From assembly GCF_000165425.1 (NCBI RefSeq), contig NW_001799510.1:157459-221458 (forward strand): a DNA stretch of 64,000 bases, written 5' to 3'. The notes under the pieces are model-generated. The model did not search any database. It saw only the letters and a program-made list of their open reading frames with translations, and was not told the origin of the DNA. Position numbers and translations under genes: made by a program. Within the stretch, counting starts at the first letter, position 1. Each line of letters opens with the position of its first letter. Source of the stretch: Paramecium tetraurelia. Lineage: Eukaryota; Ciliophora; Oligohymenophorea; Peniculida; Parameciidae. Below, one piece after another: positions 1 through 64,000 of the stretch.

Positions 1-2278
1 ATGTTTTGCTATGAATACTTAATCAAATAGATAAGGACCAAATACAAGAACTCATAGAGCAGAGTATTTTATGATTCTCTCTTAAAATACTTCAAGATGA
101 TTCCATTTATAGCATAGGACTTCCCAGAACAAGCAGAAAAGTCAGCATTGTCCTTGCTACACATGACGAAATAATTGATTACCTTTTATGGGTGTGAAAT
201 CGTTGATCTCTTGAAATCTCTCCTTAATCAAATCGAGATCTTCAGGAGATGGCCTTTCCCTGTGGGAGTGATGGCAAATGAACTAGTTTAGATATTGTAT
301 CAAGAATAGAAATCAAGGGGAAACGCATTTAGAATGAAAATTAGAGAAGAAATTCCACAAATCGATTTTTTTGACGATGATCAATCCCAAGATGTCTTAT
401 TTTAAAGTGTTTAAGAACAACAGATCCCAATATCTGGAATGGGATAGTAGAAATAAGAGTAATAGATTCTATCAGTCTATGTGTTTTATGAGAATAGATA
501 AAACAATGCAAACAATGTACTGTAATATGCACAATTCGTCCTGAGAAATAAGAATCCCAATTATGCCCAATTATACACTCCCAATAGTTTGCGATGCTAT
601 ATTTGTGCTTAAATTTTGCAATTGCAGCAAAAGAAAAATGTAATGTTTTTATTGATTAATTCAGCAAGGAAAGAGTCCACAATTGTCAGCATTCAAAGAG
701 GTGGATATATTTAATCTGTATTGTAAATTATTGACCATTGTTGAGAAATGTGACAACTTGGATTCAATAGCAGACATAGAATTAATTTATGAGAACGCTT
801 TTGATGAGATAACCAAAGAATTAATGAAACATACTCAAGAACCAAATAATGTTTAAAAAGAAGTATAAGCAGTGATGAGTAATCAAGTAATCATCAATCT
901 CACATTATGTAGCTATCCATACCTGATTTTCCTTTGTTTTACTTTCATAACGTCATCCAAAAAAGTTTCACATTTACTGCACCCAAACAATCCTTTCTCA
1001 AATTTGAATAGGGACAATTCATGATTCCCAATCAATTAATCAAAGATTTTGTTCAAAGAGCCTATGATAATTATATGCCTCTACATACAGAACCCTTGAG
1101 ATTGTTGGTTGTAGGATCAGATGCTGAAATATTTGAAGTCTGTATGCTACTTGGTGAAATCTATCAAAAGAACCCCTTATTGCTCAGGACTCTGGATATT
1201 AGAGTCTTTATTGTCCCAACTAAGGATTGCGCTCTGGCTTAGTTCCTTGCTGTAAAGGATCCTTGGTATTAGAGATACCTGTATTTACCCTTTATGGAGG
1301 ATATTCTGATCCCAAAGTTAGAGTCTATCAAGGAGGATAACAACAAATACGTTTAGGAAGTCAATAAAGTGCAAGGGTAATTGCCATTAGAGTAGAAAGC
1401 GTGGTGTTTGAATACATATTTGAGAGAGGGGAATAGAGCATACAATGTGAGGGTTTATAAGTTAACTATTTATCAAAAGAAGTTGAGTTATGGAGGAATA
1501 GCAATGGCAGAGCAGAAGTCAGGATTAAATCCAAAAAGCAAATCTGATGAGGTCTTGAAGAGCACCTTATACTTTTGTTCGTATGTGATGTTTGGAGCAA
1601 TAGCTGAATTTGAATTGCAGAAGGAGAGATCGAAGGATGAGAAGTTATAGAAGTTATCGTTTTATGACTTTAAAGAAAAAAACCTATGCAAATTCCAATA
1701 CTTAAATATCTAAATGATCACGGAGTAAACTGATATGCTGGGCAACATTATCAACAGTCCAAACAAGGAGGAGAAGGTCGAAAAGATCTAGGTGCAGTTG
1801 CACAATTGCAAAATTAATAATGTTTACACAGACTTTTTTGAAGGGAATATGCCGATGCCCCATACCGATTGGTTGGAGTTGTCTTATATAACCTATGAGA
1901 ATTCAAAGTTGTTTGATAGTGGGTTGAGACAAAAGAACATTTTTAAGAAGCATTCTTAAGGTATTCTATTATGTATATGATTTAGAATCCATTTAAAATG
2001 CATTTAAATCGTTGTTTACCAATATTTCGATCACGAAGATCAATGTTGAGGAATAAACCAAGAAACCGTTTTCAATTATTGTGGATGGCAATATCTATTC
2101 TGATATTGTTTCTTTCAAGATTTGCTCAACTCATATGAAGAGGAAAAAGAAGAACAATTAAATGCAAAAAAAGGAAGGGTCAAAAGATGAGGAGGATGAT
2201 TTGAGTAAGTAAAAGCATTTGAGTTCCATAATTCATTTGAATCTGCCAGTCATGAGTTTTCTACCGTTTAAAGTTTGA
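1..2278 (+). CDS. PI3K adaptor (p101/PIK3R5)-like protein, 5' end at or beyond window edge
   Basis: The frame is open from base 1 to TGA at 2276-2278 with three introns (640-664, 887-912, 1961-1985); the visible product is 733 residues. An ATG sits at base 1, but the true start may lie outside the window. There is no signal peptide or membrane segment. A central stretch contains RLLVVGSDAEIFEVC followed by an IRVFIVPTKD strand, and near the C-terminus come TDWLELSY and a beta-rich IIVDGNIYSDIVSF segment. These resemble the conserved blocks of PI3K-gamma adaptor p101/p84 (PIK3R5/6), which bring the lipid kinase to membranes. This family link is from memory of the motifs and is tentative; the coding status is firm. 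The tail after residue 690 is Lys/Asp-rich. The next gene starts 41 bp downstream on the same strand. Confidence 0.8.
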
Positions 2279-2319
2279 ATCAATTATCAATATAAATAAT
2301 TATACAAATTAATATATTA

Positions 2320-3149
2320 ATGAAATTACCAAGTATTAATAAACCCACCTCAGCATAATCAGCAAATCGACAATTACCTCCAAGGTAGAGTAATAATGCA
2401 ATAAGCAATTTAGAAAAGAATCTATTCAATAAACTCAACGAATATGATGATTTAAACAAAATTGATACTAAAAAAGCTTAGGTCAATGAGGTGAAGTCTA
2501 ATAAGAAAATCGATAATTCTCATGATGACATTGACTCTTTGGCGAAGAGAGCAAATACTTTGAAAAATTATAGTCAAACTGAGAAGATCAAAGATTTGAA
2601 ATCATCTTAATTAAAACAACAAAAACAACAACAAGACACTGTGTTTCTGACTCATAATTAACAAGTCAAATCGGAAGAATCGAATAATGATCAAGATGAG
2701 GATGACAGTAATAGTGATAGCAGCATCGAGGATTTATTATAGAGGAGTAGGGCATTGGATAAATAGAAAAAAGTTATGCTAAATTTTGAAGATGACAGCG
2801 AGGTTGGTTAATTGAATAAGATGCTATTTTAAAGTAAGAATTGAAAAGTGTATAATTGATAGCTGATATCGATTTAGACGAGTAGTTTTAGAGCATGTGC
2901 ATTTTGAAGAAAACTATATCGCAGATGCAAGACTCCATGAAATCTTTGGGATATGGGATTAATGAGAAGTTGATGGATGGATTGAATTAATAATATGAGG
3001 AAATGATTAAGCTGCAAAGGGAATCCTAAGTAGCTAAGTGAATTAATTAGGCAATCGAAGAGTATTAAATGAAAGAGAGCAACTCAAAAAATAAAATGCC
3101 TGCTTTACGTTCAAATAGCGTCAATTAATCAAAAAAATTGAAAAAATGA
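2320..3149 (+). CDS. Hypothetical coiled-coil protein, Gln/Ser/Asp-rich
   Basis: ATG at 2320 leads to TGA at 3147-3149 through two introns, 2834-2862 (29 nt) and 3030-3050 (21 nt). The 21-nt one is a multiple of three but contains an in-frame TGA, so it must be removed to reach the final exon. The product is 259 residues: a basic, Ser/Asn-rich N-terminus, an acidic Asp/Ser run near residue 130, and a C-terminal helix of about 90 residues with heptad-like spacing (QMQDSMKSLGYG region). There is no catalytic motif, signal peptide or membrane span. I do not recognise the family. It is tightly flanked by genes on the same strand, 41 bp after one and 32 bp before VPS33. This spacing is normal in such compact genomes and says little about function. 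Confidence 0.75.
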
Positions 3150-3181
3150 CATAGATTTAAATATCTTTTGTATTTATGATA

Positions 3182-5012
3182 ATGGATGATCTATCTAATA
3201 TATTTAGATTAATAATTAAAATGTAAAATCAAAATCTTCCATAATTTCAGTTTGACATCACAATTCATAAGGATTTCTTGAAGCATAAGATTATACAATT
3301 ATTTGAGACTCTGCCTGGAAATAAATAATTGATTTTGAGTTAGAGAGTGTTGCAATTACTTAAATTGAGCATCGAAAATAAAGTGCTATTGGAGAACGGA
3401 GTCAAGAAAACCTTGCAAATTGAGACTCTATATTAAATAGAGAGTGACATCACTTAGATCTTTATCATCATACCGCCTAAATAGGATCTCATTAAGAAGA
3501 TATCAAAATTGATCAAAACTGCAAATGGTCCCAACAACATTTATTAATTGGTCTTTTGGCCTTAAAGAAATCTCATAGCCAAGGAATTGCTGGAACAAGA
3601 GGGGGTTTTGAGTAGCGTTGAAATTATGGATTTTTCATTTGATCTCATACCTCTTGATTAGGATGTATTGAGTTTGGAAATGCCAGATGCATTTAGAGAT
3701 GTCGTGGTTGAATAAGACTTTTCAATTTATACCCATGTTGCGGATAGTATCAATCGCATTTAACTTTTGATGGGCAACATTCCAAATATATACTGCAAAG
3801 GCGATGGGGCCAAGATGGTTTATGATATTATTAAAGTGGAAAGCTCAGAGTTGGACTAGGATCAAGACTCTTAAGAGGTAGAGTCTCTGATTATATATGA
3901 TAGAAGCATTGACTTGATTACTCCTATGTTGACCTAATTGGTTTATGAAGGATTAGTGGATGAATAATTTGGCATCAACGGGAACTTAGTCAGTCTGCAA
4001 AAAAAGATTTTTGGGAAGGAAGGATAAGAAGGGGAGCAATATCAAACCGTATAAATGAGCTTGGATAAAGACCCTTTGATTTATAATGTAAGAGGATTGT
4101 AAGTGGCCTCTTTGGCCAAATATTTATCTGAACAAGCCAGACAGTAGGAGGTAGAGAAGTAAGAGTTTTAAAGACAATTGTAAATTTAAATCAAAGCAAA
4201 TTCGGGGCAAGAAGCAGCTAGGATTAAGGCAGAGTAGGATTCAAATTTGAGGCGTATTATAATAATTTGTAAATAGATCTTAACATAAGTGGAAAGATAG
4301 CAGATAATATTAGGACCATCTCATTCTACAAAATGTTGAGTTTAGAATAGGGAATAATCAATGGGGATAAATCAGATAAAGCTTTGGATTACATTGAAGC
4401 TATGATTCAATCGGAAATTGACTTAAATAAAGTTGTAAGGCTGTTAACCTTAAGAACCTTAGTTGATGGAGGATTGAAGCAGAAACCATACGATTATATG
4501 AGGAGAGAGATTATTCATGTCTATGGATTTAAGACTATTGCTTTCTTAAACAATTTATAGAAAGCAGGGATGGTCTACAAATCTGATCCCAAGCAACTTT
4601 TCTTTAAGTTGCAGGAATCGTTTAAGTTGCTGAATTTGAATGTCAGATCTGATGAGACAGATCCAAAAGATCCTGCTTACACTTATGGTGGTCACTACCC
4701 TCTGATGTACTTAGATTCTAATGATTTAGTGCTCGTTTGACTGAAAAGATATTTGAGAAGGAGTCGTGGAAACCGTTCAAAGCTCAGATGTAATTGATTA
4801 ATGGTTTTCAATTAGAACCAGATAGACCTGCCAGATTGAATGTGCCTGGCAAAAAGCCTATTGTAATTGTTTATATGCTTGGTGGAGTCACTTATGGGGA
4901 GATTGCTGCTTTGAGACTGTTGGGGAAATAATTTAATAAAGAAATAATCATTTGTACAACCAGTTTAACCAATGGGACAAAGCTTATCTAATCATTAAGA
5001 GAGAGAATCTGA
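3182..5012 (+). CDS. VPS33: Vacuolar protein sorting protein 33 (Sec1/Munc18 family)
   Basis: 594 residues from ATG 3182 to TGA 5010-5012, with introns 4254-4276 and 4707-4729 (23 nt each). VPS33 is the Sec1/Munc18 subunit of the HOPS and CORVET tethering complexes. It clasps SNARE bundles to drive fusion at endosomes and lysosomes. The family signature IIYDRSIDLITPMLTQLVYE is present mid-protein, followed by GLVDEQFGI. The C-terminal strand IVIVYMLGGVTYGEIAALR is the conserved end of SM proteins. The length matches yeast and human VPS33 (about 600-690 aa). A Lys/Gln/Glu-rich helix before the first intron corresponds to the variable domain-3a insertion. VPS33A and VPS33B types cannot be told apart by eye. 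The call is firm because both the motif order and the length agree with the family. Confidence 0.95.
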
Positions 5013-5067
5013 TAATTTTATAAATACATATACAGACTGCTGTTGAATACAATTATTTTATATATTA

Positions 5068-6868
5068 ATGTAAATTGAGTAATTATTTTTTGATTCTTCA
5101 AATTAGAATGATAAGAATTAATGGGTCAATTTGGACTCAATTAAACGTTCGATTTCCACAATTAGATTATTCGAGGGAACTTTATTTATTAAGTGCAAAA
5201 AGCAAGATGCTTTCAAACCTAAATTTTTTAAGCTGTTTTCTGATAGATTGAACATCTACAAAGTATGAATGTGACTCAAATTTATTCTTAGAATGGGAGG
5301 GAACAAAAAGAAACTGCTGCCCTATTTTTGACGAATGTTTATTTGGACCTAAAATTAGTGGTTGAATCTGAAAAAGATAAATATCCCATAATCTTAATAA
5401 ACGGAAATCGCAAGTTGATTTTTATTGCTCGCTCCTCAGAAAGTCAAACCAAATGGATTGAGTAATTCAAGAAAACCTGTATCATGAACAATTACAAAGA
5501 CATCTACACCAACATTAAAGTATTAGGCAAGGGTACGTTTGCAAAGGTAATATAATTCGCAAATAAGGTATTTTTAGCCCATAAAATGATAGATAAATCC
5601 AAGTTTGCAGTGAAGACCTTTCAAAAATCAGCATTGATGGACAAAAAGAACACTCAAAGGGTATTCAAAATTACGATAATCTTTTAGCAAGGCCTAATAA
5701 ATGAGATCAACCTATTGAGATCATGTGATCATCCAAATATCATAAAACTGTATGAGATTTATGAAAGTGGAGATTACATATATTTAGTCATGGAATTGTT
5801 GGAGGGCGGAGAATTGTTCGATCTAATACTTGAGACTCCTTTCTTTGTGGAATCCAAGATAGCCTAAATCATGTTCAAAATATTTGATGCCTTGGAGTAT
5901 CTTCATACTAAAGTATTAATACTTCTATCCACTCAAGAATATTATGCATCGAGATATCAAATTGGAGAATATAATACTCAAAGATAAATCTGAGAATTTC
6001 GATCTAAAAATAGCTGACTTTGGCTTAGCATCCTACACTGAAAGCGAATTACTAATCAAAAGATGTGGTACTCCTGGGTATGTTGCTCCTGAAATTCTAT
6101 AAGATTAGAAGTATAATGAAAAAGTCGATGTTTTCAGTGCTGGGATCATACTGTATATATTGTAAAATGTTTAAAAATGATAGACTAACTGGATAAGCCC
6201 CATTTTATGGTAATAGTTTGGATGATGTGATAGAAAAGAATAGAGAGTGTCAAATCAATTTGCAAGGCTTAAAAGTATCCCAAGACGCTTTGGATTTATT
6301 ATAAAAAACCTTGGAGCCCAATCCATAGAATAGAATTTCCTCTCTGGAAGCCCTATCTCATCCTTTCATTTCAAGATAATACAAAAGATAAGTTAATAGT
6401 ATGGAGGATTTTCCATTGGATGAATTACCAAACGACAATTATAGTGCTTTTGAGAACATGAAGAAATTTTGTCAGAATGATATGCGATTCAAAATGTCGA
6501 AGCTAAAGAAAAATGAATTGGTTTAACAAACTCCTTTTATGGGTACCAGAGAATACGATATAGTAAATGCGACTTCTGATAGTTGGTTGAATGAGAAATC
6601 AGGAGAGATGGACTCAAAATAAATATTGAATTTTCCCTGCATTTAATAATAATCATCAGATTCGGATACTTCAATCTTAAATACTCCAGAAGTCAAGAAA
6701 GATACTCAAAAATTCGTTTAATTGAATGCCTTGCAACAAATTGGATATTATAAATTATCACCAAATTAATCTCTATATTCACCTCCTAACAATCAATAAA
6801 AGCAATAAATCTAAATGAATTTCAAAAAGGCCAGCTAAGTGAGAGATTAATTAAAAAAATTAGAATGA
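5068..6868 (+). CDS. PH-domain protein kinase, CAMK/AGC-like
   Basis: 558 residues, ATG 5068 to TGA 6866-6868, five introns (5263-5291, 5547-5567, 5661-5687, 5913-5937, 6162-6183). Residues about 20-130 form a PH-like domain ending in a helix around TKWIEQFKK, so the protein probably binds phosphoinositides. The kinase domain (about 137-400) is complete: GKGTFAKV glycine loop, FAVKTF lysine, HRDIKLEN catalytic loop, DFGLAS and APE. The 21-nt and 27-nt introns are stop-free multiples of three. They were assigned because removing them restores [13 protein letters not shown] and an unbroken helix C. The roughly 150-residue tail is Gln/Ser-rich with no domain. The C-helix and activation-loop style resemble calcium-dependent kinases, but no EF-hands are encoded. 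The substrate is unknown. Confidence 0.92.
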
Positions 6869-6937
6869 TATATTGTGCTAATCTATTATTAAATATAATT
6901 ATTGTCATGATTTACTTATAACATAAAACAATGTAAA

Positions 6938-8292
6938 TCATATTTATCTAACCCATTTATGTTCCCCACCACCAGTCTAAATTAGTACTCATACTATACC
7001 TAAATGTTTGTTAGGATATCAAACAATTCATGTGAAAGTTCTCCTGCATTTAATTTTGGATCATATTAAACCTCATAGATCTTGTCATTGAATCCGATGG
7101 CCTCAATTGGTTGAATACTAACAGCTGTGCCAGATCCAAACATTTCAATCATCTAGACAAAATTAACATGGTTATATACTCTGCCAGCCTCAATAGCTTC
7201 CACAACTTCCTAGATATACAGTTTCTTCTCAGTAACCTTAAACTTTCCCATGCCTCTTGTGAGTTCCTATACATTATTAGTAATGATACCAGAATGGAAT
7301 CTCTCAAAATTCCAGGTAGAATGGTTCCATCTAGTATTGGTGTAACTAATTCTCTCTCTCCTTCTTTATTTTTCCAAAAGAAGAACAAATTGCAAACTCC
7401 CATCTCTTATACCAGACCATCTGGCAACATCCATAAATTTTGGTGGAATCCAATCTTTTAGACTTCCTTCAGAGGTAAAACTGTTGGAGCATAGTTACCA
7501 GCTACTTTGAATCCTCCCACTCCTCCAGGAGCAGATCGAATCTAATGTTAGAGATGGATATTTTACTGTTGATGTGTTACAGAACACTCGAACAGGCTTT
7601 AAACCAGAAGGGAAATAAGGACCAACAGGACACAATGCAACAAACAATTTTGCTCTGCTTGATGCTCTGACTCCCAATGCCTCTTCTGTTGCCATCAATG
7701 TTGGTCTAATGTAACAACTAAATCCAGGTCTATCCGGAATCCAATCTCTATCCACTTTTAATAGTTATTCGATGCATCTTTACAATTCTGTGCCATCAAA
7801 ATCTGGCAATGACAATCTCTTAGCAGATTGTTTCATTCTGTACATATTACAATTCAATCTGAATGTTCGAATTGAATTGTTGGCTCCTTTGTAGGCCTTT
7901 TAATATTTATTATTCCATTACTTTGGCACCTTCGAAACACTCGATTGCATAATGTAAACAAGCTGAAAATGGATGAATGCTGAAACTTTTGAATGGCACA
8001 ATTTGGGGTCGGCTCCAACTAAATCAAAATTTATTTAATCATCTACCCCATCTTCTCAGACCAATCAATCTCCAATAAGTGATCAGTGTGAAATGCTCCA
8101 AATGTCATGATTTTAGGATCACATGGAGGTTTAGTAATATAATGCATTGTATGAGTAGTCGTAAGATCTCTAGCCTATGAGTTTGTTCCTATATTATTTT
8201 ACTTGAAACGATGGATATGGACAACTTAGATCCAAGTTAGAGTAATATGAAAAAGAATAGACTGGGGATCTCCAAAGACTTCTCAACATCAT
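6938..8292 (-). CDS. BCAT: Branched-chain amino acid aminotransferase, probably mitochondrial
   Basis: 391 residues on the minus strand, ATG at 8292 to TGA at 6938-6940, with seven introns (6977-6999, 7153-7179, 7267-7289, 7542-7566, 7897-7921, 8019-8046, 8175-8202). This PLP enzyme moves the amino group between Leu/Ile/Val and 2-oxoglutarate. Visible class-IV aminotransferase signatures are [28 protein letters not shown], the PLP-lysine block [21 protein letters not shown] and FGSGTAVSI. The N-terminus ([12 protein letters not shown]) is basic, hydroxylated and free of acidic residues, like a mitochondrial presequence. Every intron was placed by restored domain continuity. The gene converges on the upstream kinase, with 69 bp between the stops. 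Confidence 0.95.
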
Positions 8293-9139
8293 TTCTATAT
8301 TATTTTTTATTTCAAATTTTCATTTCATCATAATTTAATACGTAATATCTAAATAATATGACTCTAAAATTAGTTTTAATTAATTTTTATATCATTCGCT
8401 ATCCATGATTCGTCATTTATTATCTTTATTCTATTGAAGATTTGAAATATTATATTAATCATAATCATTCACTTTGATTTCAATAATATCAAATAATAAA
8501 CAGTATGTTATCTACTATTCTAAATTCATAGAACGTATTTATATTATGTTTCACTAAAAAAGAATATGACACACACATAGTTTTGAGATAATAAAAAGTT
8601 GATTATATAAGTATTTGAGTATATTTTATGCTTGTATATTTCAAAATAAACTCTCATTAATAATTAAAAATTTTTTAGGTAGATATTCTAATCTAGAATT
8701 AAAACAATAAACAAATTTTATTGATTTCAAAATATGTCAGTTTTTTATTTATTTGCTCTTCGATATTGATTATCCTATTTAGTATGGATTTTTGATCTAT
8801 TGAGATAGATAGATTTCGATAAATGTGCATCCAAATACTTCAATTTATATTATTAACTAATACCCATTAATTATGCAGATGCATTAATTAAATATTATTA
8901 AAGGAAAATTGAACACAATTACTAATATATATAATTAAATAAATCAATAAAAATTGATTATTTTATATAAATTGAAAGGATAAAACAAATTTTGAACAGG
9001 CTGAAGATTCTATAAACCAAATAATTTTAATAAATATTAATAAAAGTATATGTTTCATTAAGTAATAACTTATTCTATAATCTTTGATTAATTTTTATAA
9101 ATACTTAAGAGAGAATAACACCTATACTCCATCGATTAC
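8293..9139. other. A+T-rich spacer
   Basis: No gene is supported here. The minus-strand frame of the 9.9 kb gene happens to stay open to an in-frame TGA at 8727-8729. However, composition changes to low-complexity A+T from about 9140 leftward, so I do not extend the gene. The 5' flank of the aminotransferase gene must lie at the left edge. No repeat or RNA gene was recognised. Confidence 0.5.
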
Positions 9140-9898
9140 AAAAATATTTATTTTGTCTTTAATCAGAAATATCCTAATCAGTAAAGTAGACTGAATAAAT
9201 GTTTTTCACATTAACAGCTCGTTCCTTTACATAAGAAATCATATCTTGCTCCTTTTAAGGTTCGAAATCTTTAGAATCCACATCAAATGCTAGGATGTAA
9301 ATCGAAGTTTAGAGAAAGTAAACTACATAAAAGTAGAATTGCAATTTACCATTGATAATAGGAGCATAATCCGAAATCGATGTATCATGCATAAGAAACT
9401 TTATCATATGAACTCCATCCCTTTCTTGAATTCTTTTAATTGCTAAATCAAGGCATAATTTACTAAGCATTATATCGTTTTCATTACTTTTTCAATGGCG
9501 ATATCAATTCTTCATTGAAATCTTCATTGCTATTTTTACGACTCTACATACAGAACATAGTCAGTGATTGTTTAAGGCATTCATTGATATCTCCTAATAT
9601 CATAATGTGATGATTAATGACTTCATCACTAGATTTCAAGTGGATATCAGGTGGAAGTTCAGAAGTATCAATATAATCATTCTAAGAATGACCATGTTCG
9701 AATCCTTCTATTTGTTTTGGAGTGTATTTAGTGTCAGCTACTTATTTCAATCCATTAACCCATTTTAATTTTTTGTCATCGTAAAAGAGATTAGTTTAAT
9801 TTTATCCAATAGTGGCAAGCTGATTTTACATGTTTAAATACCTATATATACTCTTCTAGATTATCAGAATCAAAAGCGCAACGCCTACGTCTTGACAT
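9140..9898 (-). CDS. Unknown conserved-looking protein, 3' end unresolved
   Basis: ATG at 9898 opens MSRRRRCAFDSDNLEEYIQ; introns at 9820-9841 (22 nt) and 9463-9487 (25 nt) keep the frame. The product is soluble: a basic start, a polar middle with ELPPDIHLKSSDEV and a helix around MILGDINECLKQSLTMF. A beta-rich stretch (IINGKLQFYFYVVYFL) follows, then ILAFDVDSKDFEP and a helix YVKERAVNVKNIY. I do not recognise the family. The alternating hydrophobic strands could belong to a longin/profilin-like fold, but this is only an impression. The next in-frame TGA lies at 8727-8729, deep in A+T-rich sequence. The real end is probably near 9140-9180 behind an intron I could not place, so the left boundary given is approximate. 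Confidence 0.55.
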
Positions 9899-11006
9899 AA
9901 AAAATTTATAAAATATATAATATCATTTATTATGAGTTAATTCATCAATAATTAGTAAATAAATTATATTTTAACTATTTTTCAATTTGTTTTCTAGAAT
10001 TCATATCATAAAACTCATTTTGAAATTTTAAATAACAGATTACTGAAGGACTCATTTTAATTTAAATTGTCCTAAACTTCATTTTCAATTGAATAAATCA
10101 AAAATTTGAAAACATCAGTTAAAAATTAAACAATGTAATAATTTTAATACTCAAATAATAATAAGATAAATAAAATAATGTAATCATATAGTGAGACTAT
10201 CATTAATATAAGTAATTAAACCAACTTTTAATATCAGGTAATGTATATACACGGTTAGTTAAAATGCTAGATATATGGAAATAATAGAACTGATATTTAC
10301 TTATCTTTTAGATTTGTAGTTCAATCTTCAGATATCTATAAATATGAATTATCATTTGAAATATAATTAGGCTGTATAAATGTTCATTATTCTCTTTTTT
10401 AAAATATTTATTTGTTCCTATTTAGGATTATCAAGAAATTACTCTATATTTTAATATAAAATAAAATGAAGGTTTCATCAGTAAATCAAATAAACTAATT
10501 TTTAATATTAGTATTAAATATTTATTATGCTGTTAACTTATTATTATCGTAAATGATTTGAATTAAAACACTGAGCATATATTATTGATATATTTTCAAA
10601 TTTTATTCAATAAGATTGACATTTATTTAATAAGATTTACCATTATTAAATAGTTTGTGATTTATAATTTTTTAACATATTTAGGATATATTTTTACATT
10701 ATTACTAGTGGCTATAACAATTAAGACTTAAGTTCATTTCTATTATAATAGAGAAACAAAAACTCTCAATAATTATAATCAAAACAAATCAAGATAAATT
10801 CTTCCCAATATCAAAGCAGATTAGTGGCTAAACAGTTAAACCTAATCTTATGATTAGATTTAAATTTTCTTATCTAGCTAAGCTAATATCTTATCTTAGA
10901 AAACTGCATTTGAAGATGAGTTTTATTTTCAGATATTGGATATTTGAAACATACTTAGTTTATTATTAAGATTTCAATATAATATGTTATAAATTGTTTT
11001 TTATTG
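9899..11006. other. 1.1 kb A+T-rich spacer between divergent and convergent gene ends
   Basis: I see no gene I can support in either strand. Short TGA-free frames occur (for example plus strand about 10276-10470), but their translations are Ile/Leu/Tyr-rich, as expected by chance at this base composition. The segment must contain the promoter of the minus gene starting at 9898 and the 3' flank of the gene ending at 11007. No tRNA, hairpin or repeat array was recognised. Confidence 0.5.
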
Positions 11007-11538
11007 TCATCTTTATTTAGATTTATGTTTTTCATAAAATTTATGAGCTTTTTAGATATTGGCTTCGTCAATGAGACCATAATCTAGGCAATATTTAATA
11101 GCTAATATAGACTCTGGTCTTTCTCTATAGAGTGATTCATAATAAATTCTGCAAGGATCCTCTTCAGGTGGAGTCTCTTTTTTTTAATATAATTTGAAAT
11201 TATCTTTGTCTTTCTCAACACTCTCAGAATTTTCATCATCATCCTAAAATATTACAATAATTTACATCTTCTTTTATTTATTTCCTTTTAGTATTATTTG
11301 TAGGTTTGTTTTATTTTTAAGATTAGGCCTTCTTATTTTTACTTTGTTTTTGATTTGATTCTTCACTAGATTATGAAGACTCACCGGAGTCATCTTCTTT
11401 TTATTTTTTCGCTGATCCTTATTGTTTTTTTTAGGGTTGTTTTTGAATTTTCTTAGTGGCCTTTGGTTCATAGACTTCTTCTGATTCATCATCATCAGAG
11501 TCGTGATTCTTTTTTCCTTTTCCCTTTTTTGGAGGCAT
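11007..11538 (-). CDS. Lys/Gln/Ser-rich small protein with conserved-looking C-terminal helical domain
   Basis: 169 residues, ATG 11538 to TGA 11007-11009, one 22-nt intron (11244-11265). The first 110 residues are disordered and highly charged: MPPKKGKGKK, an acidic DSDDDESEE patch, then repeated Lys/Gln/Ser runs that look like nuclear localisation sequence. The last 55 residues change character. A compact helical segment (DPCRIYYESLYRERPESIL, then AIKYCLDYGLIDEANIQ) has an aromatic, regular spacing that suggests a folded domain. The layout of a basic disordered arm plus a small helical C-terminal domain fits a nuclear or chromatin-associated factor, but I cannot name the family. Much of its Gln is encoded by TAA. 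Upstream, the divergent TPR gene begins 258 bp away. Confidence 0.8.
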
Positions 11539-11796
11539 ACAATATAAATATTAATAATTAAAAATAAAAGTTCAAATAAATTTTGATTTTAATCTGGATT
11601 AGTATATACAAAAATTGAAATATAATGAGAATCATCAAAGAGTATAGAATAATAAAATTATATGTAATATTAATTATATTTTAATTATTATTACAAATCA
11701 TTGGATTTTGAACTAAAGTGTGAGTAAAAATATCAAAAGGATTTTTAAACTTTAATTCTTCCTGTGTTATATTGAAGACAACCAATAATATTAATA

Positions 11797-12805
11797 ATGA
11801 GTTAAGAAGTTTAGAAAGAGGAGGAAAAAGAGAATCAAACTACTGCTGCTTACAAAGTCTATGAAAATGTCATTATTTTTAAGGATCTTTAAATCAATAT
11901 GGATGAAACTCTGAAGAAATATCAAGAGGAGTAGATCGGACCGGATATATTAAAGTATAATGTCATTTCATTACCGGATAATGAAAAAATCTAGGATGAT
12001 TCAAAATTGAAAATATTTTGTGAAGAAAGAGATTTCAATGGATTTTTATAGAATAAAGATAAACAAGTTTAACTCAATAGATTCTCCATGAAATCTCCAA
12101 AGCCAGAATTAAGTTAGATTAAGAAACTTCTTTTATCAATGCATGTTGGAGAGGAATCATGGTTCAAGATTAGCAATTTTCAAACTTAGAATGAACTCTT
12201 GAATGAGAACGATAAATAAACAACTGTTATTAGATATTTTAGAATAAAAGTAGTAGAACAATAATTAATTGAAAAACCTTTAGATTTAACAACCTTAGAA
12301 AAGTAAATAGTTTAAATTTATTAAATAGTCGTTTTCTTTAATTTGAAAAATTCAGGAAGGATGGAAATAAGCTATTTAATAACAGTTTATTTGAAAATGC
12401 CATTAAAAAGTACCAAAAGGGAATCAACTTTATGGAAGCATGGCCTAGAATACACGAGTAGGATCAATAGGTCCAGTAAAAGAAGAAATATTATTACTAA
12501 TTATTCTGTAGCAATATGGCTCAATCATATATACTATTAAAGGAATATGAAAAGGCCATTATGATTTTGGAGGATATTATTCCTTAATGCAGAGGAAATG
12601 TAATTACATTAATTTGAGTATTTAGGAGTTCGAAATTAAAAGTTATTACAGAATAATCGTATGTTACATGAAAACAAGGGATTTTGACAAGGCAGAACGA
12701 TACTTACGAGAAGTTAAACATGTGTGTTAATTGGATGTTGGTTAATCGCAACTTTTTAATTGGTTGGAAAATGAATGCAAACCATTGAAAAAAGTGAAAA
12801 TTTGA
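11797..12805 (+). CDS. TPR co-chaperone, FKBP/AIP-like
   Basis: 318 residues, ATG 11797 to TGA 12803-12805, introns 12303-12328 and 12600-12625 (26 nt each). The N-terminal 165 residues are a mixed alpha/beta region containing MHVGEESWFKI, reminiscent of a degenerate FKBP domain, with no clear prolyl-isomerase signature. From about residue 170, tetratricopeptide helices follow: FRKDGNKLF with FENAIKKYQKG, then SNMAQSYILLKEYEKAIM, then RIIVCYMKTRDFDKAERYL. Three TPR units after an FKBP-like domain is the layout of FKBP52/AIP-type co-chaperones, which dock to the C-terminal tail of HSP90 or HSP70. The TPR call is solid; the immunophilin part is inferred from order and length only. Confidence 0.85.
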
Positions 12806-12849
12806 GATTTTTAAATTAGATTATATACTGTATAAATAATTAATAGTAA

Positions 12850-14771
12850 ATGAAATAATCTAACGAAAAGCTTAAACAAGCTGAGCTATTAGCAAAGTAA
12901 TAATAGTAGAATGAAACGTTGTTGGCCCAAGCCCTTAATTATTTCACCAATCCTTCAGTCTAAACTTCAGAATTAATTGAATCGTTAATGCATATATAAT
13001 TTCTCAAAAATAATTGTCCTGAAGGAATGCAATTACATGATTTTGTAATGCAGGCTGCGAAATATGTAAAGTTTGAGACCTTTTCATTTGGTCAAATAAT
13101 TTTTAATTACGGGGAGTTTGGGGATAAAATGTATATAATTTTAAAAGGACAGGCTGGAGTTTATGTTCCAAAATCAAAGGATGATATTGAAGATGAATTG
13201 AATCTATTAAACAGTAAGAAGAGTAAGAAATTGCTTTTTTAAGATGATGCGCTATTTGAAAATAGAAACAACTAAAATTACTATCAAAACGGAATTTATC
13301 TGTATCATAAAGTATGAAAATAATAATAAATAATAAGGTATTCCAATATTTCTCTGGTTAATGTTTTGGAGACGTTGCATTAACATCTGACAAGCCAAGA
13401 TCTGCAAGTTTATTGGTAATTTCTGAAGTTTTGCATTGCATCTCTATAAATAGATAACAATACAAATAAATGTGTGAAAAGGCAATTCAAGAATAAAATA
13501 AAACTATGGAATTGTATCAAAGGATTCTACATGGTATTTCTCAATTCAGTATTTCAAAATTTATTTAAAATTTAAGACCAATATCATTTGTTTCTTAATC
13601 TATACTTTGGGAAAAAGGACAAGAACCATAATATTTATTAATAATCATGAGGGGAAGAGTAGAACTATATGTAAATTTGGATGATTCTCAAGTTATTTAA
13701 AATAAAACAGCCTCAAGAGCATTCACAATCAAACTAAAACGAGTCGTGGTATTAATCATATCTTAACTACAATTAGTTGAGTCAGATCACTAATGGACAT
13801 TTTGTTGGGTAAGAGGAACTATTGGAAGACATCCCCCAAAGAAAGTACAATTGCTAATGTGTTGATAACACAGAGGCCTATATCATGGAAGCTGAAACCT
13901 TTAAAAAAATAAGAAAGAATTTTCCTGATATTATGAATCTTCTGAAAAATATTACAACTTAAAATAAGAACTACGTAGATCAAAGATTAGCTAGTGTTGT
14001 AAAGAGCATTTAAAGTTACTAAGATAAAATTAATAAAGAACCTATGAATAGAACAGAGAAACGGACATTTTATGAATGTTTGAGTCTCCAATAAATGAGT
14101 TAAGAATAAACTAAGGTGCTTAGATCTGGAAATAAAAAGTTATTGACACTTTCCTAAAGCATTAAAAGGAAGGTAGAGACTTTCTAATAAAAATACAAAG
14201 ATAAATCTCCAAAGGATTTAATAATAACAAATCCTGAATTGTAATAAACCATACAAGAACGTTAAGATAGGTTATATTACATAAATAATAAGAAACAACA
14301 AAATAATAGACCCTGTCATTAGGAAGGTTTTAGTTTATCAAATGAAATTAAAAACTTCAAATTAAATTTTTCCAAATCTTCTTAGAGATTCTAATAATCA
14401 GATTAAAATTAAATTGATAGCAATTTTGTATAGCATAGTTCTCAATGTATTTCTGAAGCAGCACTATCACCTTTAAGCAAAACATCATTATAATTTTAAA
14501 TAACACAATTTAGTGATATTTTAAAAAAAAAATAGCACCTTTTATTGAAAATGCAATAAACTATGAGGCAGAGTAATAAAAGTTATCTTTCTATTCGAAA
14601 TATGAAGAGCCTACACTCTCAAAATAATATTGGTAAAATGATCAAAACAGACGTTAGTTTCATGAATGAACAATGCGTGTAATATTATTTGTTATTTCAC
14701 ATAGAAACAAATATGAGAGATCCTTATAATCTCTTCCCAAATTATTATTATAAGAAAATGAAGAAAATTGA
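12850..14771 (+). CDS. Protein with two cyclic nucleotide-binding domains
   Basis: 613 residues, ATG 12850 to TGA 14769-14771, introns 13312-13337, 13749-13776 and 14679-14704. Domain 1 (about residues 50-195) has the CNB beta-roll: FSFGQIIFNYGEFGDKMYII, then LKGQAGVYV and the phosphate-cassette region SGQCFGDVALTSDKPRSASL. Domain 2 (about 215-350) has ILWEKGQEPQYLLIIMRGRV and NGHFVGQEELLEDIPQRKYN. The rest is a Lys/Gln/Ser-rich, probably helical tail. In PKA regulatory subunits a pseudosubstrate and dimerisation helix precede the two CNBs. None is obvious here, so this is a PKA-R-related or free-standing CNB protein rather than a certain PKA subunit. The first cassette has the Arg (PRSAS) that contacts cyclic-nucleotide phosphate. 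It ends 47 bp from the convergent SNARE gene. Confidence 0.92.
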
Positions 14772-14818
14772 TTGTACTTTATAAATAGTCTTTATAATTG
14801 TTAACTCTTGTAATATTA

Positions 14819-15532
14819 TCAATAGAAAATCCAATAACAAATAAAACTTAAACTTACAAATGCTATCCCTCCAATAATTAATCTTCTTTTTAATCTATTC
14901 AATCTATTCTTTCTGTGAACAGCAGTAGCCGTATCATAAAAGACTTTTGATGTATCCTCCAATTCCAAAGATTTAACTAAAATAAGATAGGATATACTTT
15001 CAATTTGACTCAATTGTTCTTTATTGTTGATTAGTTTTTCTATGTTTTGCTAGACTGATTATTTCGTATTATCCAATGTCTACATGATTTATTTGATTTG
15101 TTTTGGATCTTTGTTGTATTGCCTCTCGAAATAGATCAATAACTTAAGGATATTATCCCTCTGATTGTCATTGAGAATAGCATTTCCATTCAACTATAGA
15201 GATTATATTCAGATCAATACTATTTTCGATTAAATGGCACTAATAAGCATTTCAATATTGTATTGATTACAATCTGGAGTTGCTAACACAATTTAGATGA
15301 TCTCCTTATTAAAAGGCATATAATACCATCTTCCTTTTTTAGATGGCAATGAGTCTCTTTCAATATTACATTAATATTACATCTTCTGAAATTAACTAAT
15401 TGTTTTGGTCTTAAGAATCATGAGTGTATCAGATAAATCTGAATTGAGACCAACTTCCCCCTCCATTTCTATAAGTTCCAATTTCTCCCCAGTTGCCCAT
15501 TTGGCCAGACCAAAAGCTTTAATGTGATTCAT
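14819..15532 (-). CDS. R-SNARE (VAMP7/longin type)
   Basis: 213 residues, minus strand, ATG 15532 to TGA 14819-14821; introns 14977-14997 (21 nt), 15194-15220 (27 nt) and 15357-15380 (24 nt, least certain). Order: N-terminal longin domain beginning MNHIKAFGLAKWATGEKLEL, a SNARE helix (about residues 125-185) and a single C-terminal membrane anchor (LIIGGIAFVSLSFICYWIFY) preceded by a basic RLKRR patch. This is a tail-anchored R-SNARE of the VAMP7/YKT6-like longin group used in fusion with endosomes, vacuoles or the plasma membrane. Removing the 21-nt intron makes the heptads line up with other R-SNAREs (EQLSQIEIKSLELEDTSKVF); retaining it would insert seven residues in the zero-layer region. 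Its start codon faces another gene's ATG 8 bp away. Confidence 0.9.
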
Positions 15533-15540
15533 ATTTATTA
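15533..15540. promoter_or_regulatory. 8-bp divergent intergenic gap
   Basis: Only eight A/T bases separate the ATG of the minus-strand SNARE gene (15530-15532) from the ATG of the plus-strand ubiquitin-like gene (15541). Both starts open directly into conserved folds, so neither can easily be moved inward. Promoter and 5' UTR elements of each gene must therefore lie within the other's coding sequence. Confidence 0.7.
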
Positions 15541-17556
15541 ATGTTAAAACTTTAAGTCCGTATTAAAGAAGAAGCCTTTGATTTCGAGATATCTAAAAAT
15601 GCAACGATCGCTGAACTGAAAGCCCTAATAGTCGAGCAACAAAAAGTAATTTTTCAATTCAATTAGATAACAGCTTCCTTTGATCTCTATATATTCGATC
15701 AACTTCTATTGGAGGAAGGAACTGTTAATAAGATCATCTATAATTGTAAAGCAGACAATCTTGAAGTGAGATTCAAAGAGAAACTGTAAGCACCTAAGTT
15801 CCAACACTTTTATAATTAAGCCAAATCTCTTGTGATGTTGAAGACTATTGTGTCAACAATTAGGTTTTTGGATAATTTGGTAGAACTCAAAAAGCAAAGG
15901 ACACAAGATTCAGATAAAGTAAGTAAAGTGTTATCTTCATTTGAAAATCAACCAAAATTAATCAAACACAATTCTTCTAATTTACTTACTAATTTTCCTG
16001 ATAGACTCAAAGAATAACCTATGTTGAGTCATATCAAAATGTAGGAAGATGACCAAGTAAGAAATCAAAATAATGACACTGTATTAAATATCTTAAACAA
16101 TATGATTAATGAGGATAAAAGAGAAAATCTTCATAAAATGCAAATCAAATCTAATAAATAGAAATATCAAGCTCTTAAATTTAGTCCATAAAAAGAGGAA
16201 TATTTGATTCGCAAAAAGAAAGCTCTCTCTTCATTATAGGATCCTAATTAGTGCTAAAAAGCAAAACTGCTAATATAGGAGCTGAAAAAATAAAAAGAAC
16301 AATTATAATTAAAAAGATAGGAGCATTTAGATAATAGTGCAGAAAAGAGAGGATTAAGTTTGGAACATTAGAAAGAAGAAAGAGAACTATTGAAGTAGCA
16401 GATTAATTAAGAGAAAAGAAATAGAATTGTTGAAAGACTTAATGAAAATTAAAAGAATCATGAGTTATTAACTTAATTTAATAAATAATCTTAATAGTTG
16501 ATTAATGAATTAAAAAATAGAATGAAAAAACATTAAGATTCTCTTAAAAGCAAAGATGAATAATTAAAATAAATCTATTTTGAAGATGCCAAAGTAACTG
16601 TAATATCTCTTAATCTAGCTAAAACTTCAAGAAAAAAGGAAACAAGCTTAACCAATAAGATTATTAGAATTAAATTAACATGAGGAGCATTATTTAGTAA
16701 ATAGAGAAATGCTTAAATTGCAAAGAGACTAGAAAAAATTGGAATGGGAAATCAAAATCAAATCTGAAACTAAATTGTTGTATAAAGACTAGAAGGTCTT
16801 ATAAGAAGTTATGAAAAGTGATCAATAGTTAAAGAACAAAGATATTATAGATTTAAAAAAAAAATAAGAATTTAAAGTAAGAAAATAAAAATACTCTGAA
16901 ATCATTTAAGAATTTCATAGGCCCTCAAATTTTAGTAAAATTGAGGGTTAATAATCAATGAATGATAATTCAATCAATGAATCAAGAGATTTTTAATTGA
17001 GATAAGCGATAAGATATCGAAATAAATCCTAATTATTAGATTCATTAGTAAATACAAGAGTTTAAGCAAAAAGTATAAGATATACTAAGATTTTTAGTGA
17101 AGAAAATTTAATCGGCATTAAGTCAATAGCATATAACACCAAAAACTAAAATTACAGAGAGTCTATAATAAGGGAAAGTGCCTGAACCCAGCACTTACTT
17201 TCATTTGAGAGTACACACTCCTCCATAAAAAGTTATTATTCAAGAAGAAAGTTAAATCAAAAAGTAGTAACCAGACTACTTAAGTGAATTCAAAAGAGAA
17301 AGAAAATCTATGAGTCAATCAGCCCTCACATCTCATTCATCAATAAATAAGTAATAATGGCTATTTATATCAAAGAAAATTGAGTGTTCAATAAGAAATG
17401 CGACTACTCTAAAAGTTAGAAGAAGAGGCGAAAAAGAAGGAATAACTAGCTCAGATCAGTCAAAATGATGATTTATAAATTGAAGCTACAGATTTATACT
17501 TAAAGAGTGTGTAGGCAAAATTGTAATATTTGGATAAGAAATTATCAAATTTTTGA
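15541..17556 (+). CDS. Ubiquitin-like domain plus long coiled coil
   Basis: 639 residues, ATG 15541 to TGA 17554-17556, introns 15646-15666 (21 nt), 16594-16618, 17073-17097 and 17351-17375 (25 nt each). Residues 1-80 read as a ubiquitin-like beta-grasp domain: MLKLQVRIKEEAFDFEI, the helix ATIAELKALI, then FDLYIFDQLLLEEGTVN and LEVRFKEKL. It ends without a di-glycine, so it is a built-in domain rather than a modifier. Residues about 190-480 form a highly charged coiled coil rich in Lys/Glu/Gln. The tail is Ser-rich and basic. Such UBL plus coiled-coil proteins often act as scaffolds, for example in cilia or at centrosomes, but nothing here fixes the role. The first intron is a stop-free multiple of three. 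Confidence 0.88.
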
Positions 17557-17953
17557 GTATTTAATATTATAATCATAAACAATAACAACTCATTATCATA
17601 ATTAAAGTTTTTCTTGAAATCATTCTAATAGTGTAATATTGTTATTATTAAATCTAATACTCAAGGAGATTAATTGATTTGTAAAGTATCCAAAGTAGTT
17701 TACAAAATTAAGCTCAAGGTGTAAAATATTATAACTTATATGTAGTGTAATTGAATGCTAATCATATTGCTATAATGATATATCATCTATATTTATTATT
17801 ACTAAAATTTGAAAATTATTATTTATAATATTGATATTAATTAAATATTATGTTATTTAATTTGATATTCTAAATTAACTATTACAATGAAAATGATGTG
17901 AATAATATAAATAATTGAAGTTATTAAGACTTAACTCATATTCAAGATGTTCT
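17557..17953. other. A+T-rich spacer between convergent genes
   Basis: About 400 bp of low-complexity A+T sequence lies between the stops of the ubiquitin-like and tetraspanin genes. Nothing recognisable was found in either strand. Confidence 0.5.
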
Positions 17954-18871
17954 TCAATAACCATATATGAGATGTTCATTTCTTCTATCCTTTTCTTTTG
18001 TACAACATATTAGGATCACCATAATTAAATTCATACCGAACAATACTCCCAATCCTAATAATACATAACCCATGAACTTTCCTGTTGATTATACAAAGTC
18101 TTTAGTTTCTGTGAAACAACTAGTTCCTATAAATGAATTGATGTCATTGATATCACTAAATAAATAATATTTTGTTGGATTACACCAACCGCTGCAATGC
18201 AATAAACTTTCTGCCACTTACATCATTGAAACAGCTGCAGCGTATTAATCAGGTTGGTATGAGGGACATTTTTAGATTTATTTTATTTTTACTTCTAGAT
18301 CCTCATTTGTTGTATAGTTTTTTCCTTTAAAGAGTTCCTTATTATCTTCATAAGTTGATTGGGTGATATAACATTAGCATATGCTAGAACATAAGAGTTT
18401 CTCTGCTTCATGGATTTGATAATCAATTTCCTTGAATTATGTAGTACCTTGACATTCTATATGTATGCATATTTAAATGATTACCTATTCCAAAGACGTC
18501 ATCTGAATATAACAAAGTGAATGTTGCCAAGCCAGTACATAGAACAAAAAATGCCAATGCTCCAATTTAATAGAACATCAAACAAGTCTTTTAACATTTT
18601 GGGTTTTTCCTTGATCCATATAGTCCAGCGCAACCAATTAAAAATATCAGAACTCCTAAAATAATAAAAACATATTCTTGCAGTGTTTTTAACCAATCTG
18701 CATTTGTGTGATAGAGCTCTTATTTTGGAATGTATTATTACCTTGATATTCTATTCCGACTTTGTTGTATAGCACAAACAATCCGCAACATACAATAACT
18801 AAACCAACACTTGCTATGAGGTTGGCACTAAATTTCACTAAGGATTTTACAAACCTAATTAAAGTATTCAT
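17954..18871 (-). CDS. Tetraspanin-family membrane protein
   Basis: 288 residues, minus strand, ATG 18871 to TGA 17954-17956, introns 18719-18741 and 18457-18484. Four hydrophobic segments are visible: residues about 14-36 (LIASVGLVIVCCGLFVLYN), 65-85 (VFIILGVLIFLIGCAG), 97-118 (LGALAFFVLCTGLATFTLLY after intron removal) and 250-272 (LLGLGVLFGMNLIMVILICC). Between TM3 and TM4 is a large loop of about 120 residues with several cysteines, including HCSGWCNP. A short basic tail follows. The spacing of short loop, large cysteine loop and TM4 ending in CC is typical of tetraspanins, which organise membrane microdomains. The canonical CCG triplet is replaced by CSGWC, as in other divergent tetraspanins. 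The ligand is unknown. Confidence 0.85.
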
Positions 18872-19059
18872 ATTATATAATAAATTATTTAATGCCTAGG
18901 TGATTGATTAACATCATATAAAATTGAAACAATCTATGAAATCTGTCATTTATATTTCAATATTTTACTTTAATATATTTTATTTTATAATATGACAATA
19001 ACCTCTTTATAATTCTGAGTTACGTGTATACAATAAAAAAAAAATTGAAAAAATAATCA

Positions 19060-21402
<2,343 letters not shown>

Positions 21403-21450
21403 ATATATCACATATAAAATAATTGAAATTGTTCAATAATTATTATAAAG

Positions 21451-22962
<1,512 letters not shown>

Positions 22963-23076
22963 TGAAATTGTATTATATATAATGATATCCAAACTAGTAT
23001 CTATTTCTTAGGTCACAAATAATTTATTCTATCTAAATTTAAACATTATTGTAATATTATTATAATAAACTTTGTA

Positions 23077-23872
23077 ATGAAATAAAAAAAATAGTAGTTA
23101 GGAGAAATCAGTCTGAATAAACAATGCAATGAATCATAACTAAAAGAAGTATTCTCTTATATAAGAGTAGGTAATTCAAAAGTTATTGGCGAACCATGAA
23201 TTTTATAGAATAGAAATTGCGAAATTAAAAGAATAAAACAATGAAACTATATAAAAATATCATAAAGCCTTGAGATAAATAGGAGAGATGGAGCAAACAT
23301 AGAAAAAAGTATGAATAAGTGAGTTAAGTTAGGATTAATTGTATATCATGCAAATTGATTGTTTTTTATAGGAGGCCAAAAAGAGATATGATCAAAACAA
23401 AAAATAACAAACGGATCATTATGTTGATGCATTATTAGAAATGACTAAATAAAGAGATGAATGTCTGAAAAGAAATATTCAACTTGAAATCATAGTATAT
23501 GAATTAAACGAATAAATTGAAAAATTAAAACGTTAAACAACTATAATACCATCTGCCAGTTAATAATAATTTAGTAATCCTTTAACGGCAAATGAGGAGG
23601 TAGTGTAAATAGGGAGCGAAATAAATCACCGTAAAAAATCATCCATTTATTCAATGAATACCCAAGATTCAATAATAAATGATGAAGATAGAGATAAGGA
23701 AGATCAATTAATGGCATTTCTTTAATAACTAGACGAATAATAGGCGAACTAGTTGTATAGTCTATTCAGCTGTTTGAATGCCGATCTCAATTCTAAAGTG
23801 AACAAGACTCAGCAATAAGGTTCTTTCAATTTTTCCTAAAAATGGAATAACAAAGAAGATCCTTATTTTTGA
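23077..23872 (+). CDS. Hypothetical coiled-coil protein
   Basis: 249 residues, ATG 23077 to TGA 23870-23872, introns 23149-23170 (22 nt) and 23309-23332 (24 nt, GTATGA...TTAG). A later TAG at 23368-23370 is an alternative 3' splice site for the second intron but would give a roughly 62-nt intron, far outside the window's range. Residues about 25-150 are Lys/Glu/Gln helix with heptad-like hydrophobics (HEFYRIEIAKLKEQ; DECLKRNIQLEIIVYELNE). The remaining tail is Gln/Ser/Asp-rich. There is no signal peptide, TM or catalytic motif. I do not recognise the family. It follows the kinase on the same strand by 114 bp. Confidence 0.7.
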
Positions 23873-23975
23873 TTTTTCTACTTATGTTACATAATTATTA
23901 AAATGACTTCACCAAACTTCAGAGGAATTCTTATAGAAATAGATTAAATTTAAATTATGATATGTGAATTTATGT

Positions 23976-24396
23976 TCACAAAACAAATGATATTTCTGCG
24001 CATGCAAAGTTTGTTCCTTTAGCGTTTTAGAAATAGAATTGTGTGGTGATTTTTCCCTAAAATTACTATATATCTTACTGATGGAGTAAATGTTGGGAAG
24101 TTTTTGGTCTATGTATATACGACTTTGTCATCCTTGTCGTATATTTCATCTTCAGGAAAATCTTCTGTCATGACTTCAACCTCATTCCATTTGGCTTTCA
24201 ATTGAACATTAGTTAATTCAGCATGAGCATTAGCTGTTCCATAAAGGGTAATAGTTTCATCAACTCCTTTTTATGGTTAAACACTAAATGTTGCTTCTGT
24301 AAAAACAATTGATGGATTGGCTATGCAATTTGTCACTTTAGTTGGAATTGCTGCTAACACAGAAGATACTAAAAGGATTGCTAAAAGGAGCTTCAT
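23976..24396 (-). CDS. Secreted ML-domain (MD-2/NPC2-like) lipid-binding protein
   Basis: 132 residues, minus strand, ATG 24396 to TGA 23976-23978, one 22-nt intron (24057-24078). It starts with a clear signal peptide (MKLLLAILLVSSVLAA). The mature part has the ML-fold look: IPTKVTNCIANPSIVF, strand-rich VDETITLYGTANAHAELT, LKAKWNEVEVMTEDF, and a C-terminal CAEISFVL strand. ML proteins (NPC2, MD-2, plant/protist ML) carry a hydrophobic lipid such as sterol in a beta-sandwich pocket and act in lysosomes or outside the cell. Two cysteines (near residues 23 and 125) could form the conserved disulphide. The assignment rests on length, signal peptide and strand pattern, so it is likely but not certain. 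Confidence 0.8.
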
Positions 24397-24538
24397 TAAT
24401 AAAAATAATGGATTGAGCAAGACAGCTTTATAGTTTCATATATTAAATTACGTAATGAACATTTATTTACACATACGTCACAACAAATTGTATAATTTGT
24501 TTACTTTATTTATTATTTTTTTAATATTGAATAATTAA

Positions 24539-25234
24539 ATGTAATTTACATTATTATTGGCTCTCGCTCTTACAACACTTTCTTAATCGACTGATTTTGC
24601 TTTATTGATAAAAAGTTCAAATTCTTAGGCTTGGGAAAGAATTGGTGATATCAAAATACCCAGATCTAATTTTTAGAATGCTCAGATTGTCTTGAATTAA
24701 AATAAACAGCAAATTATAGATCGCAAGAAAATTAACGAAGTAAATATCCAGTCTCTAAATCTAGAATAATTATGCTCTATTGAAATTGTAGAATTAGCAA
24801 GATGAAAAGTCATATATCGCACATATTGATGGAAAATAATTATCTCTCTTTAATTAAAAATCCAATTACTAAGAAGTCATTACATTTGTTTTATCCAACA
24901 ATGATCTATTGTCATTTGATTACGCATTAAAGCCCATAAGGAAAAATGCAGAAACCTACATTCAAGTCAACATCAAAGAATTGGAAGTAGCCCCATCAGG
25001 ATTAGTACCACAATTTGAAGATAAGACTCCCGAAGAAGAAGAATAACAAAAGCCCCAGGGAATCTTTGGACTAATATTATAATATGTAAGAATCCCCTCT
25101 ATCCTTAGAAATGGTATATTATTATCGGATTTATTGTCTTCTTCCTAACAGGTCAGGCTGATCCCCAAAAATTAAATGAAACTGTCTAATAAGCTTAAGA
25201 ACAAGCCCAGGCATCAAAAAGAAGAAACAAATGA
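24539..25234 (+). CDS. EMC10-like single-pass membrane protein with signal peptide
   Basis: 215 residues, ATG 24539 to TGA 25232-25234, introns 24740-24764 and 25086-25108. An N-terminal signal peptide (FTLLLALALTTLS) is followed by a lumenal beta-rich region of about 150 residues. Near the C-terminus is one membrane span (YIIIGFIVFFLTGQA) and a short Gln/Lys-rich cytosolic tail. This type I layout, with the TM close to the end and the tail opening with a small-residue turn, resembles EMC10, a lumenal subunit of the ER membrane protein complex that inserts membrane proteins. Sequence identity cannot be judged by eye, so the family call is tentative; the gene itself is solid. Confidence 0.75.
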
Positions 25235-25659
25235 GTAAATTTATTCAAATGTTGTGTAAAATAATTTTAATTTTTATATAATAACAAATTAACTTCAAAG
25301 ATTACAATATATGCATTAGTGATTAATAAATCTCAAAGAATTTTTAAATGGTCAATTTGATTTTATTATGAATTTTAGAATACTGGTGAGCATTTCACTA
25401 TTATTATTTATAATTTCAATGAAATTCTCCATGAATTCGGAAATTTAAATAAGAAAACTTACAATATTCTACTATTGTTCCTCTTTATTAGATCAATTTT
25501 ATTGTATTTACAAGTACAGTGGTGAATTTATGTTAATTAATATTAATGAAATTTAATTGCACAGAAAACGATTAATAAATTCTACTCTTATAAGTTTTTA
25601 GAAAACACTTTTTTAGCGATTAAACCTATTATTTAAAATTAACTAGGAATTAAATACTA
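25235..25659. other. A+T-rich spacer
   Basis: About 425 bp between two plus-strand genes. A minus-strand frame near 25310-25440 reads MENFIEIINNNSEML for 26 codons only and is too short to call. No RNA gene or repeat was recognised. Confidence 0.4.
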
Positions 25660-26887
25660 ATGAGTCAAGTAAATTATGATTTTTATTGATCAATAGGAGA
25701 GTCAATTTGTGAAAACAAAATATAACCTAGCTTTGAATTCAGAAACACAATTTGAATGGGTTGTTAGAAACCAATAATTAGTTGGATTCCTGTTCCCTTA
25801 TTAGAACAAGATGAAAGAGTTTAATGGGGATTCTTAATATCTGAATCAATTAAAATAAGCACTTGGAAAATTAATAATTTTCAAATCCCTCACAGTACAT
25901 TATAAATGGATGCAATATATAGATTCAGGGACCTTTGGTTAAGTATATTATTATTTAAATGATAGATTTCATTATAATAAAATTACATAACTGGCAAGTT
26001 GTTTGCTATTAAAACATTAAATAACACGAATAAATCTATGTCATATTTAATCGAAAATGAAATTAAGATACTAAGAACACTGAACCATCCTAATATCTTA
26101 TCCTTTTAGGAAGTTTTTCTAACAAATCTTACATACTCGATTATTACTGAATTTGTCGAAGGAAAGAATCTTAAAACTTAAATCACAGAAATATCAGAAT
26201 TCTCTGAATCATATATCCTAAAATTGCTAAAAGTATTAATAAATTATATGTTAGCAATTATTTGAAGGACTCACTTATATTCATCACATGGGCATTATGC
26301 ATAGAGACATCAAACCTGCAAATATCATGATTACTAATAATGGTAACTTGAAAATAATTGACTTTGGATTATCTTGCTTTTTTAGTAATTAATTTTAAGA
26401 ACATCCTAAATGTGGAACTTCAGGTTTTTGTGCTCCTGAAATTTTACAAAACTTTGATCATAAAATTTCCTACGATTACAAAGTTGATGTTTTTAGCGCA
26501 GGATGTGTTTTATACAAAATGTTAACATCTAAAGGTCTTTTCGATGCAGATACATCAGCTGAAGTTTTAAGAAAAAATAGAAATTGTTTATATTTCATTA
26601 AAGAATAAGGAAGACTCTTTGATTTAGCCAGAACTTTCCTTCAATAAAATCCTCTCGAAAGATTAAGCAGCGATTAAGCATTATAGTTAATTACATCCAT
26701 GATCGATAATGACACTTTGGATGTAAATCTTTGGTACAGAAAATCATTTAATTCCAATCAATTAACTGTATCTAATCTAAGTCCGACTCCCAAATAAAGT
26801 GCTCATACTAAATCTTATCAAAAAACATAATCAAGTCCAAATTATTCAAGAAACTTTTTCCCTTCGAGCTTGAAAACTGACCGATGA
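25660..26887 (+). CDS. Serine/threonine protein kinase, CAMK/PLK-like
   Basis: 384 residues, ATG 25660 to TGA 26885-26887, introns 25669-25696 (28 nt, only three codons into the gene), 25943-25965 and 26233-26254. A 75-residue N-terminal part precedes the kinase domain (about 77-325): FDSGTFGQ-type loop region, LFAIKTL lysine, [16 protein letters not shown] helix [12 protein letters not shown] catalytic loop, DFGLSCFF and [12 protein letters not shown] activation segment. All key residues are present. The N-terminal part ([26 protein letters not shown]) may be a small lipid- or peptide-binding module like the PH segment of the kinase at 5.1 kb; this is inference. The tail is Ser/Gln-rich. Confidence 0.92.
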
Positions 26888-26940
26888 TCTATCTCATATT
26901 TAACAGCTTTTAATCTTATTATATAATAGAACTTCAGAAT

Positions 26941-27112
26941 TCATGTCTTCGAAAATTATTTTTGTTTCAAATTTAGATTATTTTCTTGCTTTTATATATA
27001 CCCACTATGAAACTTTCCTTAACATTCATTTAATAATTTAACCCATGCTTTCTATATATTTGAGCTTCTTATATATTTAAGATAATTCTTATGCTTTTGC
27101 TATATAATTCAT
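26941..27112 (-). CDS. Possible 48-residue protein (small ORF)
   Basis: Minus strand, ATG 27112 to TGA 26941-26943 with one inferred 25-nt intron that begins GTTA rather than GTA. The predicted product is 48 residues (starts MNYIAKAQELSQIYKKLKYI) and has a plausible amphipathic, Lys/Gln-rich composition unlike random A+T translation. The QELSQIYKKL helix faintly recalls an LYR-type mitochondrial motif. Without the intron the frame stops after 28 codons. Very short, non-canonical splice start, no recognised domain: treat as a candidate only. Confidence 0.25.
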
Positions 27113-27230
27113 TTAATTTTAATTTCTATTGAATAATATTCTTTTCTGATTTACTTTTAGATCTAAATTCAAGTAATATATTTTTTTTAAGTTTATAGGA
27201 TAATTATATTAATTTTTTAAGAAATAATAT

Positions 27231-27469
27231 TCATTCTTCCATGCCTTCAGTTTGCTCCATTAAATACTTCATGAATTATCCTTAATAATGAATTGAGGCT
27301 GCAAAACCATAACCACATTAAACTAAATTAAATATTGAATCATAATACTTAAGCATTCTGTCTCTTTTCCTTTAAATTAATCTACTTTTAATGTATCACA
27401 CTTCTTTGAGCAAAATGTTGTGGCTTTTAGTATATGATTAATTATTTCTTCTTTATTTTCTTAACTCAT
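27231..27469 (-). CDS. Small TIM chaperone (Tim8/9/10/13 family)
   Basis: 70 residues, minus strand, ATG 27469 to TGA 27231-27233, one 26-nt intron (27323-27348). After splicing, the protein carries the twin CX3C signature: FCSKKC in the first helix and ECLIQC in the second, 15 residues apart. A C-terminal helix (GQFMKYLMEQTEGMEE) follows. Small TIM proteins form hexamers in the mitochondrial intermembrane space and escort hydrophobic carrier precursors to the TIM22 complex. The two Cys pairs form intramolecular disulphides. Length (70 aa) and spacing are right for the family. Which paralogue it is cannot be decided. The gene is invisible to a standard-code ORF search because the intron splits the second motif and TAA/TAG codons interrupt it. 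Confidence 0.82.
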
Positions 27470-27489
27470 TAAAATTAATTGTGTAAAAA

Positions 27490-27735
27490 ATGGAAAACTT
27501 ATAAAATCATAAATTGCTATACAATAATTCACAGAAATAATCAAATTCTCAAAATCATTAGCAAGAATCGATGGAATCAATTACTGAAGAATATCTGAGT
27601 ATCATGAATAAATTTTCATAAGAAATTTTTTAAACTAACCACAATAATAAAGAAAAAAATGAAAAAAAATCTGAAAAACTTAAAAACATTCCTACTTTTA
27701 CAAATTTATTATAAAGAACATAACTTGATAGATGA
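27490..27735 (+). CDS. Hypothetical 81-residue protein
   Basis: ATG 27490 to TGA 27733-27735, no intron. The first 30 residues are Asn/Gln/Ser-rich, followed by a helical, charged segment (ESITEEYLSIMNKFSQEIFQ) and a Lys/Glu run. Gln is encoded by TAA/TAG at seven or so positions, and acidic residues are well represented, which argues for coding sequence. No domain is recognised. It lies divergent from the small TIM gene with only 20 bp between the ATGs, so both must share one very short promoter. Confidence is moderate because of the length. Confidence 0.5.
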
Positions 27736-28369
27736 ATTTTATTTACATATTTTGCATTTCGAATATAATCCATCAAATTCTAAAATTTCAAACATAATAA
27801 AGAAATTCATTTTTAAATATCCTATTCATCTATATTTATTATCTGGATTTGAATATAAACAACGAGATTTTTTTAAAATATATATAGGAAATCAAATTCA
27901 AAAAGATTGCCAATTCATTTCTATATAATAATTGAATCTATGTATTATATATTATAACTATCATAGCTGATCCAAAATACCTTAAGCGTATTTCTAATTC
28001 TCTGAAATTCATGTATTAATGAAACCATTTTTTTATAAACTTTGTATCATTATTATAATTAAATAACGCTACTAAAAAAGAATAATCTAAAAAAACTCCC
28101 AAATTATTCAAAATTAGTTCCTTAAAATTCTGACAAATATAAAAATGCTTTCCATAAATCCATTAAAGCAAATATAATAGTATTATTATAAACTAATAAT
28201 ACAGTATTTTATTCAATTGATTGAAAATAAATAATTAGGATGTTATTTCATGTGAAAATTATAATTAACTTTATATTTAATTGGAAAAAAAGTTTTACAA
28301 TAAGTTCTCTCATATTTCGTAAAGTACAATTGTATATCAATAATGGTAGTTCATTATTTTAAAATTCAA
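27736..28369. other. A+T-rich segment without a supported gene
   Basis: A plus-strand frame from 27659 to 27928 is open in the standard code, but it overlaps the 81-residue gene in another frame. Its translation is Ile/Phe/Tyr-rich as expected from A+T sequence. Nothing else was recognised up to 28369. Confidence 0.4.
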
Positions 28370-28738
28370 ATGAATGCAGATACCTATAAATGTGATTCAT
28401 CCTCTACTTTGAATTTGATATATCCTATATAGAAGAACAAAATCCCACTTAAATTTGATTTTATGTAGAGATAGTTCTCAAAACTATATAGCCATTTGAT
28501 ATAATCAACATAATAAATTCATCTAATTCATATCAATTAAAGAGTCTTAATATATAACAAATAAGACTTATTATTAGTTTAATAGAAAGCTTCAAAATTG
28601 AACTATTATATAATACTATAATAAAGATATTAAATATAAAAAAATAAAATTTTATTTTTGAAGTCATCTGTAAATATTTATAGTATAGCAATGTAGGTTT
28701 GTTAATTATTAATGACCCTTTATCCTCTAGATTTTTGA
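28370..28738 (+). CDS. Possible 122-residue hypothetical protein
   Basis: ATG 28370 to TGA 28736-28738, uninterrupted in the ciliate code. The translation begins MNADTYKCDSSSTLNLIYPI and has a reasonable mix of polar, charged and hydrophobic residues, with Gln from TAA/TAG. It lacks the Glu/Gly frequency of the clearly coding genes around it. No domain is recognised. In DNA this A+T-rich, TGA-free stretches of 60-100 codons arise by chance, so this is only a candidate. The next gene starts 140 bp downstream on the same strand. Confidence 0.3.
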
Positions 28739-28878
28739 ACTATTATAAATTTTATATATATCATTCATCTCAACAAGATAAATAAACTGAAATATATATT
28801 TTCACAATAAACGCAATTCACTTTTAAGTTGAAATCACAAAATTTCTAATAAATAATAAAAACAATTCATAATTATCT

Positions 28879-29327
28879 ATGAATTTCTACTCGATAGATT
28901 TTGAAGACTAATATTAATAAGGTACTCCTTTTTATAATTTCTAGAATTAGTTGAAGAACCATTAGCAGAATCATCACAATAATAAATGTACTTCGATTAT
29001 GATCAAAGTATACAACACGAACCAGAGTAACTAATAACTTTTGATGGGTATTTATAAGAGGAGCCTGTCCTTTTATTTAATTTTGCTGAGGAAGCTCCAA
29101 AAAAAAAATCTAAACTAATTAACAGAAAATCAAAAAAAGTAAAAAAGGCTGATTCTGAAACAGATGTTTCATAAGGCAAAAGATCAAAACCTCGTATCAC
29201 AAACAGTGACTTTTTGAAACTTTAACAATGTTAAAGACTAAAAACAATCATCACTTAGATGGAGTCTCTTCTTAAGCAAACAAGAACTTAAATTCTGAAC
29301 CAATACATTAAAAATCACTCTTAATGA
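28879..29327 (+). CDS. Hypothetical basic protein with nuclear-localisation-like patch
   Basis: 141 residues, ATG 28879 to TGA 29325-29327, one 23-nt intron (28922-28944) required to join MNFYSIDFEDQYQQ to the acidic LVEEPLAESS segment. Order: an acidic N-terminal half, a very basic patch (APKKKSKLINRKSKKVKKA) that looks like a bipartite nuclear localisation signal, a Ser/Thr/Gly linker, and a C-terminal amphipathic helix (LQQCQRLKTIITQMESLL). The acidic start, NLS and helix combination is common in small nuclear or chromatin proteins, but no family is recognised. The composition is clearly protein-like. Confidence 0.65.
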
Positions 29328-29888
29328 GTTCTTTCTTGATTATTTTATATCGAGTTATATATCTATTCAATTATTAACAAAATACTCTACATTTAATTTG
29401 ATATAACTCCTAAATTGAAAAAATCCTAAAAATAATTAACACCTAAACTTCAATATATTAGTTGAAATTTGAAATTGAAGTAAAACTGCAATGCAAACTT
29501 CTAGAAAATATCATTTATTTTTGAATTTTGGTTTTTTTATAGTATTCAAAAAAAATATAAACTACTGTGTTAACAGTAGTGATAAGTTGTGTTTCTATTT
29601 TTTAATAATTGTGTATAAAAAAATTAAAGAATGTAAATATTCACAAAAATTAACAATATTGTGAAGTTAGGGTTGTTAAGTTTTATATTGAAATGTCTTA
29701 TAAAAATAGAATTTTATGTACACTTTTGAACTCCCATCAATTTTTCGATCAAATTAGTTCACAACGTCAGGTTCATTTAGTTGTAATATCTAAAATTTTA
29801 ATTTAAAAGAGATTCTGATATATAGAACAAATTTTTGATATGAATTATTATAATTTGAAAGCAAATAAAATATAAAAATTATTAAATT
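29328..29888. other. A+T-rich spacer with one perfect short hairpin
   Basis: No gene supported. At about 29564-29581 a 7-bp perfect inverted repeat (CTACTGT / ACAGTAG) flanks a 4-base loop GTTA. It could be a chance palindrome or a regulatory/RNA hairpin upstream of the MAP kinase gene. Confidence 0.4.
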
Positions 29889-31422
29889 ATGAGTGAAAAA
29901 ATTGATACTAATATTTTAAAGAAATATGAAATAATGAATAAGATAGGAAAAGGTGCATACGGAATAGTTTGGAAGGCAAGAGATATAAAATCTCAGCGTA
30001 TAGTTGCTTTAAAGAAAGTGTTTGATGCTTTTAGTAATCCAACTGATGCCTAACGAACGTATAGAGAAGTATAAATAAATATTTTATTCTAGGTTAGCTT
30101 TTTAAAGCAACTAAATCATCCTAATATAATTCAATTAATTGATACATTTCCTGCAGAAAATCAAAATGACATTTATTTGATTTTTGAATATATGGAAACT
30201 GATCTTCACGTTGCCATTCGAGCCAAAATCTTACAACCACTTCACAGAAGATATATCATATATTAGTTATTTAAAGCTCTGAAGTATATTCATTCTTCAG
30301 GGATGATACACAGGTATTAATTCTATTTTATAACTATATAGAGATTTAAAGCCTGCAAACATTTTATTAGACTCAGAATGCAAAATAAAATTAGCAGATT
30401 TTGGATTAGCCAGAATGGTTTGCACATTAGAATCAGATATATTAACAGATTATGTGGCGACGAGATGGTTCAGAGCCCCTGAAATTTTGTTAGGATCAAA
30501 ATCATATTCATTTGGAGTTGATATGTGGTCTATTGGTTGTATGATTGGAGAAATGATACTTGGGAAGGCCTTGTTCTCAGGAATTTCTACAATAAATCAA
30601 TTGGAAAAAATAATTGAAGTTTTAGGCATACCAACACCTGAAGAAATTTAGAGTTTAGGAGGTTAAAATTAATTATTTGATAAATATCCTAGAAATTATA
30701 AGTCTAATTTGAAAGTAATTTTGAATTGTGATGATGATGAGTTAGATCTCATAAAAAAACTGTTAGTCTATGATCCAAACAAGAGAATTTGTGTATAAGA
30801 TGCTTTAAAGCATCCTTATCTTAAGGAATTTTATAATCCAAAAGAGGAAATCACATTTAAAGGATAATTAATGCTAAAACTACAAGATGATAAACAGTAT
30901 CCAGTCTCTTAATATAGAGACTTATTATATAAATAAAATTTAGATTTGAACAAAATTTTAACTCTAGTTAATAAATAAAAATCTCTTATATAAAACCTTT
31001 AGAGCAATCGATCGGATGCCTTAAAAAAATAGTAAAGTTAATAGTAGTTCTTAAATCAATAATTTGCTAAAAGTGCCTTTATGAAGAGCAATTCAACGGT
31101 CAATATAGAAAAAAGCGTTAATAAAACAGCTACAGCAACATTACATAATAGTAATTCAAAGCAACCTCAAAATAGTAATACAAATTCTTCAACTTAAATT
31201 AAGAACAAATTGAAATAAATTTGTTTATAATCTGCTGATAAATGTGAAATTGTAGTCCAAAAAAAATCTCCAAATTCTAAAATATTGCCATAACCAAAAC
31301 TTATCTAATCTAACTCGAAACAATAAATTTTGAATAATGTTACCAATACATCCATTAGTCCATCATAATCATAATAGCGACTATAGATTATCAGGCAACA
31401 ACATCAATAAATATAAAAATGA
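29889..31422 (+). CDS. MAPK15-like: MAP kinase of the ERK7/MAPK15 type
   Basis: 493 residues, ATG 29889 to TGA 31420-31422, introns 30069-30092 (24 nt) and 30314-30341 (28 nt, splits the HRD codon region). The kinase domain (about 15-300) has GKGAYGIVWKA, IVALKKV, the ERK7-like insert FSNPTDAQRTYREV, HRDLKPANILL, DFGLARM and LTDYVATRWFRAPEIL. The activation motif is T-D-Y rather than the T-E-Y of animal ERKs, and WFRAPE replaces WYRAPE. The roughly 190-residue C-terminal tail is Gln/Ser/Asn-rich and low-complexity. ERK7/MAPK15 kinases act at basal bodies and cilia and autophosphorylate. The helix and loop text match that group better than CDKs, although both belong to CMGC. It converges on the giant gene, 50 bp between stops. 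Confidence 0.94.
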
Positions 31423-31472
31423 AAATATTATTTATTCTTTATAAATCACTATTATAACAGTCTATAAATATT

Positions 31473-32284
31473 TCAAGAATATTATTCTTTCTCCATTCTC
31501 TCTATTACTTATTCTTCTAATGAATGGATCATTTATATAGCATTCTTATACTCTGATTTAACTTGGTGCAATTCAACAATTTTATCTTACAACTCTTTGT
31601 TCAATCTCTCTACAAGTCCAAAATCAGACTAGAATAAATTAAATTGCTTACTTAATATTATGAAGAGCTTTGAAGCTTTTAAAGCAACTCTTTATTCTTT
31701 ATCTACTCATATTCAAGTTGCTTCTTTAATTAAGTTATTTAAGTTGAGTAGGTCAATCTTTCTGCCTCTATATCAACTCCAGAAGACTTTAACGTGGCTC
31801 TCTTTAATTAAGCTAGCTCTCGTTTCAAATCTTCAATCTATTGTTACCTAATTTTGCTATTAGCACTAGCTGAATATTGTTGTAATTTAGATTCAAATGA
31901 ACTAATTAATTATTACTTTTCTTATTGTAGGTATGATATTTCACTCCTCAATTTCTAGTTTTCAATTTATACCTCTTTATATAAGTCATTTACTCTATTT
32001 ACTTAATTATCTTAATCTGTAGTCTTTTATTGTTCATTATGTAGTCTAACATTGCTTATATTTAATCTTTCATTTTAAATTTATAATTCCTTTATTTCCT
32101 ACATTAATCTAACTTAAGTTTTTGTTGATTCCTATAATTAAGTTTACAAAGATGAATTTTATGATTTAATCAAGCTAAGTTCGTATAAAATTTATCTATA
32201 TTAGTCATCAAATTGATTGTTCTACTCATATTAAGTTTAAACTATTTAAGTTTATTATTATTATGGTTGTTGTTATTATTGCTA

Positions 32285-32319
<35 letters not shown>

Positions 32320-35300
32320 TTTGTTAGTATTATTATTATTATTGTTATTATTATTGTAATTCTTAAGCATGCTCTAAATCTTCAACTGCATATTTTAATT
32401 TTTATTCTAATTCTAATTCTTTAATTTTTGATTATTTCAGTTAATTTTAAAGTTAATATATTTAATTCTATTAAATATTGATTTCATTTTGTAAAATTTC
32501 AATCTATTATTAATATTCTTCAATATTTACTTCATTATCAACTTATCCAGATTACAAATTAATTTCTTGATCATTTATTGATTATTTTATCAAGTTATTT
32601 TTTTCTTATAATCTCTTAATCTCAATTCTCAAAGATTATATTTCTTATTAATAATCAAAGTTTTCGGTTTCTAATTGCTTTAAATACTCATTTTATTTAT
32701 TATTAGATTTTTAATCTTGATTTTTCTTACTCTCAACGTATTATTTCAGCTTTTATCTTAATTACTCAATTTCATTCTCTTAATTTTTAATCTTTAAATT
32801 CAATTGTTCAATAACTCTTTCTGAATTCAAATTATTCTAATTTAAATCACTTTTTTAACTAAAAGTAATCTCTGTTTGAATTCGTTGATAATCAGTTTAA
32901 ATTTAATATAACTAAGTACTAAGTAATTCATTATTTATTCTTAATTACTCAATTAATTTTTCATTCTAACCTTATTTGATATTTGAATTAGAAATTTATT
33001 CTTATAGCTCTTCATATTTAGATTTCCAATTCACAACATCAATTTAAACAGTAGTTTCCTCCACTTATTTATTTAAATTAGGACTATACATATATGCTTT
33101 TGAGTATTTGTCTTTTAGTAATTCTTCATATTTTGATTACCAAAGACTGACTTATTTCTTTAGTTCATCCTACGTATTTGTTTGACTAATTTCAGGAGTA
33201 GTCAATAAGTCAGCTTTTGATTTAACAGCTCTTAGAGGAGTGAAATAATTTTGTCCATTCTAATTTTTAGTATAAAGAGAACAGTTGTAATATTTGCCTC
33301 TTAAATCGTCAGTCGAATGAAAAGAAATATCTGATCTATTTAAACTTTTACTTGCTTATTTAGGCTTTGGAGAATTCACAGTTTGATGGGCTTGATTGAT
33401 TTCTATTTTTTAAGGAATTTATTCTGATTATCTCTTTATTTCTTATTGATCTAAGAGTTATTATTTCATACTCTTATTTTAGTTTTATAGGGCAGAAATT
33501 TCTGATTGATATTATAATTATAGCTTTTATTTTTCATTTCCATAAGTCATCAGTTCCTATTGTAATTTTCTAATCAAATTTTAGTTATCAATAAGTTTAT
33601 TATTCAATTTCTTATTTTCAGCATTTATTTATTCTAATTCGAACTATTTATTAATTAATTATTATTCAAGTTTTCCTTAATCCAAAGAAGATGATAATTA
33701 ATAATTTTCTTTGAGTTGAATTTAAACTTGCTCTTAACCTTTTAATTTTTAGATTAATTCATCGTTTTATAAATTTAATTAAGTAATCTAATGTTTCAAG
33801 TTCTCTATGATTAATTTTAGATCTTGAATTTCTTTTTCCTAGTCTTCAATTATTTTCTTCAAATTATTGTTTTCTTCTCTATATTATTTAATTTATAAAT
33901 TTAAAGTATCAACTGATTCTTAAAGATTAATCAATTATTCATTATGAATCCTTGATTGATTTTCTGGTTCACTTAATTAAGGTGCTTTATTTAATTAAGA
34001 ATTTAAATTTTGATAATTAGTTTTTAAGTTTTAGAGCTCTTTTTCTTTTTCTTCATAAATTATTTAAATATTTTATAACTATTATTAGAATTAAGCAATT
34101 ATTTTGTTTTGTTATTCAATTTATTGATCTAAATCTTCATTTCTTTTTTATAATGACTTTAGTTTATTTGCTTCTGTTGAATTTTAGTTATTTTATTATA
34201 ATTAATCCTAAAATGAGGCTCTAGATATAGTAAGCTCATTTTGTAGATGTTTGATTTATTCTGCTAACATTTAGTTTTCCTTTAGGAGATTTTAATCATC
34301 ATTGGTTTGAATTTCTTTGGATTCTTTCAATTGCTAGATGGTTAATTTATATTATTGTATTCTGAATTCATAATCATTTGTTATTTATTCAATTTACTTT
34401 TTGTATAGTTACTATTGTTTTTGCAATTCTTATTATAGAAATAGTTTTTCATCCTTTAGTTTTCTAATTTCAGCAGACTGATCATTTGAGACAGTATTTA
34501 TCGTTGTCTCTTCAGTTATAGTAGTTTTTTGATAGTTTTCTTCATCATTTTGATTTATTTTATTATTTAAATCTTAAATCTACAATTATTACAATCTAAA
34601 CTTCTAAATGTAATCAGCCTCTAAATTTTATAACTATTTCCTTAGAGAATTGTTATCATCTATTAGTTGATTAACTTATTTGATTAAAGCTGGGTCTTAA
34701 ACCTATTCCTTAATTATTGTTGTTTCTTTAATCATAGTAGATTCAGGATTATTTTATTACTTAAGTTCAGATAAGATTTATTCATAATGAATAATTCTAA
34801 GATTTAATTCATTTTTCTAATTTTGTTCATCTACTAACTCATCTCTATACTAGAATGCCTGAGATTTAGCTTATATTAATTCTTCCTAAATCTATTTATA
34901 CTATAACTAAGTAATCTCAAATTATGACTTTAATTTTTTCAATTCAAATTCCAACTCTTGGCTCATGTCATTTTGACGATTCATTTATAGTTATTACAAT
35001 TATCTCTACAATGCTTCAATCTGTCGTTACTATTAGTTATTTTCATTTAATAATTTTTATTCAAGATCTTATAATTATTTAATTTATTTTTCTAATTAAA
35101 CTTTTTCTAGCTCAGTTTACTACTCTAATAAGTTATAATCACTTGCCATTTAATTCATTCTTAATTGTAATTAATTAGCTTATTATTTATATTTCGTAAT
35201 TTCTTCTTCATTTTTCTTTAACGGAGAGGCAGATTAATAAATGATTGTTTCCTTGATTGGTGTATTCTACAACTCTTATTCCAATAATTGTATTTAATTT

Positions 35301-38300
35301 TTCAAATTAAAATTCTCTTCAATTATTTATTTATTGAGATTGTTTTACAATTAATTTGATAGTTCTTAATTTTTAGTTGTTAATCTATTAATTTCATCCT
35401 AATATCTACTCCTCTCGGTTTCGAATTTCTTCTATAAATCCTAGATTTGCTACTACAATTATTTAGTCAGATCTTCTTTTTTCTTAATGTTATCTTACTA
35501 CTATTAGTATTAAGTAATTGTTACTACTGTTTATTCAGATTAATTAGTAACATTATGATATTCTTTTGTGAGCTTTTATAGCTCTCCTTATTATTTGTAA
35601 TATTCTTCTTACAAAGCCCTTATCATTTTTTCATATTGATCAATCTTCAACAAGAGCTCTTCATTTTCCTGAATTAGATGAGTATTTTATATTTATGGGA
35701 ATATTTGAGCTTTTGGTGGTGTTGATGAATCAAACTTTTCCTTTTCATTAATTTTTCTGATAAGTTCTTCAATTTGAATTTCATATTGTTGTTTTATCTT
35801 TTAATTTTATAGATTTTCATCAGAAATCTTTTTTTAAAGAGACTAAACTAATTGATCATTATTGAAAGCAGCTCTCTAATATTTTTCTGTTTCTTTAATT
35901 TATTGTTCTAATTTTTAAGTTAAATCTTAAATTTAATCTTCAGAATCATAAGCTGCTGATCTTATTTCTATAACATTGATTTCACTTTATTATTGAATGG
36001 TTTGATTTTATGATGTTAATAAAGATAATTATTACTTTAAGTTTTAATTTTAACATTCTAAATCTCCCTACATCACATTCATTTGTTAGATTTATAAATT
36101 TAATCTATCAATTTCTTTATTTAACTTTTGAGTATTGATATTTAAGTGATCTATTTGGGTAGTATAGCTTGTGATTTATTATTAAAACAAATTATGCTCA
36201 TCTTTACTATTTTACTAGTTGAATCCTAATTTATTTATTTCCATCTATAGTTATTAAATTTGGCTATTTAATTTTAGTATCTAATCATGGAGAGTCTATT
36301 TATCTTGATTGAGTTATTATATCACCTACTCTGAGTGAGATTAACTCTTCTAAAGAAATTCCCTCTCTCTTCTTTCAGATTATAATAAATTTTAAGCATT
36401 AAGTATCTCATCCTAGAGTTTTCTATTTAGCATGTTTTAATTCTCAAGATCTCTACTGAAACTGATTCTTAATTCTGCTATTTATTATTCATGATCCTAA
36501 ATATTCTTTTCCATTCTTTATCTCATCAATATCATTTCATTATTTTGAGATTGTCTCTCTTATTGTAAAATTACAGTTTATTAAGTTAATGTAGTCATTT
36601 TAGAAATTTATTCCATTTAATTACCCTACTTAGATCTAAGATTCATTAATTCTAATTCATTTTGAGTATTTTAATTAGATAATTCACTGATTCTAACATT
36701 AAGTATCTTTATTTCTTCATCTCCTCTTTATTTACTTAGTAATAGTATATCTCTCTCTTTTGATAATTTCAAATTTTAATTTTCTAGTTGATTTAATTAA
36801 ATTTTGTATTCTTCAGTTTAATCTGATTTAATTATATGTTAGAAATCAGCAACTTGCTTTTCTAATTACAGAATTCTCATTGAAGAGTTTTCCTTTTATT
36901 CTTTTTCAAAGAGTAGTTGCTTTTCTAAATTTATAACATTTTAAGATGTCATCGTATTCATAGTGGACATTTATATTTCATAATTAGATCTCACTTTTAT
37001 AATTTAACTCGAGAGATCCTCATTCTATAACTTAAGTTATTCAATCTAAAATTTGAGATTGTTTACTATTTTTTCATTTTCTTATGTAGATTTCACCTAA
37101 TTCACTTAGTAATTATTTTCTATTGTTATGAATTATTATTAGATTTAAATATTATTTTCTCTTTCCTTCTATAATTACTACTCTAATTGCTTTAGTTTTT
37201 ATTATAAATCAATATTTTCCTGTTCTAATTAATGAGTTTATTGTTAATAATCATTTTAGATTAAAATTTTAGTACTCTAAATTTCTTTTGTTATTTTAAT
37301 GTTATTTTATTTTTCTGCTTGCAATTATTATTCTAATGTAAATATCTTTTATTAAAGATTAGATATTTAATCGTTTAATTCATTAATTCTTAACTAGTCT
37401 TATTACAATTACTTTTTCAAATTATCGACTTGAATTTGGTTCAGTGACTAGACTTATTTGGAAGTAGAGGCATTTTATACCTATACATCTTTTACTTAAT
37501 TTTCCAATTATTGTATAACTTAGATCTTAGTATTAAGAATTGTTTAAACTTCTTTTAATTATTGTTCTTTCTCAATCAACTATTATCTTAAAGTATTGGT
37601 TTGATTCTAAATTTCTCCATTTTATGTTTTTTGCATACAGAAGTCTCTTTAAAAGTTTTCTTACTATTTCTTAAGGATTTAGCATTATTCTTATTCTAGT
37701 AATAATTAAGATTAAAGTTAATTAACCTTTTCCTTTAATTATTTAGATGTTTCATTCATCTACTATTATAGTTAAGTGATTTTTTGCTAATATTGATTAA
37801 TTTCTTTGGATTGAGCCGATTTCGATTATGTAGATTCTTTTTGTAACTAATCGTACTTTTATTTAAATTGAATGTACTCCTAATTTAATTCAGCATATTT
37901 TTAAGTTTATTGTTGTAATTGTTTTTCATAATTAGTTAAATTTTCGCTGGATTAGGAAAGTTTACTCATGTATTGCATTTGAGTATCTTTCTAGGTTTTT
38001 AATTTGGCTAATAATTCAGCATTTTGTTTCTACAGCTCATTTAATTATTTTTGGAGATCATCCTTTATTTCCTCGTTTTGGGGTGGTTTTTTATTTTTAT
38101 CATCTTAATTCTACTACTTTAATTGATTTATTTCCTCTCTTTACTTATCGATTGTTACTTTTTAATCGTTAAACTTTTATTGTAATTGATTGAAATTAAC
38201 TTTTTATTTCTCAATATTCTGATTATACTCCTTATTTTACAAAGATAACTTATTTTCAAAGAGTTGCAATTGCTATAATGCTGCTGTATATTTCTATTAG

Positions 38301-41021
38301 AATTACTTTTACCAATTCAAATCATTTTATTAATAAAGTTCTTTAAGTTTTTCATTATCTTATTAAGCTTATTCTAAAAGATTCTTTAATCTATCTAATT
38401 CTTGTTTTTATTTTCTCAACTCCTCAGCATCCTAAGCTAGAGCAATTTATTTTTTGTCTTAACTATTTCTGACACTTGTAGGTTGACTTCTTCTTAGACT
38501 TTCAGGTTATTATACCAATTGCTTTAGATTTTCCAAATTCTTAGGTTGTTTGTTTTGGAATTAAGGGTTCTAACTTACTTTATTAACAACACTAGGGTTT
38601 TGTGGAACGTTTTAAGGTTTTTATGGTTGCTTTTATAAATTTTCAGGATTTTGGGGGTTTTTCACTTGATCTTTAGGATTTTTTTATGGTTCTTCCTACT
38701 TAGGTTATTCCTACTTTGGCTTAGTTTATTCTGCAGGATTCTGAGGTTTTGAAATCTATTCTGGTGTTTATTGTTCTTTCTATTATTCATCAGGTTCTTA
38801 TGGTGCACTACATAGTTCAAATGGTTCAACCTGAGAATTATCGATTGGTAATTATTATAAGATTTGAGCAGGAAGAGACTTGTTGCTCTGATGTTTAGGT
38901 TCCCTTTATTTTTATTTATTTAAAGGTTGTTATTCTTCTCTTTTGATAGGATTCTTCACTTATGAAAAGGGTTAAGAAGAATTGCTACTTGATATGACTG
39001 GCTTTCTGACACTACTAGGAGTCATGAATAAAGTATTTTGATTTTATGGTATTGGTTATTGTGGTTGCCTAGTCTTATTTAGATCTTCTGGAGCTTGTGG
39101 AGAATATTCATAAGGGTAAGCCAGAACATTGATAGGAGATTTATTTTAATCACTTGGGTTTTGTGAATTAACTCCAAATTAAGTAGGTAGGAATTATTAG
39201 GATTATTATTAAAATTAAATGTAATTTACTGGTTATTATTATTAGATGTAGTAATATTGTTATGGATCTTAATAGAGCTTAAGTGGGTGTTTAGATTAAT
39301 GGAATTGATTCACATCTTGATATCTGACAGTTTGAGGTGCTTAAGGGGATAATCTAATTAATTTAGAAATTATAATACTGTTAATATTGTAAAAATTGCA
39401 CAGGCTAAGGTGAAATACTTCGTTAGATCTGTCTTGGGATTGTATTTTATAAATGCTATTGTGTAACGATTCTTTGAATTGGGGAACATTTATATTATAT
39501 TTGATGAGCTTATTGTGGCTAGTTGAAGAATTATGAGGTCAATGGCATTAATTGTTATTAGCATTGGAAGTTGTTTGGTGAAAGCTCTCTTTTAGTTTCA
39601 GCAGAAAAGGATCGGAATTTAACAATATTGTTGGGAATTTATAATTAATTTTGAGGCAGTAATCTAACTGATTAATTAGGTTGAATCCTTTATTATAAAA
39701 TATTGATTGGCTATTTCATAATGATTTATTGAGGAGGTGAGTAGCCTGAACTTTAAGTTCTATCATTGCCTTGAGTTTTTAAGATGTTATAAATCTATTT
39801 TGGGGGAGTTAAATGGACTGGCAATTCTTAACTCTTAATTTGCAACAAAGTGTTCAACAATTAAATTTAGGTTTCTATATTCTAAACAGTAAGTTAGGGT
39901 TGATTTTAAATAAATTAGACTTATAACAATATGTCGTTAAATTAATTAGAGTGATTTTACACCGATTTCCTAGAGTATCTTGGAGAGAATTAAAATTAAG
40001 GATAAAGAATTTAAGGAACCTATAAATGTATTGAACTTCCTGATCCTACAGATTGAGGTCTTCTTAGAATTCTATAACTCAATAATGATGTGTTTGTGAA
40101 GTCAGTAGGAATGATCGATTATTAATATCTTCTAGGTGTTTTTGTGTTCTATAAGTCATGTAATATGGGAGCTGTGCATTATGAGTCTCCTTTAAGTGGT
40201 GCATACTATGGCTAGGTAGTCTGGTTGGATGGTTGAGATTAAATGTCTGCTAATCTCTTTTTTAAATGTTCATTGTCAAACAACAGCATATTCAATTTCT
40301 CATTTAAAAACTTAAGCTCTTAATTTAATCTTTAATTCTCATGGTATACATTCACTTATTATGAGCTGTATTACCATTGTAGTAACTCTCTCTCCTTCTA
40401 TTCCAAAAGCTAATTAATTATGTTTAGTTGAGGGGCATGTTAAACAATATGTGGTTATTGTGTTTTCAATAATTAGATTTCTTGATTTTTCTCATGAATT
40501 AACTTAGCATACCATTACTCTAAATTATACAATTTTTATCTCAAAGATGGAGCATCTTCAAACTATTATTTTAAAATCTAATTTTCCTTTTATAATTCTT
40601 GGATGTAAATTTCAGCATTTTTGTATTGTTCATTGATTACAAACAATTGTTAACTTATTAAGAGGTTCATTTCCTATTGAGACCTAAGTATGATGTGTAT
40701 TAATTACTTTTCTTGCAAGATTTAAGTAATAAGGGCATTCTTCTATAGAATTTGTTGATTTAATTCAGTAATAGTCTATGCTTATTTGGCGATTTACTCT
40801 TTGTCTTGGATTTCTAGTAAATATTAATTTGGAATACCTCTATCGATCAAATCTTGCATCTTTTTTTCATAGTAGTCCTTCTTTGACAATAATATTTTGT
40901 GTAGTCTCTCGATCTCTGTAGCCATTAAAATAATATTCATCTTTTATTCCAAACTTTATTGCGAGAGCTATTTGTGTTCATTTTCAAACAGAATGGGTTA
41001 CGTCTCTACAGCACTATTCAT
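31473..41021 (-). CDS. Giant coiled-coil protein (about 3166 aa)
   Basis: A single minus-strand gene: ATG 41021, TGA 31473-31475, only two introns found (39354-39378, 25 nt; 31629-31651, 23 nt). I read the 7.7 kb middle exon codon by codon and met no TGA; frame was checked at three coordinates. Order: coiled coil (residues 1-290), a Pro/Gln/Asn/Tyr-rich disordered part (about 290-830) with Lys-Pro-Gln repeats, then roughly 2,300 residues of almost unbroken Glu/Gln/Lys/Leu/Asn heptads. A polyglutamine block near residue 2,900 is written mostly as TAA (32254-32362). There is no motor, actin-binding or membrane domain. Proteins of this kind build basal-body, kinetodesmal or cortical fibres or act as golgin-like tethers. 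That role is inference only. Standard-code tools would call it a 9.5 kb gene desert. Confidence 0.9.
32254..32362 (-). repeat. Coding trinucleotide repeat, (TAA)n on the minus strand = polyglutamine
   Basis: Runs of TTA/TTG triplets on the plus strand are read by the giant gene as TAA/CAA glutamine codons, giving about 30 Gln with few interruptions. The longest pure TAA run is about ten units. It sits inside a coiled-coil region, so slippage would change only Gln number without breaking the frame. Confidence 0.9.
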
Positions 41022-41154
41022 TGTAGGGAGTATAAATAAAAATAATTAATAAATTTAAGTAAACTCATTTCAGTGGTTAAGAAGTAAAAAATACGAATTT
41101 CTCATTAATTTATCAAAAATTAGTAAATTTATTTATGTATATATATATGATATT

Positions 41155-42687
41155 TCACATAATTTAAACTAAAATGTTATTCTCCCAGTGTCCAACTATT
41201 ATTTAGCCATTTATTAGCAAAATTCCATAGCCATTGACTTTGCCATCCTTAAAGCTCCTAAGAAATTTATCGATTCATAATTACCCTTATAACACAGCAC
41301 CATTTTAAAACACCAAATGCCCTTTACCATGCATCATTTTATTTTTTCCTTCTCCTGTATATGACTTATAGATTTACATCAAATTCGATAAATCATTAGG
41401 GTCCATGATATTTTCATCCTGGACAATTGGATTTTGCAAGACTATTTTTTCAAAAATATCCTAACAAGACTTTTGTCTTTACTTTTATTTATTCTAAGGA
41501 ATTTCCCTAAGAATCGACCCACTTGAATCAATCGAATTTTTCCTCGAATGCTTGCCTTTCAACAACATTAACAAACCCGAAGAGACATCCTCCTTCTCTT
41601 TTGGAGGAGTAGATTAACTACTTGATATTTTATTTTAACTAGGTCTTTTAGACTTTCTGCATTCATTCTCTTTAATCAATTGTCGAGATTTAATTAAACA
41701 ACTCTCCAACATATTCAATAGTTTATTTTTATCACAGACTGTCTCATTCTCTTATACTATACTCTCCTCCTCACTTTCCTCTGGAATTGGTTGTATTTGT
41801 GGATGAATCTGCTATTACTACATATCCTGGATTCTTATGTTTTATTCAATAATGCTTTCCCAAGTCCTTTCTTAGGGATCTATAGTGAGCATGATTTAAA
41901 CTAAAGTAATCAATTCTTAAGAATAATATTCCTTGGCTGCATCGAAATTATCTTAGAGTAATTGATAATCAATGTATAATTTATTGTTATCATCTATAAA
42001 ATAAAAATCGTAGCCCGATTTTAAAGTCATAGCTTCTAGAAATACAATCCCCAAAGCCCAAATATCTGCCTCAATTGTTTCATATTTCTATTTCCATCCT
42101 TGAAATTCATTAATAATTTCAGGTGACCAATAGCCGTACTCCTCATTATCTGGAACATGAGAGTAGTTCCTCTTGAATTACTAGGTTACTGCAAAATGAT
42201 CAGCTAATTTAACTTGGGAATCCTAACTAAACACTATTGAGTTTGGACCAATACAAGTGTGAGACAATCCAAACTAGTTTAATAATAATGTTTTACATCA
42301 TGAAATGATTTCATAGCCGATAGACATGCTTGAAATGTATTATACAGTTCTTCTTCAGACCAATATTAATTAGTGTTTCTACGCTTTGACAATTCCTCTT
42401 CAAAATTTTTGAGGTATTATTCATATAATAGGCATAATCTGGATGTTATGACATAATCGGTAAGTTATAGCAAATTTGAAGAATCTAATTACCTTCTGTT
42501 TTCTAAAATCTCTATCAATTAAGAGTTTGGAAGTATTTGTTTTTTCCCAATAAATTTTGGTATTTCATATTCCTTATAAACATATAATTGGCTGTTTGAT
42601 TTATGCTAGAGAATAATGTAATCCGAATTTTCGTCAACCTATATGTATTCATAAAAATTGTACTAGATTGTATTAAGAGAGATCCAT
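41155..42687 (-). CDS. Kinase-like protein (probable pseudokinase) with C-terminal MORN repeat
   Basis: 485 residues, minus strand, ATG 42687 to TGA 41155-41157, introns 42639-42663, 42274-42296 and 41258-41284. The kinase fold is recognisable in its C-lobe: SFHDFGLSHTCIGPNSIVFS in place of the catalytic loop, then VKLADHFAVT, PEIINEF and DIWALGIVFLEAMTL. Key residues are altered: the HRDxKxxN loop is replaced by SHTCIGPNS, the DFG motif reads ADHF, and no glycine-rich loop or VAIK lysine is obvious at the N-terminus. It is therefore predicted to be catalytically dead or very divergent. After a Ser/Lys-rich linker, the end has MORN-type strands (GKGHLVFQNGAVLQG; KDGKVNGYGILLINGQ), which bind lipids or partners at membranes. 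A pseudokinase joined to MORN repeats is unusual. Confidence 0.85.
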
Positions 42688-43124
42688 ATGGCGATTTAAC
42701 AGTAAAAATATAATTATATAATTTTAACTATTTATATATTGATTCTCTATAACGATGAGTATTTTAGCAATCTTATTTTGAGAAACGCATCTATGATCAA
42801 TATAATCTTATAGTTTATAAAATTAGATTTTTGAATGTCAAAATGAAAATTAAGGTAGAACTTATATAATTTCAAATCAAAATTGTTGATCTTAATAACT
42901 AATCAGTTCTTCAATCAAGCGTTGTTATTTATGTATTGAATAACGCGCTCTGGAGATATATATTTTGTAATATAATTTATCCTATTAAAGAGGGGATTGG
43001 ACATATAATTGGAGAAAATTGAAATGAAAAATAAATGGCCACTGAAAAGAGTATGCTAAGAACTTTATGGATATAAATTTATATAATTCTTTAATTCTTA
43101 AATATCAATAGAATTCGGATTTTC
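42688..43124. other. A+T-rich spacer upstream of the pseudokinase gene
   Basis: About 440 bp. A 59-codon plus-strand frame starting MKIKVELIQFQ (about 42843-43022) is TGA-free, but I cannot tell it from chance. The segment should contain the promoter of the minus gene starting at 42687 and the terminator of the next minus gene. Confidence 0.4.
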
Positions 43125-45144
43125 TCATTTTTTTTCATTTTCTCCTTCGATTACTGGAGGATCTTCTTGATTTTAAACATAATTTTATTAAGGAGGTCGA
43201 TTATGAAATTCTTACTATTCGTAATATTAAGGAGGAGGATTTTACTAAAGTTGATGGGGGTAATATTATTGATTTTGAAGTGGGTTATTATTATTACCAT
43301 AGCCCATATATCGATCTGGATTGTTATTATGCCCTACAACATGATGGTTGCCATAACGCTAATCATAAGGATTTTAGTTCTAATAAGGATTTGGATTTTA
43401 GTTATAATAAGGATTTGGATTTTAGCTATGATATTGAAATTAATTCTGATTTTAGTTATTATAGGGGGGGTTTTAGTAATTATCGGGAGGATTTTAGTTA
43501 TTATTTTAATTAGGATCTTCCTTCTTTCTATTATCATATGGGTTGTAACGATAGGGATCATAATTGTATGATTTTTACCTTGTGAAGAAACTTGGCATCT
43601 TCAAACGAAGTTTATAATTTTTAAAACACGTAAAGGTTGACATGAAAAAATTAATTACCATCATCAGACCTACGTTTACAAGGAGACAATAGGAAAGGGA
43701 CAAAGAAGTATTGACCAAGCCATCATGCACTTAATTCATTCTGTCTTAGCCACTTTAAGGGAAACAATTCTTTTTAGTAAAATCATCTAAAGTAATGACC
43801 AAATCAATCATAAATGAATAGCCAACAATAACAGTTATGCCAAGTAAATAAACTATAAGTTCTTTGATAAGAAATTAAAATCCTGCGTAACATTTACCAC
43901 AATCTTTATAAAAGCAACGATGTAATTCATTTGTCATAAAAATCAATATCACTACAAATGATACGCATGAAAACACTAATTAACAGATAATTAAAGTGCT
44001 CTGACTTTTAAACCTTGAGTCAAGATCAATTAGTTATTCAAAACTAAATATAAATTAAAGTTTACTTATTAGATCTGCAATCCTGTTTAAAATATATTTG
44101 ATTCTAAGCAAGTAATTAGTATTGTATTTTGCTACTAATGTTATACAGAGGTCTTTCTGATTGAACCAGCGACAGAATATTGTTAAGTTGAAACAACTAT
44201 TTTTCAGTTGTAGTTGATATCTAGAAATAACTATCATCTAAGACACAATCTTCTGGGGCTGGATCAAACAAGATGTAATCCTCTTCGAGTTTAGGATTCA
44301 GACTATATTTGCTGTTATCAAAACATACTCCCTTGCCTTTAACAATGGCAAAATTCATTAGTGGAGTGGTTTCTTTTGATAGACCTACATATGTATAAAA
44401 TCCCTTGTCATAAATTAAACTATAATTGTTTTATTATATGTCGTATTCAGAGAGTTGGTATGAACTAATTATGATTTCTCTTAATGGACAGGCTTCATCT
44501 TAGAGAACGCAATAAAAGTTTGTTGTGGATTCAGTTTAACATACTTTGTACCCATTTGCTTTACAATCTTCTGCAGTTGTTATTTTATTTTTTAATAAGT
44601 CATAAAATGGTAATGCAGATCTCTTTCCACAAATCTCAACAGCATAAAACGAGTTATTAGCAGGTTATGCCCATTTAAATAAGTCTATTGGGTCTTTTAT
44701 TTCTATATTATAACACCCCTGAAGTAGTTACCAATCTGTGCAATCGGTTGTTGAAAGCTCTCTATCGTCCATACAGATACATCCATCCTACGTTCCTGGT
44801 ATGGAATAGGAGGAAAGTAATTCAAAATCTTCTGGGCAGAAGTCAAATATTTAAATATCAGTCAAAGCACCAAGCTACCAATTATCGAAAATGTTTGTTA
44901 TTTGTTGATTAGATAAGGATGTTTAGCTTTAGATAATCGATGTTAAAACCACAGCAACAGCGGTAAATATCGAAATAAGAACGATGTTTATGAATCTATA
45001 GACTCTTGACTTATTCCCAGATATATTGTTTGAATAGCCTTCAGCGCAACAATAACAGCAACCAAAGCAAGCAATACCTCCACATTTAAAACCGTCGGCG
45101 TGATCTGGGAAACAACATTCACAACATAGACAAAGAAGCTCCAT
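43125..45144 (-). CDS. Four-TM protein with Cys-rich N-terminus and Asn/Pro/Tyr/Gln repeat tail
   Basis: 665 residues, minus strand, ATG 45144 to TGA 43125-43127, one 22-nt intron (44044-44065). The N-terminus is a cysteine cluster (MELLCLCCECCF ... CFGCCYCCAE), likely palmitoylated. TM1 (INIVLISIFTAVAVVLTSII, about residues 52-71) follows, then an exoplasmic domain of about 300 residues with spaced cysteines. Three more spans cluster at about 390-520 (LVFSCVSFVVILIF; ELIVYLLGITVIVGYSF; CLLVNVGLMMVINFF). The last 130 residues are disordered and prion-like, with tandem units of the type NQNPNPYYNQNPNPYQNQNP. I do not recognise the family. The tail resembles the Pro/Tyr/Gln tails of scramblase-type and ESCRT-interacting membrane proteins. 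Confidence 0.85.
43370..43530 (-). repeat. Tandem repeat in coding tail (about 18-24 bp units)
   Basis: Degenerate units of GGATTTTAGTTATAATAA type on the plus strand encode repeated QNPNPYYN-like peptides on the minus strand. At least five imperfect copies lie within the last exon of the four-TM gene. Copy number may vary between strains. Confidence 0.75.
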
Positions 45145-45720
45145 ATTAAGTTGTTATTTCTTATTAAAATTTATTTATTAATAGTATCTTTTATGAAAGA
45201 GCAGTTTATATGCGAATATCCCAATATGATGGTTTTTTAAATCATTATTATATGACGAATTGTTTGTTTTAATTTTTGTATAAATTTTAAATTGCAAAAT
45301 AATTTCTTGCTTATTCTCAAACAAATAAGAGTTTTGATTATGATAAACTAGACATTAAAGCTAATTGTGCTTTAAATGTTTGATTGCATGTCTTTATTTG
45401 AGATCAATCAATTATATTGATGAAAATCAATTAGAATATCTTTAAGAGATACATTTTAACTACATTTTTTAAAAGACAAGCTATATTTGCAAATTTCAAA
45501 TAATCAATTCTAAAATAACAAAAAAAATACGTTTTAATCAAATTATTAATATGCAAACATGATGATTTTGATGATCTTAAAAACAAAAAAAAAGTAGCAC
45601 AAAGACTATCATTAAACAATAAAACTATAAATATAATTAATTTATTTAATTTAATAGAAATTAATTTATATTATGCATTTTCATTAATGATGATTGTGAT
45701 ATTTATATATATATTTTAAT
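45145..45720. other. A+T-rich spacer
   Basis: Nearly 580 bp between two minus-strand genes. A 62-codon minus frame at 45431-45619 is open but Phe/Leu/Cys-rich and without domain character; I do not call it. The promoter of the four-TM gene must be at the left edge. Confidence 0.4.
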
Positions 45721-48700
45721 TCAATCAATTTTAAATACTTTTGATTCATCTTCATGTTATAAATAAATATACTCACAGTCCTCATCCCATTCTAGCTTAT
45801 AGTAGAGTGGCTATAGAAAGTTAAATTAATGAGTTAATTTAATGTACACATTCTCATATTCTTATATGAAACTACTGGTCGGCTTTAATTGAAAAATCTT
45901 TAAATTTGAATCCCTCTAAGAAAATGAAGCCATCTATTTGCCCTTTACATCAAAGGCTATACTTGTTATTTAAGCTAATTACTTAACTATATACTTACAT
46001 TGATATCTATCTAATGTCTATAACTTTACACCATATCTTAGATCATAAATATGAACTAAGCCTTCTAACGCAAATGCTACTTTTAATATCTTTTTAGAGA
46101 AACTTACATATTCGAACCTCTTGTCCAAAAATTATACCAGCTTAACAAAAGACTTATAAGCGTACTTCCTTAACTATTGATTATTCTAATCTATGGTTCT
46201 AATATTATTTACAATTTAATACTTTATTGATAAATCTAAGATGAAGAGTGTTTCATTAGGTCCAATTTCCGATTTTGATAAACATAGCAATAAATCAAGA
46301 ATTGAACACGCTATTATGGGATAATTTTCTGTTTAATTTATTATTTCTTAGATAGTTGCCTTAAATTCCTAGAAAAAGTATTAAGACAAAACCATAATTA
46401 GGATTCTTAATCTTTGTTTTATTCTCTATAAGTCTAGTTGACTCATTAGTTAGTACTACCTCAAATTCTCATATTTATCCTTCTCCTTTGATTTTTTATT
46501 CAAAGGCGAACTAATGATCTCTTTTAATGCTAAACCATGTTTATATGCAGTGTAGATGTGATAATAAATCGACAGTAAGGTCTGCAAACACACTTTCGGT
46601 TATTAGATGCATTTATGAAAATTTTACATTCCATCTTCTAATAATTTAATAAAGACAAACACAATGTTTGGTTTCTTCAAACATAATTAGTGAGTGAAGC
46701 CTGACATTATTCTATTAAATACATAGTGAATCATTTCACTATTACTCATCATCTATTACATTAAATAAGTTTGGATTATTAGGCACATTATCTCTAAGGA
46801 GAAATACACATTTGAATTACTCCTTTCAAATAATTACAAGAACTCTTTGGAAGTCTTTTATAATACCACAATCTCATTACACAGACTATCCATTTTCTTT
46901 ATTTATTAAGAGATCAATTAACAAGATATCTCGATTATATCCTTTGAATTGTCGAGACTATATCTAGATAGACTTAATAAACTTGTTTAATTGTTAACTT
47001 CTGAAATATCAAATCTACTTTTTATTTGTTTTAAGCATAAGGCTGCTGCTATACTGTATTAAGTGGACATTAATCCACTTATTTAATGATTGTTAGATTC
47101 AATCAATCTCGAAAATCCTTCTGCCATTCCTTGCAAACCAAATTAACATTTAAAAATAGGTGTTTAATTCAAAGAATGATAAAAATGAACATAAGTAAAG
47201 GGTATCTTCATAGTTGCTGTATTTTCCATTGAATATTTTACTAACTCAATATTCTTTTTGCAATCAAACCATATTAAATAATAAGAAGAACTAGAATCTG
47301 GCTTATTAGGTTACTTTTATTATTTATACAACTTATTTACTCTATCAAATTGTAATGTGGATTTGAATTATTTTAAATAAATCTTATACAACAGAAACAT
47401 ATCTCCCATCTCTTACGGCTCGAATATAATTATTGATTTATCTCTATAACTTATTGCAGGATCTTCATATGAAAGAATATGCAAAATTTCATCAAATTCC
47501 AAAGTATTTTGTTAAATTTTATTCAGAGTCCCTAAAAAGTCATAAAAGTATTATGGTGATTATTATTTTAATTCTTAGGAATAATTATATTAATTCTAAT
47601 AACTCCTATTAGAGTATTCTAATAGATCGAATTACGAAACCTAATCAGTTTTGAATGATTTAAAATCATATGAATTTATCATTTATGACAATTTCAATGG
47701 CAATAGAGTCTCAATATTCAAATACTCTTACAATTATTGAATATTTATCGTTCTTTCCAACTTACCACTCTCCATTGACCACACGGATACTTCAACTCCT
47801 TTGCAAAATAAAAATAGCAATAAATGTGGTACATAATATAACTTGACTTACCCCTAATTTAATTTAAATTAATTTTGAAAAGAGAATTTCTTAACATTCA
47901 ATATTGTATGATAAATAACAATAGAGTCATCCTCCAGTAGCAAGGCCACAAAATGTTTTACTAACTTTCTTTTAACAACAAGAGCATCATTATTTGAGAA
48001 AGTGCTATTGTTTGATTCTTAAAAAAGTTATCTAATTTATATCACTTATTTAATATTTGATGGTAAGACTGTTTAATATGTTGAAACAAAGTCTACTGAT
48101 TAATTATCAAATCTACCAAATATGCTGGATAGACTAAATACTTTTAATTTTAATGTTTGATCCACAGCAAAAATAGAATTTTTGATAAATTTCAAAAAAA
48201 TTATACTCTTTTTAAAATCATTATTTATGTAAAGATTCCATCTTTTATTCTTCTCATAAAAGAATGGAATCAAAAATATTTTTCCTTATTCTGTTCCGAA
48301 TATAGCAAAAAGATCAGTCTTGTTATATAAGCCAATTGTATATTTAGAGATGTTTTGAATTTAATTCAATTATCCTTAAATATTTTCTGGTAGGTTTTAA
48401 TTCAAAGATTTTAGAATATCATTTTACTCAAAAATTTAGAGATCTACAAGTGTTTTTGGAATATCTGTAATTTCCAACTATTTGGATTCATTAATAAATC
48501 TTGATTGAGAATAAAGGTAGAGTGTAAAGCCTTCTGACTATAATGTTACATCAAACAACTTATCCTATTAAAGGTTGCAAATGCAATAATCATCATAATT
48601 AATTGAATCTGGCCTATATATTTCAATGATGCATCCATTTTATCTAAATAACAAATTATTTATTGCGAATATTGTCTATTAAAAAAAGTATTTTGAAACT

Positions 48701-49828
48701 TGAATTGGTGTCAATTATTAATTGAGTAATAGCAAGAGTTATCCTTAATAGGATTAGCTTTATTTTGAAAAACTAAAGCCATTAAAGTCTAAAGTTATAC
48801 ATTAATTATAACTCTTCGATATTAGACCTATTAAATTTTAAATATCTTTCTCGTAAATAAAACTAGTGCTACCATTCAGTTATTCAATAATTATTATAGC
48901 CTCATTGTGACCTTTAAATAAATGAATATTCCTAAATTTAATTATGCTTGTAGAAGACTTAATAGAGAACATTTCCCTTTATTAATCGGTTTCTTTAAAA
49001 GGACAATTCACTACATATATTGATTTTGAATAAACTATGTACATGATGTCAGATTTCGTGTTATAGATGGTATTGATTATTTTATTTGATGGTAATCCTT
49101 TTATAGAAATACTGGAGGACATTTTTATTAAGGACTTTTTTTATGCATGCTTCTTTTTATCTTATGCTTTCTTCTCAATATATTTTAAATAGTTTTATTT
49201 TTCGGGTTTTTTATATGCTGATGCATCAATTTTGTAGATTCTACATTTACTATCTTGAATATCATCAAATTATACCAATAACAGCAAAGTCAGTCCCAAT
49301 AGATGTAAAAATTGTAAATCTTGGCTAATTAAGTTCATCTTGAATCAAAAATATTTTGCTGCAACACATTTTCCATAAATCATATATGTAAATAGCTATT
49401 CCTTCGCCAAAGCAACTTATATATCTACTTGTTCTATCACCAACTGGATATATTTATGTTATTTATTTTGAATATGGAAATTAATCATGATCTGAAATCA
49501 AAATCTATTTGCCATCTAACATACTCAATATTCTTATTCTTTTATCTTGATGAATTGCTACTGCACAATTCATATTGCTATCCTAAAATTCTGCAAATGG
49601 TCTTCTCATAATTTATAATGCTGTGACTGCTCCTACTCTATATATCAAATGTGGAGTGGACTTAATAAGTGGTCTTAAATTAAAGTTGTCGAATTCCCAT
49701 ATGATGATGTCTCCATTAATTGAACCTGTGGCAATTCTTTTTTTATCTATATCATCAGCCCACGCTGTAATAAAATGATTTTGAAAGTCGAACGAGCCAA
49801 AATAAACAGGAATGAACAACTCTGGCAT
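45721..49828 (-). CDS. WDR7-like: WDR7 / rabconnectin-3 beta homologue
   Basis: 1353 residues, minus strand, ATG 49828 to TGA 45721-45723, introns 49254-49275 (22 nt) and 45975-45998 (24 nt). WDR7 pairs with DMXL (rabconnectin-3 alpha) to assemble the V-ATPase and acidify organelles. The N-terminus opens with a WD40 propeller: a DDIDKKRIATGSINGDIIIWEF blade (shown here as IATGSINGDIIIWEF), then RIRILSMLDGKQILIS. A long helical middle region follows, and a second set of WD-type strands at the C-terminus: VHIYDLRYGVKLQTLD, ITSIAFDVKGKQMASFS, LKIFQL. The position of the two WD blocks at either end and the length (human about 1490) match WDR7. The 24-nt intron is a stop-free multiple of three, inferred from the WD repeat. 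A downstream ATG at 49122 is internal. Confidence 0.85.
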
Positions 49829-49979
49829 ATATATGGAAGATAATTATTATTAAATAAATATTTTATAATACATAATTAACATAATTAAGAATTATAATAA
49901 TACTTCTTTAACAAACATACCTAGAGAAAGAGTTTTAGGTTAAAAATGAATTATTTTATTTGTATAAATATCAAATACA

Positions 49980-50246
49980 TCATTCATAAATCAAATAAAA
50001 TTATTTATTAACAATAATATATACTATCAAATTATCATCTCCTAATGTATACTTAAATTTAAAGATTATGATTATCTCTTCCTTTCCTTTACCTGCAAAT
50101 AATTTCAATTTCTAAATAAAATATTAGTTTGTAATAAATTGGTCTATAGTTTTATTGATAATTGATCCTTCTACCTTCTCTTGAGTATTTCTAATGCTTT
50201 AAGAACTACTTAAAATCGGTTTTTCAATGATCACTGCATATATCAT
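49980..50246 (-). CDS. Hypothetical 88-residue protein
   Basis: ATG 50246 to TGA 49980-49982, no intron. The translation has a Ser/Gln/Asn-rich start (MIYAVIEKPILSSSQSIRNT), then a compact alpha/beta part: helix KTIDQFITNQYFIQKLKLF, a basic GKGKEE turn, and three strands (IIIIFKFKYTL, NLIVYIIV, KQFYLIYE). The hydrophobic alternation is typical of a small folded domain, for example dynein-light-chain, SRP14 or proteasome-assembly-chaperone sized folds, but I cannot assign one. Divergent from the multi-KH gene, 116 bp between start codons. Confidence 0.6.
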
Positions 50247-50362
50247 ATATTTAAGAACATAATATAATAAATATTTTTTAAGTAAGGATATTTGTTATAG
50301 AATACCAATAATTGTTTGTAAACAAATTTATGTTTGAATTAAATTAATTAAATTATTATTAT

Positions 50363-52136
50363 ATGTCGAAGGATCTAGGAGAGGAACAAGGATTATCAGG
50401 CTAATCATCTAGATCATTCTCTCCTTAACAACCTAGGAGGAAAAAATAGTTTTAAATTGATTTTTTTATTGAGTGGAAATACATTGAATAAGATTAATTG
50501 AAACCATATTTTAGAGGATGTGAAAGTACCATAATTAGCATCATTTAGTCACAATATGATGTCAAGTCTATTTAGCTGAATCGAAATAATCAAATTCCTG
50601 GGTTAGAGGGCACAGCATTTTCAATTATTGAATCTGATGATAGCAAGTTAAATTTATAACTTGAAGCCGTCAATAAAATACTTTCATTAATCGAATAAAA
50701 GAAAAATCCTACTTTTGAAATGATGATGTTGATACCTGAGGGTATGGAAATTCTATAAACACTAGGAACTGTGTCATATTTAATTGGTACATCTGGAAAG
50801 TAAATTAAAAATATTCAACTTGAAACAAAAACTGATGTTGTCGTCAATAATGCCATAAACAAATTTTCCTTACGGTCAGTGAAGATAGCTGGTGAGAATA
50901 TTATGATAATAATTTAGGTTAGTCAGATTGCATCTACAATGCTATTAAATTAATAACAAATAAATTGCATCAAAGAGGTATTACAGAAGACGACTACATC
51001 AAGAGAGCTGAACCATTAGATCCAGGAAAAGTTGTTACTAAGGTATGTCTCATTATTAAGGAGGTTTAACTTGTTTTTACAGAGATAATTATTGATTACA
51101 TTCTTAAAAATAAGGATCTAGAGAAGAAATATTAGATAAAAATGAAAGCCAAAAGTATTAATGAAGTGCCAATCAAAGTAATGATGAAATCGATTATGAT
51201 TTAGAATAAACTAAAGAAAGATGAAGAGATATTACAGTTAGTTGGTACTTTGAAAAACGTGCAAGAAGCAATTAAATCTATAATTCGGAAAATAAGTTCA
51301 TAATTCAAGAGACTGGAATTTGACGTAAGAGTAGTGATGCCTTCTAATTTTGCATCCAAATTGATAGGAGCGAGTATATTATAATGATTTATGACTTTTT
51401 CAAAGAGGGTTGTCAAATAAAGGAACTTGCAAACAAAGCCAAAGGTGCGCAAATAAAAGTTATGTCTGATAAGGATGATTCTGATATCGGATAATGTAAT
51501 ATTGAATTTTAGATAATTAGATTGCTTGGTTTAAGTCATTGGATCAGTGGAACATAAATTAGAGGCTACAGTGTTAATCTTGGAATAGATAGAGTGTTTC
51601 AAAAATGGAGGACCTGTATTTAAATAATTAAAAAGATCCTTGAGAGCGGAAAGTACATTAATGAAAACTTTGCATAACAATACAAAAATTCAGTTTCGAT
51701 CCAAGATATCAAACAAAAGAGGTTTCAACATTATTTTAATCTTTATCAGATAGAAATCCTCATCCTCCAGATCAAGTAGAAGATTGAGATCCAGATCAGA
51801 TTCAAACAAAAGACATAAAAAATAAAAAAAATCTAGATCAACTAGGTACATCTAATCAATAGACAAGTTCAAACTAACGAAAAACCAAACAACATCCATT
51901 TTAGGCAAAGATAGTTGTTCCAATAAATTTAATTGAATAAATGAAGAAAAAATTAAATCGTATTGGAAAAGAATAGGGAGTTAATATATAAGCAGATAAT
52001 AAAGTATCGATCACTCATAGGTTATTGTTAGGAATTCAGAGATGAATTTGTCCTAAAATTGAGAGGTGAAATGAAAAATTGCTTGAATGCAATCTAGCAT
52101 ATATTAAGTGAATAATGTAAATTATAAAGAAGATGA
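50363..52136 (+). CDS. Multi-KH-domain RNA-binding protein
   Basis: 536 residues, ATG 50363 to TGA 52134-52136 with six introns (50892-50917 beginning GTGAG; 51374-51405, 32 nt; 51496-51520; 51722-51749 beginning GTTT; 51776-51799; 52004-52031). At least three and perhaps five KH units are visible. The second is clear: MLIPEGMEI with SYLIGTSGKQIKNIQ (GxxG loop GTSG) and FSLRSVKIAG. The fourth has VVMPSNFASKLIGAKGCQIK and LVQVIGSVEHKLEATVLI. The last has AKIVVPINLIEQMKKKL and VLKLRGEMKNCLNAIQHIL. Units one, three and five lack a canonical GxxG and are probably degenerate. Tandem KH proteins (poly(C)-binding, vigilin-like) bind single-stranded RNA. If the fourth intron is retained, the frame instead gives an Arg/Ser-rich tail ending at TGA 51934-51936 (see findings). 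Confidence 0.85.
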
Positions 52137-52208
52137 AAATCCATATAATTATCAATAAAACATCTCAATAATAATAATTATATAATTATTATTTATATTT
52201 CTATTTAA

Positions 52209-52621
52209 ATGAAATAAACATTGAATTTTCAAAATACAAGATCTTTTGAAGAAAGGAAAAATGAATCTGATAATTGCAAATAACTCTATCCCAATGATGT
52301 TTTAGTAGTGGTGGAATAATCCAGCAAAAGTAAATTGCCAAAATAAAATTTTATAAAGTAATCTATAATTTTTAAATAGATTCAAAATGCCAAACACAAT
52401 GACAATTATGAACGTTCTGTAATACATTAAAAGCAAAATTAAACTTTCTTAATACGATTCAATTAATTTGTATTGTGGCAAGACATTGTTGAGAATAGGT
52501 ATGAAAATTAAATTAACTTAAAGATTAAACTTTAAAAGAATTATATCAATCGTTTAGAGATTAGGATGGCTTTCTTTATATCAATTACATAGAAATGAAT
52601 TCATTTGGTACATAATTTTGA
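52209..52621 (+). CDS. ATG8-like: ATG8/LC3-like ubiquitin-like protein
   Basis: 121 residues, ATG 52209 to TGA 52619-52621, introns 52358-52379 and 52499-52523. ATG8 proteins are conjugated to phosphatidylethanolamine through a C-terminal glycine and drive autophagosome growth. Family blocks: FEERKNESDNCKQLYPNDV (like FEKRK...YPDRVPV), VVVEQSSKSKLPKQNF, MTIMNVLQYIKSKIKLS, TLKELYQSFRDQDGFLYINY and a C-terminal NSFG. After the glycine come three residues (T-Q-F), which ATG4 would have to remove before lipidation. Sequence is divergent: the LVP strand reads FKMP and the helix-3 region is shortened. Length and block order still fit the family. It is followed 23 bp later by the convergent rpiB gene. 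Confidence 0.85.
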
Positions 52622-52644
52622 ATTGATATTTTTCATTTATTTAT

Positions 52645-53097
52645 TCATTTTCCATAAGTTAGTTCCTCGATGCTTTAAATTTCCTTCTCAACTTCATGAT
52701 TCTTGGCTCTGTTTTGATTGGAAAGAAAAGTGTCCACAATTTACTTGGCAATCTCGATCCCAACAGTTCTGGCACCAAAAGAAATCACATTGCATCCTAT
52801 TTCTAATGCCTTTAATGTTGAATCATAATCATTCACTTACCCGCATCTGATGCCCTTAACCTTGTTGGCCATAATTGAAATCCCCACTCCACTACCACAT
52901 ATTAATATTCCAATCGCATTAGATTTGATGACCTCTTTGCATACATTAAGAGCATAATCATTATAATCACAACTTTGGTTTGTGTGTGTTCCTAGATCTT
53001 CAATATCATATCCCTTTTTTTTACTATATTCTAATAAAGTATTTTTATAATCTAATGCAGCATGGTCATTTCCAATAAATATTTTAATTTAATTCAT
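52645..53097 (-). CDS. rpiB: Ribose-5-phosphate isomerase B
   Basis: 150 residues, minus strand, ATG 53097 to TGA 52645-52647, no intron. RpiB interconverts ribose 5-phosphate and ribulose 5-phosphate in the pentose-phosphate pathway. The RpiB/LacAB signatures are all present: GNDHAALDYK near the N-terminus, DLGTHTNQSCDYNDYA, ILICGSGVGISIMANKVKGI with the catalytic Cys (CGSGVG), and VISFGARTVGIEIAKQIV. Length is standard (about 150). RpiB is mostly bacterial but occurs in several protists and fungi; animals use the unrelated RpiA. A bacterial origin long ago is possible, but base composition and codon use (TAA/TAG = Gln) match the host. Confidence 0.96.
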
Positions 53098-53259
53098 ATT
53101 TATTTTTTTATTAAAAATACTACGTAATTATTTTATTTATACTAGTATATAAGTTCCTTTTTGATCAAATAAGTAATATGTTAAATAAGATTAATTAATA
53201 ATGACGTATGTAATTTATGAATTACATAAATTGATCATCGTATAATTACTTTTTTTAAA

Positions 53260-54263
53260 ATGTCAGATTTTATTCAATGGACATATGAAAATAGATATCA
53301 AATCTCTATTGATTTGGCAGCTGGGTCTATTAGTGGAATGTAATTTTCATTTTTTTAAAGATTAGAGCTAATTGCATTTCAAGTCATCCATTGGACACAG
53401 TTAAAGTCAGAATGCAAATGTCCGAAGATGGAGTTGTAACAACACTACGAAAAATTATAAACAATGAAGGAGTCAAAGGTTTCTATAAAGGAATGTCTTT
53501 TCCAATACTCTCTATACCAATAACAAATGCGGTTGTGTTTTCAGTTTATGAATTCTGGAGAAAATTTTTTATTGGAAATTCCAATAAATAACTTACATAT
53601 TTCCAAACGTATTGATTTGATTTGAATCTTAGAGCATTCTGTGGAAGCATAGCTGGAAGTTCTGCTGCATTATTCTCGTGTCCAATTGAATTAACAAAAT
53701 GCAAATTATAAATGCAAGAAACTGAAAAAATCTACAAAAATCCGATTGATTGTGTTTTCTAAGTATTTCATATACAAAAATATAATAGATTTACAAAAAA
53801 GAAGGGTTAAAATATATTTTTAGAGGAATGCATGCTACTCAATAAAGAGAAATTCTTGGGTATTCTGCTTAGTTCGCAGTTTATGAATTCATCAAGGACA
53901 TACTTTGTGATTTATCTTAGAAGGCAGAACCTTCAACAGCAAACTTATTGATTTCAGGGGGTCTAGCAGGCGTTTCATGTTGGACAATAGGATATCCTTA
54001 AGATGTAAAATAAATCTATTAAAATGAAGACAATTAAGACCATCCTCTAATGTTAAACCGGCAAGACTTCAGGGATTTATAAGGTGAGATGTTATGATGG
54101 AGGGTTTTTGGATTGTTTGATGCAAAAAATATCTACTGAAGGTTTCAGTTCTGTTTGGAAAGGATACTCAGTTTGTGTCTTTCGGGCATTTTACGCTAAT
54201 GCAATCGGGTTTTACGCGTACGAATTGGCCAAAGAATAACTAACCTCACTCTATTAATTTTGA
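53260..54263 (+). CDS. Mitochondrial carrier (SLC25) protein
   Basis: 300 residues, ATG 53260 to TGA 54261-54263, introns 53340-53365, 53609-53632, 53763-53788 and 54005-54029. Three repeats of about 100 residues, each opening with the carrier motif Px[D/E]xx[K/R]: HPLDTVKVRMQ, CPIELTKCKLQMQ and YPQDTIKTILQ. Each ends in a GxxxFYKG or FRG-type turn (GVKGFYKGMS, LKYIFRGMHAT, SSVWKGYSV). This is the six-helix inner-membrane transporter fold. The first two motif texts and the GSISGIANCISSHP region resemble the carnitine/acylcarnitine-ornithine branch (SLC25A20/29/15), but substrate-contact residues were not checked, so the substrate is open. Motif two has Glu in place of the usual Asp. Confidence 0.93.
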
Positions 54264-54580
54264 TGTAAATATATTGAATGTTTATATTTCTTTTAAATTT
54301 TGTACATATTATCTAATAATTTAGATTGTAATTAAACATTGTAACAGATATTTTATATTGAGTTTTGGAAAATATCAGTAAGATATTTAAATTAATATTG
54401 CTCCAATATCTTATGGGTAATAATCGTCGAATATGACCTACTAACTCAGTTATATTTGCAATTTACTTTTATCGCTCCCCGATGTCAATATAATAAACTA
54501 TACAGTCAGATATTTAATTAAGGGAAAAAACGTATATAAATTATGAATTATGGAAGTAGGACTAATACACTTATAAGAAA
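54264..54580. other. A+T-rich spacer between convergent genes
   Basis: About 320 bp between two stops. It contains a small G+C-richer patch (TCGCTCCCCGATGTC, about 54471-54485) of unknown meaning. Nothing else was seen. Confidence 0.4.
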
Positions 54581-54808
54581 TCAATTTTAACTCATTGAGG
54601 CTCTTCTTCTTCTTAATATCGGGTTTTAAGAGATATTGTAATTGTCATATTAAGAATTTTCACAATCATATATTTTTTTCCCTATCTACTCTATTTCTTA
54701 GGTGTTGGTGAAAGTTTGAATAAATTTCTCATCACCTTTCTTTTTGAGGATGGAAACTGGAATCTTTTTTGATATCATAGATCTTTGCTTGGTTTAGGCA
54801 CAACCCAT
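54581..54808 (-). CDS. Small protein with MGC lipidation signature
   Basis: 75 residues, minus strand, ATG 54808 to TGA 54581-54583, no intron. The N-terminus MGCAQTKQRS carries a classic N-myristoylation glycine with a palmitoylatable Cys at position 3 and Ser/Arg at 9-10. The rest is polar: basic KKIPVSILKKKGDE, an acidic/aromatic IGKKIYDCENSQYDNYN segment and a very basic end (ILRRRRASMS, with an RRAS-type kinase-A site). There is no domain. The likely fate is plasma-membrane or ciliary-membrane tethering by dual acylation, a common pattern in small ciliate signalling proteins. The neighbouring gene on the same strand (112 bp away) encodes an ABHD17-like hydrolase. Confidence 0.65.
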
Positions 54809-54919
54809 CTTTTTTGAAATCCTTTAATAAATTTAAAAATAATAAATATAATCTAAAACCTAAAATAGGATGATTAATATAATATCATAATAAACATCAA
54901 AAGAGTTTTATCATCATAT

Positions 54920-56284
54920 TCATTCAAGGGTAGGATCATGAAAGAGAACTGTGGGCATTTTTGGTCCTTAAGAACAGTTCTAATAATATTTAATTTAAAG
55001 TAAAAATTCTGTAAATGGATTAATTAAGTCCTTATATAATCTATAGCTGATGTGATCCATATCATCTGCCAGATGTAGAATACATTTATCAGTTTTACAT
55101 GATTCTAATTATAAAACATATTTACTGTATAATTGTTAAGCTTATGAATAAGGAATGATGTTGTCAGCCAAACCATGCAAAATAAAAATAGGTACTTTCA
55201 CTTTCTAAATTTGTTCCAAATTGTCAAATCTCTATCTAATGAGGAACTATGCCCACGAACCAATGTAATCTCGGACCGCTGCTTTAAGTGAAGTGAATGG
55301 AGACATTAAAGCCAAACATGCAGGTTTGTATCTATTCGCTATATAAGTGGCTGGTCCACTCCCAATACTTCTACCGAATACAATAATCCTGTTTTCAGCA
55401 TATCCCAATCTCTTTGTCAGATAATTAAACACATATTCAGCATCATTCAGAATGGACTCAGCTGAAGGTTGTTCATTTTTGTATTTTCCGTATCCAGGAT
55501 ATTCAACAGCTATAGCAGATACCTATTTAAGACTTACTAAATTGCAGTACTTGTAAATTATCACGCAGATGTACTAAAAAATTATAGGATTATGTTATAT
55601 CTTCACAATTGGCATGAAAATAGATCAAAATGTTGGGGGAATGTTTTTTTGAGTCCACATACATGCAAGGAATATAGCCATTGATTTGATGGGAATCCCT
55701 TGAATTTGATCTTGGAGGGGGCTATTCATCATCACATTCATTTTAATTTTTTTATTAATTGAGATCAATCAATTCTTAAGGTAATTTGATAAGTGGTTAA
55801 CTGAAGCAGATACTCTGATTGACTCTTGTCCTTTTAATAGGGTAAAGATTTGAAGACATTCTACACAATTGAGGTTTTTTTGTGATAATCTAAACCGATT
55901 GCATATTAAGTTTCTGTAGTTTTTGTTGAACATCTGGACTACCCTCACTAGAATCAAATGTGGGTGAGTTTATGTCAGTAGTTTATCGCTTTCGTTATCT
56001 ATTTGTAATTGGTTTCCATTCAAAATTTGGTATTGGCTGCAATTAAGATTCTCTATTCTCTAGAAATGTATATATTACGTGGGCTCATCTATTAAAAAAT
56101 GATCTTCATCAAAATCTATTTCACTTTATTTGAAGAAAACACCCCTCTTCTTGTTTGTTCTTGGTACATAATTTTGAAAAGTAGGATAGAGTTTTGGATA
56201 TTTTGGAATCCACAATATTTGGCCATGTTCATGATCATTAGATATTTCTTTTGGGGCTGGGAAAAAGATAAAGTCTAAATCCAT
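54920..56284 (-). CDS. Alpha/beta hydrolase, ABHD17-like
   Basis: 436 residues, minus strand, ATG 56284 to TGA 54920-54922, introns 56053-56078 (26 nt) and 55523-55550 (28 nt). The first roughly 185 residues are polar and disordered. The hydrolase domain follows: ILIYFHANCEDITQSYNFL (oxyanion strand), VSAIAVEYPGYGKY, IIVFGRSIGSGPATYIA with nucleophile Ser in GRSIGSG, SPFTSLKAAVRDYIG, VPIFILHGLADNIIP with the acid residue, and DDMDHISY with the catalytic His. All three triad positions are present. ABHD17 enzymes remove palmitate from membrane proteins such as Ras and PSD-95. Animal ABHD17 has a Cys-rich palmitoylated N-terminus, which is absent here. Confidence 0.9.
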
Positions 56285-56887
56285 AAAATTTATTATATTT
56301 AATTATTTCTTAAGTTTTTTATATAAAATAGAAAATAAAAAACCTCTAAATTATAATTAATAATTGTCTTCTTGATCTGAGATATATATCACTCAAGATA
56401 TTTAAACGAATAAGATACAATATTTTGTAGTATTTACAAATACAACCGAGTAAATTAAAAGTATTTATCAATTTATTGATTTCCCTAAATTTTTAGCTTA
56501 ATATAGCAAATCTATGATTTAACCATTTTTATGAATAATCTTTTTGTTTAATACAATTTATCTTAATATTCTTGCGCTTCCTAATATTTGATTTAATTTA
56601 ATTTTTAAATCATTCAAGATTAAAATTGCAAGTAAACATTATTTAAAAGAAGATTTGTATTTTTAATTCTTTTATTATGTGAATACATTGAAGATATTCA
56701 ACATCCCCATAGATTATTAAATTTATATTATGCTAGTCCATGGGGACTGTAATTGTATCCTGATAACTTCATAAGAAATTGACAAACAATAATGTGTATT
56801 ATCAAGATTATCAATGAAAATAGGTGTACATTATTATAATACACAGATTAAATATATAACATAACATGGTTTAAAATTTATTTTTCA
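56285..56887. other. A+T-rich spacer
   Basis: About 600 bp upstream of the hydrolase gene and downstream of the SET gene stop. A small inverted motif (CCCAT ... ATGGGG, about 56707-56747) lies in it. A plus-strand frame from 56731 (MLVHGDCNCIL) is open for some 60 codons but overlaps the SET gene end and is not supported. Confidence 0.4.
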
Positions 56888-59800
56888 TCAATATTTCCTA
56901 GAGTACTTTTTTGATTTATGAGTAGATCTTCTTTTATAGCTGTCACTGCTTTCAGATTTATTTCTCTACTTGGATCGAGATCGATCTTTACTTTAATAGC
57001 GAGAACGATCTTTGTTTTCAAAATTCTTGGAAGATTCTATAATTGAAAATAATATCTACTTTCATAATCATATTTGCTAGTTTTAGTATGCCTCCTTTGA
57101 TATTGAAACCCACTATAATATTTATTATTTTTATATTTATCAGAATCTACAGATTCCTATCTTTTTCTTCTTTATTCTTGTGATTTATCAGACTCTTCGC
57201 TGCTTGACCCTAAGATGAATAAATATGAATACTTTTTTTATTATGGAATCTATTTCTGGAAAGATCATCCTCATAATATCGTTTATTTCCATCCCTGGAC
57301 TTATCCTGTTTTTGAGATTAATATCTATGTCTTGATTTTGATTTATCATAGTAATCAGTTTTGTCATATTTGTGTCTAACATATTTTTCGGTTGGACTTT
57401 TTTGATTGTAATTATAATATTTGTGATGATGATGATGTTATTTATGTCTTTATCTAGTAGAGAAGTCTCTGCTTTTGTCTGATTCTGAGTTACTTTACTT
57501 TTTTTATGCTTTGCTGGAATCAGATGGACTTCTTTCACTAGTTTCCTTTTTAGTATCACTTTTCTTATTTATTTAAGGATATTAAGCTTGCAAGGATATC
57601 AATGAGAGATTGGGCACTTTCAGGTTGTCCTCCTCTTATTAATTATTAAATCTCTTTATAGTATCCTATTATTATTATTGTCCACTATCTAGGGTGGCTT
57701 GATCAGTGGGATACCTCTTAAAGCCTAGAATAGCATAGAGTATTCGTTTAGTTAATTGAATTAGATTCTTTTTCCTTAGAAATTATTCATGATCTGTTAA
57801 ATTCTTTTGGATTTCCTTCCCTAAACAATACTAAATATATAATTGAGTTTCATAATCTCTCAAAAGGGAGGAGTAGCATCGTTTAACAAACCAATTCTCG
57901 AATTTTGATTCCCTATACTTCATGATATTGAATTGATAAAAATAAGGAGTGATGAGATCCCAATTCTTCATAAATGCCATGTCATTAGTCATCATCGTAT
58001 TTTAAAGGTATTTGAATACATATCTGCACATTTGCATCGACATTTAATCTTAGAACTAATCTAATTTTAATTAGCATTGTTAATAAATCAAATCTGAAAA
58101 GTTTTGCTTTGTTTATATAATTTAATTTCTCAAACATAGTACCAATATTGTCATATTCTTTCTAGGATGAGAAGCCTCAAAAAGCAGAACCTTTGTAGAA
58201 GAGGAACTTCGTTCAATTATTTATTTGACCTACTTGCAAGATTCTTTATACTGAGGAGAGATCAAAACAGTAAAGTATGTCATTTCCTTTTCGTTATTTG
58301 CTTCTTATTCTAATAGTTTCTTAATGGCAGTGCTTGTCTCTTGTATTTGTTATAATGTTCCAATCAGACAAACCTCTTTCTCTCTGTATTAAATATAGAA
58401 GAAGGGGTGATTAATATCTCTTTGTGTTTGTTCTCCTCTCGCATTGTAAACGGAATCTCTTGAAATTCTAATTTCAGCATTTTATTTCAATTAAAACATA
58501 TTTTGCTAAACAGACTTAGTTTCACTTCTACTGATGTACAATCTTTAAACACATAGAGTTTTTAATGTGTTCCTAATTTCAGTAGCTGTTTATTCTATAT
58601 TTTGTTTAGATCCTTTAATTTTAATCGGAGTGGCTTTGTCCATTGGGAATATTTCCTCACTGTGTGCTAACGATTTATTGTAAATGATATTGACTTCTTA
58701 TTTATTGTCTAAACTATTGCTAAAAGAATAATATTAATTTTAATTACAATTTGTTTATTAATCTCTTCAAATAAATGATAGGAACCTTAATCTATCCTTC
58801 TATAATCCCAAGTTCCTTCTTTAGTTCTTTAATTATTTGTTCCACCATATTCAGAATAGATCTAAAGATATTGATTTATTGGATAGACCCTATTACAGTA
58901 AGGTTGTTTTCCTTTTTGAAGAAATCAGCAACTTATTGATCAATCTGTTCAAAACTGATCTTGTTTCCAATCTTATAAATTAATTGGGCATTCTTCTTCA
59001 CCACTTTCTATTCTAGTATATTAATTTTGAAACATTCCTTAATCATATCAATATTTAGGATATTCTATTATTGAATGGCTTCTATTTATTCATGTAATTC
59101 TAACTTCTCCTTGTACTACTCTTCGAATTTCTATTAAGCCACATCAACTATGGATTGCATTTATTACAACTTCCCAGAATCTTAAGGTTGAACTTCAATG
59201 GATGATTTATTAAATTAATCACTTTGATAGTATGATTTTCCAGTAAGGGGAACTGAAGGAACTTGTAGTTCTGAAGTGTTATTGTCTTCCTCCTTTTTTA
59301 ATTCTTCATCTTGCCTAGTTGATAGATATTATTGTGGTTGTTTGAGTGACAAATACTCTCTTACAGTTTGCTTTTCTAAAGACTTCATAATTTTGTATCT
59401 ATTATCGTATTCACTGTCAGAATCACTGCATGATGAGGATGAGAGTTCTTCTCTTTTCTTTTTCTGCTTTTTCTCATTATTATAAGATTTGACTTTCCTT
59501 TGTTGAATTCTCTCTAAATTAGTTTTCTCTTTTTCTTATTCCTCCAAAATGCGTTTTTCATCCTAACACTCTTGACAATACCAAGCATCTTTAGGGACTG
59601 ATTCCAAGGGAGGGACCAAACACAATAAATGAAATCCACAATTGCATTTATCACACAATAACAATTACTCATCATCTTATGGTGTTTTGGTTTAACATAT
59701 TTTACACACCATATTTTCCAAATGCTCCTCCCACTCCTCTTGAGTAACATCGGTTGGTTTCAATCCTAAATAACCCTTACACTTTGCGGCACCACATAAG

Positions 59801-60645
59801 CATTTCGTCAAGGGAGTATGAAAAACATCGAATTGATAATCAAATGTTAATTCTTCATCCTCATTTATATCACGACTTGCAAATATACCAATACAGACTT
59901 CTCCCAACACATTCCACTTCTCTGTTATACAATTCGGTTCGCAGGAATGATTGATGAACCTTGCCAAATTACCTTTGGTTGTTGGATCAATAACTTCCTA
60001 GTTATTCAGTTTCATTAAATATGTACATGTCGATTTCTAAATAAACACACAATTCAAACCGAATATTCTTGCACTCTCCTCCTCCCCAAAGCACTATTTA
60101 TCTAGAAAATCTCTCCAATGTATTGCATTATAAATTGTCCTTTTTATATGCGGTCACCAGCATACAACCCCATTCCCTTTCCTCCACATTTAAGTGGATA
60201 CACGCAAGCATCCTCATGCTTTTAAAATCTTCTATTCTTGCAAAGTTCTGCACATGGACAGAGTTCGACATCACATTCCGTACATGTGAATTTATTTAAA
60301 CATCGATCACCGCAATTATACGAGTATTATGGTCCTTGGATACGACTAAATTTAATACAATCCTCTACCTTGATATTTGATCTTCAGGACAACAAATACA
60401 CGAGCAAACCAGAGTTTCATCTCTGCTCACTCGAAATTGTTTTCTCTCTAAATACTGATTCTTTTTCAATAAAGTGAAGTATTTGAAACTTTCCTTCAGA
60501 CCTTGCAATCTAGAAGGGGATTTCCCTGCAATTTATTTATTATCTGTTGAGAAATATATGAAATCAATACATTTCTATTCTTGGACGTCTCCTTTAAGAT
60601 TGGCTAATCGTTCTTTTTAGTTTTGTTGCTCTCATCCATTTGCAT
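56888..60645 (-). CDS. SET-domain histone methyltransferase with PHD finger and KH-like repeats
   Basis: Minus strand, ATG 60645 to TGA 56888-56890, introns 60346-60368, 60037-60059 (begins GTTT), 58720-58747, 57210-57232, 57037-57059. About 1211 residues after allowing for one 2-nt frame offset near the start (see findings). Order: AWS cysteines ([25 protein letters not shown]), SET domain ([31 protein letters not shown]), post-SET ([14 protein letters not shown]), a PHD finger (VCKICQ ... [12 protein letters not shown] ... WYCQEC), then three segments with KH-type endings ([38 protein letters not shown]). The C-terminus is an Arg/Ser-rich, SR-like tail ([15 protein letters not shown]). AWS plus SET plus post-SET is the NSD/SETD2/ASH1 class, usually an H3K36 methyltransferase; the substrate here is inferred. 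RNA-binding modules suggest co-transcriptional recruitment. Confidence 0.88.
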
Positions 60646-61397
60646 TAATTTAAAATTATTATCATTAGAATAAATTACAAATAAATTATTTTACGCACAT
60701 TTATCTGTCAAAGTCACAAAATTTTATTTAATAAAATTTTAATCATTTATTGAAAAGGTTGATCATTAATTATAATAAATATCCATAATACTGTTGTAGT
60801 AATAATCTATCTTAATTTCCTCATCAATTGGACATTTTTAAATTGCAAATCCAAGTAATTCTAAACATCTAAAATATCCTTTTTTCCATTTATATGGACA
60901 TACATAAATTTCAAATCAAATTATTATACTCTTTAAGAGACTAAGATTGAAGCAAATAAAAATATTATACAGTTAATTTAAATGAATATGATAACAATGA
61001 AAGAAAGAATTTGAATAATATATTTATAAATTAAGAATTTATTCAATCTTTATAAGATTACATTCGGAAAAGATCTTGGTTTTTAATATTATGAGATATA
61101 TTATTAGCAAGAGCCTTAAGATTTCAATTAAATGCAAACTATTTATATATAAAATCAATTAATATATGTTGGATAAGTTGTGTTATTAAAAAGGATAATC
61201 TACTGGTTTATAGGAAGTTGAAATCCAGTAAATGGGTATATTGAGAATATTGCAAACTGTTTATAGTGTGATATTGAGGGGTTTATTCACAAAATTCTAA
61301 TTTTCAATATCTTTCTAATCTTATATTAAATGAACGTAGATTAATGTTCTTTTAATTAAAATTATTGGACAGTCTATATAATATATAAATTTTTATA
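60646..61397. other. A+T-rich spacer between divergent genes
   Basis: About 750 bp that must hold both promoters. A minus-strand frame at about 60763-60900 reads VCPYKWKKGYFRCLELLGF with several cysteines, but no start or splice structure could be found. Nothing else is supported. Confidence 0.4.
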
Positions 61398-64000
61398 ATG
61401 AATAATACGAATAGTTTTCCCAAAATCCAAAAGGCATAATCAACAGTACAGTATTTTATATAAATATAGGCAAAACTTTTAATAAGGACAGAATGGGATT
61501 AGAGTATCAATTCAAGTATACCTATAACGATAAGAGCGGAAATGTCATAAAATCGAATGAAAACTGATATTACAAATAAACACTTTTAAACAAATTCTGA
61601 TGTTTCTTATCTCAAAAATAAACATAAAAATTTCCAATCTATTGAAAGCAGCATTTACAAAGATCCAGAACTATCTTAAACAGTAAAAACAATATTTATT
61701 GGTTATAGAAATATGATAAATCTTTACAAAGTTTTTATAGTACAATGTACAGAAAATCATAAAACAGATTACAATTCAAAAATAAAATTGAAAAGACTAC
61801 TATCAAGAGCGAATGGTTGGACTTTGAAGATTTGCTAAAAGATAAGAATTTGATGGAGAACGGGTTGTAAAAATACTTTTTTGATATTTTGAAACATGAA
61901 ATCAAGCAATCACCAAATTTATCAGTTATTCCGCCGAATAGATAACAAGCTTTGGATTTGAAAGAGTGGTTGTTCTTCATGCTTCAAAGAACGAAGGATA
62001 AAAGCAAAAGTTTAACTGCTATTTAAATAGCTGAAGAAATTCAATTAATATACACATCTTGTTTTAAAGAAATTATAAAGTAACTATAAATTAAAAATGT
62101 AGATAAGTCAAAGCTGAATGTGTTGAGAGAGGAGAATTACTCTAAATTATATGGGACTTTTATATCCAATTGATTGATTAAGTAATTAAAAGTTCAAATT
62201 AATAAATGCAAATTGTTGAATAAGAAGTGAAAAATAAAATGATTGATCAGCAGAACTTTTATAATGAACAACTCCATTATCAAGAACTCATATATAATGA
62301 AAGCAAGAACTAAATCAAATAAATACAATTCGACTATGATCGAGCTTTGGATGTTGATTAGTAGCAAAAAGAAGAGATATTACAATTAACATCTGAATAC
62401 AGGGAAGCACTTGAGGTAATAGAGTAACATAGAAAATAAATAGATGAATTGCAATTATAAATTGTCATGTTAAAAACAGAATAAATCAATGAGAACAATC
62501 CTGAAAATGAGAAAATTAATATCAAAGTGTAATAGGGATAGTCTATAGTTTCACATTTAATGAATTTTCAAGCTAAAATCGATAATAGTTAGAAGTATAG
62601 AATCAAATCTCCATTCAAATCATAAGGCAGTAAATCCCCTGGCAGATCACCTAAGAAAAATAGTGTCATCTTTGACAGATGGGAATAATTAAGGAATTAA
62701 GAAAATTAACTGAAATCTTAGATCATATCATTAAAATATTTAGATTTTGATAAAGATCAACAGCCATCATAAAATAAAATAATATAAATAAGTGGAACAA
62801 CAGATCAATATGTACAAACTGATGAAGATTAAATTTGGAATTAACACACTAATCTTTAATTTTAAAGCGATTCAACTCTCGAGAAGGCCAAAAAAGTATC
62901 AAATGATCTGGAATAAAAAATATCAATGGCTTTGAAAATGTTAGCAGAACAAGAATTAGATGAGAATAAAAAGTTATTGTTATGCAGAACATTAAGTGAA
63001 AGTAAAGAAGTTTGTGAATAAAATAAATCATTATCAATGAGATTGATTACAATGAATAGATTAGATTCAATAAAAAAAATGGAAATATTGGAAAAGGAGG
63101 AACTATGCTAAGAATTGGAGATGAAACTACAATAAACGGTCTAAGATTTTATCTCCATAATCTCGAATAATAAAAAGAAAGTACATAGATTAGCGACCAA
63201 AAATACATAGTTGATAGGGACTTTGAAATAAATAGAAAGTAAATATGAAATCAAAATTAATGATGTCAATGCAATTGAAGAGGAGGAATTTTAAAATAAT
63301 AATGATATGGATCAAGATGGAGATTATAATGAATTTAGCCCTGGTAAGGAATTTTAGAATTTAGATGATGATAGCCATCCATAAGAGGAAACAATCAGAA
63401 TGGTAGATTCAATTAATCTAAAAAAAAAAGTTGTTTAAAAATCTTAAAAAAATTAGAATGCTGACTCAGAAACTTATAATAATGATTAACTGGAATAAAT
63501 AGAGAATGGCTTTAATAATTAAACCTACCAAAAAGATATTAGATACCTATAAGATATGGATAACAGTCAAAAATAGTCTTCACATATGGAATTTAATGAT
63601 GAAGAGATGTTAAAAGATTCTAGAGATTAAATACCATCTGATCTTTTAACAAGTTCTCATCAAAAGATTAAAAACAAAGAATTAGATGAAAATACTCCAT
63701 TGAAAAATTTAGAATTGAAGTCACCTACAGCAAATAAAAATTCGATCAAGGGTAGTCTCACAAATTAAAAATCAATTTAGAGAATTTCATAATAGGGAGA
63801 TTCCAAGACTATCAATCAATAATAATATCACCTAAGAAACAGTAAAAATTAATTAGACCAAAATTCTATGAAGCTTGGAAAACAAAATTCTAAACACAAT
63901 ATAAGCAATAGTCCCATAAGAGAGAAGGATGAAATTTCGTAAATGAGCCTAAGCTAGAGAAGTCAAGCAGAATCATAGGATGATGAAAACAATCGTGCTC
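61398..64000 (+). CDS. Large coiled-coil protein, 3'-truncated by the window
   Basis: ATG 61398; introns 61446-61469 (24 nt, stop-free multiple of three, optional), 61683-61708 (26 nt) and 62080-62102 (23 nt). The frame is then open to the last base, so at least 840 residues. Order: a polar N-terminus, a helical globular region (about residues 60-210: SEWLDFEDLLKDKNL, LKEWLFFMLQRTKD), a coiled coil (about 215-330 and again 440-560), and a long Ser/Asp/Asn/Gln-rich disordered region. Short basic Ser-Pro patches (GSKSPGRSPKKN) lie between. There is no catalytic or membrane motif. Such proteins are typical of ciliate basal-body/cortex inventories, but this cannot be decided here. Confidence 0.88.

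Follow-up and report, generated by a model that had tools for sequence, protein, structure and literature searches.

The minus-strand gene at 60645-56888 of the window (the whole stretch of Paramecium tetraurelia DNA analyzed, 64,000 nucleotides) encodes a protein whose catalytic part is assigned by its sequence to the Set2/NSD/ASH1 class of histone methyltransferases. A C-terminal module follows the PHD finger, is constrained like the SET domain and is under strong purifying selection. With moderate confidence, the protein is read as a Set2-class H3K36 methyltransferase in which this new module replaces SRI as the coupling to transcription.

The gene was read in the ciliate code (TAA/TAG = Q) as a single continuous gene. 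With five introns spliced out, the reading frame is open for 1207 residues between window 60631 and the TGA (56890-56888). Residue 1 of the numbering is the E at 60631, and the scanned protein excludes the first residues upstream of it. The start codon is probably at 60645 or 60639; the 5' end (ATG 60645 to about 60480) needs one further, longer intron, for which both duplicates appear to offer about 65 nt, and which in the window copy would have to be about 77 nt long. Every named domain is encoded downstream of this uncertain 5' end. The two duplicates in the genome, on contig 14 (L016) and contig 200 (L017), carry the parts in the same order as the window copy. The contig-200 copy has two one-base frame changes relative to the other two copies (at about 2290-2320 and 3150-3180), which are either assembly errors or signs of a decaying gene. 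The preliminary description placed the PHD finger and the KH-like part in one gene, and this is borne out: PHD and KH-like unit 1 lie in a common exon (60036-58748) with no intron or stop between them, and the duplicates keep the same order, so that an intron or gene boundary between the two is excluded. Coordinates are given in Table 1.

Table 1. Features of the methyltransferase gene in window coordinates, with residues of the spliced product in brackets.
Feature	Window position	Strand	Evidence
Whole gene	56888..60645	-	six exons traced; intron places match the contig-14 and contig-200 duplicates
Introns	60368-60346, 60059-60037, 58747-58720, 57232-57210, 57059-57037	-	23, 23, 28, 23 and 23 nt
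AWS (96-131)	60216..60323	-	Pfam PF17907, 37.3 bits, cut-off 23.3; genome search places AWS identically
SET (145-251), split by intron 60059-60037	59833..60176	-	Pfam PF00856, 84.2 bits
Post-SET zinc cysteines (261-274)	59764..59805	-	sequence
PHD finger (294-340)	59566..59706	-	Pfam PF00628, 37.9 bits
Charged Gln/Ser-rich linker	59041..59550	-	fast evolving, pN 0.221
KH-like unit 1 (516-586), VIGSIQQ	58828..59040	-	7.3 bits; 5/1000 shuffles; hhalign 0/60
KH-like unit 2 (590-664), IKGSKQN, split by 28-nt intron 58747-58720	58566..58818	-	3.2 bits; 28/1000 shuffles; hhalign 3/60
KH-like unit 3 (668-752), LIGTLQQ	58302..58556	-	10.2 bits; 1/1000 shuffles; hhalign 0/60
Possible unit 4 (757-832)	58062..58289	-	1.4 bits; 71/1000 shuffles; hhalign 44/60
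Conserved region, probably helical (837-955)	57693..58049	-	low-confidence model; pN 0.075
Lys/Ser/Arg-rich low-complexity tail (956-1207)	56891..57692	-	K 16%, S 17%, R 10%

The order AWS, SET, post-SET and PHD finger, as first described, was recovered with AWS, SET and PHD above their Pfam cut-offs and the post-SET cysteines seen in the sequence. The SET motifs GKGMGL, NHSCEPN and ELTFDY were intact by eye. SETD2 was the top solved-structure match (E 1.8e-47, residues 51-274, reaching N-terminal of AWS), and the bit scores were 165 for SETD2, 142 for NSD2, 139 for ASH1L, 105 for the best KMT2D-bearing chain and 83 for EZH2. In a genome search AWS was found at three loci, the window gene and the duplicates on contigs 14 and 200, all of one family, which makes this the sole Set2/NSD/ASH1-class candidate found, in a search that runs exon by exon and could miss an AWS split between exons elsewhere. 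A genome search with the C-terminal region likewise found only the window gene and its two duplicates. For both Tetrahymena and Paramecium, a passage of PMC3598677 mentions putative homologues of Set2 whose SET lies close to the N-terminus; going by that passage, the enzyme class is not new in ciliates.

By scores, AWS-SET-post-SET is closest to SETD2, including the residues before AWS, and as in SETD2/Set2 a long C-terminal part follows the catalytic core. Unlike SETD2/Set2, the Paramecium enzyme has a PHD after SET, and neither the C-terminal SRI nor the WW that lies between SET and SRI was found in a Pfam scan of the whole protein (E up to 5), which also gave no PWWP. In the probably helical region Pfam gave no SRI at E up to 10; a diverged SRI can escape Pfam profiles. 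The genome search for SRI was empty, as was the same search in every control genome. The PHD directly after post-SET is a feature of NSD1/2/3, SET then PHD being the NSD order, and the longer NSD2/NSD3 chains matched up to query 337-339, across the post-SET PHD (match ranges only). A somewhat unlikely alternative is that the enzyme is NSD-like, not Set2-like, with H3K36me1/2 as its product and the polymerase coupling absent. Against this reading, the NSD2 bit score is below that of SETD2, the PWWP and several PHDs that precede SET in NSD proteins were not found by Pfam, which gave AWS, SET and one PHD stretch in the protein from residue 1 onward, and the C-terminus is of another kind. The nearest solved PHDs include those of KMT2D, UHRF1, ATXR5 and KDM5B, several of which read unmodified H3.

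Constraint was calculated for the window copy vs. the contig-14 copy, a pair in which synonymous sites have nearly saturated (pS 0.68-0.90). pN was 0.050-0.061 for units 1-3 and 0.113 for unit 4, and the helical region was also low (Table 1), compared with 0.052 for SET, 0.030 for PHD and 0.206 for the tail, the linker being higher still. Given such low pN despite near-saturated pS, the module is very likely a functional folded part of the protein, whatever its fold.

As to that fold, the preliminary description had named at least three KH-type segments. The strings VIGSIQQ (564), IKGSKQN (647) and LIGTLQQ (731) are present, spaced by 83 and 84 residues. Units were scored with a KH profile home-made from 14 KH segments (69 positions), significance was determined by 1000 shuffles per unit, and a profile-profile test against the KH profile (hhalign) used 60 column shuffles per unit (Table 1). 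Units 1-3 matched the profile between positions 37 and 68 of 69, which is the last strand and helix, outside the GxxG loop, and the KH-like signal spans about 20-32 residues. What stands of the KH claim is a resemblance of units 1-3 to the final strand and helix of the KH profile, short of complete KH domains; GxxG and a Pfam KH match do not stand. For unit 4, the likeness to KH appears to be at or near chance, and not clearly above it.

Controls comprised 93 ORFs (1462 tiles). Six of these carry KH domains and scored at least 32 bits; the best of the other 87 scored 6.6. Units 1 and 3 of the window copy exceeded all 87 non-KH control ORFs, whereas the score of unit 2 was reached by 13 control ORFs and that of unit 4 by 25, the six KH ones counted in. 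In the duplicates the scores were 6.4 and 6.4 for unit 1, 8.1 and 8.1 for unit 2, and 7.3 and 6.5 for unit 3; units 1 and 3 were therefore lower, and unit 2 higher, than in the window copy, and some duplicate unit scores fall just below the maximum of the 87 non-KH controls. When units were compared with each other by hhalign, the score of units 1 and 3 was reached by 0/60 shuffles and that of units 2 and 3 by 1/60. Units 1 and 2 had no mutual match (49/60 shuffles reached the score), and pairs with unit 4 were likewise not above shuffles. One unit 1-unit 2 hhalign match (score 24.7) was discarded, as the slices had nine residues in common and the match was at chance once the overlap was removed.

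The GxxG of KH domains grips nucleic acid, and none was found in the KH-like region of any of the three copies. Pfam gave no KH in the separate units at E up to 10, and a KH_1 profile search of the organism's own genome returned 14 matches, none of them in the methyltransferase gene. A PDB profile search with the KH-like region gave no match, and among 443 and 230 pattern matches in the viral and prokaryote collections no relative was confirmed. NCBIfam matches were set aside, being far under their cut-offs. The type I KH fold has three layers in the order beta-alpha-alpha-beta-beta-alpha; low-confidence models did not show it, and do not firmly exclude it. Single-sequence AlphaFold2 gave a model of KH1 with pLDDT 60.9, all helices and no strands, and a model of KH3-KH4-helical region with pLDDT 38.5; a Foldseek search with the latter, poor model gave nothing at E <= 0.001 (best 50 of 379 weaker matches seen).

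An unlikely reading, on these results, is that the units are true but degenerate KH domains with RNA-binding capacity; nascent transcripts would then guide or hold the enzyme or, during development, non-coding transcripts to which small RNAs pair would do so. Three evenly spaced units with a KH-like last strand and helix speak for it, as do the RNA contact of yeast Set2 and the basic tail; the missing GxxG and Pfam matches, the strandless KH1 model and the lack of a match between units 1 and 2 speak against it. It is quite conceivable, though short of probable, that the strand-helix likeness is due to chance or convergence, and that the module is an unrelated, lineage-specific alpha/beta and helical scaffold which binds proteins only. 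The absence of relatives in PDB, Pfam and the viral or prokaryote collections is in keeping with such a scaffold, and so are the shortness of the signal, the near-chance score of unit 4 and the empty Foldseek result from the poor model. This explanation is countered by the two window-copy units that beat the non-KH controls, by the score of unit 2 in both duplicates, and by the regular spacing. Compared with type I KH proteins (NOVA, FUBP, IGF2BP), the units resemble the KH profile in their last strand and helix, but lack GxxG and a Pfam match, and the KH fold is putative. Each of the three units is probably a degenerate KH-type fold or some other alpha/beta fold that mainly offers a surface for contacts with proteins; binding of RNA through KH folds is, from the sequence, possible.

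The helical region was placed in no family by Pfam (SRI included), and a PDB profile search gave one weak match (E 0.67). The tail had been described as SR-type, which the counts do not sustain: 13 RS/SR pairs were present in 252 residues vs. a shuffle mean of 8.5, and 13 or more occurred in 124 of 2000 shuffles. For the last 107 residues, the 8 RS/SR pairs were reached by 669 of 2000 shuffles. RS pairs are near what composition gives, and 'basic, serine-rich tail' is a better term than 'SR domain'. The C-terminal KH-like and helical module as a whole, with no relatives found outside its own genome (PDB, Pfam, viral and prokaryote collections), is a further difference from SETD2/Set2. Among the titles and abstract starts listed in a literature search with subscription journals and bioRxiv mostly outside its scope, no description of the architecture or of the C-terminal module was found.

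Under the favored explanation, a Set2-class enzyme with a new coupling module, the enzyme would write H3K36 methylation in the bodies of transcribed genes, and the PHD would read the unmodified H3 start and aid nucleosome docking. The three KH-like units, the helical region and the basic tail would together do the job of SRI, the coupling to elongating polymerase, with elongation factors (SPT6), splicing proteins or nascent RNA as candidate contact partners. CTD heptads are the ligand of SRI. Paramecium RPB1 is reported, in a 2025 paper (PMC12716044), to be without a CTD heptad repeat or motif, and this reported lack fits with there being no detectable SRI; RPB1 was located in this genome through its family, and the lack of heptads is taken from the literature. 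SPT6 is described as multicopy in that paper (PMC12716044), and PMC12572195 has SETD2 binding SPT6. According to the sections of PMC7933334 available, animal SETD2 rides on Pol II via SRI; in one passage there, Pol II contact via SRI activates SETD2 rather than recruits it, in which case 'tether' may misname the replaced function. From those sections, human SETD2 also binds hnRNP L via its SHI domain, and SHI loss lowers H3K36me3 (PMC7933334), while an excerpt of PMC5492175 reports that yeast Set2 cross-links to nascent RNA without an evident RNA-binding motif. The SHI domain and the yeast RNA contact are a precedent for coupling Set2 to RNA or RNA processing, and are likened to the Paramecium module by the function proposed here, not by sequence.

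A narrower version of the favored explanation appears improbable: that the only Set2-class enzyme of a heptad-less lineage lost SRI and gained a degenerate KH array, a helical domain and a basic tail, its link to elongation being nascent RNA or RNA-bound factors and not phospho-CTD. The enzyme might have a part in genome rearrangement guided by small RNAs, but nothing specific points there, and the retention of three copies is in keeping with a general function to at least the same degree. The coupling of H3K36 methylation to transcription has been understood via SRI and CTD heptads, and an organism reported to be heptad-less, with a Set2-class enzyme in which SRI was not found and a new conserved module was, makes an alternative link testable.

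Other sequences in the window were recorded. A separate gene fragment on the plus strand (50231-51142) carries a GxxG-bearing KH domain (LIGTSGKQIKN) that matched KH_1 with E 0.00082 and 19.5 bits, under the Pfam cut-off of 21.5, and with 23.5 bits in the genome search; segments similar to it occur on contigs 22 and 216. A long open frame rich in charged residues (62035-63999, plus strand) leaves the window and matched no Pfam family (E up to 0.001). A mitochondrial carrier fragment (E 1.3e-11) lies at 53750-54097 on the plus strand. The neighbor of the window copy, at 54920-55624 on the minus strand, is an alpha/beta hydrolase (Hydrolase_4, E 2.3e-11), whereas both the contig-14 and contig-200 copies have 3' of the gene a frame with GPGAGKGTQ, resembling an adenylate/UMP kinase.
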